Shown: positions 1 to 64,000 of the stretch, piece by piece
How positions within the stretch are numbered: the first letter of the stretch is position 1
Layout of the letters: each line of letters begins with the position of its first letter
Origin: Oceanidesulfovibrio marinus
Lineage (GTDB): Bacteria > Desulfobacterota > Desulfovibrionia > Desulfovibrionales > Desulfovibrionaceae
Reading direction: 5' to 3'
Assembly (NCBI RefSeq): GCF_013085545.1
Contig: NZ_CP039543.1
Coordinates: 2,356,001 to 2,420,000, forward strand
DNA: 64,000 nt
Notes under the pieces: generated by a model
The model's input: the letters and a program-made list of their open reading frames with translations, nothing else
Database searches by the model: none
What the model was told of the DNA's origin: nothing
Program-made: the position numbers and the translations under genes

Positions 1-60
1 CTCGAACACGAACTCCGGACAAAGCTGCAGGCGGTATGTGGATCGTGGAATGCGGGTCAT
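1..60 (-). CDS. treY: Malto-oligosyltrehalose synthase (TreY), N-terminus only
   Basis: Only the first 20 codons are in the window; the gene continues past base 1. The visible residues include PRSTYRLQL, which matches the start of TreY (GH13), where a ..TYRLQ.. strand opens the barrel. TreY converts the reducing end of maltodextrin into a trehalosyl unit, which TreZ then releases. The ATG (58-60) overlaps the stop codon of the upstream GH57 gene as ATGA, so the two are translationally coupled. The two genes upstream, GH57 and treZ, support the identification. The call rests on a short stretch plus context. Confidence 0.75.
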   Translation of the reverse strand, partial: MTRIPRSTYRLQLCPEFVFE

Positions 61-2534
61 TTGGGATGCACCTTGAGCAGTTTGCAGAGCTTGGTGAAGG
101 AGCGTTCCCAGCGCGAGGCGTCCTCATCCTCGGTCTTGAAGGGAGCCTTTTTGGGCGCGGCCAGCTCCAACGCCTCGGTGTAGCAGATGTTCTGCGCCTC
201 CCAGATGCGCGCGCCCATGGGGATGGGGCCGAGCTTCTCCAGCACGGCCACCGTGTGCTCCAGGAGATCCACGTCGTCCGGAATAAGCGCGAACTCGTCC
301 ATGCGGCGATTCAGCCACTCGGCCGCGGTGTGGCCTACGGCCTCCTCCAGGCTCAGATTCCAGCGGCTGCACTGCTCCAACAGGGATTTCACCTGCTCGG
401 CGTCCACGGCGTCGTGCTCGAACATCTGCTTGAGATCGTTGTTGACCACGAACTGCGCGGCGTCCAGGAAGTGGCGCGGCGAGGGAATGTGCAGCCAGCT
501 CAGGAAGTTGAGCATGGCCTGGTTGCCTTCGTAGATCTGGCGGTAGGCGGCCTCGGCAAGCTGGTATGCGGGCTCCAGCACCTTGTCCACCACGCGGCGC
601 TGCTCGTCCTTGAACAGGTGCCAGACCGAGAAGATATTCTTGCCGAAGTGCTCGTCCATGGTCCGGATGGCCGCTGTCAGGTCGCCGCGTTCAAAGGGGA
701 CGCGCAGGTCCTTCTCCAGCTTGATGAAGTTCTCCGAGCCTTCATAGAAACGCACGCCGCAGTTGAGGTTGTGGTCCCCGGCGTGGAGCACGGCAAAGGC
801 GATGGTCACGCTCTCGCGGGTGAGCGTGGAGGTGACCTGCGCCTTGCCCGTGACCAGGCCGAACCGCCCGGCCGGCACGCGATGGTAGATCTCGTGCGTC
901 ACGGAGTAGCAGGCGTACTCGAAGCTCTCCTGGTAATCCTCGAAAAACGAGGACATGGCGAAGTGCGCGGCGGCGCGCAACAGGTCGACCTGCGACGGCT
1001 TCACGTTCTCCACGTAGACCTCGCGGCCGCTCTTGAACACGTTGCTTGGCGACTTATCCAGGAGGTCCAGGTAGTCGTCCTCGTAGCTGCGGCCGGTCAG
1101 GTCGCCCAGGAGTTGTATGGTCCGCGCCGCGTACTGCATCACCTGCACGGTCTCGATGCCGGAGATCTCGTCGAAGAACCAGGCGCAGCTCGTGAAGATG
1201 AGCTGGGCGTAGCGCTGCATCTCCAGAAGCTTGAGCGCCGTGACCACGTGCTCCGGCGGCAGCGGGCTCTTGGCGTGTATGGCAAGGAAGGCGTTGACGT
1301 TCTCGAAGGAGCGGTCCAGCACCACCTCGATGTACGCATCGCGCGCCTTCCACGGATCGGCCAGGTAGCGCGGACCCTGCTTCTCAAAGACATCGGCGGC
1401 CTCGTCGCGCAGCCAGTTCATGGCCTCGCGCAGGGGCTTGCGCCACTTCTGGTCCCAGCCAAAGTGCATGCCGGAGTTGCAGCCGCAGTCGCTCTTCCAG
1501 CGCTCCACCCCGTGCACGCAGCTCCAGGAGGAGTCCTCGTATATCTCCACCTCTGCCTCGGCCGGATACTTTTCCAGGAACTGCGCATAGTTGGTCAGAT
1601 GCACGTCCGGATCTTTCTGGATATCCTCAAAGAGCCAGGCCAGGGCCATCTCGCCGTAGCGGTGATGGTGGCCGTAGGTCTCGCCATCCGTGGCCACGTG
1701 CACAAGCTGCGGCCAGTCGCGCTCATCGCTATACACGCTGAGCAGCCGCTCCTTGAAGCGTGCGCCGGAGTCGAGCAGATCGCCAAAGGCCAGGTCCTGG
1801 GAGATGTGGCCATCGTAGAAGAACAGCGTCATCTCACGGCCAGAGGGCAGGGACACGCGGTATGGCCGGGTGGGGTCGATGCGGTCGCCGGAGACGTCCC
1901 GCCAGCTTTTTTCCGGAGGCGGCGTTTTCTTTTTCGCGCCCTTGGGGGAGTCGGCGGGCTGCGCCGGCGTCGCCACCGGCTCGGCCACACGGTGCGCCTG
2001 CCTGGGCGCAAGGATGGTGAACTTGATGCCGAAGTCCGCCAGGATGTCCAGGGTAGTGAGGTCCACGGCGGTTTCAGGCAGCCACATGCCCGCGGGGTCG
2101 CGCCCGAATCGCCGCCGGAAGTCCTCCACGCCCCAGTACACCTGGGTGCGGCGGTCGCGCTTGTTGGCCAGGGGCATGATCATGTGGTTGTAGACCTGGG
2201 CGATGGCCGAGCCGTGGCCGCCGAAGATATCCCGGCTGCGGTGGTCCGCGTCGATGATCGCCTCGTAGACCATGGGCTTGTGCCGCTCCATCCAGGAGAG
2301 CAGCGTGGGCCCGAAGTTGAAGCTCATGCGCGAGTAGTTGCTGACGATGCGCTGGATACGGCCCTGGTCGTCCAGAATGCGCGCGCCGGTGTTGGGGCCG
2401 TAGCACTCGGCCGTTATCCGCTGGTTCCAGTCGTGGAACGGCGCGGCGGAATCCTGGAGCTCCACCTCTTCGAGCCACGGGTTCTCCCGCGGCGGCTGGT
2501 AAAAGTGGCCATGGAGGCAGAGGTACTTTTTCAT
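57..2534 (-). CDS. GH57 family glucan hydrolase with DUF3536 C-terminal region
   Basis: An 825-residue cytosolic protein with no signal peptide. The GH57 signatures are visible: HGHFYQPPRENPW at residues 8-20, GMWLPETAVD with the likely nucleophile Glu154, and TDGETYGHHH with the likely acid Asp283. GH57 enzymes act on alpha-glucans as amylases, amylopullulanases or branching enzymes; which activity applies here cannot be read from the sequence. Residues about 188-210 are a Pro/Lys-rich low-complexity insert. The long C-terminal half corresponds to the DUF3536 region. The ATG overlaps the TGA of treZ by four bases, and its own TGA overlaps the treY ATG, so it is the middle gene of a coupled treZ-GH57-treY operon. 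It may trim or debranch glucan for TreY. An upstream extension of the frame lies inside treZ and is not used. Confidence 0.88.
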   Translation of the reverse strand: MKKYLCLHGHFYQPPRENPWLEEVELQDSAAPFHDWNQRITAECYGPNTGARILDDQGRIQRIVSNYSRMSFNFGPTLLSWMERHKPMVYEAIIDADHRSRDIFGGHGSAIAQVYNHMIMPLANKRDRRTQVYWGVEDFRRRFGRDPAGMWLPETAVDLTTLDILADFGIKFTILAPRQAHRVAEPVATPAQPADSPKGAKKKTPPPEKSWRDVSGDRIDPTRPYRVSLPSGREMTLFFYDGHISQDLAFGDLLDSGARFKERLLSVYSDERDWPQLVHVATDGETYGHHHRYGEMALAWLFEDIQKDPDVHLTNYAQFLEKYPAEAEVEIYEDSSWSCVHGVERWKSDCGCNSGMHFGWDQKWRKPLREAMNWLRDEAADVFEKQGPRYLADPWKARDAYIEVVLDRSFENVNAFLAIHAKSPLPPEHVVTALKLLEMQRYAQLIFTSCAWFFDEISGIETVQVMQYAARTIQLLGDLTGRSYEDDYLDLLDKSPSNVFKSGREVYVENVKPSQVDLLRAAAHFAMSSFFEDYQESFEYACYSVTHEIYHRVPAGRFGLVTGKAQVTSTLTRESVTIAFAVLHAGDHNLNCGVRFYEGSENFIKLEKDLRVPFERGDLTAAIRTMDEHFGKNIFSVWHLFKDEQRRVVDKVLEPAYQLAEAAYRQIYEGNQAMLNFLSWLHIPSPRHFLDAAQFVVNNDLKQMFEHDAVDAEQVKSLLEQCSRWNLSLEEAVGHTAAEWLNRRMDEFALIPDDVDLLEHTVAVLEKLGPIPMGARIWEAQNICYTEALELAAPKKAPFKTEDEDASRWERSFTKLCKLLKVHPK

Positions 2535-4345
2535 CGGGGTGTATCCTTGGTGTAGATGCGCACGCCTTTGGGCTGCAGGTCCGGGGCCGCCTCGGCCGCG
2601 CCGGTGAAGCGCGGATCGGATGAATCCAGAGCTATGCGCCAGCCGCCCGGAGGCATGTGCGGTTCGAGCTCCTGATACGGCTCGTTGTCGTTCAGATTGT
2701 AAAAAGCCACAAGGGCAGATCCGCGCTCCAGCCGCAACAGGCCGCCGCGGTCCAGCAGGGCGGCGCGCGTCTCGCCCGGCGCGGCCGCCGGCAGCTCCCG
2801 CCGCAGCGCGATGAGCGCCTTGTACCACGCGAACAGCTCCTGCCCGCGCTTGGATGTGGCCTTGGGCCAGTTCAGCGTGCTGTCGGCAAAGGTGGCCTCG
2901 CTCTGGGGGTCGGGCGGCTCGCCGTGGGCCATGAAGTGGGCGAACTCCTCCTTGCGGCCATTGCGCACGGCCTGCACGAGATCGCCGTCCAGGTGGCTGA
3001 TGAAGTAGAGGAAGGGGTTGTCCTCGCCATACTCCTCGCCCATGAACAGGAGCGGCGTCTGCGGCGCGAGCAGGAGCATGGCCGCGGCGCACTTGAGCGT
3101 CTCGAAGTCCACAAGGCGGGCGAGCCGCTCGCCCAGCATGCGGTTGCCCACCTGGTCGTGGTTCTGGATGCAGGTGATGAATCGCTCCGGAGCAATATCC
3201 GGACACGGCGCGCCGTGGCCGTGGCCGCGGAATGGCGAGTACTGTCCGGTGTAGACAAAGCCGTTCTCCATGGCGCGGGCCACGTCCTTCGCCCTTCCGT
3301 AATCCATATAATAGCCGTCGCGCTCGTCCGTAAGCAGGGCGTGCACGGCGTGGTGGAAGTCGTCGCACCAGACCGCGTCCATGCCCAGGCCGCTTCCCTC
3401 ACGCGGCCGCACCAGCCGCGGGTCGTTGAGGTCGCTTTCGGCCATCAGCCAGAACCGCCTGCCGCGATGCGCCGCCAGGTCCGCCACGGCCTTGCTCAGC
3501 TCGCCCAGGATGTGCGTGGGCCGGTAGTCGAAGATGGCGTGGGTCGCGTCCAGCCTGAGGCCGTCTATGCGGTAGCGGTCCAGCCAGTGGATGGCGTTCT
3601 GGACAAAGTAGTTGCGCACGCCGTCGGAGCCTGGGCCGTCGAAGTTCACGGCCTCGCCCCACGGCGTGGTGTAGGCATTGGTGAAGTACGGGCCGAAGTC
3701 GCGCAGGTAGTTCCCCTCTGGTCCCAGATGATTGTAGACCACGTCCAGGATCACAGCGATGTGCTTGCCGTGGCAGGCGTCCACGAACCGCCTGAGCCCG
3801 TCCGGACCGCCGTAGGCCGGGTGCACGGCAAAGGGGTAGACCCCGTCGTAGCCCCAGTTGCGCGGGCCCGGGAACTGCGCCACAGGCATGATCTCCACAG
3901 CATTGACGCCGAGATCGACCAGATGATTCAGCTTTTCGGCCGCGGCGTCGAAGGTCCCTTCTTCGGTGAATGCGCCCGTATGCAGCTCGTAAATGACGGT
4001 CTCCGCCAAAAGCGGCGGCGCGAACTGGTCATGACGCCATGTATGCGCATCGTGGTCCACCACCGTGGACGGGCCGTGCACGTCCTCCAACTGCAGGTGG
4101 GAGGCCGGGTCGGCGCGCTCCACTGTGGAGCCGTCCGGATATGTGAGCCGGAAGCGATAGCGCGTTCCAGGGTGGGCATGCTCCGTGTCCCCAATCCAGT
4201 ACCCCCGACCGGCGCACTCCATGGGCAGGCTGCGCTCCGGGGCACCGGGGCCGGCCCCAAGCAGCAGGTCTACGCTCCGGGCTCTGGGCGCCCATAGTGT
4301 GAAGCGCCACTTGCCGTCGCCGATATGGATTGGTCCTATCTGCAT
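2531..4345 (-). CDS. treZ: Malto-oligosyltrehalose trehalohydrolase (copy 1)
   Basis: A 604-residue GH13 enzyme that releases trehalose from maltooligosyl-trehalose made by TreY. It has an N-terminal beta-sandwich (about residues 5-100), then the barrel with DVVYNHLGPEGNYL (201-214), nucleophile Asp266 in GLRLDATHAI, acid/base Glu303 in MAESDLNDPR and stabiliser Asp397 in NHDQVGN. All three catalytic residues are present. The ATG at 4343-4345 is preceded by GAGGCGG about 10 bases upstream; the open frame continues upstream to 4621 without a family-like sequence. It is the first gene of the treZ-GH57-treY operon. A second, diverged treZ lies at 23681-25564. Confidence 0.92.
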   Translation of the reverse strand: MQIGPIHIGDGKWRFTLWAPRARSVDLLLGAGPGAPERSLPMECAGRGYWIGDTEHAHPGTRYRFRLTYPDGSTVERADPASHLQLEDVHGPSTVVDHDAHTWRHDQFAPPLLAETVIYELHTGAFTEEGTFDAAAEKLNHLVDLGVNAVEIMPVAQFPGPRNWGYDGVYPFAVHPAYGGPDGLRRFVDACHGKHIAVILDVVYNHLGPEGNYLRDFGPYFTNAYTTPWGEAVNFDGPGSDGVRNYFVQNAIHWLDRYRIDGLRLDATHAIFDYRPTHILGELSKAVADLAAHRGRRFWLMAESDLNDPRLVRPREGSGLGMDAVWCDDFHHAVHALLTDERDGYYMDYGRAKDVARAMENGFVYTGQYSPFRGHGHGAPCPDIAPERFITCIQNHDQVGNRMLGERLARLVDFETLKCAAAMLLLAPQTPLLFMGEEYGEDNPFLYFISHLDGDLVQAVRNGRKEEFAHFMAHGEPPDPQSEATFADSTLNWPKATSKRGQELFAWYKALIALRRELPAAAPGETRAALLDRGGLLRLERGSALVAFYNLNDNEPYQELEPHMPPGGWRIALDSSDPRFTGAAEAAPDLQPKGVRIYTKDTPR

Positions 4346-4632
4346 GATGAAAAACCGCCTCGATTGGTTAGGCGATTGCGGGATGCGGGATTGCGGTAAT
4401 TGCGTCCGCCTGTCCCGGGGCGATCCACTGTGCGCCGTGCGGCCGGAAATGACCGGGGCATCGCGTTTCCGCGTCTCAGCGGTCAACAGTACACACGTTA
4501 GCACAGCCTGTGAGATGGTTACAAGGCCACCCGAAAACAGGCGTGCACTTCCACACCGCGCCGGTGTAAATAAACCGCGAACACCCGCTCCGGATACTGG
4601 ACCAGCGACCAGGACGGGCATATGATAAGAAA

Positions 4633-5598
4633 ATGTCCCGTCTAATTTTCATCCTAGTGGTTACGGCGGGGAGCGTTATTCTCGGCTACGGCATCCGGGT
4701 TGCCATCATGCGTCTGTTCGGGGCAGCACCCGATGCGTTGCATGACATAAGCAAGCGCGGCAAGCAGTTCGCCTTTCTGCTCCTCTTTCCCTTTTCCATC
4801 TGCATATCCTTCTGGAAGCTGGCTCCGCCCCACGGGCCGTTGCTGATGCTGCCTGTGCTGGGCGCGGCCGGCACAATTGCCGGAGCCTTCGCGGCCTGGC
4901 TGATGATCCGCATCTTCGGTACGCCGCCGCGGCAGGCAGGCTCCCTGTTCGTCTGCGGCATGTCCTCCAACTTCGGCATCCTCGGCGGCTTTGTCTGCTT
5001 CGTGCTGCTGGGCGATGACGGCTTCTACGCTTCCCAGCTCTTCAACGCCTTCGTGCCCATCATGTTCTTCGCCTTCGGCTTCCCTCTCTCAGGGATGATC
5101 GGACGCGGACAGCGCGGGTTCCCGCGGCTGGACTCCTCCCTGCTCAAGGACTTTGCCTCGGCGGCCGTGCCCCTGGGCGCCATGGTTCTGGGCACTTTGC
5201 TCAGCACGCTGGACCTGCCCGTGCCCACGATAGCCATGCGGCTATCCGACTTCGCCATCCCGGCCACCTCGGGCATTCTGGGCCTGGCCATCGGCGCAAC
5301 CCTGTATCTGTCGTCCATCCATCGCTACTTCCAAGAGATCGGCCTGGTCCTGGTGGTGAAGATGCTGGCGATACCGCTGGTGGTGGTGCCCCTGGCCATG
5401 GTCTCCGGCCTGGACTCTGTGATGGGCGGCGTGCCCATGACCGCGGCCGTGCTGCTCTCCTTCATGCCTGTGGCATTCGTGGCCACGATTCCGCCGGCCA
5501 TCTACGGCTTTGACCTGGATCTGGCCAACGCCTGCTGGCTTGTCTCCACGGCGGTTTTCGTGGTGCTCTTCCCGGTGGCCACGTGGGTTGTTCCATGA
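4633..5598 (+). CDS. AEC-family (auxin efflux carrier-like) permease
   Basis: A 321-residue integral membrane protein with about ten hydrophobic segments in two halves, and the inter-helix glycine/proline-rich stretches typical of AEC transporters (for example CGMSSNFGILGG near residues 110-121). Family members move small organic acids or amino acids; the substrate here cannot be inferred. The gene is transcribed divergently from treZ across a 287-base spacer. It appears to be a single-gene unit, with the next gene converging from the other strand. Confidence 0.8.
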   Translation: MSRLIFILVVTAGSVILGYGIRVAIMRLFGAAPDALHDISKRGKQFAFLLLFPFSICISFWKLAPPHGPLLMLPVLGAAGTIAGAFAAWLMIRIFGTPPRQAGSLFVCGMSSNFGILGGFVCFVLLGDDGFYASQLFNAFVPIMFFAFGFPLSGMIGRGQRGFPRLDSSLLKDFASAAVPLGAMVLGTLLSTLDLPVPTIAMRLSDFAIPATSGILGLAIGATLYLSSIHRYFQEIGLVLVVKMLAIPLVVVPLAMVSGLDSVMGGVPMTAAVLLSFMPVAFVATIPPAIYGFDLDLANACWLVSTAVFVVLFPVATWVVP

Positions 5599-5635
5599 TC
5601 TGACTCCGCATATGCGCAGACCGATCCGGCGGACA

Positions 5636-5668
5636 CAAAAAAAGACGGCGCCCAACGACGCCGTCTTC
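5636..5668 (-). terminator. Rho-independent terminator of the TetR-MCP-CheW cluster
   Basis: A nine-base perfect stem (AAGACGGCG at 5642-5650 pairing with CGCCGTCTT at 5659-5667) is followed on the minus strand by a run of T. It lies 28 bases past the stop of the small secreted protein gene. It could also stop plus-strand transcripts from the permease gene, but there is no T-run on that side. Confidence 0.85.
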
Positions 5669-5695
5669 ATTGTGGGATCAATTTTGATCGTCTGT

Positions 5696-6058
5696 TCAGG
5701 GCGTGTGGTCCACGACCACCGAGGTGCCCTTGTCCGCGGTGGATACGGTCACGGAGATGCTGCCGCCGTTTGCGCCCGTACCGGCAAGGCCGCCGCGTTC
5801 CTGCTCGATGGCCTCCACCACCAGGTGGTAGCCTGCGGCCTGCATGGCAGCCCGGTAATGGTCGTACACTTCCCGCACCGTGCCGGGGCAGGTGACCTTC
5901 TGCGCCGTGCCATGGGGCAAGGGGGCGGTTTCCACCACGGTTCCGCCGGGGCAGACGGGCAGGGAGTCCGCCTGGGCCCCCACCGGCGCAGCCCAGAGCA
6001 ACAGGCAGCACGCAAGCAGCGCTGTCGCCCGCAACCAATACCGCGTCATGCGCTTCAT
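5696..6058 (-). CDS. Small secreted protein of unknown function
   Basis: A 120-residue protein with a clear Sec signal peptide: a basic start (MKRMTRYWLR), a hydrophobic core to about residue 25 and an Ala-X-Ala-type cleavage site near VGAQA. The mature part has two cysteines (in LPVCPG and VTCPG), which could form a disulfide. No family is recognised. The fold looks like a small alpha/beta domain with a region HYRAAMQAAGY resembling periplasmic lipoprotein repeats. Its ATG overlaps the stop of cheW by four bases, so it is coupled to the chemotaxis genes, and a periplasmic partner or ligand-binding role for the adjacent chemoreceptor is conceivable but unproven. Confidence 0.7.
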   Translation of the reverse strand: MKRMTRYWLRATALLACCLLLWAAPVGAQADSLPVCPGGTVVETAPLPHGTAQKVTCPGTVREVYDHYRAAMQAAGYHLVVEAIEQERGGLAGTGANGGSISVTVSTADKGTSVVVDHTP

Positions 6059-6564
6059 ACAGCCATCTCCTCTTCGTCATCCGGAGCGTCGCCGCCCACG
6101 CTGACCAGGGCCGCCATCTCCTCGTCGGAGAATATCCTGTCCACGTCGAGGATCATCACGAAATCATCGTGACGCCGCGCCATGCCTCGGATAAAGGCCG
6201 CGTCCACGGTCAGGCCCATGCGCGGCGGCGGTTCCACATCGCTTTCCGGCAGCTCCGCCACCTCGTTCACGGCATCCACCAGGGCACCGACGGTGGAGCA
6301 TTCACCCTCCACCATAACTTCCACAATGATGATGCACGTGTCCACCGTGTCGTCGGAGTCCGGAAGCTCGAACTTGGCCCGCATGTCCGCCACGGGCACG
6401 GCGTGGCCGCGCACGTTGATGACCCCGCGCAGGAATCCGGGCATGCGTGGAATGCGCGTGATATGGGAAAGCTCCAGCACTTCGCGAACTTTCTCTATGG
6501 AGATCGCGAACAGGCTTTCGTCCAGGGTGAAGGTCAGATACTGATGCGTCTCTTCTACTGACAT
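6055..6564 (-). CDS. cheW: CheW chemotaxis coupling protein
   Basis: A 169-residue CheW-domain protein. It has YLTFTLDESLFAISIEKVREV at the start, then PGFLRGVINVRGHAVPVADM, the standard CheW beta-barrel pattern, and ends with an acidic tail (DDEEEMAV). CheW bridges chemoreceptors and the CheA kinase at the inner membrane. It starts 12 bases after the chemoreceptor stop with GAGGTGG as a strong ribosome binding site, so receptor and coupler are co-expressed. No cheA or cheY is in the window, so this pair must feed a kinase encoded elsewhere. Confidence 0.93.
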   Translation of the reverse strand: MSVEETHQYLTFTLDESLFAISIEKVREVLELSHITRIPRMPGFLRGVINVRGHAVPVADMRAKFELPDSDDTVDTCIIIVEVMVEGECSTVGALVDAVNEVAELPESDVEPPPRMGLTVDAAFIRGMARRHDDFVMILDVDRIFSDEEMAALVSVGGDAPDDEEEMAV

Positions 6565-6576
6565 GGCCCCACCTCG

Positions 6577-8634
6577 CTAATACCGCTCGAAGTTGTCATC
6601 ATCGTCATCCGGCTCGCTCATGTCCAGGGCATAGCCCGATCCGGCAGCATTTCCTGTGGACCGTTCCGACTCCACCTGTTTTTGCCGGGCCGCCGGGGCG
6701 GACTGCGCCTTCCGTTTGGTCTCGGCCTTACGCATACGGCCGGCGGCGCCTGTGTCGACCCTGAAGAAGGCCATGGAACTCTGCAGGTGCTCTGCCTGGC
6801 TGGAGAGCTCCTCGGAGGTGGAGGCCATCTCCTCGGCCGCCGAGGCGTTCTGCTGCACCACCTGGTCGAGCTGCTGGATAGCCTTGTTGATCTGGGCGGC
6901 GCCTGCGTCCTGCTCCTCGGACGCCGCCGTGATCTCCTGAACAAGCTGGGCGTTGCGCTGAATCTCGGGCACGAGATCCGAGAACATCTTGCCCGCCTTC
7001 TCGGCCACGTCCACGGTGTTGGAGGAGAGCTCGCTGATCTCCTGCGCCGCGGCGCCGCTGCGTTCGGCAAGCTTGCGCACCTCGGCTGCGACAACGGCGA
7101 AGCCCTTGCCGTGCTCGCCGGCGCGCGCCGCCTCAATAGCCGCGTTGAGCGCCAAGAGGTTGGTCTGCCTGGCGATCTCCTCGATGATGGAGATCTTCTC
7201 GGCGATGTTCTTCATGGCGTCCACGGCCTGGTGCACGGCCGCGCCGCCTTGCTGGGCGTCGTCGGCGGCCCTGGTCGCTATCTCCTCGGTCTGCTTGGCG
7301 TTGTCCGCGTTCTGGCGGATGTTGGCGGTCATCTCCTCCATAGAGGAGGAGATCTCCTCCACGCTGGCTGCCTGCTCCGTGGCACCCTGGGAGAGGTTCT
7401 CCGACGAGGCGGACAGCTCCTCGCTGCCGGAGGCGACGTTCTCCGTGGCGGACTGGACCTCCGCGACAATGCCGCGCAGCCGCAGGACCATGTTATTGAG
7501 GGCGGAGGCAAGCACGCCCACCTCGTCCTTCTGGTGGATGTCCAGCTCCTTGGTGAAGTCGCCCTGGGCCATGGACTCGGCAAAGCTGACGCCCTTGGCG
7601 ATGGGCCGTGTGATGCCACGGGTCAGAACGATGCCCAGCACAATGGCGACGAGAACGCCGACGCCCATGCAGACCGCCGCGATAAGCTTGCCCCGCGCGC
7701 CTTCTTTGGTCGCATCGGTCACAGCGGTGTCGGCCATCTGCTCATTCATGGCCACGATTTTTTCGAGCTCGACAACGGCCTTCTCGGTCTGGACCTTGGA
7801 CTTGCCAAGGATCAACGAAGCCATGTCGTCAAAGAGCTTCTGGGACTTATCCGCTTCGGCGCGCAGCACTCTGAACTCCTGGAACACCTGCTCCGCTGCC
7901 GGAATCAATTCATCGACGTAAATCCGCTTGGCTGCTTCTTCGGCACCCATGCGCATGGCACTCTTGATACGATCAACGGCCTCGTGGAACTGATCGTGCG
8001 GCTTCTTGACCCGCTCCAGGGTCTTCGCGATGACCGGGTTGGTGGTGCTGTAGGTGGCCATCCACTTTCCGAAGTTACACCCCGCGGGATCACCGCCTCC
8101 ATCGAACTGCTCGTGCATCAGGATGAGCCTGGAGACCTTGGTGGTCAGGCTGTAATGGTCGCCGCGGAACAGCTGCATCATGCGCATGAACTCTTCCGGA
8201 TTGAGGATGTCCAGCTTCTGCAGCTCCTTGGACAGCTCCACAGCCTCGTCGTTCGCTTCCACGGCCCCCTGGATGGCGGTTTTGAAGCTGTTCCACGCCG
8301 CCGCTTCCTCCGGGGTCTTCGGCAAAGGCTCGTACACCGCCACCGCGCTTCCGTACTCCTCCCGGGCCTGCTGCAGGTTCACGTACTGCTGATTGCGGGT
8401 TTCGTTGTCGATGTACGGGCAGTTCAACGTCCGCATGGCGCCTTCGAGCTCGCGAATGCTGGTCTGAACGGTGCCGAGATTGGAAACCGCCGGCAGCTTC
8501 TCCGTGCCGATCTCCCTGATTCGTTCGGAAAGACTGGTAACCTCGTAAATTCCCACCAGGCCGATCGCCAGTGCGATGACGGCCGTCAGCAGGAATCCGC
8601 CGATAAGCTTCACGCCCAACTTGATATTTTTCAT
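6577..8634 (-). CDS. Methyl-accepting chemotaxis protein with periplasmic zinc-binding-like (CZB) sensor
   Basis: A 685-residue chemoreceptor. The first membrane segment is at residues 9-30 and the second at about 316-337, enclosing a helical periplasmic domain of about 285 residues. Inside it is a CZB-like pattern: C186-x2-G-x-W191 followed by H213-x3-H217, with candidate histidines at 160 and 174 completing a zinc site. HAMP follows (about 338-390), then a methyl-accepting signalling domain with the conserved hairpin tip ([20 protein letters not shown]). The C-terminal tail ends in [10 protein letters not shown]; no CheR-binding pentapeptide of the usual form is evident. CZB domains are usually cytoplasmic, so a periplasmic position is notable. 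It sits directly upstream of cheW. Confidence 0.9.
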
Positions 8635-8688
8635 TCCACCCCTCTTTGATCGGCATCCTTGGTTTTGATTCGAAGAGTACGAGTGCGG

Positions 8689-9291
8689 TCAGGAGCCTGG
8701 GCATCGGGCTTCGGCAGCTAACCGCATGTATGCGGTGGCCAGAGCCTCCCGGAGCAGCGGCTCACGCTTCTCATGATGGCACAAGACCATCCATGCCGCG
8801 CCGAACAACAACGACTGTATGCCCCGCGCAACGTCATCGGGAACGCCGGCTTCCAGCGGAGCGATGCTTTCGTCCGCCAGGCCTTCGCGCACAACCTCCG
8901 TAAGCATTTCCAGATAGCGCGTGCGCAATGCGACCAGGTTGCTGAGCAACAAGGGATCCGCATGCCGGCCGCCGGTCGTCGAGTTCTGCAGATAGATGAG
9001 AAGCTGATTCGGCTGGTCTTCGAGATATCCGAAGAACGCCCGGATATAGAGGTCGACGCCTTCCAGACCGCATGATGCGCCGGCGACCTCCATGCGCGTT
9101 CTTCTGTGCAGGGAATTGAGAGTGAACCAGGACATCACATACAGCAAATTTTCTTTGCTTTTGAAGTGATAGATCACTGTGCCGTTGGCAACACCGGCGA
9201 GGCTGGCGATCTCGGACACAGCGGTCTGATCGAACCCCTTCTTGGCAAACAGAGTCGATGCGGCATCGAGTATGGCTTCCACCTTGCCCAT
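8689..9291 (-). CDS. TetR/AcrR-family transcriptional regulator
   Basis: A 200-residue TetR-type repressor. The N-terminal helix-turn-helix reads FAKKGFDQTAVSEIASLAGVANGTVIYHF.. in the usual TetR pattern; the C-terminal ligand-binding half is helical and not assignable to a ligand. An ATG 24 bases further upstream is open, but AGGAGA lies five bases before the ATG at 9289-9291, so the shorter start is preferred. It is followed 54 bases later by the chemoreceptor gene in the same direction, so it may control that unit and itself. The region upstream of it (9316-9360) is AT-rich and would hold the promoter. Confidence 0.87.
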   Translation of the reverse strand: MGKVEAILDAASTLFAKKGFDQTAVSEIASLAGVANGTVIYHFKSKENLLYVMSWFTLNSLHRRTRMEVAGASCGLEGVDLYIRAFFGYLEDQPNQLLIYLQNSTTGGRHADPLLLSNLVALRTRYLEMLTEVVREGLADESIAPLEAGVPDDVARGIQSLLFGAAWMVLCHHEKREPLLREALATAYMRLAAEARCPGS

Positions 9292-9436
9292 GGTCTCTCC
9301 TGACTGACTGTTCATTCAACATTCATATGTTTGAAGCGACTTGTCAATATCAATTCTATAACGTTACATTCACCACACTCGTGCGAATACGCCCTTTTCC
9401 TGGTCCGATATCACGCTGCTCATATCCAGGCATTCA

Positions 9437-9477
9437 ATAAAAAAGGCCGGAAGCGCACTCTCTGCGCCTCCGGCCCC
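9437..9477 (-). terminator. Rho-independent terminator
   Basis: A GC-rich stem (GGCCGG at 9445-9450 pairing with CCGGCC at 9470-9475, extended through GCGCA/TGCGC) runs into a T-tract on the minus strand. It lies about 40 bases past the stop of the small helical protein gene at 9518-9826. Confidence 0.82.
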
Positions 9478-9517
9478 CTATGGACCTTTCCGCCGCTGCC
9501 GGCGGTTGCCCGGCGTG

Positions 9518-9826
9518 CTATGCCGCGGCGCTCTTATACTTGGCGTACAAATCGTGCACGCGCTTCTTCAGCTCTTTGAGCCGCTTGGAAAGCGCCGGGT
9601 CTTCGTTGTAGCGTGGCTCGCTGATGGAAAACACCGCGTTGGCGATGTCGTCCAGATAGTGCTCGGTCGCTTCGCACCATTCGTCGGTGCATACGTTCTG
9701 CATGGTTGCGGCCTGATCGATCTCCTTCTCCGCCTGATCGAGTGATTGCTCCATGCCCTGGAGGAAATCTTTCCAGACAGACTCGAACTGGGCGAAGGGT
9801 TGGTTCATCGCTTGACGGGTTGCCAT
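9518..9826 (-). CDS. Small helical protein of unknown function
   Basis: A 102-residue, mostly helical soluble protein. AAGGAG sits nine bases before the ATG and a terminator follows, so it is a monocistronic gene. The first half is acidic and amphipathic (WKDFLQGMEQSLDQAEKEID), the last third is basic coiled-coil (LSKRLKELKKRVHDLYAKYK). Two cysteines lie in NVCTDEWCEATEHY. It resembles in general character the small phasin-like or granule-associated helical proteins, but no family is recognised and no function is assigned. Confidence 0.65.
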   Translation of the reverse strand: MATRQAMNQPFAQFESVWKDFLQGMEQSLDQAEKEIDQAATMQNVCTDEWCEATEHYLDDIANAVFSISEPRYNEDPALSKRLKELKKRVHDLYAKYKSAAA

Positions 9827-10010
9827 TCGGAGTACTCCTTGTTTGCTGGTTGAGTGTCAGCCATGAAGCAGGGTCGGTACCCGCATGCTCCATACCGTTG
9901 GCGCTTACTTTCGGCGTACAACAGCAGCCGAACATTCAGATTCCGGCGGATTCCTCATGCGAATCCGCGCGGCAGGAACGCCATTCATTACTCACCAGCA
10001 TACCACAGCC

Positions 10011-11774
10011 TCACAATGCCTGCACGCGTCTTCCGATCTGAAGCAGAAAAAGCATATGCTTTGGCGTTGCTTTCTTGAAGAGTTGCTTCGGGTAGCTCAC
10101 TTCCTCAAGTATATCCCGAAATATACCCGCCCCTACAACATTTGAATACATGTTCCGCGCCATAGCCTGCTTGTACATTGCTGCAGTTTTTGGCCATGCA
10201 TCATAGTTCCTGGTGCAATGCATAATTCGACTCAGATACCTTTGGGCCTTCTTCTTTGTGGCCAAAACCAGACAACGAGGCGCATTCTGCAATGACCCCT
10301 TGGAGCATTGCGATCCGGATGAGTGCGGAATATCCTTGAACTTCTCAAAAATATCCTGGAACGCGGCGCGTTGCAGCTTCCAGTTGATCTTCCATTCCAC
10401 CGGAACCTTGCTGGAGATGTCAATTATGCGGAAATCGGCAAACGGATCGTAGGCGTTGAACAGGCGGCGGTTCACCGAGACGCAGGAGAGCGTGTCGCTC
10501 ATCGAGTACGGGAACACCTCCTCGAAGTCCTTGTAGCTGTTGGGCCGGATCTTCTTGAGCATCTGGTTGTGGCGTTGCCGTCTGGCATGGGCCTCTTCCT
10601 GGTAGCCCTTCTTCACCGCATCGCAGGTGAGCAGCTCGTAGCCGTGCTTGTCTATCTTCTGGACGCCGCAGCCGGGCAGAACGTTCTTGACCGGTACCTG
10701 CGCGCCCTTGAGCAGCAGGTCGGCCCACAGGCCGCTCAGGACCACGTCGTTCCTGTTGAAGTCGTACTTGTCCGCCAGGTGCAGCATGTGCGCGTGGATA
10801 TAGAAGTTGTCGAACCCGCACATCTGCGTGCACGGATCGATGAGGTTGAAGTAGTAGTCCTCGTTGCGGAAGCAGCAGACGTGTCTGAGATTCGACCGGC
10901 TCGCTATTTTCTGGGCCAGCATGCACTCGCGCGAGCACGACTCCGAAAAGGTGACGGCCTCCACGTTCTTCTTGTCCGCGAGCATGCCGGCGAATATCCG
11001 GGAGTCGCCGCCCCCGCTCAGCAGGATGGCAATGGACCTGTACTCGTCGCATACCGTGTCCAGGGAGTCTTCCACCACCTGCCGCACCCAGCCGCCGGCG
11101 TCCTCCAGGCTGAAGTCGATGCGCTCCGGCTCCCAGGGCATCCAGTAGTACTCCGACCTGGTCGGCTGCCCATGGAATTGCGTGAAGGTCGAGGCCGGCG
11201 GTACGCTCCGCACGTACTCCAGCAGCGTGTAGGGGAACGTGGGTTTGAGATAGAGGATGCACTCCGCCACCGAGAGCTTGTCCACGACCCGGCGGTCCGA
11301 AACCTCGGCGAGGATATCCAGGTGGGTGCCGCACAGGAACTCGTGCTCTCCCGCAACCGTGCGTGATGTGTAGTATATCTGGACGAACGAGAGCGTATCC
11401 GTCGCCAGCAGGAAGTCGTTCGACTTCTTACGGATGGCGATTATCGCGAAGATGCCGTTGAAGTACCTGGTCCAGTCGATGGCCTGGCCTTCGGTGAAGT
11501 GCGCCTCCAGAGCGGCCAGGATGGCCTGTTCCTCGATATCGCCGAAGGCAAAGGTGGTTTTGGAGACCGTGCACAGCGGATGCCCGAGCAACATGAACAG
11601 GTAGTCTTCGTTCTCCCGCACGATGTACTGTGTGCCCGCCCCGTGCACGGAAACGAACGCCCCCCACGTCCCGGAGCAGATGCGCAGATCCGGGTCGTCG
11701 GTCCTCCTTCGAACAGCCTGGACCCACTCGTCACAACGATTCGGTGAAGTGGAAAAGAAGAAATCATTCAGCAT
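10011..11774 (-). CDS. Asparagine-synthase-like ATP pyrophosphatase protein lacking the glutaminase cysteine
   Basis: A 587-residue protein with the layout of asparagine synthase B: an N-terminal Ntn-type region (FNGIFAIIAI near residue 110 is the class II amidotransferase hallmark strand) and a synthase domain with the PP-loop SGGGDS at residues 253-258. The initiator is followed by Leu rather than the catalytic Cys2, so glutamine hydrolysis is not expected; ammonia or another acceptor would be needed. Many such proteins act in secondary metabolism or surface polysaccharide and peptide modification rather than making asparagine. The start at 11774 has AAGGGGGG just upstream. An open frame to 11897 runs into the terminator of the preceding gene and is rejected. 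The gene stands alone. Confidence 0.75.
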   Translation of the reverse strand: MLNDFFFSTSPNRCDEWVQAVRRRTDDPDLRICSGTWGAFVSVHGAGTQYIVRENEDYLFMLLGHPLCTVSKTTFAFGDIEEQAILAALEAHFTEGQAIDWTRYFNGIFAIIAIRKKSNDFLLATDTLSFVQIYYTSRTVAGEHEFLCGTHLDILAEVSDRRVVDKLSVAECILYLKPTFPYTLLEYVRSVPPASTFTQFHGQPTRSEYYWMPWEPERIDFSLEDAGGWVRQVVEDSLDTVCDEYRSIAILLSGGGDSRIFAGMLADKKNVEAVTFSESCSRECMLAQKIASRSNLRHVCCFRNEDYYFNLIDPCTQMCGFDNFYIHAHMLHLADKYDFNRNDVVLSGLWADLLLKGAQVPVKNVLPGCGVQKIDKHGYELLTCDAVKKGYQEEAHARRQRHNQMLKKIRPNSYKDFEEVFPYSMSDTLSCVSVNRRLFNAYDPFADFRIIDISSKVPVEWKINWKLQRAAFQDIFEKFKDIPHSSGSQCSKGSLQNAPRCLVLATKKKAQRYLSRIMHCTRNYDAWPKTAAMYKQAMARNMYSNVVGAGIFRDILEEVSYPKQLFKKATPKHMLFLLQIGRRVQAL

Positions 11775-11885
11775 GGCGCCCCCCTTCATCACGTCCATGA
11801 ATGATTCTTTACCGCGCCTTTTGAAATGGCTGCCCCCCTGGCCAGACCATTCACGCCAACCGAGAAAACCCTTTAAAATACCCTT

Positions 11886-11927
11886 ACAACAAAACACCCC
11901 CCTGGCAATAGTGTAATTGCCGGGGGG
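11886..11927 (-). terminator. Rho-independent terminator of the rhodanese-like gene
   Basis: ATTGCC plus six G (11916-11927) pairs with six C plus TGGCAAT (11897-11909); on the minus strand the stem is followed by a T-rich stretch (TGTTTTGTTG). It ends the rhodanese-like transcript 63 bases after its stop and separates it from the asparagine-synthase-like gene. Confidence 0.8.
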
Positions 11928-11990
11928 ATGCAGGCAGACCTCGGAGGGTCCGCTTCAGCCGGTTCGCGCCGGCCGTATATTATCAATGTC

Positions 11991-12410
11991 TTATCGTGCT
12001 TCAGTGGCAAATCCTGCGTCTTTCCACGCTGAAATTCCGCCTTCAAGAATTGTCACGAAGGGGAAGTTGCGGCTGATCATGTGCTGGGCCACCACCTCGG
12101 CGCGGCTTTCGCCGGGCTGGTCGTCCACCACCACGTAGTGGTTCTCCTGCTTCTGGCCGATCAGCCAGTCATAGTTCTTCGGGTTCACCGACACGGCCCC
12201 CTTTACCTTCTCGGAGCCGGATTCCTGCACGTCAATCACCACGGTGTCGTCCAGGAGCGGTTTCAGGGTGCGCGGCGGCGTGCGCTCCACATCGGGCTGA
12301 TGGCTGGGCTTGTCCAAAGTTTCGCCGAACTCGCCGTAATAGTCGGGAGCTTGCAGGTTGGCCGCATTCTTCTTCATTGTCTCGACAAATTGCTGTGTCT
12401 TCTCGTTCAT
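11991..12410 (-). CDS. Rhodanese-fold protein without the catalytic cysteine
   Basis: A 139-residue single rhodanese domain. The C-terminal signature ILEGGISAWKDAGF (121-134) and the VVIDVQESGSEKVKGAVSVN strand-loop (57-76) are clear. The active-site loop, normally C-x2-G-x-R/S, reads VDDQPGESR, with Asp97 where the cysteine should be, so sulfurtransferase activity is not expected; cysteine-less rhodanese domains usually act in binding or regulation. The ATG at 12408-12410 is preceded by GAGGAG. A longer in-frame upstream start exists but has no SD. Confidence 0.8.
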   Translation of the reverse strand: MNEKTQQFVETMKKNAANLQAPDYYGEFGETLDKPSHQPDVERTPPRTLKPLLDDTVVIDVQESGSEKVKGAVSVNPKNYDWLIGQKQENHYVVVDDQPGESRAEVVAQHMISRNFPFVTILEGGISAWKDAGFATEAR

Positions 12411-12604
12411 CAGATGGCGTCTCCTCTTACAAGTGTCACTGTGCTTCGTTCGATTTGAAATGTCCTTCGCCGCCGGTGCAATTGTGGCCGTTTGGTGAAG
12501 CGACGCCCTAACCTGTCGACCCTCTGGGTCCATACTACCTTGTTTAGCGAGTCGGACATGGCGAAGCTATCGGAAGAAGACTGATGGCTTTGTAAGACGA
12601 ATAC

Positions 12605-13978
12605 CTACGCGACCGGCGCGCCGTGCACAACGCGGCGCAGCTTCTGGAAGCGGGACTGCGAATCGGCGATGTCGTTCTCCTCCCCCAGGACTCGCTCCAG
12701 CGCGCTGAGCACCATCCGGCCCTGCTCTAACAGCCCGTCCCGCTGCTCCTGCTTCGGGGCTACGTCCGCAATGGCCACCAGCACGTCGAGCATGTGGATG
12801 CCCACCGTAGGCGCTGTGACCATGGCCTGGCGTATCTTGTGGAAGGACGCCTCCACGGCCCCCTCGAAGGTGAAAGACTTGAACTGCACGCGGACCCGGC
12901 CGTCCTTGTTCAGCCGCCATGGCGAGCCCATGTCCCGCCGGGCCAGATCGGCCAGGGCCACGCCCAGGCGGTCCACACAGGCAATGGCCGTGTGCGGATC
13001 GTTGATGCCCGGCGACAGCGCCCGCACCGCCACCTCCACAAGCTGCAGAATGGCGTACTCGAGGTCCTGGTACAGTGTGCGGTCCGACCCGAGCACGATG
13101 GAGTTCCGCAGCTTGTAGGCAACGTCCTGGTCGAATTTCTCGTAAGGCCAGACCTCGGCTATGCGGCCGCCGGCCATAATAAAGTCGCCGGGCCGTACCA
13201 GCATGCGCACCACCATGTCCCGGTACTCGGCCACGCCCACCACCCACTCGTTATCCATCGCCTGCACATACCCGCTGGTGCGGCTGCGCACCATGTGTGC
13301 CTGCTTGGAAAAGTCCTTGGGCAGCGAGGGTTCCGGCTGCGGCTCTTCTTCCACCTGCTCATGGTTCAACGCCCTGGTCTCCTGGTGCAGCTCGTCCAAA
13401 GAGTACTCCAGGGGATAGAGGCGTTCGATGTTCTCGCGCAGGTCATCGAAAACCAGGGCAATGACCTGATCCGCCTTGATGGACAACGCCACGTGCTGGA
13501 TAAAGTAGATGAGCACGAAAAAGCTGAGCACGCCCAGGGTCAGCCCCATGGCCACGGACAAGCGCGGCTCCGTGTCCGGCGACAGGGCATCGAAGCTGCG
13601 CAGTACCAGCAAGCAGTGCAGGTAGGTGAGCAGGAACACCCCGAGACACGCCTGGCTTCGGCGGTCGCGCAGGATGGTGCCCAACAACCGCGGACCAAAC
13701 TGCGACGAGGCCATGGTCAGGGCGACAATGGTCACGGAGAACGTGACGCTGACCACACTGACCATGGAGCTGGCCACGGTGGAGAGCGTGGCCTGACCGC
13801 CTTCCAGGCTTTTGCCCACCAGCGGCGGAATCGAGATGTCGTACCCCATGTCGGAAAAAAGAATGTCCAGCGAGATGAAGACATGGGCGGACAAGGCGCC
13901 AAGTATGGCCATGGCGGTCGGAATTAGCCAGAAACTACCCAACAGCTTGTAGGCGAAGTTCGTCAATCGCGTGATCAT
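12605..13978 (-). CDS. DUF2254 family inner-membrane protein
   Basis: A 457-residue protein with four predicted N-terminal membrane segments (about residues 13-35, 65-90, 107-126 and 140-165) and a large soluble C-terminal half. The stretch between the second and third segments (VTFSVTIVALTMASSQFGPRLL) is the recognisable DUF2254 block, and SPGINDPHTAIACVDRL lies in the C-terminal part. The family is widespread and uncharacterised; a channel-like or envelope role has been guessed only. It is divergently placed to the superoxide reductase gene with 286 bases between them. Confidence 0.8.
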   Translation of the reverse strand: MITRLTNFAYKLLGSFWLIPTAMAILGALSAHVFISLDILFSDMGYDISIPPLVGKSLEGGQATLSTVASSMVSVVSVTFSVTIVALTMASSQFGPRLLGTILRDRRSQACLGVFLLTYLHCLLVLRSFDALSPDTEPRLSVAMGLTLGVLSFFVLIYFIQHVALSIKADQVIALVFDDLRENIERLYPLEYSLDELHQETRALNHEQVEEEPQPEPSLPKDFSKQAHMVRSRTSGYVQAMDNEWVVGVAEYRDMVVRMLVRPGDFIMAGGRIAEVWPYEKFDQDVAYKLRNSIVLGSDRTLYQDLEYAILQLVEVAVRALSPGINDPHTAIACVDRLGVALADLARRDMGSPWRLNKDGRVRVQFKSFTFEGAVEASFHKIRQAMVTAPTVGIHMLDVLVAIADVAPKQEQRDGLLEQGRMVLSALERVLGEENDIADSQSRFQKLRRVVHGAPVA

Positions 13979-14264
13979 TCCTGATAACCCTCCAGGATAG
14001 ATACTATCCCGGCTGGGGAGAAAATGTCCATGCCGGGCCGGGAAAACTTGGCATTTGTTCGCTCCGGCTCCCGTTCAGAGCCCAATCGGCGCGTCCGCGC
14101 CCGAACCTCGCCTGTTTTTCTCTCCCTTTCCTTTTTCTTTGCAGTCGTGCTATGGTCTTACGATACGACAGTCTTCCGGCGGGTTGCTCCAGGCGCTCCC
14201 CCATCCCCGGGCGCTGCATCCCGCCGGTACCACCCCACACATCCCTTCAAGGAGGATATGCACG

Positions 14265-14657
14265 ATGAAAATGGGCGAACTTTTCAAGACCGATGACTGG
14301 AAAACCGAAAAACATGTTCCGGTAATCGAGTGTCCCGAGTCTGTTCCGGCCGGCGAGATGTTCGACATCAAGGTGACCCTGGGCAAAGAGGTTGCCCACC
14401 CCAACACCACGGAGCATCACATCCAGTGGATTAACGTGTACTTCATGCCTGATGGCGGCAAGGCTGCCTTCCAGATCGGCGCCTTCGAGTTCTCGGCCCA
14501 CGGCCAGGACGCCAAGGGCCCCAACGAAGGTCCCGTCTACACCCACCACGGCGTTACCTTCAGCATGAAGACCAGCGCTCCCGGCACCGTCGTCGCCAGC
14601 GCCTACTGCAACATCCACGGCTTGTGGGAGAACAGCGCATCCATCAGCCTCAAGTAG
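14265..14657 (+). CDS. nlr: Superoxide reductase, 1Fe neelaredoxin type
   Basis: A 130-residue cytosolic protein that reduces superoxide to hydrogen peroxide with electrons from rubredoxin. The iron ligands and active-site residues are all visible: E15-K16-H17 in TEKHVPVIE, H45 and H51 in HPNTTEHHIQW, and C115/H118 in SAYCNIHGLWEN. There is no N-terminal desulforedoxin domain, so it is the single-iron class. AAGGAGGA sits eight bases before the ATG at 14265, which fixes the start. It is monocistronic, with a terminator 26 bases after the stop. It serves oxygen defence in an anaerobe. Confidence 0.95.
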   Translation: MKMGELFKTDDWKTEKHVPVIECPESVPAGEMFDIKVTLGKEVAHPNTTEHHIQWINVYFMPDGGKAAFQIGAFEFSAHGQDAKGPNEGPVYTHHGVTFSMKTSAPGTVVASAYCNIHGLWENSASISLK

Positions 14658-14682
14658 GACTGCACGCGCTTTCAAAAACAGC

Positions 14683-14714
14683 AAAGGCCGGCGTCCTCGG
14701 ATGCCGGCCTTTAA
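14683..14714 (+). terminator. Rho-independent terminator of the superoxide reductase gene
   Basis: AAAGGCCGGC (14683-14692) pairs with GCCGGCCTTT (14703-14712), a ten-base perfect stem followed by TTAATTAT. The symmetrical A and T flanks mean it may also stop the convergent PAP2 gene. Confidence 0.85.
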
Positions 14715-14778
14715 TTATGCCCTTTTATTATGGATGTGGGATCGTCCTGCGGGTGACCCGCCGCGTGAAAAAGCTGCC

Positions 14779-15600
14779 TCACTCACATTCTACGATTTGT
14801 TCCTCGGGCGGTCCGTCTTCCCGCCCTTCCCGCTTCCGCCGTGCATACACCTGCGCCGCCGCGCCCAGGCACAGCCAGACCACGCCCGTAAGCCAGCCGC
14901 CCAGCACGTCCGTGGCAAAGTGTACGCCCACATACACACGGCTTGCACCTATCAGCGCCAGGAAAACGAGCAGCCAGTATCCGGCCATGACGCGCACCCT
15001 GGCCGAGGAGAGCTCCCAGAGAGCGAGCAGCCCCAGAAAGCCGTACACCGAGACCGAGCCTGCGGCGTGGGCGCTGGGAAAGCTTGGCGAGACAACCATC
15101 AGCAACGGCGCCACCTCCGAGAGGTCCGGCCGCGGCCTGGCCACCCAGTACTTGAGCAGCCACGTCGTGATCTGTGAACCGAGGACCGTCATCATAAAAG
15201 GCCACAGCACCACCTGCCGCGCAAGCGCCGCGATCAGCAGCACGCCCACCACGGCTACAGCCAGAAGGGTGGAGCCGTTGGCCATGTGCGTGATGGCGGC
15301 GAACACCGCCGGAAATGGCTTGAGCTGCAACCACGCGGCCATGGCCGAGGCCGCGGCGTCCAGCTGAAAGGGACCGGGATGACGGTGCGCCGCCGCGGTG
15401 AGCAGCGCCAGAAGCAAGGCCGCGGCCACGGCGCAGCAGGCAAGCGCCGGGATGGTCAGCCGGCTGCTCCCGCGTCGGAGCGCCTTGGGAGTTCGAGCAT
15501 ACAGCCGGAGCCAGGTAGGCCAGGCGTATACGCCCCCGGCTGCCAGCGCGGCGATCAGGACAGCGAAAAACACGTAGCCGAGAATCATGGAAAATGACAT
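14779..15600 (-). CDS. PAP2-family membrane phosphatase
   Basis: A 273-residue membrane protein with five to six hydrophobic segments and the three phosphatase motifs in order: KYWVARPRP (K-x6-RP), PSFPSAHAAG (PSxH) and SRVYVGVHFATD (SR-x5-H-x3-D). Such enzymes dephosphorylate phosphatidic acid, phosphatidylglycerol phosphate or undecaprenyl pyrophosphate at the periplasmic face. The exact substrate cannot be read. A second start 12 bases downstream (MILGYVF) is possible. It may be relevant that a DgkA-type lipid kinase is also encoded in the window (41611-41973). Confidence 0.88.
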   Translation of the reverse strand: MSFSMILGYVFFAVLIAALAAGGVYAWPTWLRLYARTPKALRRGSSRLTIPALACCAVAAALLLALLTAAAHRHPGPFQLDAAASAMAAWLQLKPFPAVFAAITHMANGSTLLAVAVVGVLLIAALARQVVLWPFMMTVLGSQITTWLLKYWVARPRPDLSEVAPLLMVVSPSFPSAHAAGSVSVYGFLGLLALWELSSARVRVMAGYWLLVFLALIGASRVYVGVHFATDVLGGWLTGVVWLCLGAAAQVYARRKREGREDGPPEEQIVECE

Positions 15601-15651
15601 CCGGCCAGACTACGGGATGTCTCATGCGCAGGGCAAGTGGCAGGCGAAGGA

Positions 15652-15945
15652 TTACAGAAACTTGTTCCGCACGTGCTCCAGGGCCATTTCCAGCTCGCCG
15701 GCGGCCCGGTCGATGCCTTCCTTGACCTCGTCCCAGGTGCTGCTTGCCTTCTCCACAAGCTGAGCGGCGCGTTCCTCCAGTCGCTCCTTTTTCTCTCGCA
15801 ACCCGGAAAGCAGCTCCTCATACTCGGATCTGGTCCCATGACCGCTCCATTCCAGCCGCGATTCCAACTCTCTGATATGCTCATCGGCGCGGAGCTTCAT
15901 GGCGTCCAGCTCCCTGCGGTACGCGCCTTTATCTGCCGGTCTCAT
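15652..15945 (-). CDS. Small coiled-coil protein of unknown function
   Basis: A 97-residue, highly charged, wholly helical protein (for example LREKKERLEERAAQLVEKA), with heptad spacing over most of its length and no membrane segment. No family is recognised; similar short proteins often occur near envelope or stress genes. It lies 51 bases upstream of the PAP2 gene on the same strand and may be transcribed with it. Confidence 0.6.
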   Translation of the reverse strand: MRPADKGAYRRELDAMKLRADEHIRELESRLEWSGHGTRSEYEELLSGLREKKERLEERAAQLVEKASSTWDEVKEGIDRAAGELEMALEHVRNKFL

Positions 15946-16401
15946 TATTTCCTCAACAATGGCGGGTCTTGTCCGGCCCGGTGGATGGTCGTGTCAGTAC
16001 GGATGTCCGGCTCAATACGATACTCGAATCGCCCTGGCTTGCGTGCAAGGAGTTCAGTGAAATATCGGGCCGCGCCGCCTGATCGCACCGCTCTCGCCAT
16101 GAAGAGCGATCGCGATGGCCGGATAGGGGTTGGGCAACCAGATACCCAGCCAGGAGCGTCCGGAATTATGCGCAATCGAGCTGCCATGCAGCCATGCGAC
16201 CGCGCGTTCATGGAGCGCCGGTGGATATTTCCTCGTCGTCTGTTATACTGGCTAGCAGTGTGGCCTGTTTCGCACTGCACGTTCCGAAGTTTCCCCGGCG
16301 GATTCCTTCACATCACATACCGGGTCTCCTAAGCTTTTTGTTTTGTGGAAACAGACCCACCCGCCGGAACCGAATCATCGAAAACATCCGAAGGAACGCC
16401 C
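15946..16401 (+). promoter_or_regulatory. Gene-free spacer with probable promoter of the glgE operon
   Basis: The 456 bases between the coiled-coil gene and glgE contain no convincing gene. The best promoter candidate is an extended -10 box, TGT followed by TATACT at 16244-16249, about 150 bases before the glgE ATG; the matching -35 is poor. A minus-strand open frame (15945-16280) shows no family features and unusual composition. Confidence 0.35.
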
Positions 16402-18396
16402 ATGTTCGACGGAAAGAAACGAGTGGTTATCGAGAACCCGCGCCCGCGCGTGGACGACGGCCGGTTTCCGGCCAAGCGCGCCCTCTACGAGACCGTGGAG
16501 GTCAAGGCCGATATCCTGGTGGACGGCCACGACGCCCTGCGCGCCGTCTGCCTCTTCCGCCGCGAAAGCGAGCAGGAGCACACCGTGCTGGAGATGACGC
16601 ACCTGGTGAACGACCTCTGGACCGCGGAGTTCCAGATCCTGGCCATGGAGCGCTACTACTTCACCATCCGCGCCTGGGTCGATCCCTACGCCAGCTGGCT
16701 GAACAACCTGCGCAAGAAGCACGAGGCCAGGCAGGACGTGGCCGTGGAGCTGGCCGACGGCGCATTGCTCATCGAGCAGGCCGCCGCACGCGCGCCTGTC
16801 CAGGAGGACCGCGAGAATCTGCACCGCTACGCCGCCATGCTACGGGAGTCCGCCCAGGGCGACGCCGTGCTGCTGGCCGGCGGGGCCGGGGTCTCGGAGC
16901 TCATGGCCCGCTACCCGGACCCCAACACCTTCAGTGAGTACGGCCAGGAGCTGGTCATCGAGCCCGAGCCGGCCAAGGCCGCCTTCTCCACCTGGTACGA
17001 GGTCTTCCCCCGCTCCACAGGCATGGGGCTGGCCCACGGCACCTTCGCCACCCTGGAGGAGCTGCTGCCCAGAATCGCCGCCGCTGGGTTCGACGTGGTC
17101 TACCTGCCGCCCGTCCACCCCATCGGCAGCACCTTCCGCAAGGGCAAGGACAACAGCCCGGACGCCGGACCGGACGACGTGGGCTCGCCCTGGGCCATCG
17201 GCAGCGAGGACGGCGGCCACAAGTCCGTGCATCCGCAGCTCGGGACCATGGAGGACTTCGAGCGCCTCGTGACCATAGCCAAGGACAAGTACGGCATCGA
17301 CGTCGCCATCGACATTGCCTTCCAGTGCTCGCCGGACCACCCCTACGTGCAGGAGCACCCCGAGTGGTTCCGGATGCGCTCCGACGGCACCATCCAGTAC
17401 GCGGAAAACCCACCCAAGAAGTACCAGGACGTCTACCCCTTCAACTTCGAGTGCGACGACTGGATAGGACTCTGGGCGGAGCTCAAGTCCATCTTCAAGT
17501 TCTGGATCGAACGCGGCGTGCGCATCTTCCGCGTGGACAACCCGCACACCAAGCCGCTGCCCTTCTGGGAGTGGTGCCTGGGCGAGCTGCGCAAGGAGCA
17601 CCCGGAGATCATCTACCTCTCAGAGGCCTTCACCCGGCCCAAGATCATGTACCGGCTGGCCAAGGCGGGTTTCACCCACTCGTACACCTACTTCACCTGG
17701 CGCAACTCCAAGCAGGAGCTCACCCAGTACCTCACCGAGCTGGTGGAGCACGCCCCGCGGGACTATTTCCGGCCCAACTTCTGGCCCAACACACCGGATA
17801 TCCTGCCGGAGTATTTACAATATGGCGGACGCCCGGCCTTCATCATCCGCCTGGTGCTCGCCGCCACCCTCTCCTCCAACTACGGCATCTACGGCCCGGC
17901 CTTCGAGCTGTGCGAAAACGAGGCCGTGCCCGGCACTATCGACTACGTGCACTCGGAAAAGTACGAGATCCGCGACTGGAACCTGGAGCAGTCCGGCACG
18001 CTGTGGCCGTTCCTTACCCTGGTGAACCGGATACGCCGCGAGAACCCGGCCCTGCAGCAAACCTGGAACCTGCGGTTCCTGCCCACGGACAACGACTTCG
18101 TCATCTTCTTTGCCAAGGAGAGCTCCGAAAAGGCAGAGCCCGGCTCCGAGGTCATCCTGGTGGCCGTGAACCTGGACCCGCACAACCCGCAGACCGCCAC
18201 CCTCACCCTGCCGTTGGAGGAGTACGGCATCGACGAGAGCCAGACCTACATGGTCCACGACCTTCTGGGGGACGACAAGTTCGTGTGGCAGGGTCGGCAC
18301 AACCGCCTGGACTTCGACCCGCGCCAGCTGCCGGCGCGCATCTTCCGGCTCAAGAGAAAGCTGAAGCGCGAAACCGACTTCGACTACTTCATGTAG
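16402..18396 (+). CDS. glgE: Alpha-1,4-glucan:maltose-1-phosphate maltosyltransferase
   Basis: A 664-residue GH13_3 enzyme, close to the usual 660-700. It extends alpha-1,4-glucans from maltose 1-phosphate. After an N-terminal beta-domain (about residues 1-190), the barrel shows YLPPVHPIGSTFRKGKDN, nucleophile Asp379 in IFRVDNPHTKP and acid/base Glu408 in YLSEAFTRP, with the characteristic GlgE context around both. AAGGA precedes the ATG at 16402. It is the first gene of glgE - treS/mak - glgB - treZ2, with spacers of 9, 1 and 3 bases. The maltokinase encoded next supplies its substrate. Confidence 0.95.
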   Translation: MFDGKKRVVIENPRPRVDDGRFPAKRALYETVEVKADILVDGHDALRAVCLFRRESEQEHTVLEMTHLVNDLWTAEFQILAMERYYFTIRAWVDPYASWLNNLRKKHEARQDVAVELADGALLIEQAAARAPVQEDRENLHRYAAMLRESAQGDAVLLAGGAGVSELMARYPDPNTFSEYGQELVIEPEPAKAAFSTWYEVFPRSTGMGLAHGTFATLEELLPRIAAAGFDVVYLPPVHPIGSTFRKGKDNSPDAGPDDVGSPWAIGSEDGGHKSVHPQLGTMEDFERLVTIAKDKYGIDVAIDIAFQCSPDHPYVQEHPEWFRMRSDGTIQYAENPPKKYQDVYPFNFECDDWIGLWAELKSIFKFWIERGVRIFRVDNPHTKPLPFWEWCLGELRKEHPEIIYLSEAFTRPKIMYRLAKAGFTHSYTYFTWRNSKQELTQYLTELVEHAPRDYFRPNFWPNTPDILPEYLQYGGRPAFIIRLVLAATLSSNYGIYGPAFELCENEAVPGTIDYVHSEKYEIRDWNLEQSGTLWPFLTLVNRIRRENPALQQTWNLRFLPTDNDFVIFFAKESSEKAEPGSEVILVAVNLDPHNPQTATLTLPLEEYGIDESQTYMVHDLLGDDKFVWQGRHNRLDFDPRQLPARIFRLKRKLKRETDFDYFM

Positions 18397-18405
18397 GATA
18401 TGTGC

Positions 18406-21762
<3,357 letters not shown>

Positions 21763-21763
21763 C

Positions 21764-23677
<1,914 letters not shown>

Positions 23678-23680
23678 CCC

Positions 23681-25564
23681 ATGCGCCGCGCCATAGATGA
23701 ACGTCTTCGCCGGTCTGCAGGGCCGTATCGGCTGCCCGGCCAGAAAGCGCGCTGGATGTTCCCGCTGTGGGCGCCGCGCGCCGAAACCGTGGTGCTGGAG
23801 CTGCTCGATCCCGAGTCGTGCGGCGTCGTCATGGCTGCGCATGAAGGCGGTCTCTGGACCGCAGAGGTCGAAGGCCTGAGCGCCGGGGATCGCTACCGCT
23901 ACAGGCTGCGTCACTGTGGCGAGGACGAGTGGATCACCCGGCCGGACCCGGCGAGCCACAGCCAGCCCGAGGGCGTGCACGGCCCGTCGGCGTTGGTAAA
24001 CCACGCGGCGCACGGCTGGTCCGTTCCGGAGTTCACCCCGCCGCCCCTGAACGAGCTGATTCTCTACGAGTTGCACATGGGGACATTCAGCACGCGCGGC
24101 ACCTTTGACGCGGCCATCAAGCGGTTGGACCACCTGGTGAACCTGGGCGTGACCGGGGTGGAGGTCATGCCCGTGGCTCCGTGCCCGGGCAAGCGCAACT
24201 GGGGATACGACGGGGTCTCACTCTTTGCCGTGCACGAGGCGTACGGTGGACCGGAAGGGTTCAAGCGATTCATCGACGCCTGCCACGAGCGCGGCCTAGC
24301 CGTGGTCCTGGACGTGGTCTACAACCACCTGGGACCGGAGGGAAACTACCTGCGCGACTTCGGCCCCTACTTTACCAATGCCTACAAGACGCCGTGGGGC
24401 GAGGCCGTGAACTTCGACGCCGCCGGCTCGGACTTTGTGCGCGGCTACTTCATCGCCAACGCCCTGCACTGGCTGGAGCGCTACCATGTCGACGGCTTCC
24501 GGCTGGACGCCGTGCACGCCATCTATGACCGCCGGCCAGTGCACATCCTGGCCGAGCTGGCCGATACTGTGGACGAGTACGAGCAGGCCACGGGCCGGCT
24601 CTGCCACGTCATCGCCGAAACCCACGACAACAACCCGCGGCTGATCACGCCCACATCCGCGGGCGGCCTGGGCATGGACTCGGCCTGGTCCGACGACTTC
24701 CATCACGCCATGCACGCTCTGCTCACGGGCGAGCGCGAGGGATTCTACGCCGACTACGGCAGCCCCACGGACGCGGCCCTGGCCTTGGAAAAGGGCTTTG
24801 CTTATGAGGGCCAATACTCGCAGTGGATGGGCCGCAGCCACGGCGCTCCGGCCCACGGCCTGGCCGGGGAAACATTCACCATCTTCCTGCAGACCCACGA
24901 CATGGTGGGCAACCGCGCCGGCTCGGACCGGCTGGCCGCGCTCGTTCCCATGGAGGCGTGCCGCGCCGCGGCGGTAACGTTCCTGCTCGCGCCGTACCTG
25001 CCGCTGCTGTTCATGGGCGAGGAGTACGCCGAGACCAACCCCTTCAACTACTTCGTGCACCACGGCGACGACTGGCTGGTGCAGGCCGTGCGTGAGGGCC
25101 GCAAGCGCGAGTTCAGCAAATTTCGCTGGCGCAAGGAACCCACGGACCCGCAAGCCGAGTCTACTTTTCTGGACTCCAGGCTGGACTGGGACAAGCTGGA
25201 GCAGCCGCGCCACGCCGCCATGCTCGCCCTGTACACGGCGCTGCTAAAACTACGGCGCGAGAACCCTGCGCTCAAAGGCTGCGACCGCGACGGTTTCCAC
25301 GTGCTCCAGGGATCAAACGCGTCCTTGGGCTACACCCGCGCCACGCCGGACCGAAGCCGCAGCGTGTGCGTCATCGCCAACCTCGGCGCGGAGGACCCCA
25401 CGCTGCTCATGCCGCCCTCGGCCGGGGAAACGGGCTGGCGGCTGCTGCTCGATACCGGGGAGGAACGCTTCGGCGGCCGCGGCGCGCTCCTGCCCGAGAC
25501 CGCCGGCCCCGGCGGCCTGCTGTCCCTTGGTCCCTGGGCCGCCGGTGTGTATGAGGGGGAATAG
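23681..25564 (+). CDS. treZ: Malto-oligosyltrehalose trehalohydrolase (copy 2)
   Basis: A 627-residue GH13 protein with the same layout as the treZ at 2531-4345: N-terminal sandwich, DVVYNHLGPEGNYL (211-224), Asp276 in GFRLDAVHAI, Glu313 in IAETHDNNPR and Asp407 in THDMVGN. All catalytic residues are intact, so it is not a decaying copy, though the two are clearly diverged outside the core. It ends the glgE operon, so one TreZ is expressed with the GlgE branch and the other with GH57 and TreY. AGGAAGGA near the glgB stop serves as ribosome binding site. Confidence 0.9.
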   Translation: MRRAIDERLRRSAGPYRLPGQKARWMFPLWAPRAETVVLELLDPESCGVVMAAHEGGLWTAEVEGLSAGDRYRYRLRHCGEDEWITRPDPASHSQPEGVHGPSALVNHAAHGWSVPEFTPPPLNELILYELHMGTFSTRGTFDAAIKRLDHLVNLGVTGVEVMPVAPCPGKRNWGYDGVSLFAVHEAYGGPEGFKRFIDACHERGLAVVLDVVYNHLGPEGNYLRDFGPYFTNAYKTPWGEAVNFDAAGSDFVRGYFIANALHWLERYHVDGFRLDAVHAIYDRRPVHILAELADTVDEYEQATGRLCHVIAETHDNNPRLITPTSAGGLGMDSAWSDDFHHAMHALLTGEREGFYADYGSPTDAALALEKGFAYEGQYSQWMGRSHGAPAHGLAGETFTIFLQTHDMVGNRAGSDRLAALVPMEACRAAAVTFLLAPYLPLLFMGEEYAETNPFNYFVHHGDDWLVQAVREGRKREFSKFRWRKEPTDPQAESTFLDSRLDWDKLEQPRHAAMLALYTALLKLRRENPALKGCDRDGFHVLQGSNASLGYTRATPDRSRSVCVIANLGAEDPTLLMPPSAGETGWRLLLDTGEERFGGRGALLPETAGPGGLLSLGPWAAGVYEGE

Positions 25565-25597
25565 GATGTCGTTTTCCTAACCGCCCGCCGAGGAAAC

Positions 25598-25604
25598 ATA
25601 AGAA
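25598..25604. repeat. Left target-site duplication of the IS element
   Basis: ATAAGAA, directly before the left inverted repeat; an identical copy follows the right inverted repeat at 26814-26820. A perfect 7-bp duplication indicates a single, undisturbed insertion. Confidence 0.85.
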
Positions 25605-26813
25605 TGAACTGAGATGGATATAACCTGACACCTGGGCCACCAAAAGGTTGTGGTCATGCCGTCCCTGGCTGGGTATCGATGGAGTTGCGAAGCTTCACGA
25701 ACCCTTTCGAGGAGAACGCCATGACCACGAAACGCAAAGTAGCACGAAGGAAGATGAGTCTGCTAGAGCTGGCCACTGAATTGGGCAACGTCAGCAAAGC
25801 GTGCAAAATCATGGGCTATTCCAGGCAGCAGTTCTACGAGATCCGGCGCAACTACCAGACCTTCGGCGCCGAAGGTCTATTGGACCGCCTGCCCGGGCCG
25901 CGAGGCCCGCACCCCAACCGCGTCGACGAGGCTGTCGAGCAGGCCATTCTCGACTACTGCTTGGCTCACCCCACGCACGGACCGCTCCGCGTCGCCCAAC
26001 AGCTTGTCCTGCAAGGCGTCCAGGTCAGCTCCGGCGGTGTCCGCGGCGTCTGGAGCCGGCACGGCTTGCTCACACGCCACGAGCGGTTGCTGCGGCTGGA
26101 GAAGAGCGTGCGAGAGCAGCGTTTGGAGCTCTCGGACGAACAAATCCGCGTCCTGGAGCGCTTCAGTCCCGAGTTTCGCGACCGGCACATCGAGACGCGT
26201 CACACCGGCGATCTTGTGGCCGTGGACACCTTCTTCGTGGGCACGCTCAAGGGCGTTGGACGCGTGTATTTGCAGTCGGTTATCGACTGCCACAGCCGCT
26301 ATGCCTGGGGCCGACTCTACACCACCAAGTTGCCGGTTACCGCGGTTCACGTGCTCAATGAGGACGTGCTGCCGTTCTTCGAGGAGCACATCGCGCGCAT
26401 TTCGACGATTCTCTCGGACAACGGTCGCGAGTTCTGCGGTCGCCCGGACAAGCATCCGTACGAATTGTTCTTGCAATTAGAAGGGATTGAGCACCGGACA
26501 ACGCAGGTTCGCCGGCCGCAGAGCAACGGCTTTGTGGAGCGGTTGCATCGGACATTGCTCGACGAGCATTTCCGCATCAAGGGCCGCGAGAAGTGGTACG
26601 AATCGGTGGAGGAAATGCAAGAGGATCTGGACAGTTACCTGAACCACTACAACCGGGAACGCACCCATCAGGGCCGCGGCATGGACGGCCGAGTGCCCTA
26701 CCAGGCGTTCCTGGATGGCATCGTAACCGACGAGGCAGAGGTAGAAAAAGAAGAAGCAGCGTAGCCATCACCCCGCCAGGGGCGGAGTGTCAGGTGAATA
26801 CTATCTCTGTACA
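25605..26813 (+). mobile_element. IS481-type insertion sequence, complete
   Basis: A 1209-bp element carrying one transposase gene. Its ends are 27-bp imperfect inverted repeats, 25605-25631 and 26787-26813, matching at about 20 of 27 positions; the inner nine bases ACCTGACAC and an internal GAGAT are identical and the tips begin with TG. It is flanked by a perfect 7-bp duplication, ATAAGAA. The transposase frame is intact with all DDE residues, so the element may still be mobile. It lies just after the glgE operon and borders the AT-rich island on its right. Confidence 0.88.
25721..26764 (+). CDS. IS481-family transposase (DDE integrase fold)
   Basis: A 347-residue transposase. The N-terminal third has helix-turn-helix motifs (NVSKACKIMGYSRQQFYEI at 23-41). 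The rve catalytic core carries D169 (VAVDTF), D233 (LSDNGREF) and E273 (NGFVERLHR), followed by HYNRERTHQGRG, typical of IS481. The ATG at 25721 has AGGAG seven bases upstream; a longer upstream start lacks one. No frameshift or stop is present. Confidence 0.92.
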   Translation: MTTKRKVARRKMSLLELATELGNVSKACKIMGYSRQQFYEIRRNYQTFGAEGLLDRLPGPRGPHPNRVDEAVEQAILDYCLAHPTHGPLRVAQQLVLQGVQVSSGGVRGVWSRHGLLTRHERLLRLEKSVREQRLELSDEQIRVLERFSPEFRDRHIETRHTGDLVAVDTFFVGTLKGVGRVYLQSVIDCHSRYAWGRLYTTKLPVTAVHVLNEDVLPFFEEHIARISTILSDNGREFCGRPDKHPYELFLQLEGIEHRTTQVRRPQSNGFVERLHRTLLDEHFRIKGREKWYESVEEMQEDLDSYLNHYNRERTHQGRGMDGRVPYQAFLDGIVTDEAEVEKEEAA

Positions 26814-26834
26814 ATAAGAATACTATCTCTGTAC
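26796..26834. repeat. 17-bp direct repeat, one copy in the IS right end and one outside it
   Basis: GAATACTATCTCTGTAC occurs at 26796-26812, inside the right inverted repeat, and again at 26818-26834, in flanking DNA partly overlapping the target duplication. The outer copy looks like the tip of an earlier related element, so this insertion seems to have landed next to a relic end. Confidence 0.8.
26814..26820. repeat. Right target-site duplication of the IS element
   Basis: ATAAGAA, immediately after the right inverted repeat, identical to 25598-25604. Confidence 0.85.
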
Positions 26835-26844
26835 CGGCCATGTC

Positions 26845-27390
26845 TTAGGGAGAAGGTCTGCGCTTTTTTCGTCCAAAAACAAAAAGACTAAAAATAAATC
26901 CCATCACTGTGAAGTAATCTCCTGTCTTAGAAAAAAAATCGGATACAGAGGGATACCCTTGCGCTACATGAAAAATAATGACGGCACCTATAATGAAAAA
27001 CAATATTCTAAAAATTGGGTACATCGATTCCGTTACAAAAAAAAGGACCCCGACAACCAAAACTAAAACGAGCACCACAACGTCTACAAGCTTGCTGTCT
27101 ATAAAGAAATACAAGATCGCCGACAACGTGAGAAGTGGCGCAACTATCGTACTATTAATATGTTGCACTTTTTTGACACGGGCATGCCAAATATTTAGGC
27201 GATTAATTTCAGCATCAACTTTCTGTAAGATATCGCAGAGTTCTTTCAACCCTTTTTTGATTCTGTCTTCGTCAGAAAGGCTTAAGGACGTTGACTTGGA
27301 CAGAACTTTTCTCGAAAATTCCTCGATGGCTTGAAGTGCATCTTTCTTCTCTGCCAACCTTTGAATCTGTTTGGTGTAACTTCTAAACAT
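26845..27390 (-). CDS. AT-rich gene for a small membrane protein of unknown function
   Basis: A 181-residue protein. Residues 1-80 are charged and helical with coiled-coil character (KKGLKELCDILQKVDAEINRL); residues about 85-175 hold four hydrophobic segments, two of them very Val/Leu-rich, and the end is basic (FGRKKRRPSP). No family is recognised. The ATG lies inside the end of the upstream gene with an 8-base overlap, so the two are translationally coupled. Codon use and base composition are strikingly AT-rich against the GC-rich neighbours, a sign of transfer. The gene ends 11 bases from the relic repeat beside the IS element. A membrane effector paired with a cytosolic sensor is one reading, by analogy with two-gene defence or toxin modules only. 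Confidence 0.75.
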   Translation of the reverse strand: MFRSYTKQIQRLAEKKDALQAIEEFSRKVLSKSTSLSLSDEDRIKKGLKELCDILQKVDAEINRLNIWHARVKKVQHINSTIVAPLLTLSAILYFFIDSKLVDVVVLVLVLVVGVLFFVTESMYPIFRILFFIIGAVIIFHVAQGYPSVSDFFSKTGDYFTVMGFIFSLFVFGRKKRRPSP

Positions 27391-28546
27391 CGCAAGAGCT
27401 TATTTTATAAGTTCTAATTAACTCAAAAGCATACGCAGCATCCAGAGTTTTGCGGCGGAGATACCTAGTTATAAGAGAAGTTCCAAATCCAACTATATTA
27501 CTTTTATATCTGTCGTATCTTTCACTTGAAAACGTTACCCTTACACCCGAATGCGTCTCTGGCAAGCACGAGGCAAGATCTTGAACAGATTCAATTAATT
27601 CTTTCAAGCGTATAAGCGCATTTTCTGCAAGTTCATCTGAATGAGGACTTTTCTCAATGAGCTTGGCACATCTTAGTAGCAAAAAAATATGCTGATCTAT
27701 TGCACCAAAGTCATCATAGTATTTTTTCTTATAGTGAACACGGTACATACCTTTCGAATAATGACCATCGCTCACATTTTCAACGCTTGTGCATACCTCC
27801 GGCCGTTGATATGGCACTCGCGGCGAGAGAAGGCGATTCAGCCCATACAAGGTATCTCCTCCGCCGTTAAATATTGCCAAAAAATATCCCTCCAAAAATG
27901 AGGACAACTCGGCTACTTCGTCATCGTTATTGTCTTGGATATATGGATATTTAATAAAAGGCTTATTAAGACAAAAAGAAAAAAATGCATCTTCTTTCGT
28001 AACATCTGTGACTTGTTCCCACCATGCACTTTTCATATCAAAGGCCAAAGATAATTTGAAAAACTCGAAGACAGAACTCAGAATGCTAATATTCGAATCG
28101 ATTACTAGAATATCGCATAAATCATCTACAAAAACCCGTCCAGCCTTGAACCCAGCATGAAATAGCGCGCGTCGAACGGGGCTATCATTGGAATAATGAG
28201 CCGGGGAAAATAAAGAATTCTGCGATGCATGTCTTAAAGAAGAAAAAAGCTCAATAACGGTTTCCTTTGAGAAAGCAATATTATCATCTCTTCCCCAGAT
28301 TCGAAATCTATTCTCGCGAACATGCTCAAAGTGATACTCAAAATGGGTTTGCAAAGATGTTCTGAGTCTTTGTTTAAATTCTTCTTGTATTGTTTCAAAT
28401 AGTGAATCTGTAGTCTCTTTGACTAATACTTCAGAGCTCTTAGATATTAGTTCTTTTTCTATTTCACTAGACTGCTTACCCATAACAGGAGAAAGATTAT
28501 CAAATGAGCTCATTACAATTTTGTCCAGATCCTTCAGCCGATTCAT
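27383..28546 (-). CDS. AT-rich gene for a cytosolic protein of unknown function, partner of the adjacent membrane protein
   Basis: A 387-residue soluble protein. Residues about 1-80 are helical; a central alpha/beta region follows (about 110-230, with ALFHAGFKAGRVFVDDLCDIL and LSSFLEGYFLAIFNGG), then a segment rich in Tyr/Lys (KGMYRVHYKKKYYDDFG) and a helical end. The central pattern vaguely recalls V4R-type small-molecule domains, but this is too weak to use. GGAGGGGGTG before the ATG is a very strong ribosome binding site. It is first in a two-gene operon, overlapping the membrane protein gene by eight bases. Composition is foreign to the window. No nuclease, ATPase or NTP-binding motif was found by eye. 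Confidence 0.75.
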   Translation of the reverse strand: MNRLKDLDKIVMSSFDNLSPVMGKQSSEIEKELISKSSEVLVKETTDSLFETIQEEFKQRLRTSLQTHFEYHFEHVRENRFRIWGRDDNIAFSKETVIELFSSLRHASQNSLFSPAHYSNDSPVRRALFHAGFKAGRVFVDDLCDILVIDSNISILSSVFEFFKLSLAFDMKSAWWEQVTDVTKEDAFFSFCLNKPFIKYPYIQDNNDDEVAELSSFLEGYFLAIFNGGGDTLYGLNRLLSPRVPYQRPEVCTSVENVSDGHYSKGMYRVHYKKKYYDDFGAIDQHIFLLLRCAKLIEKSPHSDELAENALIRLKELIESVQDLASCLPETHSGVRVTFSSERYDRYKSNIVGFGTSLITRYLRRKTLDAAYAFELIRTYKISSCDV

Positions 28547-29017
28547 TTCACCCCCTCCATGCTAGAATTATTTCAATTATTTTTATAATAATGCTTCTCA
28601 AATATCGCGTCAACAACAAATACGCTGGTATTGAATATCCTTTTGGTGATTTCACAACGCCCAGACATCATGAATGTATCAGAGGCAAGAATTCGCAGCA
28701 CCAACACCTTTTCAGGGGATGCGTGCCTTTATCGCAATTCTTTATCAATTATGTCAATTTAATAATTCGACCACATTACTAGCCCGCCTATATCGAGGCA
28801 GGTGATCTTTTGAGCGTCATGACGCTCTGCCGGACCGGTGAGTCGTCGATCCACGTTTTGTCCTTTATCCATAAGAATTGATCTTCCTCGCCCCATTCAA
28901 CAAATCGTCACCCAACCTTCACGCGCCGGAGAAGCATTCTCCGGCAGGCGTGCCATCCTGAAGCATTGTCGGCCGCACGCACCCAATGCACCCATTCCTG
29001 TTCGGGAGGACACGCCC
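28547..29017. promoter_or_regulatory. Gene-free spacer with a perfect 16-bp palindrome
   Basis: This 471-base spacer separates the divergent AT-rich operon and the beta-propeller gene. It is AT-rich up to about 28790 and then changes to the GC-rich composition of the chromosome, marking the right edge of the island. GAGCGTCATGACGCTC at 28812-28827 is a perfect palindrome, a candidate operator or a hairpin; no other gene-like signal is seen. Confidence 0.5.
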
Positions 29018-30628
29018 ATGCTTCGACATTCCCTTGGCCAGGCCATGGCCTTTGCCTTCATGCTGTTGAGCTTCGCCGCACCCGCCGCCGCTGCGGACTA
29101 TGACGCGCCCGAGCCCTCCAACGCGCTCAGACTGGAGCTTTTGGGCCGGCACACCGCGCCCGAGATCGAAGGTGCTGCCGAGATCGCCAGCTACGATCCC
29201 GCAACCAAGCGGCTCTTCGTGGTCAACTCCAACCAGGTGACCGTGGACGTCCTGGACATTGCCGATCCCAAGAATCCGAACAAGATCGCGGCACTCAACC
29301 TCAAGAAGTTCGGTGGCGTGGCCAACAGCGTGGCCGTGCACGGCGGCGTCGTGGCCGTGGCTGTGGAGGCCTTTGACAAGCAGGACCCTGGTGCAGTCCA
29401 TATCTTCAAGACCGACGGGGAGTTCGACGCCCCCCTGGCCAGCGTTCCGGTGGGCTCCCTGCCCGACATGGTGACCTTCACCCCGGACGGCAAGTACATC
29501 GTTGTCGCCTGCGAGGGCGAGCCGGACGACCAGTACGCCACCGACCCCGAAGGCTCCGTCTGGGTCATCGACATGCAGCAGGGCCCGACCAAGGCTACGG
29601 GACGCATGGCCGGCTTCCAGGGCTTCAACCTCTCAAAGGATGAGCTGCAAAAGGCCGGCGTGCGGATCTTCGGCCCCCACTCCACCGTGGCCCAGGACCT
29701 GGAGCCCGAGTACATCGCCGTCACGCCGGACTCGGCCCGCGCCTACGTGGCCCTGCAGGAGAACAACGCCGTGGCTATCGTGAACATCGCCAAGGCCGAG
29801 GTCGAGGAGATCCTGCCCCTGGGCTTCAAGGACTTCTCCAAGCCCGGCAACTCCCTGGACCCCTCCAACAAGGACGGCGGCATCCACTTCGGCACGTACG
29901 ACAATCTCTACGGCATGTACCAGCCGGACTCCATCGCCCTGGCGACTATCGGCGATACGCTCTACCTGGTGACGGCCAACGAGGGGGACTCCCGCGACTA
30001 TGACGGCTGGAGCGAGGAAGAGCGCGTCGCCAAGGTGCAGCTCGATCCCGAAGCCTTCCCCAACGCGGCTGAGCTTCAGAAGAACGAGGCCCTTGGCCGG
30101 CTCAAGATCACCAAGACCCTCGGCGACACGGACGGCGACGGCGACTTTGACGAGCTCTACTCCTTTGGCGCGCGCTCCTTTGCCATCTGGAAGGTCAAGG
30201 ACCACAAGATCACCCTGGTTTACGACTCCGGCGACCAGATCGAGCGCATCACCGCGGCCATGCTGCCGGACTACTTCAACTCCACGGACGACGAGAACAA
30301 CACCTTTGACGACCGCTCCGACGACAAGGGTCCGGAGCCCGAGGCCCTGGCCGTGGGCGAGGTAGGCGGCCGGAGCTACGCCTTTATCGGACTGGAGCGC
30401 ATCGGCGGCGTAATGGTCTACGACATCACCAATCCCGAAAGCCCGGTGTTCGTGACCTACCGCAACGACCGCGACTTCTCCGGCGTTGTCCCGGAAGGCA
30501 CGGCCGGCGACCTCGCGCCGGAGTGCATCGACTTCATCCCGGCGGACCAGAGCCCCAACGGGAAAGACATCATTGCTGTGGCCAACGAGGTCAGCGGCAC
30601 CACCACGTTGTACGAGATCGTTCAGTAG
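29018..30628 (+). CDS. Secreted choice-of-anchor I / alkaline-phosphatase-like beta-propeller protein
   Basis: A 536-residue exported protein with a Sec signal peptide (MLRHSLGQAMAFAFMLLSF.. cleaved near PAAAA). The mature part has propeller-like repeats (PATKRLFVVNSNQVTVDVLDI; PDGKYIVVACEGEPDDQY; LYLVTANEGDSRDYDGW), characteristic of the choice-of-anchor I family, some members of which were named atypical alkaline phosphatases. A Ca-binding-like loop, DTDGDGDFDE, is present. GGGAGGA seven bases before the ATG at 29018 fixes the start; an open frame further upstream is not used. It is probably periplasmic or released. The phosphatase activity is uncertain. Confidence 0.82.
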   Translation: MLRHSLGQAMAFAFMLLSFAAPAAAADYDAPEPSNALRLELLGRHTAPEIEGAAEIASYDPATKRLFVVNSNQVTVDVLDIADPKNPNKIAALNLKKFGGVANSVAVHGGVVAVAVEAFDKQDPGAVHIFKTDGEFDAPLASVPVGSLPDMVTFTPDGKYIVVACEGEPDDQYATDPEGSVWVIDMQQGPTKATGRMAGFQGFNLSKDELQKAGVRIFGPHSTVAQDLEPEYIAVTPDSARAYVALQENNAVAIVNIAKAEVEEILPLGFKDFSKPGNSLDPSNKDGGIHFGTYDNLYGMYQPDSIALATIGDTLYLVTANEGDSRDYDGWSEEERVAKVQLDPEAFPNAAELQKNEALGRLKITKTLGDTDGDGDFDELYSFGARSFAIWKVKDHKITLVYDSGDQIERITAAMLPDYFNSTDDENNTFDDRSDDKGPEPEALAVGEVGGRSYAFIGLERIGGVMVYDITNPESPVFVTYRNDRDFSGVVPEGTAGDLAPECIDFIPADQSPNGKDIIAVANEVSGTTTLYEIVQ

Positions 30629-30646
30629 CGCACCTGCCGGACGACG

Positions 30647-30688
30647 GAAAACGCCCCGGGCCGAAGACCTCCGCGGTCCGGGGCGTTT
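30647..30688 (+). terminator. Rho-independent terminator of the beta-propeller gene
   Basis: AAACGCCCCGG near 30648-30659 pairs with CCGGGGCGTTT at about 30678-30688. The T-run is short but the stem is strong and lies just after the stop. Confidence 0.65.
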
Positions 30689-30779
30689 GTGTATCGAATT
30701 ACCGGACGGCTGTTCTTGCCCTTGCTGCGCCGGCGGGATATCCCTCCTACGAAACCAGAAACACTGGAGGATATCCGCC

Positions 30780-31136
30780 ATGAAAAAGGTGAACCTTGCC
30801 GAGGCGTTCGGCCGGATAGAAGAGACGTGGGCTCCGCGAATCGCGGCCCAGATCAACGATATGCATGTGAAGCTTGCCAAGCTGGAAGGCGAGTTCGTGC
30901 GCCACACCCACCAGGAGGAGGACGAGCTCTTCTACGTCCTCTCCGGCACGTTGAGCATGGAGTTCGACGACGGCTCCGTGCAGGTCGGGCCCGGGGAGTT
31001 CATCGTGGTGCCCCGTGGCGTGGCGCACAAGCCGATTGCGGCCGAGCTTGTGGAAGTGCTGCTCCTGGAGCCGGCGACCACGGTGAACACCGGAGATGCT
31101 GGCGGTGAACGCACCAGAGAGGCGGAGTGGCTGTAG
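30780..31136 (+). CDS. Small cupin-domain protein
   Basis: A 118-residue single-domain cupin. The metal-binding motif one is visible as FVRHTHQEEDELFYVLSG (two His and Glu of G-x5-H-x-H-x3-4-E) and motif two as PGEFIVVPRGVAHKP with the last His. Such proteins bind a metal and act as isomerases, dioxygenases or ligand sensors; no substrate is implied here. GGAGG precedes the ATG by nine bases. It converges with the XRE-kinase gene, with 15 bases between the two stops. Confidence 0.85.
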   Translation: MKKVNLAEAFGRIEETWAPRIAAQINDMHVKLAKLEGEFVRHTHQEEDELFYVLSGTLSMEFDDGSVQVGPGEFIVVPRGVAHKPIAAELVEVLLLEPATTVNTGDAGGERTREAEWL

Positions 31137-31151
31137 GCTCGCGCGGCGCGC

Positions 31152-33383
31152 TCACTCCTCGCGGCGGACCGGAATGAGGCAGGTGAAGCTGGAGCCCTTG
31201 CCGGGCTCGCTCTGCACGGTAATGTCGCCGCCCATGGCGAGAAGCAGACGCTTGATGATCGCCAGGCCGAGGCCGTAGCCCTGCTCGCACGACTGCTTGC
31301 AGCCGGCCTGCTCGAACTCCCGGAAAATACACTCGAGCTTGTCCTGCGGTATGCCCTGGCCCGTGTCCCTGACCACGAGGCACAGCACCTTGGCGGAGTC
31401 ATCCACGCCATCGAGGTCCAGGGCCGAGGCTGCAGGCGCGTCGCCGTTCAGGGTGTCGGCCGAGACGGTTATGCCCCCGCGATCCGTGAATTTCATGGCG
31501 TTGCCCACGAGGTTGGAGAGCACCTGGCGGATGCGCGCGCCGTCCCCGCAAAGGGTCTCGGGCAGGGCTTCGCCGAAGTCGGATTCCAGCTGCACGCCTT
31601 TCCTGTCGGCCACAAACCGGTACTGCATAAGAACGCGCTCGACGACATCCCTGGCCGAGAAAGGCTCCTCGCTGAGCTCCATCCGCCCGGCTTCCACGCG
31701 TGAGAGGTCCAGCACGCCGCTTACAAGATCCTTGAGAATCGCACCGGAGGCGAGGGCGCCCTCCACGTACTCAAGCTGATCGCTGGAGCACTTCTCCATG
31801 GCCAGGAGCTGGCACACGCCCAGGATGCTGCTGAGCGGCGTGCGAATCTCGTGGCTGAGATGCGCAAGGTACCGGCTCTTCTCCTCGTTGGCGCGTTCGG
31901 CGCACGTCTTGGCCTGCTCCAGTTCTTTAATGATCCTGCGCGTGGCGGTGACGTCGCGCATGACGATCACGCCGCCGTCCGGCGCCCCTGCATCGTCATG
32001 AAGCGCCAGGTGGTGGACCTCCAGGGTCCGCGTATCCCGGCCGGAGACGCGATGCTCCAGCACGGCGACCTCGCCGCCCCATTCCTCCAGGGGCCGGGGA
32101 ACACCGGCCACCACACCGGCCTGCTCCAGCAGCTCCTCGTGCCGTTTTCCCACCAGGGGCCGCTGGCTGGTGAAGAGCTCCTCCATGCCTTCGTTCGCGC
32201 GCACAATGCAGCGCTCCTTGTCCACTATGCACACGGCGTCGCCCACGGCGGTCAGCACCTTTTCCAGCAGGCCCTCGGCCCTTTCCCTGGCCGACTCGGC
32301 GCAATGCAGGTCGGTAACGTCCTCGGTGATGCCGATGACGCGGAGCTGGCCGTCTCCGCCGTCACCGTTGGGCAGAATAAAGCCGCGTGACCGCAGCCGC
32401 CGGATTGAGCCGTCCGGACGCACGATCCTGTACACGCCGCGGGCCTCCTCCCCCCGGAGGCGCCGTTGATGCAGCGCTCGCACACGCTCCCGATCTTCCT
32501 GATGGACAAGACGATAGTAGTTCTCCAGGTCTTCAAGAATGGTGGACTCGGGCGCGCCAACGATGTCCTCGAAGACAGGGCTCACGTATGTGAACCCTTT
32601 GCCCGGCTCCATCACGTGGAAGATGTCGCGGATGTTTTCCACAAAGTTGCGGAATAACAGCTCATGGTCTTCCATCTCCACCTGGAGAGAACCCTTCTTG
32701 TCCATGGCCGAAGCCAGAAGCGAGATAACGTCTTGCAGGCTTCTCGTGCGTCCAGCGTTCTCCTCTTCCTCGACCTTCTGCAGATGGCGGAAGGCCTCGA
32801 TGAGCATGCAGTTGTCGGTGACGTCCACATTAAAGACAATGATCACGCCGCGCCGCTTGTGGACCTCGCCGTAGTTGATGAAGATCCGGTACTCGCCGCT
32901 ACGCACCCGTATCCGGTATCGAGCCGGCGGAATGCTGCGTCCAGCACGCAGACTCTTCCACCTGCTGCGAACCAATGTGACATCGTCCGGATGGACGAGC
33001 TCGATCAGGAACTCAATCGTGGGTGTTACATCCTTGGGCGAGTACCCGAGCAGCCGGTAGAGTGAATCGCTCCACTCCATTTCACCAGTTTCGAGATTAT
33101 ACTCCCAGGAGCCCATGCCGGACAGAAAGCTGGACCACGAGGTGCCGGAACTCTCCAGGCAAACGACGTCTTCTTTTTTCGGAGACAGAAAGAGATTGAA
33201 CGGCTCGGTGCCCAGTGAGTCTGCAATACGATAAATTAGTTCAAACGAGGGGACCGATACCCCTCTTTCAATATTACCAAGATGTTCGGGGGTGACCCCG
33301 AGCCTCTCGGCCATTTGCGCTTGCGTCAGCCTGGCCAAGGTTCGCAAGTATCGCACTCGTTTTCCAAATCCATCAATATCCAT
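31152..33383 (-). CDS. XRE-type HTH fused to PAS sensor histidine kinase (1)
   Basis: A 743-residue cytosolic protein. Residues 5-62 are an XRE/Cro helix-turn-helix (RYLRTLARLTQAQMAERLGV..TPEHLGNIERG). Three PAS-like domains follow (about 80-195, 240-360, 370-485), then a HisKA H-box with His511 (HLSHEIRTPLSSILG) and an ATPase domain with NLVGNAMKF, DTGQGIP and GYGLGLAI. It has no receiver and no membrane segment. A DNA-binding domain joined to a complete kinase is unusual. The first ATG (33381-33383) is taken; a TTG 12 bases upstream abuts the GGGGGG stretch and is less likely. It is paralogous to 36044-38752; the two HTHs match at most positions, including TPEHL.NIERG and LGTEP.NLFL. Confidence 0.9.
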   Translation of the reverse strand: MDIDGFGKRVRYLRTLARLTQAQMAERLGVTPEHLGNIERGVSVPSFELIYRIADSLGTEPFNLFLSPKKEDVVCLESSGTSWSSFLSGMGSWEYNLETGEMEWSDSLYRLLGYSPKDVTPTIEFLIELVHPDDVTLVRSRWKSLRAGRSIPPARYRIRVRSGEYRIFINYGEVHKRRGVIIVFNVDVTDNCMLIEAFRHLQKVEEEENAGRTRSLQDVISLLASAMDKKGSLQVEMEDHELLFRNFVENIRDIFHVMEPGKGFTYVSPVFEDIVGAPESTILEDLENYYRLVHQEDRERVRALHQRRLRGEEARGVYRIVRPDGSIRRLRSRGFILPNGDGGDGQLRVIGITEDVTDLHCAESARERAEGLLEKVLTAVGDAVCIVDKERCIVRANEGMEELFTSQRPLVGKRHEELLEQAGVVAGVPRPLEEWGGEVAVLEHRVSGRDTRTLEVHHLALHDDAGAPDGGVIVMRDVTATRRIIKELEQAKTCAERANEEKSRYLAHLSHEIRTPLSSILGVCQLLAMEKCSSDQLEYVEGALASGAILKDLVSGVLDLSRVEAGRMELSEEPFSARDVVERVLMQYRFVADRKGVQLESDFGEALPETLCGDGARIRQVLSNLVGNAMKFTDRGGITVSADTLNGDAPAASALDLDGVDDSAKVLCLVVRDTGQGIPQDKLECIFREFEQAGCKQSCEQGYGLGLAIIKRLLLAMGGDITVQSEPGKGSSFTCLIPVRREE

Positions 33384-33631
33384 ACTTCGTTTCAATCCCC
33401 CCGTAAGAAATCGCTCTTATATTACCATATCGGGCATTTCATGAGTAGGAACTGCCACTTCATGTTTTTCCGATTTCTTGTGATTTTCGTTGCATTGCGC
33501 ATAGTACCAATCGAGCTCATCCCTGAATTTTTGTGCGCATCTCCTGCCTGGATGCGCTGGACGACCGGCCTGTTTATTTTTAGGTAGATTCCCTTTGGTT
33601 TCAACCTTTGACTACGGGAGTTTCTTTCAGC

Positions 33632-35104
33632 ATGGATATGGCACTGCACTGCCCGGCCTGCGCCGTCGACTATCGCATCATGGATCGGCATTTCGCCTGC
33701 CCAAAGGCTCAACCCGACGCCGAGCATCTGCTGCGCCAGGTGCACCGCGCCCGGCCGGAGATCGAGCTCTGGCGCGACGCCTGGGACGACGGGGAGCGCG
33801 GTTCCTTCCGCGTGTTCCGCAATGCCCTGTCCAGCCACCTGCTGGCCGGCGAGCAGGGCTATCTGGCCCAGCTTGAAGGAATAAACGACAACCTCATGCG
33901 TTTCCACGGCCTTACCTTTGAAGCCACCGCCCTTTTCTCTGCCCGGCCCCTGGCTGCGGCCATCGGCCACGACGGCCTGCTGCTGGCCAAGGACGAGACC
34001 GCCAACGTGGGCGGCTCCAACACGGCGCGGCACCTCATGGGAACGCTTCTGTACATAGAGGCCCACCGCCGGCTGACCGACTCCCCGGCCAAGACCCCGC
34101 TGGCCATACATAGCTGCGGCGACGCCGCCCTGGGCGCGGCCATCGTGGCGCGGGCCGGCGAGTACCCGCTGCACTGCTTTGTTCCCAGGGACGTGGACCC
34201 GGAGCTGGAGAACCTGCTGCGCTCCCATGGCGCGTACATCGAAAAGGTCATCCCCCGGACCGGAGAGCTTGGCGACCCGTGCTACCGCGCCTTCCGCGAA
34301 GCCGTGTCCGAACGCGGCTTCCTCCCGTTTGCCACATCCGGACCGGACAACTGGTCCGGCATCGAAGGCGGCCGCACCCTGGGCTACGAGCTCGCGCTCC
34401 AGCTCTCCGAGGCGGGCATCGAGCTCGACCACCTCGTTCTCCAGGTGGGCGGCGGGGCCATGGCCCGGGCCGTGGTCGAGGCGCTGGAGTCGTGCCGGGA
34501 GTGGGGAATGCTGGAGCGGGTGCCGCGAATCCATGCCGTGCAGCCGACCGGGAGCTTCCCCTTTGTGCGCTGCCACGCCCTGCTGCTGGCCCACGTGGCC
34601 GATGTCGCCGGCCTGCCCTTCGAGCTGGAGTACGACATCGACTCCGATCCGGAGGACGAGACCGCCATCCTGCGCGAGTTCCTGGAGGAGGAAGCCGAGC
34701 AGGTGGCCGAGGTCGCGGCCTACGCCGCGGATTCCTTTGCCACGGAAGAGGTGCAGCAAGTGCTGGCGCGGGCCGTGGCCAACCCCACGGAGTTCATGTG
34801 GCCGTGGGACCTGGGCGGATCGGAAAGCGCTGCCCACGGCCTGCTCCATCCCGTGGCGCACGACTGGTTCTACCTTGCCGCGGGCATGCTGCGCACCGGC
34901 GGCGTTCCTGCCGTTGCGACGGAAGAGAGTCTGGCAAACGCCAAGGATCTGGTGGCCGGCAACACGAACATCGCCGCCACGGCCAGCGGCACGGCCGGGC
35001 TGGCCGGGCTCACGACGCTGAAGGAGCAGGGCCACATAGCCGGAAGCGACGCCGTAGGCATCGTGCTCACCAGCGTGGACAGGGCCAGCCTGGAGTGGCG
35101 CTGA
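33632..35104 (+). CDS. Threonine-synthase-like PLP fold type II protein lacking the Schiff-base lysine
   Basis: A 490-residue protein. The N-terminus has a zinc-ribbon-like CPAC..(10)..FACPKA. The core has fold-type II PLP features: LLLAKDETANVGGS (119-129 region), a phosphate loop SCGDAALGAA, glycine-rich QVGGGAMARA and the C-terminal TASGTAGLAG. The S-x-K-x-R motif that carries the PLP lysine reads SNTAR, so Thr131 (ACG at 34022-34024) occupies the lysine position; K120 belongs to the preceding conserved KDE. It may be catalytically dead or may use PLP differently. ATG 33632 is chosen because GGGAG is 11 bases upstream. It lies between two XRE-kinases, transcribed with the DJ-1 gene direction. 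Confidence 0.8.
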   Translation: MDMALHCPACAVDYRIMDRHFACPKAQPDAEHLLRQVHRARPEIELWRDAWDDGERGSFRVFRNALSSHLLAGEQGYLAQLEGINDNLMRFHGLTFEATALFSARPLAAAIGHDGLLLAKDETANVGGSNTARHLMGTLLYIEAHRRLTDSPAKTPLAIHSCGDAALGAAIVARAGEYPLHCFVPRDVDPELENLLRSHGAYIEKVIPRTGELGDPCYRAFREAVSERGFLPFATSGPDNWSGIEGGRTLGYELALQLSEAGIELDHLVLQVGGGAMARAVVEALESCREWGMLERVPRIHAVQPTGSFPFVRCHALLLAHVADVAGLPFELEYDIDSDPEDETAILREFLEEEAEQVAEVAAYAADSFATEEVQQVLARAVANPTEFMWPWDLGGSESAAHGLLHPVAHDWFYLAAGMLRTGGVPAVATEESLANAKDLVAGNTNIAATASGTAGLAGLTTLKEQGHIAGSDAVGIVLTSVDRASLEWR

Positions 35105-35275
35105 CCTCGCGGTTGCGTCAGCTGCCCTGGGATTGCGACCGGACCTGCCGCCGATCGAGTTGGACATTCCCTGCCATTTACCCTCCACTTCGCCGCCGAT
35201 CTGGTGCATGATGGGTGCTGTTTTCATCCGTTTGAAACGGTGACCCGACAACCAGAATTATCCCAGGAGGCATAC

Positions 35276-35800
35276 ATGAGCGAGCTTTCAGGCAAACAGG
35301 TCGTGCTGCTCGTGGCCGACCACCACAACGATTACGAGTTCCTCTACCCCTACATCCGCATGAAAGAGGCCGGCGCCACGGTCAAGATCGCCGGTGCGGA
35401 CAAGGACGCCGTATACGCCGGCAAGTACGGCATTCCGGCCAAGGCGGACATGAGCTTCGACGAGCTGGACGCGGCTAAGTTCGACGGCGTCATTATCCCC
35501 GGCGGCTACGCCCCGGATATCGTGCGCCGCCACGGCGCGGCCAATGACTTCGTGAAGAAGATGTTCGACGCGGGCAAGGTCGTGGCCTTCATCTGCCACG
35601 CGGGATGGGTGCCTGTTTCGGCCGGCATCCTGGACGGCAGGCGCTGCACCTCGTTCTTCGCCATCCGCGACGACCTGGTCAATGCCGGGGCGCAGTGGGT
35701 GGACGAGGAGGTTGTCGTGGACGGCAACCTGATCTCCAGCCGGACGCCGGACGATCTTCCCGCATTCTGCAAGGCGATCATAGCGGCCATGAACAAGTAA
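35276..35800 (+). CDS. DJ-1/PfpI-family protein
   Basis: A 174-residue single-domain protein of the class I glutamine amidotransferase-like superfamily. The nucleophile elbow FICHAGW holds the conserved Cys, and PGGYAPDIVRR and the C-terminal SSRTPDDLPAFCKAI fit the PfpI/YhbO type. Members act as deglycases, chaperones or proteases. CAGGAGG lies five bases before the ATG at 35276. A strong terminator follows, so it ends its transcript; it is 171 bases after the PLP-fold gene. Confidence 0.9.
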   Translation: MSELSGKQVVLLVADHHNDYEFLYPYIRMKEAGATVKIAGADKDAVYAGKYGIPAKADMSFDELDAAKFDGVIIPGGYAPDIVRRHGAANDFVKKMFDAGKVVAFICHAGWVPVSAGILDGRRCTSFFAIRDDLVNAGAQWVDEEVVVDGNLISSRTPDDLPAFCKAIIAAMNK

Positions 35801-35860
35801 TTCGGGACCACCAGCCGCCCCCGAGGCGGCAAAGTACTCCTTGTCTTCAATCAGCGCACA

Positions 35861-35896
35861 AGCCGGCCGGAGCTCGCTCCAGCCGGCTTTTTCTTT
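35861..35896 (+). terminator. Rho-independent terminator of the DJ-1 gene
   Basis: AGCCGG (35861-35866) pairs with CCGGCT (around 35883-35888), extended by GGAG/CTCC internally, then TTTTTCTTTT. Confidence 0.85.
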
Positions 35897-36043
35897 TATT
35901 TCGTGCCAATACCTCCGACAGCGCAGATGCTTTCAATCGTATGTACTCCCAACTCTGTTGAATATTGACAAATACACTTGAAGTATCTGTTCGTGTTCAA
36001 ATTTCGAAACATTCCTTACTAAATAATTGTGCCGGGGGGCTAT

Positions 36044-38752
36044 ATGATCAAAAAAGCATTTGGGAAAAGACTGCGTTCGTTGCGCAATCTCGCTGGGTTA
36101 ACCCAGGAATACTTATCAACAGAACTTGGTATCACACCAGAACATCTAAGCAATATCGAACGCGGCAGGGCCACGCCGTCGTTCAAGCTGATCGAGAATA
36201 TAGCCAAGACCCTTGGCACCGAGCCTGCCAACCTGTTCCTGTTCCCCCCGTCCGGGCAGGACGACATCTCCCAGGAAAATTCCACAGCCGGCCCGCAGCG
36301 CGAGCAACAGCCGGACGAAGAAGGCTGCGTCTCCCTCTCCGACTACTCCCTGTACATCACCGACGTGGGCCGCTGGGAGTATGACGTTGTCTCCGACACC
36401 TACCAATGGAGCGACGCCATCTACCGCATGTTCGGCGTTTCCAAGGCGGCCTTCACTCCCACGTGGGAAGGGCTCATGGGTCTTACCCCGAAGAAGGACT
36501 TCCAGGCTATCAAGATGTGCTGGAAGACGCTGCTCGGCGGCCAGCCCGTGGGGCCATTCACCTTTCGAACCCTGAATCAACACAGCGGCGTCCGCCACCT
36601 CATCGCCAAGGCTGAGCCCTTTTTCGACGAGCAGGGCAACCTGTCCTCGATCCGCGGCGTAACCATCGACTACACCGAGCAGAAAAACCTGGAGGAGGCG
36701 CTGCGGCGTCTCCAGCAGACCCTCGAAGGCCAGGTGCAGCGCCGCACCAGCGAGCTGCACTCCATGATCACCACCCTGGGCGAGGAGATCGCGGTCCGCA
36801 AACAGGCCGAAGAGCAGGCCAGACAGTTCAGCCAGCGCCTCTCCCTGGCCATGGAGATAGCCGCCCTTGGCATCTGGGATTACGACCGGGACACGGAGAT
36901 ACTGCGAATCGATGAGTCACTTGTCCGCAGCCTGGGGTACGGTCCGAGCGAGGCCGAGGCCCCGCTACGCATCTGGGAGGAACGCATCCACCCCAAGGAC
37001 CGGCCGCTGCACGACGCAGCCCGGTACGCTTTTGTGAACGAGGAGGTGGACAACTACCAGGCCACTTTCCGCCTCAGAACAGCGCAGGGTGACTGGGTGT
37101 GGTTCCACTCCATAGGCCGGACCAGCGTGTGCGATTCGCAGCAGAAACCGCTGCGCATCACCGGCACGTTCCAGAACATCACCGAGATGAAGCACGCCGA
37201 GCTTGCGCGGATCACCAGCGAGGAGCGGCTGCGCCATCTTGTGGAACAGGTCCGCGAGATCTTCTGGGTCATGGAGGCGGACCGGAAAAAATCATTCCTT
37301 TCCCCGCACTTCGAGCGCATTCTCAAGATTGACCCGGTCGAGGTGATCGAGGACCCCGAGGCCTTTCTCAGACGCGTTCATCCAGAGGACCGCGCCCGCA
37401 TCAAGAACGCCCTCCAACGCCAATGGGCCGGTGTGGAGAACCTCGACGAGACCTACCGCATCATTATGCCGGATGACACCATCCGCGTGATCCATGCCCG
37501 GACCTTTCCCGTGCTGGACGAGGAAGGCTCCATCCTCCGCCTGATTGGCGTGGGTGATGACATCACGGAGATGGTGGAGATGAACCGCGAGCTGGAACGC
37601 GCCAAGGAGGAGGCCGAGGAAGCAAGCCGGGCCAAGTCCGGTTTCCTCGCCAACATGAGCCACGAGATCCGCACCCCCCTCAACGGCATCCTGGCCTTTC
37701 TCCAGCTCCTGGCCCACACCGATCTCGACCAGGAGCAGAACGAGCTGGTGCGCCTTGCCCGCTCTTCCGGCTCATCCCTGCTCGAAATCGTCAACGACAT
37801 CCTGGATATCTCGCGCATCGAGGCCGGCGGCATGCAGCTCCAGGAAACCGAGTTCTCGTTCCAGGAGCTGACCGACGCCCTGACCTCGGTCTTCCGGCCC
37901 TTGGCCGAGCAGAAGGGCCTCAAGCTGAACTCGCGCATAGACGGCGATATCGCCGCCCTGCTTCTCGGCGATCCCGCCCGCATCAAGCAGATACTCTTCA
38001 ACCTCGTGGGCAACGCCGTGAAGTTCACCCACGAGGGGTCGGTGACCATCAGCGCCTCCCTGGACGGAAACGCCGACGGCGACCGCCACCTCATCCGCCT
38101 CGAAGTGGCCGACACGGGCCCCGGCATCCCGGAGAACATGCTCCAGAGCATCTTCGAGACCTTCATCCAGGCCGGAGGACCCGGCGAGATGCCCAGCAGC
38201 GGCACCGGTCTCGGCCTGGCAATAGTCAAGCGCCTGGCAGAGCTCATGGGCGGGTCGGTGTCTGTTCGCAGCGTTCTGGGCGACGGCTCGTGCTTCCAGG
38301 TGCTCCTGCCGTTGCAGGCGGCGTCCGTACAGCCGCAAGGCCAGACGCCGAACGCTTCAGACATGCCCGGCTCCAGCCGGCCGCTGCGCGCCCTTGTTGC
38401 GGAGGACGACCAGGTGAACCGCAAGGCGCTCACCCGCATGCTCCAGATACTGGGCCACGAGGTGATCTGCACTTCCAACGGCCACGAAGCCATCGAGCAG
38501 ATCGAGTTGCAGGAACCGGACGTGCTCCTGCTGGACATCCGCATGCCGGAGATGAGCGGCTATGAGGTGACCCAGCGCATCCGCGAGGGCGTGTACGAAA
38601 AAATCCCCAAGGATATTCCCATCATCGCCGTCACGGCCTTTGCCCTGCGGGAGGACGAGGAGCGCATCCAGGCAGCCGGGGTGGACGGCTTCCTGGCCAA
38701 GCCGTTTACCATGGAAGAGCTACGGGACATCCTGGACAGCGTCCTGCAGTAG
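36044..38752 (+). CDS. XRE-type HTH fused to PAS hybrid histidine kinase with receiver (2)
   Basis: A 902-residue cytosolic protein. Residues 6-62 are an XRE helix-turn-helix closely matching that of 31152-33383. PAS domains occupy about 95-220, 275-395 and 395-525, separated by a coiled coil (225-270). The HisKA H-box has His540 (NMSHEIRTPLNG); the ATPase domain has NLVGNAVKF, DTGPGIP and GTGLGLAI. A C-terminal receiver carries Asp831 (LLLDIRMPEMSG) and FLAKPF. The ATG at 36044 follows GGGGGG; a GTG 15 bases upstream is less likely. The fused receiver distinguishes it from its paralogue, so it might pass phosphate on internally. Self-binding of its own promoter through the HTH is a reasonable inference. 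Confidence 0.9.
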   Translation: MIKKAFGKRLRSLRNLAGLTQEYLSTELGITPEHLSNIERGRATPSFKLIENIAKTLGTEPANLFLFPPSGQDDISQENSTAGPQREQQPDEEGCVSLSDYSLYITDVGRWEYDVVSDTYQWSDAIYRMFGVSKAAFTPTWEGLMGLTPKKDFQAIKMCWKTLLGGQPVGPFTFRTLNQHSGVRHLIAKAEPFFDEQGNLSSIRGVTIDYTEQKNLEEALRRLQQTLEGQVQRRTSELHSMITTLGEEIAVRKQAEEQARQFSQRLSLAMEIAALGIWDYDRDTEILRIDESLVRSLGYGPSEAEAPLRIWEERIHPKDRPLHDAARYAFVNEEVDNYQATFRLRTAQGDWVWFHSIGRTSVCDSQQKPLRITGTFQNITEMKHAELARITSEERLRHLVEQVREIFWVMEADRKKSFLSPHFERILKIDPVEVIEDPEAFLRRVHPEDRARIKNALQRQWAGVENLDETYRIIMPDDTIRVIHARTFPVLDEEGSILRLIGVGDDITEMVEMNRELERAKEEAEEASRAKSGFLANMSHEIRTPLNGILAFLQLLAHTDLDQEQNELVRLARSSGSSLLEIVNDILDISRIEAGGMQLQETEFSFQELTDALTSVFRPLAEQKGLKLNSRIDGDIAALLLGDPARIKQILFNLVGNAVKFTHEGSVTISASLDGNADGDRHLIRLEVADTGPGIPENMLQSIFETFIQAGGPGEMPSSGTGLGLAIVKRLAELMGGSVSVRSVLGDGSCFQVLLPLQAASVQPQGQTPNASDMPGSSRPLRALVAEDDQVNRKALTRMLQILGHEVICTSNGHEAIEQIELQEPDVLLLDIRMPEMSGYEVTQRIREGVYEKIPKDIPIIAVTAFALREDEERIQAAGVDGFLAKPFTMEELRDILDSVLQ

Positions 38753-38909
38753 GCCGCGCTCCTGCTGCGCCAAAGCCGGTCCGGCCGCGCCCGCGCTACG
38801 GACGTCCACCGCGTACGTCTCTGGAAATAATATCCTGCCGGTTGTTCCTGCCGGCAGTTGGTTGTATCCTGTAAGGAACCATCCTCACCATTGGCCTGGA
38901 GATATACCC

Positions 38910-39254
38910 ATGGACACACCGCCCCCGCCGCCTCCTGTCGAGCTCGAATCCTCGCTGCGCAACCTGACCATCCTTATCTACGTCCTCTACGCCCTCAGCT
39001 TCTTCGCCGGCATCACGCTGCTCATCGGCGTCGTGGTGGCGTACGTGAAGCGGCCGGACACGGTGCGCACCATCTACTATAGCCACCTCTCCTACCTCAT
39101 CCGAACCTTCTGGTGGACGCTCGCCCTTTCCATCATCGGCGCACTCACGCTGTTCATCGGCATCGGCGCCATCATTCTGCTGGGGGTCTACGTCTATCTC
39201 GTGGTCCGGCTGGTCATCGGCTTCGTCAAGCTGTGGGACCGCCGGACGGTCTGA
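38910..39254 (+). CDS. Small DUF4870-like membrane protein
   Basis: A 114-residue protein with a Pro-rich start (MDTPPPPPPVELE) and three hydrophobic segments (about 20-47, 60-85, 85-105). The middle loop YVKRPDTVRTIYYSHLSYLIRTFW resembles the DUF4870 family, small tetraspan-like proteins of unknown role. The residues before the ATG hold no long SD. It follows the hybrid kinase by 157 bases. Confidence 0.75.
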   Translation: MDTPPPPPPVELESSLRNLTILIYVLYALSFFAGITLLIGVVVAYVKRPDTVRTIYYSHLSYLIRTFWWTLALSIIGALTLFIGIGAIILLGVYVYLVVRLVIGFVKLWDRRTV

Positions 39255-39366
39255 TAGCCGGGGAATCTTCCACGCTCAGGCGGCCGGGTATTCCAGTCGC
39301 CCTATAGTTCACGTTGGAATCGCCGATATGATTTATATCGGCAACCAACCGAGCTCAGGAGACCCC

Positions 39367-39804
39367 ATGCGCATAGACAACGATATCCAACCGGCGATGA
39401 TCGTCCGGCAGAACACCGATGCGTTGGAAAAGGAAGCTGCAGCCAGCGGCAAAACCGGCGACATCGTCAGCATCTCGGGCAAGGCCAAAGAGCTGGCCAA
39501 GGCCCGCCAGAAAAACATGGACGGCGCGTTGCAGAACGTCGGCCAGGATGAAGAAGGCGATAAGTCTTCCTCCGAGTTGCGCATGGAGCAGATCGAGAAG
39601 CGCATCAAGGAGCTGCAGCAGAAGATCAGGGAGCTGCAGCAGAGCGACCTGCCCGAGAAGCAGAAGCAGCAACAACTTGCGGCCCTTCAGCAAGAGCTGA
39701 CCACACTGCAGCAGGAGCTGGGCGAGCTCAAGAATGGAGGAGGCGGCGCCTCCGGCATGATCAGCGGCACCCCGGCTCAGGGATTCGCCAACAGCCTCAC
39801 TTGA
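39367..39804 (+). CDS. Coiled-coil protein, FlxA-like
   Basis: A 145-residue soluble protein: a short N-terminal part with DIVSISGKAKELAKA, a pattern seen in flagellum-associated small proteins, then a Gln-rich coiled coil (about 70-120, KRIKELQQKIRELQQ...) and a Gly-rich tail. The family resemblance to FlxA-like proteins is modest. CAGGAG precedes the ATG. No flagellar gene is in the window, so a flagellar link is unsupported by context. It converges on the AhpD-like gene. Confidence 0.7.
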   Translation: MRIDNDIQPAMIVRQNTDALEKEAAASGKTGDIVSISGKAKELAKARQKNMDGALQNVGQDEEGDKSSSELRMEQIEKRIKELQQKIRELQQSDLPEKQKQQQLAALQQELTTLQQELGELKNGGGGASGMISGTPAQGFANSLT

Positions 39805-39829
39805 TCCGGTTTGACTCCCGTCTTCCGGC

Positions 39830-40180
39830 TCAGGCAGAGGGCAGAACGCCACGCTCCTCCAGGTAGGCCACCACGCGGGTGGTCTCGGCCGCGGCCATGG
39901 TTCCGCCCAGGCTGATGGCCACGGCGCAGGCCTCCAGAATCTCATCCGCGCTTGCGCCCAGGGCCAGAGCCTCCCCTGTCTGAAAAAGAATGCACCCGCG
40001 GCAGCCGGCTACGATAGCCGCCGTCATGGCCATCAGTCGCTTGGTCTTGCCGTCCAGCGCGCCACCCTTGTAAGCCTCGCTCGTCATGGTGTGATAGGCC
40101 TCGTCCAGGCCGGGCATCGCGTCCAGGTACCGTGCGAACAGCTCGTGTATCCGCTCGTGCAACGCTATCTGATTTTCCAT
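39830..40180 (-). CDS. Carboxymuconolactone decarboxylase / AhpD-like protein
   Basis: A 116-residue helical protein with the redox CxxC motif GCRGC (Cys60, Cys63) and downstream acidic/His context typical of AhpD-like alkylhydroperoxidases (GEALALGASADEILEAC). The trimming ATG at 40180 has AGGAGA just upstream. A role in peroxide handling is likely by family; the usual partner AhpC is not nearby. It is convergent with the coiled-coil gene. Confidence 0.88.
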   Translation of the reverse strand: MENQIALHERIHELFARYLDAMPGLDEAYHTMTSEAYKGGALDGKTKRLMAMTAAIVAGCRGCILFQTGEALALGASADEILEACAVAISLGGTMAAAETTRVVAYLEERGVLPSA

Positions 40181-40447
40181 GATATCTTCTCCTGTGCTCT
40201 GGGTTTCGGCGGATTGCTTCCGCCCATTCCGAAACGCCAGCATGCAGGAACCGGCCAGCCAAGGCCAACGCGAATGATGAATCGCTGCAATCAGCGCGGG
40301 GCATGACGCCTGTCGCGGCCTGCGCGCTCGAAATCGTCAACCGTCAGAAATCCCCTGAGGCTTTTCCCGTGTCCACGCGAAATATTTTTACGCCGTAGGG
40401 TTCCGCGGTACTGTGCACCGCGGCCTCACGTATGCTATGAAGCCCTC

Positions 40448-41554
40448 ATGATGAACCACTCCGTTTCCCCTGCTCCCCGTTGGTATGCGCCGCTTGCCGC
40501 GGTGGCGCTGCTCTGCGTACTCTGCACCCTGGCCGCCTGCGGCGGAGAAAAACCTGCGGACACCAGCCAGTCCCAACCGCCCACCGTGCAGACGCAGCGT
40601 GTCGCCGGGTATGACTTCAGCAGGGTCGTCTCGGGCATCGACAGCCTGGAGTCGCCGGCCGCCGTGCCGATACGCTCCGGCGTGGAAAGCACCATAGAGA
40701 CCGTGCACGTGCAGGAAGGCGCGGCGGTGCGCAAGGGCGAGATCCTCTTCTCCCTGGACGCCCGCGCCGTGGAGGGCCAGCTGCGCACGGCCAGGGCCGA
40801 CCTGGAAAGCGCCCGCGCCGACCTGGCCAAGGCGGAAGCTGAAAACCGGGACAACGCGCGGCAAGACGCCGCGGCCGAGGTGGCGCGCCAGGAATCCCGC
40901 ATGCGGAATCTGGAAAAAGGTCTTGAAAACAACACAATAATCGCGCCCCAGGACGGCGTTGTCACCGAGTGCAACGTAGAGCGCGGCGACCATGTGGAGG
41001 CCGGCCAGACCCTGGCGACACTGCTCCAGGTCAACCCGCTGGAGCTCTCGCTGTACATTCCCAGGGAGTACCTGAACCGAGTCAAGCCCGGCCAGCATGC
41101 GGTGGTGCGCCTGGAGACCGGCCTCATCGATGAGCACGAGGGCGTGGTCATCCGCGTGGACCCCGCCGTGGACCCTGCGACGAACAAGTTCCAGGTGACG
41201 CTGCAGGTGGATAACTCGGACAAGCTGCTCGGGCCGGGCGCCTTTGCGAGCGCCAATATCTATCTGGACGAGCACCTGAGCAGCCCGGCCGTGCCCGAGA
41301 AGGCCCTGGTCTCCGGTCCTTCCGGCTACTCGGTGTTCGTGGTGCAGGACGGCGTGGCCGTTCTCAAGCCGGTCAAGACAGGACGCCGCCGACCCGGCCT
41401 GGTGGAGATCGTGAACGGCGTTGCCGTGGGCGACAAGGTCATCGTGGCCGGCCAGGCCCGGCTCAAAAGCGGAAGCCCGGTCCACGCAGAAGGCGGCGCG
41501 GAAAACGAGATGGAAGGCGACGCGCAACGACACGCCGCGCTTGGCGGATCATGA
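40448..41554 (+). CDS. Lipoprotein membrane-fusion protein of an efflux pump (orphan)
   Basis: A 368-residue RND-type periplasmic adaptor. The N-terminus is a lipoprotein signal ending in the lipobox LAAC (Cys31). A barrel-sandwich (VQEGAAVRKGEILFSLD), an alpha-helical hairpin (about 95-155) and the returning half (IIAPQDGVVTECNVERGDHVEAGQTL) follow, then the beta-barrel and membrane-proximal domains. Adaptors link inner-membrane pumps to TolC. No pump or outer-membrane gene adjoins: the upstream gene is AhpD-like and the next is DgkA on the other strand, so the partner must be elsewhere. Confidence 0.87.
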   Translation: MMNHSVSPAPRWYAPLAAVALLCVLCTLAACGGEKPADTSQSQPPTVQTQRVAGYDFSRVVSGIDSLESPAAVPIRSGVESTIETVHVQEGAAVRKGEILFSLDARAVEGQLRTARADLESARADLAKAEAENRDNARQDAAAEVARQESRMRNLEKGLENNTIIAPQDGVVTECNVERGDHVEAGQTLATLLQVNPLELSLYIPREYLNRVKPGQHAVVRLETGLIDEHEGVVIRVDPAVDPATNKFQVTLQVDNSDKLLGPGAFASANIYLDEHLSSPAVPEKALVSGPSGYSVFVVQDGVAVLKPVKTGRRRPGLVEIVNGVAVGDKVIVAGQARLKSGSPVHAEGGAENEMEGDAQRHAALGGS

Positions 41555-41610
41555 CCTGAGGGGCCGTCCACACCTGCTGGTCCGGACTGTGCCGCTGGGG
41601 CTGCGTGCCG

Positions 41611-41973
41611 TCAGATGCCCAGCAGGGCGGCGAGCTTGGGCAGAAAGATGATCACGCCGATGGCCACGGAGAAGCAGGCGGCGAGCATCACCGCGCCGGC
41701 CATGCAGTCTTTGACGATGCCAATGCGCGGATCGCGCTCCGGGCTGACCACATCGGCCAGGTTCTCCACAGCCGTGTTCGCCAGCTCCAGGCACAGCACC
41801 AGCGCCGCAATGGCCAGAATCACCGCGAGCTCCACGCGGGAAACGCCCAGTACCAGCGCCGCCAACAGGATAACGGCAAGGATGGCCGTGTGCGTGCGCA
41901 TGTTGCGCTCGCTGCGGTAGGTATGCACGATGCCGGACAGTGCGTAGCCGGCGCTTTTCAGGAATCGGCGCAT
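41611..41973 (-). CDS. dgkA: Undecaprenol/diacylglycerol kinase
   Basis: A 120-residue membrane protein with three hydrophobic segments and the DgkA/UdpK core ELANTAVENLADVV followed by GIVKDCMAGAVML. It phosphorylates diacylglycerol or undecaprenol at the inner membrane. The length and lack of an N-terminal extension fit either the DgkA or the UdpK type, which cannot be told apart here. It is convergent with the efflux adaptor. Confidence 0.92.
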   Translation of the reverse strand: MRRFLKSAGYALSGIVHTYRSERNMRTHTAILAVILLAALVLGVSRVELAVILAIAALVLCLELANTAVENLADVVSPERDPRIGIVKDCMAGAVMLAACFSVAIGVIIFLPKLAALLGI

Positions 41974-42075
41974 ATCCTTGCTTTTTTGCCTGAACCACGG
42001 TCGGTGTCAATCTTGCGACCCGGAGGCTGCCGGCCCGGCCTCAATGCCTGATCGCATCCCTTTCAGCGCGTCGCT

Positions 42076-42909
42076 TCATGGGACGACAGCGCCGTTGACC
42101 CGTTGGACCCAGCCGCCGTCACTCTCATAGCCCGTTGCGCGCAGCACGTCGCCGAAGTTGTCTTCGAAAATCCGCGCCAGCCGCGGCGTAAACGCTGCTT
42201 GCCACTGCCTGGCCGCACCATTGCGCGTATGCCGCCGGGAGCCCAGCTTCTTGTGTTTCAGGGAGTGCGCCTCGGCGATTGCGCCGCCGCGGGCGGCCTC
42301 TTCCTCGCCGAACCCGTAGTGCCGCAGGATGGCGGCGAAGGACTCCTCCTCGTTCCCCACCAGGCTCTCGTACCGCAGCGTCAGTATCTCCGGCCTGTCT
42401 GGCCAGTCGAGCATGGTGCGGAAGTGGGTCCTCCGCCAGAGCATCTCCAGCACCACGCCCTGCTCGAAGTCCAGGCCGGTCAAATAGCGCTGGAAGGATA
42501 CACCCTTGGGGAAGAGTCGTGGATCGGCCTCGATCTCCTGCCGGAACAGGGACTCGCTTGTAATCGGCGCCCAGCTGAAGTGCGGCGTGGTGCACCACGT
42601 CTCCCTGGTCCAGCAATGGTAGTGGTAGGCGGAGATGACGAGATCGCGCGGATCGCGCAGAAAACGCGAGGCCCGAAACGGCGGGTAGCCGTCAAAGGTG
42701 GGCAGGATGTTGTTGAAGCTGAGGATGCGCCGGCCGCCGGAACGGGCCAGCTCCTCGAACACGCCAAGATCGCCCTGGCAATGGGTGAACGTCCAGCCCG
42801 TATCGGCGCAGAAGGCGCGCATCACTATGCCCACATACGCCGTAAGGCATTTGTGGGATGAGAAATGAAAGCACACAGGCGCGTGCGAGGATCCATCTTT
42901 GCGGAGCAT
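42076..42909 (-). CDS. Sulfotransferase-like protein
   Basis: A 277-residue cytosolic protein with a sulfotransferase pattern: an N-terminal PAPS loop variant (HFSSHKCLTAYVG) and the 3'-phosphate-binding FRASRFLRDPRDLVISAYHYH at about 79-99. The remainder is helical with a late loop (RRHTRNGAARQW) resembling the C-terminal K/RxxR binding region. It would transfer sulfate from PAPS to a surface carbohydrate or lipid. The stop of the upstream diguanylate cyclase gene is three bases before its ATG, so the two are one operon. Confidence 0.75.
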   Translation of the reverse strand: MLRKDGSSHAPVCFHFSSHKCLTAYVGIVMRAFCADTGWTFTHCQGDLGVFEELARSGGRRILSFNNILPTFDGYPPFRASRFLRDPRDLVISAYHYHCWTRETWCTTPHFSWAPITSESLFRQEIEADPRLFPKGVSFQRYLTGLDFEQGVVLEMLWRRTHFRTMLDWPDRPEILTLRYESLVGNEEESFAAILRHYGFGEEEAARGGAIAEAHSLKHKKLGSRRHTRNGAARQWQAAFTPRLARIFEDNFGDVLRATGYESDGGWVQRVNGAVVP

Positions 42910-42912
42910 GGC

Positions 42913-44517
42913 TCAGCTGCCGTCCTGGGGCGCGGGTTCGAACAGGCAGACCCTGTTTCGCCCGCCTTCCTTGGCGGCGTAGAGCGCCGAGTCCGCCTTG
43001 CCCAGCACATCGTCCAGATGCGAGAGCCCGTAGCTCGGCGTTCGCGTGTACTCGGACACCCCCACGCTCACGGTCAGCGTCAGGGCCATGCCGTCCACTT
43101 CGAGCGGGGTCGACTCCACCCGCTTGCGGATGCGCTCCGCCAACACCATGGCGTTCCTGGCGTCCGTGTTGGATGCGATAATCACGAACTCCTCGCCGCC
43201 GTACCGCGCAGGGAGATCGGATATACGGCAGCACGCCCCGATGGTCTCGGCGATCAGGATGAGCGCGTCGTCGCCCACGGCGTGGCCGTACGTGTCGTTG
43301 ACCCGCTTGAAGTGATCGATGTCGACGAGCAGCGCCGAGCACGAAGCGTCGGCGCGGAGACAGGCGTCTATGAGCCGAATGCCCTCTTCTTCCAGCCGCC
43401 TGCGGTTGGCCAGCCCGGTCAGCGGATCGGTCACAGCCATCTGGCGAAGCGTCTCGGCGTTTTCCTCCAGCTGATCCACCATGGTGCAGAACGCTCTCTG
43501 CAGTTCGAGAACCTCCTTGGGTGATCCCTCGGCAACGGGAGGACAGGCGCGGGTCTCGCCGCTCTTGCCCACCTCGTGGGCGTAGCCAGCCAGGTCGCGC
43601 AATGGCTTGATCATGGACCTGGCAAGCAGCCAGCCCACAGGCGCCACGATGAGCAACGCTCCGAAACACGCCAGGCCGAACAGTCTGGATTGTCCGGCTG
43701 CGGCGGCAAGCACCGAGTCCAGAGGCCGTTCGACCACAATGCGCCACTTGCCGTCCTTGGCCAGGGTGGTCGCGCCCACTACGGAGAGCCCGTCATTGAT
43801 GCTCTTATATGGAACGCCCCTGCTCGCGGCACTATAGATCCTTTCGAGCATTTCGCCGTCAAGGACATCGAGGTCATCGGCGCTTCTCGTTCCGTTCAGA
43901 TGCGAGAGCAGCACGTTGTTCTTGCCGATGAGGTAGCTTTCGCCGCCTTTCTCGGGCCGCAGCCCGGCCAGCAGGGAGTTCACTGCATCCATGCGCAGAA
44001 TGCTGCACACCGCTCCCCCGAAGTTGCCCTGCATGTCCTTGAGTGGTGAGGAGATAATAACGATGGGCATGTTGGTATCGCGGCTGATGAGCACATCTGA
44101 AATAAAGCCCTTGCCTTGCCTGGCCGCCAAAAAATACTCGCGGTCCGCGACATCGACACCCAGCTCGCCGCTGGTGGCGACCTCGACCCGGCCTTCGGGA
44201 TTCACGTAGAGAATGATGTCCAGCTCCGGATGCGTGGCCATAAACGACATGAACAGATTGTGCATGCCGTCGCGGCTGCGTTGGCGAACCATCCCGTCCA
44301 ACGCCAGGAACTGCATGTTGTTGGCCTGGCCGGTAAGCCAGTCGTCGATGAGGCGCTTCTGGAAGGCGGCCGTATGCACGAGCTCCTGATGTGCATCAGA
44401 AATAATGTGGTCTCTGCTGTAGAACGCAAAGCCGATGGTGCCGAGTGCAATGGGCAACAGCCCCAGAAGGAGCATGAAGGCGCGAAGCCGTGCAGAGAAT
44501 GTGGAGAATGTAAACAT
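42913..44517 (-). CDS. Membrane diguanylate cyclase with periplasmic dCache sensor
   Basis: A 534-residue protein. TM1 lies at about 11-33, the periplasmic dCache-like domain at 35-275 (DREYFLAARQGKGFISDV is typical), TM2 at about 280-298. The C-terminal GGDEF domain has GGEEF at 440-444, and the inhibitory RxxD site sits at the expected distance upstream (R431-x2-D434). Both are intact, so it should make c-di-GMP with product inhibition. It is followed by the sulfotransferase gene, which could be co-regulated with surface behaviour. Confidence 0.92.
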   Translation of the reverse strand: MFTFSTFSARLRAFMLLLGLLPIALGTIGFAFYSRDHIISDAHQELVHTAAFQKRLIDDWLTGQANNMQFLALDGMVRQRSRDGMHNLFMSFMATHPELDIILYVNPEGRVEVATSGELGVDVADREYFLAARQGKGFISDVLISRDTNMPIVIISSPLKDMQGNFGGAVCSILRMDAVNSLLAGLRPEKGGESYLIGKNNVLLSHLNGTRSADDLDVLDGEMLERIYSAASRGVPYKSINDGLSVVGATTLAKDGKWRIVVERPLDSVLAAAAGQSRLFGLACFGALLIVAPVGWLLARSMIKPLRDLAGYAHEVGKSGETRACPPVAEGSPKEVLELQRAFCTMVDQLEENAETLRQMAVTDPLTGLANRRRLEEEGIRLIDACLRADASCSALLVDIDHFKRVNDTYGHAVGDDALILIAETIGACCRISDLPARYGGEEFVIIASNTDARNAMVLAERIRKRVESTPLEVDGMALTLTVSVGVSEYTRTPSYGLSHLDDVLGKADSALYAAKEGGRNRVCLFEPAPQDGS

Positions 44518-44582
44518 TGCAATAAATCAGGCCGCCCACTTCGGGCGTCGACTATTACGCTCTGTATATCCCACTTTCCAGG

Positions 44583-44966
44583 TCAGTCAATTCCCTGGTA
44601 ATCCGCGATCTCAACGAGATTGCCATCCAGGTCGCGGAAGTAGACGGACTGCATGGAACCGAGCGCGCCGCTCCGTTGCACAGGTCCCATCCCCAAGGCG
44701 ACGCCGGCTTCCTCCAGCCGCCGGATCACAGCATCCAGAGAGCAGGACGCCCGCAGGCAGAAGTCCGCGCCGCCAGGCGTGGGCCGGGCAGCGTGGGGAA
44801 CGATCTCGGCGCCGGCGCGGTGGAGATTGATCTTCTGCGAGCCGCAGGCCATGGCCAGGCGGCCGCCCTGCCTGAGCATGGGCAGCCCCAATGCGCGATC
44901 ATAGAACGCGGCCGTCGCCTCCGGATCGCTCACCGTGAGCACGATGTGGTCGAATCCCCTGATCAT
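44583..44966 (-). CDS. VOC-family (glyoxalase/dioxygenase-fold) protein
   Basis: A 127-residue single-domain protein with the VOC signature FDHIVLTVSDPEATAAFYDRAL at the start and DLDGNLVEIADYQ at the end; the metal residues His and Glu are in place. VOC proteins include glyoxalase I and fosfomycin-type enzymes; the substrate is not inferable. AAGGAGGGG seven bases upstream of the ATG at 44966 selects this start over a longer one at 44987. Confidence 0.88.
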   Translation of the reverse strand: MIRGFDHIVLTVSDPEATAAFYDRALGLPMLRQGGRLAMACGSQKINLHRAGAEIVPHAARPTPGGADFCLRASCSLDAVIRRLEEAGVALGMGPVQRSGALGSMQSVYFRDLDGNLVEIADYQGID

Positions 44967-45106
44967 GCCGAACCCCTCCTTGCCCATGGGCGCAGTCTCC
45001 GATTTTTTATCGTCCGGTCCTGTTCGCTTCCGCCGATCCGGTGTGCTATGGTCCGCTGGCGACGCAAAGTCTCATGCACATTCCGCGCCGCCGCCAGAGG
45101 TCATCC

Positions 45107-46156
45107 ATGCGCATCGCACCACGTCTCAACCTGCCGGGGCGTCCCGGCGCGAAATTGCGGCTCGACGTAGTCCAGGTAGCCGTCACCAGCCGCTGCAACG
45201 CCTCCTGTGTGTACTGTCCGCACACAATGTACCGCAAGCAGTGGATCAACCAGGACCTCGATCCTGCTCTGTTCGAGGCCATGCTGCCTGCGCTGTCCGG
45301 GGTGAAGCGCATTCACCTGCAGGGTTGGGGTGAACCGTTTCTGCACCCCAATCTCGTGGACTTCATCAGCCAGGCCAAGAGGGCCGGGCTGCATGTCTCC
45401 ACCACGACCAACGGCGCACGGCTCGATCCCAAGCTGCTCGAAGCCGCGGTGGCGGCCGGCCTGGACGATCTGGGCCTCTCCCTGGCCGGCGTCACGGCCG
45501 AAGAAAACGACGCCATCCGCGTGAGTGCGCCGTTCGAGGGCGTCAGCGAGACCATCGCCCGCGTGCACAGCCTGGCTTCAAAACGCCCCGTGCCCACGCT
45601 GCACATCGCCTACATGGCGCTCGCCTCGCACAGGCAGAGTGTCCATCGCCTGCCCGCGCTCATGGCTAGGCTGGGGGTTTCCGAAGGCGTGGTCAGCGCG
45701 CTGGGGTTCGCACCCGACAGGCACCTGGAGGAGGAAGGCATGCTGGCGCGAAACGACGAGGAGAAACGGACGCTGCGCTCCTTCCGCCGCTCCATGTTCC
45801 AGCTTTCCCTGGCCGCGGCCTTCCAGGGCATCAACCTGTACTACCAGCTCCCCCGGCCCAAACGCAGGAAAAGCTGCCCGGAAAACGTGGACTCGTCCCT
45901 GGTGGTGGGAGCGGACGGGCAGGTCGCGCCATGCGTCATGGGCCGGCTGCCTGTGAAGGGCAACTGCTACCACTGGTACGCCGGGGAGGAACGGCTCTAC
46001 GCCCCGATGGTCTTTGCCACGCTGGACGCCGACCCGGCCGGACAGCTTGCCGAGGCCGCCTCCGGCCAGGCCAGACGCGAGTTCCTGCGGACCTTCCGGA
46101 ACCGCCCGCCGCAGTCGTGCCTCCAGTGCGTCAAACGGCACATGGCGCCGGAGTAG
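45107..46156 (+). CDS. Radical SAM protein with C-terminal Fe-S region
   Basis: A 349-residue radical SAM enzyme. The [4Fe-4S] motif TSRCNASCVYCPH has Cys30, Cys34 and Cys37. The C-terminal SPASM-like part has CPENVDSSLVVGADGQVAPCVMGR and a final CLQC. Such proteins modify peptides or cofactors; the substrate is unknown and no precursor peptide was seen nearby. The ATG at 45107 has AGAGG upstream; longer in-frame starts are open. Confidence 0.86.
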   Translation: MRIAPRLNLPGRPGAKLRLDVVQVAVTSRCNASCVYCPHTMYRKQWINQDLDPALFEAMLPALSGVKRIHLQGWGEPFLHPNLVDFISQAKRAGLHVSTTTNGARLDPKLLEAAVAAGLDDLGLSLAGVTAEENDAIRVSAPFEGVSETIARVHSLASKRPVPTLHIAYMALASHRQSVHRLPALMARLGVSEGVVSALGFAPDRHLEEEGMLARNDEEKRTLRSFRRSMFQLSLAAAFQGINLYYQLPRPKRRKSCPENVDSSLVVGADGQVAPCVMGRLPVKGNCYHWYAGEERLYAPMVFATLDADPAGQLAEAASGQARREFLRTFRNRPPQSCLQCVKRHMAPE

Positions 46157-46316
46157 CGCCCCCCTCACGTTTACTCTTCAAAAGAAGACACCACGCCCCT
46201 CCTTTAATTTATTAATTTATTTGATATTTTTTACGTGGCATCATCTTCCACTTTTTGCGCAAAGTATGCTATCCGAAAATTGCATCTGAAATCCCGTATC
46301 TTTTATTCGGGCGTAC

Positions 46317-47804
46317 ATGCGCATGACGCCGCAACGCGCAAGGGGGGAAAGCGGCGTGGCAGATCACGAAGCGAACGAAGGCGCCTTTCATCGAGACCTC
46401 TTCCGGGCCGTTTTCGAAAAAGCGCCTATCGGAGTCTTTACTTCCCGACCTGACGGCAAAAACCTCGACGTCAATCCGGCCCTTGCCGAAATGCTGGGCT
46501 ATGATTCACCGCAGGAGGTGCTCGCCAACCTGGCGGGTCTGGCGACCCGCCTGCTACACGACTCCGGCGAACGGCCCGAGGACGTCAAGATAATCCGGCA
46601 GGCCCCGGACCTTATCGTCTTCTCCTACAAGTACACTCGGCCGGACGGCAGCAGCTTCATCGCCTTTCTCCACGTCTGCACCATCACGGAGCCGTTCTCG
46701 GGAACGCCGTACATCCTCGGTCTTGTGGAAGACGTTACGGATATGCGGAACCTGCAGGACAAGCTTGCGGAAAGCGAACAACGCCACCGCTCGCTTTTTG
46801 AAAAAGCACCCGTGGGCATCTACCAGTCCACGCCCGATGGCACGTATCTGTCCGTCAACCCGGAGTTCGCGCGGCTCCACGGGTTCTCCTCGCCACAGGA
46901 GCTGATCGACGAGGTCGAGGACAGCTCGGTGCAGCTCTACGCCAGCCCCCAACGCCGGCGGGAGCTTCTGGCCACCCTTGAACGCCATGACGAGGCCGTC
47001 AACTTCGAGGCCCTGGCCCGGCGCAAGGACGGCTCCACGTTCTGGTCCATGCGCAACGTGCGTCTCATCCGCGACGCGCAAGGACGGCCCGAACGCATCA
47101 AGGGCTTCGTCACGGACATCAACGAGCGCAAGCAGCTCGAATCGGTGCGCGAGGATGTGGAGAGCATCATCCGCCACGACCTCAAGAGCCCTGTTGTGGC
47201 AATGCTCGCTGGCCTCAAGATGCTTTCCTGGCGGCCGCTCATGGACGAGGACATGGACCTGGTGAACGAGCTGATGGGCACGGCCGAGCGGATGCTGCAC
47301 ATGCTGGAGCTCTCCAACGTCATGCATCGGATCGAGCAGGAGTGCTACACCCTCGAACCCGAGCCTGTGGACGTCACCGCTCTGCTCCACGAGGTCTCGG
47401 AGTCCATGCTCGCCAGCTTTCCGGACAGGAGCATCTCCCTGGAAAAGCCCCCGGCCGACCAGACGCCCTGCCTCATCATGGTGGAGCCGCTGCTTGCCCG
47501 CACCATCGTGGAAAACCTGATGAAAAACGCCCTGGAGGCAACGCCGGACCTTGGAGAGGTCACGATCACGGTTTCGGTTTCGGAAGACGATGTGTGCATC
47601 GTCGCCTTCCACAACCCGCTGCCCGTGCCCAAGGTCATGCGCGGCCGATTCTTCGACAAGTACGCCACGGCCGGCAAGTCCTCGGGCACCGGCCTGGGCA
47701 CATACTCGGCCAAGCTCTGCACCGAGGCCATGGGCGGCTGCATCAGGATGACAACCTCGGAGGAAGACGGTACCACGGTCACGGTGCAACTCCCGCTGGC
47801 GTAA
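46317..47804 (+). CDS. PAS sensor histidine kinase, HDLKSP-type
   Basis: A 495-residue cytosolic kinase with no membrane segment. Two PAS domains (about 25-150 and 155-275, each opening with VFEKAPIGVF/LFEKAPVGIY) precede an H-box with His287 (IIRHDLKSPVV), unlike the usual HExRT type. The ATPase part contains NLMKNALEA and GTGLGTYSAKL. A transmitter of this form usually passes phosphate to a separate regulator; none is adjacent. It is similar in C-terminal layout to the kinase at 48404-49471. Confidence 0.87.
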   Translation: MRMTPQRARGESGVADHEANEGAFHRDLFRAVFEKAPIGVFTSRPDGKNLDVNPALAEMLGYDSPQEVLANLAGLATRLLHDSGERPEDVKIIRQAPDLIVFSYKYTRPDGSSFIAFLHVCTITEPFSGTPYILGLVEDVTDMRNLQDKLAESEQRHRSLFEKAPVGIYQSTPDGTYLSVNPEFARLHGFSSPQELIDEVEDSSVQLYASPQRRRELLATLERHDEAVNFEALARRKDGSTFWSMRNVRLIRDAQGRPERIKGFVTDINERKQLESVREDVESIIRHDLKSPVVAMLAGLKMLSWRPLMDEDMDLVNELMGTAERMLHMLELSNVMHRIEQECYTLEPEPVDVTALLHEVSESMLASFPDRSISLEKPPADQTPCLIMVEPLLARTIVENLMKNALEATPDLGEVTITVSVSEDDVCIVAFHNPLPVPKVMRGRFFDKYATAGKSSGTGLGTYSAKLCTEAMGGCIRMTTSEEDGTTVTVQLPLA

Positions 47805-47877
47805 TGCACTCCGGCCTGGCCAGTCCCGGCAAGCCCGACCGCGCCACCTGAACACAACCCCGTGCCCCGCTTCCCCG

Positions 47878-48156
47878 ATGCCCCAGACCCCTGACGCTCC
47901 CTGGCTCGTCTACATCCTCGAGTGCGCCGACGGCACCTACTACTGCGGCGTGACCACCGACCTGGACCGCCGCCTGGCCGAGCACAACGGCGAGGCTCCT
48001 GGCGGCGCGCGCTACACCCGCAGCCGCCGGCCGGTGCGTGTGGCCGCATCAGCGCCCTGCCCGGACCGTAGCGCTGCCTGCTCCCTGGAAGCGCGGATCA
48101 AAAGGCTGCCGCGCGCCGAAAAGGTCGCGTTTCTCACTTCGTTTAGCAGTTGCTGA
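47878..48156 (+). CDS. GIY-YIG domain protein
   Basis: A 92-residue small protein with the GIY-YIG core of the YhbQ-like group: VYILECADGTYYCGVTTDLDRRLAEHN and a late SLEARIKRL carrying the likely catalytic Glu. The first Tyr/Gly pair is modified as in the family. Function in bacteria is unclear; a DNA repair or single-strand nuclease role is possible. Confidence 0.85.
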   Translation: MPQTPDAPWLVYILECADGTYYCGVTTDLDRRLAEHNGEAPGGARYTRSRRPVRVAASAPCPDRSAACSLEARIKRLPRAEKVAFLTSFSSC

Positions 48157-48403
48157 CTGTTCCCTCAGCCGCCATGCCGCGCCAGGCCGCGCATTCCACG
48201 CACGCTTTTCTTTCCACACAGCCTGTCCGCGTGCTTGTAAAAATTCTGCTGTTTCACTATTTACCAAGCGCATACGGCTGCTTCAACTGCGCGTAAGAGC
48301 CAGAGGCACAACCTGATCCAGCGCAGGTACGCATTGGCGAAAACAACAGATCGATCCCGATGCGCTGTGCCGGTCTGTTTTCTTATTGGAGATCCTGAGC
48401 CAT

Positions 48404-49471
48404 ATGAGCACGCAACTCCTCGACACCCAGATCGTGGTCAACGGCCTGTTCCATTCCGTCAAGGACGGATTGCTCATATACACCGAGCATTCGACGGACC
48501 AGGTCTTCGTCAACAACTCCTTCTGCACCATGTTCGGCTACACGTGCCAACTCTTTCATGATGGCAATCACGTGGGCGTACTGCCGCCCGATCTGCTGCA
48601 GCAGGTGCGCGAAGACATCCCCTCTTTGTTCGCGCTGCCCAACCTAGCCGAGCAGAAATCGCTGGTGATAAGCCTGACCCGCAAAAACGCCCAGAACATC
48701 AAGGTCGCCATCGAGCACGGCGTGTTCCAGGGCGAAAAAGACCTGCTGCACATTTTCATCCTGCGCGACATCACTTGGCTCGCCCTCCTGGAAAAGCGCA
48801 AGAACGAAGCCGAACGCATTCTGCGGCACGACATCAAGAACTATGCATCGAACTTCGAACAGCTCGCTGCGCACATCATCGCAAAATCCGACAACGCAAA
48901 CGTCACGCAGGCGGCCGAGCTCATCAAGGAAGCAGGCAGCAAGCTGAATGAGCTCCTGGATACGGACCTGGACAACTTCATGCTCGAAACCGGCAAATTC
49001 CAACTGTCCCGGTCGGATTGTAACCTCAACAAAATGCTCAGCGGCATTGCCGCCCAGTATTCATTTTCCAGTCGAAGCCGCGGCATCCAATTGAGCTATC
49101 AGCACGAGGAACTCAATAACGGGTACGACATTTATTATGAAGGCGACTGCCTCCTCCTGGAACGTTTGTTCCAGAACCTCATCAAAAACGCCGTAGAGGC
49201 TTCTCCTGACGGAAAGAAGGTCGAAGTCGCCGTCGAGGAACAAGCGGGCTTCGTCCTCTTCAGCGTGCACAACATGGGCGTTATTCCGGAAGAATTCCGT
49301 TCCAGATTCATGCACGATCACGCAACATCCAAACAGAACGGGCATGGCCTTGGCGCCTACACCGCGCGGCTTATTGCCGAAGCCCACGGCGGCCGGATCG
49401 ACTTCGAGAGTTCCGAAGAATCCGGCACCACCCTTCGCGTGACCCTGCCCCGGCCTCATACCGAGAGCTGA
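48404..49471 (+). CDS. PAS sensor histidine kinase, HDIKN-type
   Basis: A 355-residue cytosolic kinase. One PAS domain (about 12-125) is followed by an H-box with His142 (ILRHDIKNYAS) and an ATPase domain with NLIKNAVEA and GHGLGAYTARL. This matches the C-terminal type of the kinase at 46317, and the gap holds only a GIY-YIG gene, suggesting old duplication. The ATG at 48404 is preferred over an upstream TTG. A terminator follows. Confidence 0.85.
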   Translation: MSTQLLDTQIVVNGLFHSVKDGLLIYTEHSTDQVFVNNSFCTMFGYTCQLFHDGNHVGVLPPDLLQQVREDIPSLFALPNLAEQKSLVISLTRKNAQNIKVAIEHGVFQGEKDLLHIFILRDITWLALLEKRKNEAERILRHDIKNYASNFEQLAAHIIAKSDNANVTQAAELIKEAGSKLNELLDTDLDNFMLETGKFQLSRSDCNLNKMLSGIAAQYSFSSRSRGIQLSYQHEELNNGYDIYYEGDCLLLERLFQNLIKNAVEASPDGKKVEVAVEEQAGFVLFSVHNMGVIPEEFRSRFMHDHATSKQNGHGLGAYTARLIAEAHGGRIDFESSEESGTTLRVTLPRPHTES

Positions 49472-49493
49472 GGCGACCCCCTTCGCCGACGCA

Positions 49494-49522
49494 GAAACGG
49501 CCCCGTATTCCGGGCGTTTTTC
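49494..49522 (+). terminator. Probable terminator of the HDIKN kinase gene
   Basis: AAACGGCCCCG pairs, with one bulge, with CGGGCGTTTTT around 49495-49521. Confidence 0.5.
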
Positions 49523-49662
49523 GTGCGTCGGCGCCGCGACCAGACCGGTGCCCCCCTCTCTCTTTGTGCGCCATCCTCTTGCGCCGCCGTCCCTGCCGGA
49601 GTACATCTCTCTGCCTTGTCGCGTTTGCGGCCCCTGACCATCTCCCGACCCCCGGAGCGCCC

Positions 49663-50613
49663 ATGCCCGCCCAGCAACGTCCGACCACCGACGCTTCCCT
49701 CTCCGCCCGGGAGCCCGCACCGGCTCTCATCTATATCAAGCTTATCGCCTCGGTCACGCTATGGGGCGGCACCTGGATCGCCGGCCGTCATCTGGCCCAG
49801 CACGTGCCGCCGTTCGTTGCCGCGTTCATCCGTTTCGCCATCGCCTCCATCTTCCTGCTCTGGCTCACCAAACGGGTGGAGGGCCGGCTGCCCGGCCTCA
49901 ACCGCAGCAACTTCGTGTCGCTGGCGTTCCTGGGGTTCACCGGCGTCTTTATCTACAACGCCTTCTTCTTCACCGGCCTGCAGACGCTCTCGGCCGGCCG
50001 CGCCGCGCTCATCGTGGCCGCCATCCCGGCCGTGCTCTCCGTGTACTCGGGCATCGTGCTCAAGGAACCGTTCCCGCCGCTCAAAATTTTCGGCGTCCTT
50101 CTCTCGTTCCTGGGCGTGGCCCTCATCGTCAGCGACGGCAACCCCATCGCCCTGCTCAGCCAGGGGCTCTCCAAAGGCGACCTCGCCATACTCGGCTGCG
50201 TGATCAGCTGGTCGGCCTACACCCTGGCCGGACGCCGCGCCATGACGCGCTTCTCCCCCCACGCCTCAGTCACCTGGTCCTGCGTGCTCGGCTCCCTCTT
50301 CCTGCTCATCCCGGCCCTTTCCAGCGGCCTGCCTCACGTGGTTGCCGAGTCCAACTGGCTGGACTGGTTCTGCTTCGTCTTCCTCGGCGTGCTGGCCACA
50401 GGCCTGGCCTTCTCCTGGTACTACGAAGGCATCAAAAGCGTGGGCCCCTCCCGCGCCGGCGTGTTCATCAACCTCGTGCCCGTCACCGCCGTGCTCCTGG
50501 GCTACCTGCTGCTCGACGAACCCCTCTCCCACTCCCTCATCGCCGGCGGCGCCATGGTCATGGCCGGCGTCTGGCTCACCAACCGGCCGGTAAAGAAGCA
50601 AGCGACTGCCTGA
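49663..50613 (+). CDS. EamA/DMT-family exporter
   Basis: A 316-residue integral membrane protein with about ten hydrophobic segments in two EamA halves; PSRAGVFINLVPVTAVLLGYLLLDEPL is the characteristic motif of the second half. It probably exports a metabolite; the substrate is unknown. A hairpin-rich repeat starts eight bases after its stop. Confidence 0.88.
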   Translation: MPAQQRPTTDASLSAREPAPALIYIKLIASVTLWGGTWIAGRHLAQHVPPFVAAFIRFAIASIFLLWLTKRVEGRLPGLNRSNFVSLAFLGFTGVFIYNAFFFTGLQTLSAGRAALIVAAIPAVLSVYSGIVLKEPFPPLKIFGVLLSFLGVALIVSDGNPIALLSQGLSKGDLAILGCVISWSAYTLAGRRAMTRFSPHASVTWSCVLGSLFLLIPALSSGLPHVVAESNWLDWFCFVFLGVLATGLAFSWYYEGIKSVGPSRAGVFINLVPVTAVLLGYLLLDEPLSHSLIAGGAMVMAGVWLTNRPVKKQATA

Positions 50614-50620
50614 ACTTTCT

Positions 50621-50730
50621 GAGGGGCTCCGCCCCTCAAACTCCCCGCCAGGGAACAATGTTCCCTGGACCCTATAAATGGGGTCCGGGGGCCAGTGGTC
50701 CCCGGCAGGGGGCGGGGGACAGCGTCCCCC
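50621..50730 (+). repeat. Modular hairpin repeat, copy 1
   Basis: A series of perfect inverted repeats: GAGGGGCTCCGCCCCTC (50621-50637), CCAGGGAAC/GTTCCCTGG (50648-50668), GGACCC/GGGTCC (50667-50686), CCGGGG/CCCCGG (about 50686-50705) and GGGGGACAGCGTCCCCC (50714-50730). A second copy at 51110-51219 shares the order and the last module exactly, with different spacer modules. It follows the EamA stop closely, so it may terminate transcription, but as a repeat it is more than a terminator. Confidence 0.8.
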
Positions 50731-50813
50731 GAGCATAATTCACGCCGTGCTCGGCACGTGGCCGCGGTTGTGGTATGCTTGGCGCACCATCGCAAACACG
50801 ACAAGGAGCTCCC

Positions 50814-51107
50814 ATGGATCAGCAGACCATGCAGCAGACGTTCGAAAACTTCTTCGAGAAGTACAAGAAAACCGAGGGCGACCGGACCTCCTGGTCGGCG
50901 CATTGGACCGAGTACATGGACACCGGCGCCGAGGTCATGATCAACCTCACCAAATGCCCGGCCGGCACCATCTTCAAAGTCTTCAAGAACGGTAAAAAAC
51001 TCGGCGAGATCAACGGCTGGGACGCCTTCTTCTCCGAGATCGGCCCCCTGCTCGGCGACGACTGGGATGCGGATAAATTTTTCGAATCCATGCAATCGAT
51101 GACGTGA
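50814..51107 (+). CDS. Small acidic protein of unknown function
   Basis: A 97-residue soluble protein (MDQQTMQQTFENFFEKYKKT..) with an acidic C-terminal half and no recognised family. AAGGAGC six bases before the ATG supports expression. It sits exactly between two copies of the hairpin repeat, with its stop three bases before the second copy, so gene and repeats may be a linked unit. Confidence 0.65.
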   Translation: MDQQTMQQTFENFFEKYKKTEGDRTSWSAHWTEYMDTGAEVMINLTKCPAGTIFKVFKNGKKLGEINGWDAFFSEIGPLLGDDWDADKFFESMQSMT

Positions 51108-51109
51108 TT

Positions 51110-51219
51110 GAGGGGCACCACCCCTCAAACTCCCCGCAAGGGGCCATTGGCCCCTTGACCCCTTTCTGGGTCCAGGGAGCCATGCTCCCTGGCAGGGGAC
51201 GTGGGGGACAGCGTCCCCC
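51110..51219 (+). repeat. Modular hairpin repeat, copy 2
   Basis: Inverted repeats GAGGGGCACCACCCCTC (51110-51126), AAGGGGCC/GGCCCCTT (51138-51156), CCAGGGAGC/GCTCCCTGG (51172-51192) and GGGGGACAGCGTCCCCC (51203-51219). The stretch CCCCTCAAACTCCCCGC and the final module are identical to copy 1, while stem sequences elsewhere vary with both arms changing together, which shows pairing is kept. Confidence 0.8.
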
Positions 51220-51237
51220 ATACCTGGCCGCCAAAGT

Positions 51238-51275
51238 AAAGGCCCCCGCTCCGATATCGGAACGGGGGCCTTTGG
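51238..51275 (-). terminator. Rho-independent terminator of hcp
   Basis: A near-perfect 30-base palindrome, GGCCCCCGCTCCGA and TCGGAACGGGGGCC (51241-51270), with A/T flanks that make a TTTAC tail on the minus strand. It lies 31 bases past the hcp stop. Confidence 0.85.
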
Positions 51276-51300
51276 TATGCGTATGGACTGCGATGCCGTG

Positions 51301-52956
51301 CTAGGCGGCGGAGCCGAGGATGGCCTTGAGGTCTTCGTCCGGCGTGGTGATGGGTTTGATGTCGTAGTTTTCCACGAGGAAGTTCAGCACGTTGGGGGTG
51401 ATGAACGCCGGCAGGGTCGGTCCGAGGCGGATATCCTTGATGCCCAGGTAGAGCAGCGTGAGCAGGATGGCCACGGCTTTCTGCTCGTACCAGGACAGGA
51501 CCATGGACAGGGGCAGCTCGTTGACCGGGGTATCGAAGGCCTTGGACAGGGCCAGGGCGATCTGGATGGCGGAGTAGGCGTCGTTGCACTGGCCGACATC
51601 GAGCAGGCGCGGAATGCCGCCGATATCGCCGAGCTGCTTGTCGAAGAAGCGAAACTTGCCGCAGGCCAGGGTGAGAACCACGGTGTCCTTGGGCGTTTTT
51701 TCGACGAACTCGGTGTAGTAGTTGCGGCCGGGCTTGGCGCCGTCGCAGCCGCCCACGAGGAAGAAGTGGCGGATGGCGCCGGACTTGACGGCTTCGACGA
51801 CCTTGTCAGCCACGCCCATGACGGCGTTGTGGCCGAAACCCACCAGGACCGTGCCCTTGTCCTCGTCATCGGTCCAGCCGTCCATTTCCAGGGCCTTGTT
51901 GATGACCGGGGAGAAGTCCTTCCAGCCCTTGGCGTCGTGGTCGATGTGCGGGACGTCGGGCCAGCCCACGAGGCCGGTGGTGTAGATGCTGTCGCGATAG
52001 ACGTCCTGCGGCCGCTGCAAGCAGTTGGTGGTCATGAGGATGGGGCCGGGGAAGTTCTTGAACTCCTTCTGCTGGTTCTGCCAGGCCGTGCCGAAGTGGC
52101 CGTAGAAGTGGGGGTACTTCTTGAGCTCGGGGTAACCGTGGCAGGGGATCATCTCGCCATGGGTGTAGATGTCGATGCCCTTGCCCTCGGTCTGCTGCAG
52201 GAGCATGTCGAGGTCCTTGAGGTCGTGGCCGGAGACGAGGATGCACTTGCCCTTGCGATGACCCAGGGGCACCTCGGTGGGCGTGGGGTTGCCGTAGGTT
52301 GAGGTGTTGGCCTCGTCCAGCAGCTCCATGGTGCGCAGGTTGATCTTGCCGCACTCCAGGACCAGGCCGACCCAGTCTTCCAGGGAGCGCTCCACACCGT
52401 CGTACCCGGCGCTGAGGGCTTTTTCGAAGAAGGCGTAGATTTCGGGATCGCGCTTGCCCAGGATCTGTGCGTGGTCGGCGTAGGCGGCGATGCCCTTGAG
52501 GCCGAACAGCAGCGTATGCATCAGGGAGGCGATATCCGGGTTGTCCGTGGGATAGTTGAGCAGCCCCTTGTCCTCGGCCTGGGCCAGGAGCCCGGCTTCG
52601 TCCGAGGCCGGAACCCAGGTGGCCGGGCCTTCGGGCAGGTCGAGGGTGTTGCCGGTGTTCTCGATCTGGGCGCGGAGCTCGTCGCGGTAGCGGACGATCT
52701 GGTTGATCATGGCGACGAAGTACTTGTCGTCGAAGTTGACGTTGGTCAGCGTGGAGAAGAGGCTCTCCGCCATATAGGCGTCCACGTTCTCGCTGGTGTT
52801 GCCGGTCTCGCGACCGCGCTTGGCCACGAGCGCGAGCCCGCGCATGGCGTAGGCAGTGAGGTCCTGGAGGTCGGCCACTTCGGGCTGCTTCCCGCAGACG
52901 CCGATCTTGGTGCAGCCTTCGCCTTTTGCCGCCTGTTCGCACTGATAACAAAACAT
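51301..52956 (-). CDS. hcp: Hybrid-cluster protein (hydroxylamine reductase), class I
   Basis: A 551-residue iron-sulfur protein acting in nitric oxide and hydroxylamine defence. The N-terminal four-cysteine motif is of the anaerobe type: C3-x2-C6-x8-C15-x5-C21 (MFCYQCEQAAKGEGC..). The hybrid cluster ligands are in the conserved MTTNCLQRP, DVGQCNDAYS and HGEMIPCHGYPELKK regions. The predicted HcpR operator TTGACGTAGGTCAA lies 82 bases upstream. It is monocistronic and ends at a strong terminator. The divergent neighbour is the RRM gene. Confidence 0.96.
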   Translation of the reverse strand: MFCYQCEQAAKGEGCTKIGVCGKQPEVADLQDLTAYAMRGLALVAKRGRETGNTSENVDAYMAESLFSTLTNVNFDDKYFVAMINQIVRYRDELRAQIENTGNTLDLPEGPATWVPASDEAGLLAQAEDKGLLNYPTDNPDIASLMHTLLFGLKGIAAYADHAQILGKRDPEIYAFFEKALSAGYDGVERSLEDWVGLVLECGKINLRTMELLDEANTSTYGNPTPTEVPLGHRKGKCILVSGHDLKDLDMLLQQTEGKGIDIYTHGEMIPCHGYPELKKYPHFYGHFGTAWQNQQKEFKNFPGPILMTTNCLQRPQDVYRDSIYTTGLVGWPDVPHIDHDAKGWKDFSPVINKALEMDGWTDDEDKGTVLVGFGHNAVMGVADKVVEAVKSGAIRHFFLVGGCDGAKPGRNYYTEFVEKTPKDTVVLTLACGKFRFFDKQLGDIGGIPRLLDVGQCNDAYSAIQIALALSKAFDTPVNELPLSMVLSWYEQKAVAILLTLLYLGIKDIRLGPTLPAFITPNVLNFLVENYDIKPITTPDEDLKAILGSAA

Positions 52957-53038
52957 GTGATGAGCTCCTTGGCTTGAAGTTGCGGAGTGAAAGTCCCAAT
53001 CGTTGAGTCTGTTCTATCCACCCGCCCCCAGAACTACC

Positions 53039-53052
53039 TTGACGTAGGTCAA
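53039..53052 (-). promoter_or_regulatory. Probable HcpR (CRP/FNR family) operator of hcp
   Basis: TTGACGTAGGTCAA is a TTGAC-N4-GTCAA palindrome 82 bases upstream of the hcp ATG. HcpR, a CRP/FNR regulator of nitrosative stress genes, is known to act on hcp in Desulfovibrio through sites of this form. No other gene in the window shows one. The regulator itself is not encoded here. Confidence 0.75.
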
Positions 53053-53413
53053 GAATTGTATCGCATCCAACAATTCTGTGACCAGTGGGATATCGGTGAG
53101 AAGAGTGACGCTTTTCTGGTGACCCTCCACGCGCTCCTGCAGCACGAGGCGCGTGGCGCTGACCCTGTCAGCCGCCGGAGTCCGGGGGCTGGCACCTGGA
53201 CAAGACTGTATTTATGGTTTATTTGAAAAATTGGATGAATTGTTACGATATGATCGGCATGTCTTGTATCGTTTACGCATCATCCCGCTCACCGCACGAC
53301 GGAAAGCGGCGTTAGGGCTTCGGTTGGGTTTTGACGGTGCTCACGGTATTTCGGGTGGCTCCGCCCCGACTCGCGTTCTTTCATTTTTCAGCTTTTCAGA
53401 AGGAATCACCGGA
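53053..53413. other. 361-base spacer before the RRM gene
   Basis: This spacer between the hcp operator and the RNA-binding protein gene holds no convincing gene. Two short overlapping open frames on the plus strand show no family features. It presumably holds the promoter and a long 5' leader of the RRM gene, which would fit a cold- or stress-regulated message. Confidence 0.4.
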
Positions 53414-53677
53414 ATGTCCAAGAACATCTATGTGGGCAACCTGCCCTGGAGCACGACCGAAGACGACGTGCGTGATGCGTTTGCGCAGTTTGGCGAAGTG
53501 ACTCGTGTCAGCCTGATCAACGACCATGAAACCGGCCGGTTCCGCGGGTTCGGCTTCGTGGAAATGGACAGCGGCGGCGACGAGGCCATTACGGCGCTCG
53601 ACGGCAGCGATTTTGGCGGACGCACCCTCAAGGTCAACGAGGCCCGGCCCAGAGCGCCGCGCCCCAAGCGCTGGTAG
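53414..53677 (+). CDS. Single-RRM RNA-binding protein
   Basis: An 87-residue protein made of one RNA recognition motif: RNP2 is KNIYVGNLP (residues 3-11) and RNP1 is RGFGFVEM, both with the aromatic residues that stack on RNA. A basic tail (RPRAPRPKRW) follows. Short RRM proteins of this kind occur in cyanobacteria and Desulfovibrio and are often cold-induced. AAGGAA precedes the ATG. A terminator follows and infA is next. Confidence 0.93.
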   Translation: MSKNIYVGNLPWSTTEDDVRDAFAQFGEVTRVSLINDHETGRFRGFGFVEMDSGGDEAITALDGSDFGGRTLKVNEARPRAPRPKRW

Positions 53678-53725
53678 CGCTGTTCGCTGTATCTGGTCGA
53701 GACGCCGACTCGATTCTTCACATCA

Positions 53726-53763
53726 AAAAGCCCGCCCCGCTTTTTTATGTGGGGCGGGCTTTT
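53726..53763 (+). terminator. Rho-independent terminator of the RRM gene
   Basis: AAAAGCCCGCCCC (53726-53738) pairs with GGGGCGGGCTTTT (53751-53763), a long perfect stem with a T-run. Confidence 0.9.
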
Positions 53764-53792
53764 GCATAACCAAGCCTATTTGGAGGTAGCCT

Positions 53793-54011
53793 ATGGCTAA
53801 AGAAGAAGGAATATCCCTGAACGGAGTTGTTGAAGAGGCGTTGCCCAACGCCATGTTCCGCTGCACCCTCGAAAACGGTCACGAAGTGCTTGCGCACGTC
53901 TCCGGCAAGATGCGTAAGTACCGTATCCGCGTCATGCCCGGCGACAACGTCGTCATCGAGGTGAGCCCCTACGATCTGACCCGGGGACGCATCACCTACC
54001 GTCCGCGTTAG
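53793..54011 (+). CDS. infA: Translation initiation factor IF-1
   Basis: A 72-residue OB-fold protein of standard IF-1 length and sequence ([53 protein letters not shown]). It helps assemble the 30S initiation complex. GGAGG lies eight bases before the ATG. Its place next to an RRM gene rather than in the ribosomal protein operon suggests an isolated or second infA. Confidence 0.95.
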
Positions 54012-54453
54012 CGGGTACCGTGCGCGCGGCGGGAGGAGCCGGCCGACATCACCCTATCCGGCTCCCCTCGCATGCCGCGTATTCCCGCACGTTCCAACCG
54101 CCTCTCGCTTCCGCACCCCCACCGTCGGCTTCGCATGCTCTGCTCGCGCCTTCCGGCGCGTCCTGTTTCCGCGCCGCTCCCTTTGTTGCGCGCTCGTCCG
54201 GCCTGCCCGCCCCTCGTCCGGTTTTCCCGCGGCGACTCTGATTGCGCATATCTCCAAACTTTGATGATTGCGGCCAACCCGCGCTCATGCAAGAGGCTTT
54301 CCTGTCATGCCACTTGATGATACACACGCAACACAAACCATAAGTTCGTGTTGACGAATTTTTGCAGCGTCCCGGTACATAAGTATCCTGCCGGCGGTAT
54401 TTTTCTTACATGCGCTGCACTGAAATCTTGCCGGCGTTGCACCAGGAGACTGC
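54012..54453. other. 442-base spacer
   Basis: No supported gene. Several overlapping frames exist on both strands with Arg/Ala/Pro-rich composition typical of chance GC-rich frames. The last 100 bases become more AT-rich and probably hold the promoter of the Tat-exported nitroreductase-fold gene. Confidence 0.5.
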
Positions 54454-55098
54454 ATGAACAGAAGACGCTTCATCCGCACCACTGCCCTTGCAGGCCCGGC
54501 GCTTCTTACCGGGATCGGCACCGCGCAGGCCGCACAGGGCGCCTTGCCCCTACCTGCCGTGCAGGGCACCTTGCAGCATGCGCTGGAAAACCGCCGTTCC
54601 ACACGCGACTATATTGATGGCGAACTGGACGACGGAACCCTGGCCGGGCTGCTGTGGGCCGGGTACGGGGTCAACCGCACAGACACCGGCAAGCGGACCG
54701 CGCCTTCTGTCTACGACAACCAGGAAACCGACATCTACATCGCCAAGGCCGGCGGCCTCTTCCGCTACAATGCCAGCGCCCACACCCTGGAAGCCATACA
54801 TGACCGTGATATCCGCGTGTACACCGGCAGCCAGCCCTTTGTAGACATGGCGGCCGTCAACCTCGTCTACGTTGCGGACTTCGACCGCATGGCCGGCGTT
54901 GAGCCTGCGCGCAGGGAGCTTATCGCCGCTTTCGCCGTAGGCTGCATCTGCCAGAACGTCTCGCTCTTCTGTGCGGCCAGCGGCCTCGGCTGCGTGGTGC
55001 GCGACTGGATAGACCGCGAGACCCTGCGCAAGGAAATGGGCCTGTCTGACGGGCAGAACATCATGCTCGCCCAGACTGTTGGCCATGTAGCAGGATAA
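54454..55098 (+). CDS. Tat-exported nitroreductase-family protein
   Basis: A 214-residue protein with a twin-arginine signal (NRRRFIRTTALAGPALL) and cleavage near AQA. The mature part is a nitroreductase-fold FMN protein: HALENRRSTRDYIDGELDD, DGTLAGLLWAGYGVNR and IAAFAVGCICQNVSLFCAASGLG. Export by the Tat route is sensible for a folded flavoprotein. The substrate is unknown. AGGAG precedes the ATG, and a terminator follows. Confidence 0.88.
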   Translation: MNRRRFIRTTALAGPALLTGIGTAQAAQGALPLPAVQGTLQHALENRRSTRDYIDGELDDGTLAGLLWAGYGVNRTDTGKRTAPSVYDNQETDIYIAKAGGLFRYNASAHTLEAIHDRDIRVYTGSQPFVDMAAVNLVYVADFDRMAGVEPARRELIAAFAVGCICQNVSLFCAASGLGCVVRDWIDRETLRKEMGLSDGQNIMLAQTVGHVAG

Positions 55099-55132
55099 TT
55101 CCCATTCTATCCCCGGTTTCGGAACCGGATTG

Positions 55133-55171
55133 AAAGCCCCCGTATTCAATGGAGTGCGGGGGCTTTTCTTT
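55133..55171 (+). terminator. Rho-independent terminator of the nitroreductase gene
   Basis: AAAGCCCCCG (from 55133) pairs with CGGGGGCTTTT, followed by CTTTTG. Confidence 0.87.
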
Positions 55172-55368
55172 TGCCTCAACGCGTTCACACCGCATCACGA
55201 TCCTCTATACATTGGACCACGCTCCCCAATATTCCCCCGACACTCCAGCCAGAATATTTGGCAACGCGAAACTCTTTTCCGGTAGTATCGTTTTTGTCGG
55301 TAATGACTACTTTCCGGCTGATACGCAGGCCGGTCCGCTTACGAAAAATGCACGCGCCAGGAGGCCCC

Positions 55369-56040
55369 ATGTCCCAATCAAACAGTCCGCGCAAGAAGCA
55401 CAGCTGCCAATGCGGCTCCAAGCATTCAGGAGAAAATTCCGGCGGTTTCTCCCGCCGCAACTTCATCAAATCCATGAGTGCCGGCGCCATGGCCGTTGCC
55501 GCCACCGGCGCGGCGGTGCGCCACGCGAGAGCCCAGGAAAAGGACGAAGATCCGCCGGCCGACATCCAGGGGATGGTTCCCGTCTCCATCACCATCAACG
55601 GCCGTGTCTACCGCCTGCTGGTGGAGCCGCGCTGGACCCTGCTCTACGTGATGCGCGAACAGTTGGGCATTACCGGTCCCAAGGAGGGCTGCGGCCGCGG
55701 CGAGTGCGGCGCGTGCTCCGTGCTCATTGACGACGTGCCCCGCTACTCCTGCCTGACCCTTGCGGTGGAGGCTTCCGGCAAACGGGTGGAAAGCACCGAG
55801 GGTTTGCTTGGTCCCAACGAAGAGCTCGGCCCGGTGCAGGAGGCGTTTCTGGAGGAGGACGCCTACCAGTGCGGATACTGCACGCCGGGCCAGGTCGTGG
55901 CGGCCGAAGGACTGCTGCGCAAGAATCCCCAGCCAAGCCTTGAAGAGATCCGCATCGGCATGAGCGGCAACCTCTGCCGCTGCGGCACCTACAACCATAT
56001 CTTCAACGCGGTGCAGAAGGCCGCGAAGAAAAAAGCGTAA
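55369..56040 (+). CDS. Periplasmic molybdenum hydroxylase, [2Fe-2S] subunit (PaoA/XdhC-operon type)
   Basis: A 223-residue protein with a Tat signal (FSRRNFIKSMSAGAMAV, twin Arg at 29-30). The mature part holds two [2Fe-2S] sites: Cys108, 113, 116 and 128 (GCGRGECGACS) and Cys168, 171, 203 and 205 (CGYCTPG and NLCRCGTY). It passes electrons between the Mo and FAD subunits. CAGGAGG before the ATG fixes the start; a longer frame is open. An extra Cys-x-Cys (HSCQCGS) precedes the signal. It leads the operon Fe-S, Mo, FAD, chaperone; the order of the last genes differs from paoABCD, with the FAD subunit third. An exported aldehyde oxidase is the best reading. Confidence 0.9.
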   Translation: MSQSNSPRKKHSCQCGSKHSGENSGGFSRRNFIKSMSAGAMAVAATGAAVRHARAQEKDEDPPADIQGMVPVSITINGRVYRLLVEPRWTLLYVMREQLGITGPKEGCGRGECGACSVLIDDVPRYSCLTLAVEASGKRVESTEGLLGPNEELGPVQEAFLEEDAYQCGYCTPGQVVAAEGLLRKNPQPSLEEIRIGMSGNLCRCGTYNHIFNAVQKAAKKKA

Positions 56041-56058
56041 CCCGCTTTGGAGGGCTCC

Positions 56059-58377
56059 ATGAGCGCCAAGAAGGCTACTCCACTATACTACAAGGCCACC
56101 GAGCCGTTTCCCCAGGCGCCGCCTCCGGGCCAGGCCCCGGCTCCCTGGACCAAGACCAATGTCGTGGGCAAGCGCAAACCGCGCGTGGACGGTTACGAGC
56201 GTATCAGCGGCGCCGCCATCTATCCTTCGGACATTACCCTGCCAGACATGCTGTACGCCGCGCCGCTGGCCAGCCCGCATCCCAACGCCGTGCTCAAGAG
56301 CCTGGACGTCTCCGAGGCCGAGACAATGGACGGCGTCTACGCGATCATCACCCCAACCTCTCCGGAGGCGGATATCCAGTGGGCCTTCAACGACATGGAA
56401 GTGCCCCTGCTGGACCGCAAGGCCCGCTACGAGGGCTGGATCGTAGGCGCCGTAGCCGCCGATACGCCGTACAAAGCCTTTGACGCGGTGCGCGCTTCCA
56501 AGGCGGAGTGGGAGGTGCTGCCCTTTGTCTCGGACGGCCCGGACGCCCTCAAGGCTGGCGCGCCCAAGGTCCACCCGGACGGCAACGTGGTCCAGGAGGA
56601 AACCTACGAACGCGGCGACATAGCCGCCGGCTTTTCCCAGGCCGATACGGTTCTGGAGCTCGACCTGATGACCCAGACCGAGCTGCAGACGCCCGTGGAG
56701 CTGCACGGCTGCGTGGCGCGCTGGGACGGCGACGAGCTCACCATCTGGGAGTCCACCCAGGGCGTCTTCGAGGTGCAGTCCACCGTGGCCAAGGTCCTGG
56801 GCATGCCGCTCTCCCGGGTGCGGGTCATCGGCCACTACGTGGGCGGCGGCTTCGGCTCCAAGCTGCGCACCTCCAAGTACGCCATCCTCGCCGCCCTGCT
56901 GGCCAAGCGGGCCAACCGGCCGGTCAAGTTCTTCCACACGCGGGAGCACACCTTCCTGGACATGGGCACCCGCCCGGCCTCGTACATGCACATCAAGGCC
57001 GGCGTGAAAAAGGACGGAACCCTCACCGCCCTGGAATTCTCCGGCATCGGCGAGTCCGGCGCCTACCCGGCCGGCGGCGCGAGCCTGCTGGATTGGCAGG
57101 TCAAGGATCTCTACACCTGCCCCAACGTCAAGACCAAGCTCACCGATACATACGTCAACGCCGGTCCGGCGCGGCCCTTCCGCGCACCCGGCTACCCCCA
57201 GGGCAACTGGGCCATGGAGCAGATGATGGACGCTCTGTCCCGCGAGATCGACATGGACCCCGTGGATCTGCGGCTCAAAAACATTCCGCTCGTCTCCCAG
57301 GCCCGGGAGAATCAGCCCGAGTACACCACCACCGGCCTGAAGGAGTGCATCACCAAGGGCGCCGAGGTCTTTGGCTGGCAGGAGGCCAGAAAGCGCACCG
57401 CCAGCCAGCCCAAGGAAGGACATCTGCGCCGCGGCGTGGGCATGGCCGCCTGCAACTGGTTCATCGGCGGCGGCTTTCCACCGGCCACCGTGGTGGTCAA
57501 GCTCTTTGCCGACGGCTCCGTGAACTTGAACATGGGGGCTTCGGACATCGGCACCGGCACCAAGACCATCATGGCCCTGGTGGTGGCAGAGGAGCTGGGC
57601 GTGGACTACGATCTGGTGCAGATCGAAAACGCGGATACCGGCACCACCCAGTTCACGCGGCCCTCCGGCGGTTCCAAGACCGTGCCCATCGAGTCACCGA
57701 CCGTGCGCATGGCCTGCATCAAGGTGAAGGAGCAGCTCATGGAGATGGCTGCCGAGGAGCTGGAGACCACGCCGGACAAGCTGGTCTTTGCCGGCAAGAG
57801 CATCCACGCGGACGGCGATTCGTCCAAGTCCGTGGACGTCACCGCACTCAAGCGCCTCTCTGGCCAGCAGGTGGTCATCGGCGTGGGCCACAAGACGTCC
57901 GTTCCGCAGGACAAAGCCATCGTCCCCTTCGGCGCGCAGTTCTGCGAGGTGGAGGTGAACACCCTCACCGGTGAGCTCAAGCTCCTGCGCTTCGTGGCCG
58001 CGCACGAGTCCGGCCGGATCATGGACCGCCTGACCTACGACTGCCAGGTGGTGGGTGGCGTGGCCATGGGCATCGGCCTGGGCACCACGGAGATGCGCGT
58101 GCTGGACCGTAACAACACCGGCAAGCTCTGCAACAAGAACTGGCACGACTACAAGCTGCCCACAGCCTTGGACATGCCGCCGGAAATCATCTCCGAGCCC
58201 ATCGAGATGCCCGACGACCAGGCCAACATCACCGGCGCCAAGGGGCTTGGCGAACCCGTTACCGTACCGACCGCCTCGGCCATAGCAAACGCCGTGTTCG
58301 ACGCCGTCGGCGTGCGCATGCTGGATACGCCCATCAATCCAACGACCTTGGCGGCGAAGATCGCCGGGAAGGCCTAG
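56059..58377 (+). CDS. Molybdenum hydroxylase, molybdopterin-binding large subunit
   Basis: A 772-residue protein of the xanthine dehydrogenase/aldehyde oxidase family. It has two parts: the aldehyde oxidase a/b hammerhead domain (about 45-150) and the Mo-binding domain with GGGFGSKL, a PFRAPGYPQG loop and the catalytic Glu in the late GAKGLGEPVTVP motif. It has no signal peptide of its own, so it would be carried out with the Tat-signalled Fe-S subunit. The start at 56059 has GGAGG upstream. Substrate is not readable; the family acts on aldehydes, purines or N-heterocycles. Confidence 0.92.
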   Translation: MSAKKATPLYYKATEPFPQAPPPGQAPAPWTKTNVVGKRKPRVDGYERISGAAIYPSDITLPDMLYAAPLASPHPNAVLKSLDVSEAETMDGVYAIITPTSPEADIQWAFNDMEVPLLDRKARYEGWIVGAVAADTPYKAFDAVRASKAEWEVLPFVSDGPDALKAGAPKVHPDGNVVQEETYERGDIAAGFSQADTVLELDLMTQTELQTPVELHGCVARWDGDELTIWESTQGVFEVQSTVAKVLGMPLSRVRVIGHYVGGGFGSKLRTSKYAILAALLAKRANRPVKFFHTREHTFLDMGTRPASYMHIKAGVKKDGTLTALEFSGIGESGAYPAGGASLLDWQVKDLYTCPNVKTKLTDTYVNAGPARPFRAPGYPQGNWAMEQMMDALSREIDMDPVDLRLKNIPLVSQARENQPEYTTTGLKECITKGAEVFGWQEARKRTASQPKEGHLRRGVGMAACNWFIGGGFPPATVVVKLFADGSVNLNMGASDIGTGTKTIMALVVAEELGVDYDLVQIENADTGTTQFTRPSGGSKTVPIESPTVRMACIKVKEQLMEMAAEELETTPDKLVFAGKSIHADGDSSKSVDVTALKRLSGQQVVIGVGHKTSVPQDKAIVPFGAQFCEVEVNTLTGELKLLRFVAAHESGRIMDRLTYDCQVVGGVAMGIGLGTTEMRVLDRNNTGKLCNKNWHDYKLPTALDMPPEIISEPIEMPDDQANITGAKGLGEPVTVPTASAIANAVFDAVGVRMLDTPINPTTLAAKIAGKA

Positions 58378-58395
58378 CCGCAAGGAGCAATGCCC

Positions 58396-59376
58396 ATGTT
58401 CGCACCATTCGAGTACGCCCAACCGAAAACGGTCTCCGATGCCGTGGAAGCCCTCAAATCCGAGGGCGCCGTGGTCCACGGCGGAGGTTCCGACCTGATA
58501 ACCTGCCTGCGCGAACACATCATCAACGCCACCAAGCTCGTCTCCCTCTCCGGCCTCGCTTCCGAGCTTTCCGGCGTGACGGCGGCCAACGGCGGCCTGC
58601 GTATCGGCGCGCTCACCACGCTGACCCACATCGTGGACAACCCGGACGTGAACGCCCGCTGTCCGGGCCTGGCCCAGGCCGCCCACGAGGTCGGCAGTCC
58701 GCAGCTCCGCAACCAGGGCACCATCGCCGGCAACATCTGCCAGAAGCCGCGCTGCTGGTACTACCGCGGGGAGTTCAACTGCATCCGCAAGGGCGGGCCC
58801 ATCTGCTACGCCGTGGGCGGTGAGAACCAGTTCCACTGCATCCTGGGTGGGGCCAACTGCTACATTGTCCATCCCTCGGACACCTCGCCCGCCCTGCTGG
58901 CCCTGGACGCCAAACTGACCATCATGGGCCCCGGCGGCACGCGCACCGACAAGATCGAGGACATCTTCATCCTGCCGGAAGACGACCCCATGCGCGAAAC
59001 CTCCATCGAACGGGACGAGTTCATCACGGCCGTGGACGTGCCCGCACAGCCCAAGGGGCCACGCTTCCACAACACGTACCGCAAGGTCCGCGCACGCCGC
59101 TCCTGGGACTTCGCCCTCTCCGGCCTGGCTCTGGCCCTGGCCATGGACGGCAAGCGCGTGATTGCCGGGCGCGCCGTGCTCTCCGGTGCAGCGCCGGTGC
59201 CGTGGCGCTCGCACGAGCTGGAGCAGGCCATCATGGGCAAGGAGCTCACGCCCGACGTCATCGACAAGGCTGCCGAGGCGGCCATGGCCGACGCCGAACC
59301 GATGAGCAAGAACGCGTACAAGATACCGCTTTTCAAGGGGATGGTGCGCGAAGAGCTGGCCAAGGCCGCGGCCTGA
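58396..59376 (+). CDS. Molybdenum hydroxylase, FAD subunit with extra cysteine cluster
   Basis: A 326-residue FAD-binding protein (AVVHGGGSDLI and NQGTIAGNIC). An insert holds six cysteines (115, 120, 129, 137, 148, 155), as in the PaoB/YagS and hydroxybenzoyl-CoA reductase beta type, where four bind a [4Fe-4S] cluster. Two ATGs are close; AAGGAG fits the second (58396) with an eight-base spacer, and is only two bases from the first (58390), so the second is used. It is third in the operon. Confidence 0.9.
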   Translation: MFAPFEYAQPKTVSDAVEALKSEGAVVHGGGSDLITCLREHIINATKLVSLSGLASELSGVTAANGGLRIGALTTLTHIVDNPDVNARCPGLAQAAHEVGSPQLRNQGTIAGNICQKPRCWYYRGEFNCIRKGGPICYAVGGENQFHCILGGANCYIVHPSDTSPALLALDAKLTIMGPGGTRTDKIEDIFILPEDDPMRETSIERDEFITAVDVPAQPKGPRFHNTYRKVRARRSWDFALSGLALALAMDGKRVIAGRAVLSGAAPVPWRSHELEQAIMGKELTPDVIDKAAEAAMADAEPMSKNAYKIPLFKGMVREELAKAAA

Positions 59377-59389
59377 TCCCTGCGCGGAC

Positions 59390-60559
59390 ATGAAAACGTA
59401 CAGGACGATGGTGGCATGGCTGACCGAGGGCCGGCCCACGGCGCTGGCCTCGGTTGTGTCCAACAACGGCGCCGGACCACGCAAGGCCGGTGCGAGGCTC
59501 GCCGTAACCAGAACCGGCGAGACCGCCGGCTCGGTGGGCGGTGGCCTGCTGGAGGCCGCCGTCGTGCGTACAGCCCGGCAATGTCTGGCCGACGACGCCT
59601 CGGCCCTGCTCGATTACGACCTCGACGGCTCCGACGCCGCCAAGAACGGCATGGTCTGCGGTGGTTGCGCGAGACTCTTTGTGGAGTCCGTCCGGCCGCA
59701 CCCCAATGAGTCGGCCCTGTTCGAAAACGCCACCAACTCCCTCTGCAATGGAAATGGCTGCGCCGCCCCGTTTCTGGTCAGCGCGTACCGCGCCATGGGC
59801 CAGTCTCGCTCCCGGCTCGGCAGACTCCATCTGGCAACGGAGCAGGTTGGCGGAAAGCTCTCCCAGGTGCGGGTCTACAGCCGCTTGGGCGGGGTCTTGG
59901 CCCGTGACGCCGCAGAGGCCGCCGGCCTGCTTGCCCAGCCGCTTGGCGATGCAAAGCTTCATCTGGACCCCCTTGCCGCGGCCATGGAGGAAAGCGCGGC
60001 CGCACAGGAGCCCCGGCTCGCGGCCATTGGGGACGACGGCGATGTGCTGCTTTGCATTACGCCCCTGGTGCGCCGCAAGCATGTCTACATCTTCGGAGCC
60101 GGCCACGTGGGCCGGGAGGTGGCGGCCCTGGCCGGCCGCTGCGATTTCGAGCCCCACCTGGTGGACGACCGCCCCGAATTTCTCACGGACAGCTGGCTGG
60201 CCGAGGCGCCCGGCGCTGAACGCGCTGTCACCCATCTTATCGGCAACTGGGACGGCGCGCTGAGCTGTCTGATGCCGCCGGAGCACAGCTATATGGTCAT
60301 CGTCACGCGGGGTTACCGCAACGACGAGGCTGCGCTGGACTGGTCGCTCCGGGCGAACGCGGCGTACATCGGCATGATAGGGTCGGCGCGAAAGCGCGAG
60401 CTGGTTTACGACGCCCTTGCGCAGCGCGGTATTCCCGACGATATCCTCGCAGATGTCTCCAGCCCCATCGGCCTGCCGATCAACGCCGACACGCCCCAGG
60501 AAATCGCCGTGGCCATTGTCGCGGAGCTCATCGCCCGCCGCGCACAGGCGACCGCCTAG
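59390..60559 (+). CDS. xdhC: XdhC/CoxI-family molybdenum cofactor insertion chaperone
   Basis: A 389-residue cytosolic protein with an N-terminal XdhC domain (SVGGGLLEAAV, GMVCGGCARLFVE) and a C-terminal Rossmann-like domain (YIFGAGHVGREVA, VTRGYRNDEAALDW). It matures and inserts the sulfurated Mo cofactor, as XdhC and PaoD do. It starts 13 bases after the FAD subunit stop and completes the operon. Insertion must occur before Tat export. Confidence 0.92.
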   Translation: MKTYRTMVAWLTEGRPTALASVVSNNGAGPRKAGARLAVTRTGETAGSVGGGLLEAAVVRTARQCLADDASALLDYDLDGSDAAKNGMVCGGCARLFVESVRPHPNESALFENATNSLCNGNGCAAPFLVSAYRAMGQSRSRLGRLHLATEQVGGKLSQVRVYSRLGGVLARDAAEAAGLLAQPLGDAKLHLDPLAAAMEESAAAQEPRLAAIGDDGDVLLCITPLVRRKHVYIFGAGHVGREVAALAGRCDFEPHLVDDRPEFLTDSWLAEAPGAERAVTHLIGNWDGALSCLMPPEHSYMVIVTRGYRNDEAALDWSLRANAAYIGMIGSARKRELVYDALAQRGIPDDILADVSSPIGLPINADTPQEIAVAIVAELIARRAQATA

Positions 60560-60703
60560 ACAGCCCCGCCCCTGCCCGTTCAGTCGGGCCGAAGCGCCAT
60601 GCACGCATCCGCAAAAGAACCTGTGCGGCCGTCCGCCTGTAGGCCATGTTTCGGGCGCTGACGCGGCGTCGCGCGTCTGGTGTGTGGATTCACGAAAAGA
60701 GTA

Positions 60704-60787
60704 AATAAAAAAGGCGAGTTCCAAACCGCACGCCGGCGCACTATGCGCCGTTCCCCCCGCCGATTCGAGAACTCACCTTTTTTTGTG
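60704..60787. terminator. Structured bidirectional element, probable terminator between convergent genes
   Basis: In the otherwise gene-free 60560-60875, AAGGCGAGTTC (60711-60721) pairs with GAACTCACCTT (60769-60779) with one mismatch, flanked by A- and T-runs on both sides. Nested inside is CGGCGCA/TGCGCCG (60734-60750). xdhC and the membrane-protein gene converge here, so a shared terminator is simplest; the long loop leaves a small RNA possible. Confidence 0.5.
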
Positions 60788-60875
60788 AGTATAGAGTACT
60801 CCCCATTACTTTGCCAAGCATTTTTTGGCAATTGATTGACAGCCCGATACAGCTCCAGGGGGCAGACTGCCGGCG

Positions 60876-61451
60876 CTACACGAAACGGTAGAGCGTTTGC
60901 CTGAGAATATCAAAATATTCCAGGTAATAGTATAACGCCACCGCCGTGACGACAGCTGTAAGCGCCGTAAACACCAGGGAGTTCATGGGCAGCCGGACCG
61001 CCTTGACGAGCACCTCCAGGAACATGGCCACGATCATCGCGCAGAGGAACGTCATCAGCCCCAGGCACCCAGCCACGGCGAGCTTGAGGTAGCCGGCCCA
61101 GGTGGCCGGGTCCCCGATATCCGGAAAGAACTGGCGTATGGCCTTGAGGTAATCGCCGTCCTCGGCCAGGCTGTTCTCCCGGAACACATAGACCGTGGCC
61201 GCCAGCAGGCCGGCCAGCAGCAGAAACGCCAGCACCCCACGCAGCAACGCCATCTTCATGGCCCGCTTCTGGCGCAGCCTGTCCTCGTCCAGCCACTCCT
61301 CCATGTCCAGCGCCACGATGCCGAGGGCGGACGCCTCCTGTTGCACGGCCTGCTGCGCCGGCGGCTCCGCCGCAATGGACTCCAGCGCGCTGACCCGTGT
61401 ATGGAGCGCTTCGATAAAGTCCTCTATCCGTCGCCTCGTTTTCTTGTCCAT
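60876..61451 (-). CDS. Membrane protein of unknown function
   Basis: A 191-residue protein with a charged N-terminal helical region (MDKKTRRRIEDFIEALHTRVSALE, possibly coiled coil, to about 70), then three hydrophobic segments (about 72-90, 125-150, 155-180). The short periplasmic loop lies between the first and second. No family is recognised. The ATG at 61451 has GGAG upstream; a frame extension is rejected. It is divergent from the TPR/CHAT-like gene. Confidence 0.7.
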   Translation of the reverse strand: MDKKTRRRIEDFIEALHTRVSALESIAAEPPAQQAVQQEASALGIVALDMEEWLDEDRLRQKRAMKMALLRGVLAFLLLAGLLAATVYVFRENSLAEDGDYLKAIRQFFPDIGDPATWAGYLKLAVAGCLGLMTFLCAMIVAMFLEVLVKAVRLPMNSLVFTALTAVVTAVALYYYLEYFDILRQTLYRFV

Positions 61452-61695
61452 TGCAGCTCCACCACCTCTCAATGTCTTGCCCTATAGGCATCTGTCATTG
61501 TATAGAAATATTCTAGAAATTTAGGGCGCTTCATAGTACAGCGTCTTGGAGCCGGCAACCGGCCCGCGGCACATCGTGCGCTGCCGCTGCCCGCCATGCG
61601 TTCAACCGGTCCACTGAAGCCGGATAGTGCCGCATCTTGCTCCCTGACGGAAGTCTTTTTGGCCGCTTCCGGCCGGGAGACTATGTAAAACGATT

Positions 61696-63873
61696 GTGAA
61701 CACCGACAGCCCCCATAGCACCAACGGCGCGTCCGTGACTCCGACCAGGCGCATACCAGGCGTCCCGGCGGCTCTTCTGCGCCTGCTGCCCGCAGGTATC
61801 GAGGCCCCGGTGGCTGCCGCCGTTCTCATGCTGATTCTCGCCGCAATCGTCCTGGTCTTTTACGGCGTCATCGTCACGACCCACGCCTTTGGAACCAGTG
61901 GCGGGTCCGAGAGCCCGGAGACGCTGTTCCGGCGCGGCCGCATCGGCGAAAGCCTGGCCCGCGGCGCGCGGCGTGTGCAGGACGCCGTGGAAGAGCATGG
62001 CCAGATCAGCCCGGAGTCCGGCTCGGCATACATCGCCTTGGCGCAGTTGCAGGAGTCCTCGGGGGACCGCGCGCAGGCTCTGGACCTGCTGGACCAAGCC
62101 GGCCTCATTGCGGATCGCCTGGCGCAAGCCTCGCCGCAGGAGGCCGCGCTCTGCTATCTGGATCTCGCGGCCGTGTACCTCGAAACAGGTGAGCTCTCCC
62201 GGGCCGAAAAAGCGGCCGCACACGCCGCGGACATCGCGGCCAAGGTCGGCGATCCTGACCTGCGCATCCGGGCCCTTTCCCTGCTCGGCGCAACGTTGGC
62301 CAATGCGGACCGGTCCGAAATATCCCTGCGGGCGTTCCAGCAAGCCCTGGCCCTGGCCGAGAAGCTCCCGCACAACACCCTGCCCGACAGGGCGTCGCTG
62401 CGGCTGGATGCGGCCCGCGCCGCAATCCTGTCCAAAGACGGCGAGCAGGTCCGCGCTCTCCTCCATCGCGTTCGTGCCGACCTGGACGGCGACCAGAGCC
62501 CGGAGGCGATACTTGCCGGGCTGCATGCCTCGGCGCTGGAGGCGCGGATGCTGGCGGCGGAAAACCACTCCGCCAACGCCGTGGAGCTAGCCCACGCAAC
62601 CCTGGGCGTGGCCGGCACGCTGCCCGCCGACCTGCAGCAACGCTTTGCGCGAAACGCCGGGCCCGATCTCCTGGAAGCCATGAATCTTTGCGCGGCGCAA
62701 CCCGCCGGAGCCCGTTCGGCACTGGGTTTTCTGGAGCGGCTGGACACCTTCTTCGGCGACGTGCTGCCCGCGAACCATCCCTTGCGCATCCACACGCTGA
62801 AGCTGCTGGCCGACCTGGATTCCCTCTCAGGCAATCCGAAACGCTCGCTGGCCGTCAACGCCCGGCTGCTGGCCGCGCAGACGCCGCCCATAAGCCTGGA
62901 CCGCGCCGGCAACGGCTTCGACTCGCTCATGGACCGCGACGACAGGCTGATGCAGCTCCTCGCCCGGCTCGCGGCCGCGGAAGCGCCGTCGCAAAAGATA
63001 GCGACCCTGGCCTTCGGCTCCTGGCTTTCCCGGCGCGTGCTCTTTCCGCCCACCGGCATGCCCGCACTGCCGCTTTCAAGCCAGGCGGACGACTCGGCAG
63101 CCGTGGACGAGTTCGTCCGACTCACCGCGGCCATGGCCAGCGCGCGGCCAGACGCCAATGTCCATGGGCTCAATCCGGTCGCAGCGCGGCCCGCCATCCA
63201 GCCGGCGAGCTTTTCCGACGAGGCACGAACACGGCTGGAGGCCCTGTCGCAAGCCATCGCCGAGCGCCACGAGGCCTGGCGGCCCCTGCTGCAATGGATG
63301 CTGGGACGGTACGACGGCTATACCTCTGCCGTTGCATCCCTGGCCGCAACGCTGCCCCGTGACGGCGGCCTGCTCTTCTTCGCCCGCATCAAAACGCCGC
63401 CCGGAGCCGGGCACGCCAAGTCCGAGGAGCCGCATATCGTGGCATTCCTGCTGACACGGCCTGCGCAGGACGGCGCGGACAGCCGGATAGACATCATCGA
63501 TATCGGTCCGGTGGGTTCGGTCGAGAAAGTTCTGCGTGTCTGGCGGAGTGCAGGCGGGGAAGATTCCCAGCCCCAGGGCACCGACGCCGTGGCCAGCGGC
63601 CTGGCCGAGGTGGAGCTGTACTCCAGGCTGTGGACACCGATCCGCAGGGCCGCGCCGCACCTCGCCACCATCTGGATCGGCCCGGGCGATCCGCCCAGCC
63701 GCGGCCTGGCGAACCTGCCATTTGAATCGCTGCCCACGCCTGAGGGCAGACCGCTGGGCGTAGCCACATCGCTGAAAAGGCTGGACCGAGACGCGCTGCT
63801 GGACGCAATGCGTACGGCCGATCAGCCGGCCATCGTGGGGTTGTTGGGCAACGAGCCGGATTTCTCGCGATAG
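61696..63873 (+). CDS. Membrane-anchored TPR protein ending in a truncated CHAT-like domain
   Basis: A 725-residue protein. A membrane segment at about 38-60 is followed by TPR-like helical repeats (about 75-330, for example AIYLE TGELSRAEKAAAHAADI-type pairs) and a helical middle. The last 180 residues resemble the start of a CHAT peptidase domain: FARI..IVAFLLTR, ELYSRLWTPIRRAAPH and GLANLPFESLPTPEGRPLG, up to LLGNEPDF, where the protein stops. The region that would carry the catalytic His and Cys is absent, and a gene on the other strand begins 14 bases later, so the domain is cut short. It may be a degenerate or purely scaffolding protein. Confidence 0.8.
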   Translation: MNTDSPHSTNGASVTPTRRIPGVPAALLRLLPAGIEAPVAAAVLMLILAAIVLVFYGVIVTTHAFGTSGGSESPETLFRRGRIGESLARGARRVQDAVEEHGQISPESGSAYIALAQLQESSGDRAQALDLLDQAGLIADRLAQASPQEAALCYLDLAAVYLETGELSRAEKAAAHAADIAAKVGDPDLRIRALSLLGATLANADRSEISLRAFQQALALAEKLPHNTLPDRASLRLDAARAAILSKDGEQVRALLHRVRADLDGDQSPEAILAGLHASALEARMLAAENHSANAVELAHATLGVAGTLPADLQQRFARNAGPDLLEAMNLCAAQPAGARSALGFLERLDTFFGDVLPANHPLRIHTLKLLADLDSLSGNPKRSLAVNARLLAAQTPPISLDRAGNGFDSLMDRDDRLMQLLARLAAAEAPSQKIATLAFGSWLSRRVLFPPTGMPALPLSSQADDSAAVDEFVRLTAAMASARPDANVHGLNPVAARPAIQPASFSDEARTRLEALSQAIAERHEAWRPLLQWMLGRYDGYTSAVASLAATLPRDGGLLFFARIKTPPGAGHAKSEEPHIVAFLLTRPAQDGADSRIDIIDIGPVGSVEKVLRVWRSAGGEDSQPQGTDAVASGLAEVELYSRLWTPIRRAAPHLATIWIGPGDPPSRGLANLPFESLPTPEGRPLGVATSLKRLDRDALLDAMRTADQPAIVGLLGNEPDFSR

Positions 63874-63886
63874 ACAGGGCTGGCGG

Positions 63887-64000
63887 TCAGCGCCGTGGGG
63901 GTATCATTCCCTGGACGGTGCGCACAAAGGCCTCGGCGTCGAGCGGACCGCTGATGACCGCATTGACGCCCGCGTTCAGGCACCGCCGCATCTCATCTTC
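63887..64000 (-). CDS. Response regulator receiver, C-terminal end only
   Basis: The last 37 codons of a gene entering from the right edge. Residues EMRRCLNAGVNAVISGPLDAEAF fit the final helix-strand-helix of a receiver domain, where the usual conserved Lys before Pro is Gly. A helix ends the protein (VRTVQGMIPPRR). Family is inferred from this short piece. Confidence 0.55.
   Translation of the reverse strand, partial: EDEMRRCLNAGVNAVISGPLDAEAFVRTVQGMIPPRR

Follow-up and report, generated by a model that had tools for sequence, protein, structure and literature searches.

Do two kinases that carry DNA-binding domains control the pair of genes they flank, or do those domains act elsewhere? 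The question is raised by a 64,000-nucleotide stretch of the Oceanidesulfovibrio marinus genome (contig NZ_CP039543.1, positions 2,356,001 to 2,420,000; hereafter the window), in which two related kinase genes, K1 and K2, enclose a gene for a PLP-fold enzyme and a gene for a DJ-1-type protein (Table 1). An earlier note had proposed that the kinases control the enclosed pair. The genome of the window (G000, one contig of 4.76-Mb) was compared with that of its sole sampled congener (G010) and with relatives across the class. Our preferred reading, to which we assign a probability of roughly 0.65, is that K1 and K2 are paralogues in a Desulfovibrionales family of cytoplasmic XRE-HTH/PAS proteins whose HTH would autoregulate its own gene through a dyad, with the kinase signalling separately.

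Table 1 Features at the kinase locus, in window coordinates.
Feature	Coordinates	Strand	Remarks
K1, XRE HTH-PAS-PAS-PAS-HisKA-HATPase soluble histidine kinase, no receiver, 743 aa	31152..33383	-	
K1 HTH domain, recognition helix TPEHLGNIERG	33183..33368	-	helix identical in congener G010
K1 operator-like site, GTAGGAACT-GCC-ACTTCATGT	33445..33465	+	footprint; inside 26-bp block identical in G010
PLP fold-II enzyme (PALP), distant threonine-synthase-like, 490 aa	33632..35104	+	no NCBIfam cut-off reached
DJ-1/PfpI/YhbO-type protein, 174 aa	35276..35800	+	TIGR01382 163.7 bits, cut-off 139.05
Intrinsic-terminator-like hairpin and T tract, between DJ-1 and K2	35860..35898	+	absent from the list of the consensus scan
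K2 operator-like site, ACTTGAAGT-ATC-TGTTCGTGT	35976..35996	+	blind dyad scan; 47 bp upstream of K2 start
K2, XRE HTH-PAS-PAS-PAS-HisKA-HATPase-receiver soluble hybrid kinase, 902 aa	36044..38752	+	
K2 HTH domain, recognition helix TPEHLSNIERG	36059..36244	+	

Pfam domains, catalytic motifs and gene starts agree with the earlier description of two HTH/PAS kinases at this place, each with three PAS domains and a full transmitter, one (K2) with an added receiver. HTH_3 was matched at 46.1 bits in K1 and 52.4 bits in K2 (curated cut-off 23). In K1, PAS_3 matches two stretches and PAS_4 is also found, whereas in K2 PAS_3 matches three. Both proteins have HisKA and HATPase_c, and only K2 has Response_reg. 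Both have the H, N and G box motifs, including the phospho-acceptor histidine, and K2 has the receiver motifs. The likely starts are ATG 33383 for K1, preceded by a GGGGGG tract, and ATG 36044 for K2. No transmembrane segment was found in either protein, the highest 19-residue hydropathy means being 1.49 (K1) and 1.22 (K2). The two genes had been described as encoded outward and inward; both are in fact transcribed away from the central PLP/DJ-1 pair.

The HTH is a domain in its own right. An AlphaFold2 model of K1 residues 2-198 (mean pLDDT 89.8) shows an HTH of five helices joined to a PAS fold by a linker of low confidence, which rules out the case that the earlier note had raised against itself, an HTH wrongly predicted within a PAS linker. 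It is shared by K1 and K2, although 'almost identical' overstated the likeness: 41/64 residues are the same (64%), against 32-34% in the first PAS domain and 51-52% in HisKA and HATPase. Between G000 and G010 orthologues it is the best-conserved domain (89% and 79%, with other domains at 52-74%). By profile, the K1 HTH matches the controller protein C.AhdI, and its fold superposes on 1y7y at 1.0 A over 64 columns with 38% identity. K1 and K2 are the only places in G000 that match the K1 N-terminus across HTH and PAS, eight other matches being to the PAS part, and they are sisters in the tree (support 99/85). A real, best-conserved HTH with associated conserved dyads suggests that sensing may be coupled to transcription within one chain, as had been supposed.

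The neighbourhood itself is a poor guide to function. The gene order K2-DJ1-PLP-K1 is kept in G010, where the window from about 20 to 46 kb is mostly collinear with G000, with breaks at about 25.6-30.7, 40.2-41.6 and 44.5-45.2 kb. Because the surrounding region is largely collinear anyway, the adjacency of K1 and K2 to the PLP and DJ-1 genes says little, and the four-gene block is known from G000 and one congener only. Relatives of the PLP enzyme (E<=1e-60) occur in 5/199 family genomes from two genera, and the three PLP contexts in the second genus, g10 (about 20 kb each), hold neither an HTH-PAS kinase nor a DJ-1 relative. Conversely, neither PLP nor DJ-1 has a relative at E<=1e-6 in any of 17 HTH-PAS loci from other genera, three of which are on contigs <9 kb. 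A functional cassette of the kinases with PLP and DJ-1 was therefore rejected, on the separate occurrence of PLP and HTH-PAS relatives elsewhere and on the collinearity. G010 also has a hairpin with a T tract between DJ-1 and K2. No restriction-modification gene was found among seven neighbourhood proteins scanned with Pfam. The segment at 25600-30700, missing from the otherwise collinear G010, includes an ORF at 25679-26764 that by eye resembles a transposase or integrase, a gene for a choice-of-anchor I protein and, at 26-28 kb, AT-rich DNA of 47.6% GC.

Candidate operators were sought upstream of each gene. The 248-bp K1/PLP intergenic region is 52% identical in the alignment of G000 with G010 and contains a 26-bp identical run that was equalled in 0/5000 column shuffles, and its PLP-proximal part is poorly conserved. 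Within this run, the K1 site is 61 bp away from the start of K1 and 166 bp away from that of PLP. The longest identical runs elsewhere are 13 bp upstream of DJ-1 (p=0.036) and 11 bp upstream of K2 (p=0.17). Aligned at register 0, the K1 and K2 sites agree at 14/21 positions (p=0.003 against the shuffled K1 block). The K1 dyad is weak, with 5/9 pairs in the 21-bp register (the two dyads pair at 5-6 of 9), and the K1 footprint site was missed by both blind dyad scans, which picked other places for K1; the K2 site ranks second in the blind scan for G000 and its G010 counterpart first. Upstream of DJ-1, the best score was -2.0 versus 31-32 at the kinase promoters, with a matrix built from the kinase sites themselves. 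Of the three places (33632, 35276 and 36044) at which the earlier note had suggested looking for shared operators, the K1/PLP region and the K2 promoter have similar predicted sites, and none was found before DJ-1.

Two further candidates were discarded. The block at 35183-35222, upstream of DJ-1, is well conserved in G010 and unlike the kinase operators; we rejected it (CCCTCCACTTCGC) as a third operator for its lack of match to those sites and its modest conservation (p=0.036). We also rejected a reading of the K1 block as a 25-bp pattern (CATGA..GG..CC..TCATG), because the 21-bp 9-3-9 register common to relatives fits better. An exact match to the 25-bp pattern occurs once in G000, but <=2 mismatches give 72 matches in G000 and 66 in G010, against 42 and 19 for the reversed control.

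A K2-type pattern built from the K1 and K2 half-sites matched, at <=2 mismatches, six places in G000, one of them the K2 promoter, and the K2 promoter as the sole place in G010. Since the reversed control gave two places in G000 and three in G010, genome-wide uniqueness is unsupported in the genus of the window, and the telling point for this predicted site is only the coincidence of the two genomes at the K2 promoter. The extra matches in G000 are absent from G010; three of these five lie between genes, and G000 may therefore have a small regulon. A near match at window 54331-54351 (ACACAAACC-ATA-AGTTCGTGT), not found in G010 at that threshold, is 103 bp upstream of a nitroreductase-family gene (54454-55098). 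Another K2-like site (G000:C1:3950448-3950468; L212:1501-1521) stands 47 bp before a small ORF that looks thioredoxin-like by eye and has no Pfam match, and an NtrC-type-looking regulator gene precedes it.

The HTH-PAS architecture, which the earlier note had suggested looking for in other genomes, has relatives across the class. With the K1 N-terminus as query, 25/199 family genomes match at E<=1e-15; a 19-row profile matches 75/348 class genomes at E<=1e-20, 51/348 with a match running from HTH into PAS and the rest PAS-only, HTH-only or partial. Among the best eight candidates per genome in a phylum sample of 395 genomes, partly overlapping the family, only G000 matched at E<=1e-30, and no spread of the HTH-PAS unit beyond the class was seen there. 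A plasmid search with the K1 N-terminus returned 40 records, all of them covering less than 80% of the query; the matches listed are to the PAS part. A genome-contig scan with the K1/K2 alignment gave no match. The HTH-PAS unit occurs with and without a kinase, as Pfam scans of 16 relatives outside the genus show: seven have a HATPase, eight lack a kinase domain at E<=1e-5 and one is cut by a contig end. In two f5 members, the sequence from the HTH onwards, followed as far as the locus extends, encodes a HATPase and the beginning of a receiver.

Proteins of 225-226 aa at L060:8535-9212 and L062:8695-9369, which align with the K1 N-terminus over the HTH and part of PAS1 and lack a kinase domain, are possible one-component relatives. 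A second, divergent HTH-PAS type with helix IQPSYLSRLERG occurs in Solidesulfovibrio (L166, L169, L171, L172, L176 and L178), and these six loci were excluded from the dyad counts. A single-domain receiver gene follows the kinase in 2/3 Solidesulfovibrio loci scanned (L064 and L066; L065 has a CheX/CheC match), and a receiver gene 3' of the kinase fits a phosphorelay output separate from the HTH.

Upstream of these relatives, a 21-bp dyad of 9-3-9 form (two 9-bp half-sites, 3-bp spacer) recurs. The sequence ACACGTAAT-N3-ATTACGTGT, or one close to it, is present in Solidesulfovibrio (g25; 14 loci), g43 (three loci, one imperfect) and g37 (one, imperfect). Its distance to the first codon of the HTH is 58-78 bp in most dyad-bearing loci and 102-139 bp in f4 L132, g43 L020 and L021, and f3. 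In the blind scan, a score of >=16 was reached by 20/87 loci (14 in Solidesulfovibrio, two in g43) and by 0/85 control regions taken from farther upstream. The 87 loci remained after the six divergent ones were dropped, one region being too short. When sites were chosen by their outer positions and symmetry, leaving half-site positions 5-6 unused, and tested against shuffled regions, 30/87 loci reached p<=0.05 and 22/87 reached p<=0.01. The other 57 upstream regions, mostly in families f3-f5, have no significant dyad of 9-3-9 type.

Allowing <=3 mismatches of 18, ACACGTAAT-N3-ATTACGTGT was found at exactly one place in 14/14 genomes (10 of the 14 gene-carrying Solidesulfovibrio, all three of g43, and g37), and this place always precedes the HTH gene. 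The pattern finds the self site by construction, and the informative part is the absence of others. The reversed pattern gave four places across the same genomes. At <=1 mismatch of 16, 12/17 genomes match, each once, including one place in each of three Solidesulfovibrio genomes beyond the 14, with no match in G000, G010, G043, G037 or G014. A Q-type pattern (<=1 mismatch), searched in 16 genomes, matched in six, perfectly only at the self promoters of G201, G211 and G024; with a single mismatch it also hit the self promoters in G228 and in G238, a place in G000 (an E-type genome) and a few more. In four Q-type genomes from g15 and g28, whose dyads are less regular, it matched nowhere. In G238, a second, near-perfect copy (L217:1501-1521) lies upstream of PAS-domain ORFs, the gene running off the locus; no HTH was found in these ORFs, and the copy is a candidate target outside the own promoter.

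The base at half-site position 5, which was not used to select sites, tracks a residue of the recognition helix. This residue, 28 counted from the F of the HTH, occupies the helix position that contacts a base in 434-type repressors. Glutamate goes with G (g25, g43, g22 and L145) and glutamine with A (f3-TKQH, f3-L160, f5a, g15 and g24b) in 9/9 clades with E or Q and a significant site; g1-K1 (E) was left uncounted because the top site there (letters G and T) differs from the K1 footprint. Other residues pair K with A (f4-SVKH) and R with G (f4-SKR), and L131 (H) and L188 (V) are mixed. The pairing was first noticed on earlier clades, and f3, f5a and L145, added later, agree with it; nine clades are few. 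Nor is the rule general, because several E or Q clades have no clear site, g31, g24a and f3-SKQH among them; clades without a significant site also include g37, g14, g28 and K2. Among the blind-scan best sites of such clades, those of g37, g14, K2 and g28 agree with the rule and that of g24a disagrees.

The architecture, the catalytic motifs, dyads in part of the family, a single place per genome in three genera and the nine-clade correlation between helix and base are computed properties of the sequences, and we infer DNA binding at the predicted sites. In the mechanism that we propose, the HTH would bind as a dimer to the 21-bp dyad in the promoter of its own gene, so that each sensor would set its own level by feedback, possibly with control of binding by the PAS domains or by phosphorylation. 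The kinase module would signal separately, by phosphotransfer to a partner encoded elsewhere than beside K1 and K2. Given two similar sites and almost the same recognition helix, K1 and K2 may also cross-regulate. These patterns suggest that the HTH domain mainly reads the promoter of its own kinase and not PLP or DJ-1. More tentatively, and with clearly lower odds than for autoregulation itself, the family may contain a clade of kinases whose HTH regulon is essentially the own promoter alone, with helix and operator co-evolving between species. Occupancy of the site could then feed back on the kinase and yield a self-counting sensor, whose amount and phosphotransfer activity would be tied through one DNA site.

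Local regulation of the PLP and DJ-1 genes by K1 and K2, the reading from which the question arose, now seems improbable. It draws on the position of the K1 site within the K1/PLP intergenic region, for which reason an effect on PLP is possible, and on the retention of the four-gene block in G010, yet that retention is matched by the collinearity of the region at large. Against it also stand the separate occurrence of the kinases and PLP relatives (the 17 loci and the three g10 contexts), the terminator-like hairpin that separates DJ-1 from K2, the low best score before DJ-1 (on a matrix drawn from the kinase sites) and the poor conservation of the intergenic part nearest PLP. In our reading PLP and DJ-1 would be neighbours, affected at most locally through the K1/PLP intergenic region. 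A broader form of the idea, in which the HTH protein regulates whichever neighbour is divergent and the site serves both genes, is doubtful but has better prospects. A solute-binding protein lies across the site in two scanned Solidesulfovibrio loci (L064 and L065), PLP occupies that place for K1, and in g43 and g37, if the HTH gene is taken to begin close to its HTH, the far side of the site is occupied by a divergent gene of a liv-type transporter, encoding a binding protein, that could be the target. However, L066, L063, L068 and K2 are not divergent, and from genus to genus the dyad accompanies the HTH gene beside differing neighbours, those in g43 and g37 being of the same kind.

A different challenge to autoregulation comes from the dyad, which might be bound by another regulator or form an mRNA leader hairpin, leaving the HTH with another role or none. 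The dyad could indeed sit in a transcribed leader, and binding by the HTH is itself our inference; even so, we consider this reading rather unlikely. Neither version would lead one to expect that position 5 follows a helix residue of the HTH in nine clades, or that the site is found at one place in each of the 14 genomes searched, tied to the HTH gene. A leader hairpin in particular sits poorly with K1 and K2 dyads that pair at so few positions and yet are conserved in sequence.

The closest functional parallel to the autoregulation proposed for K1 and K2 is offered by the C proteins of restriction-modification systems, which autoregulate from an operator at their own promoter. C proteins such as C.AhdI (1y7y) resemble K1 in their XRE fold, but they are small and stand alone, whereas in K1 and K2 the HTH is the N-terminus of a multidomain PAS sensor kinase. 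MltR, a one-component regulator of the MmyB type, likewise joins an N-terminal XRE HTH to a PAS-related module in one chain; in MltR this module is a ligand domain of modified PAS-like form, and a kinase is lacking (PMC3406030). K1 and K2 instead have ordinary PAS domains and a kinase, and Pfam reported no MmyB-type domain in either. HTH-sensor fusions were also noted in a survey of the signaling helix, the consulted sections of which describe neither an XRE-PAS-histidine kinase nor autoregulation (PMC1592074).

The phospho-acceptor and ATPase motifs of K1 and K2 are those of hybrid and non-hybrid HisKA kinases, to which the two proteins add an N-terminal XRE domain; the C-terminal receiver that hybrid kinases carry on the same chain is present in K2 and lacking in K1. 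The hybrid two-component systems (HTCS) of Bacteroides are defined by a C-terminal AraC-type HTH after the receiver, whereas the HTH found in K1 and K2 is an N-terminal HTH_3. To judge from the portion of the source consulted, these HTCS resemble K1 and K2 in having the kinase and the DNA-binding regulator in one polypeptide, but they are membrane sensors with a response-regulator part (PMC11253607), and K1 and K2 are soluble, with an N-terminal XRE domain and, in K1, no receiver.

Our searches of an open-access library, among them searches on HTCS and on Desulfovibrio two-component maps, brought up no description of an XRE-HTH/PAS histidine kinase or of its autoregulation. The parts and HTH-sensor fusions are already known; what we did not find described is autoregulation, from a single site per genome, by an XRE domain that is fused to a soluble PAS kinase. 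The family would supply a defined operator that can be tested, together with naturally occurring pairs of recognition helix and operator, and the locus illustrates that proximity to metabolic genes does not make a regulator their controller. Normally, a response regulator is the only route by which a histidine kinase reaches DNA; if our reading is correct, kinases whose own DNA-binding domain acts at their own promoter would bring a direct feedback on expression into two-component signalling.
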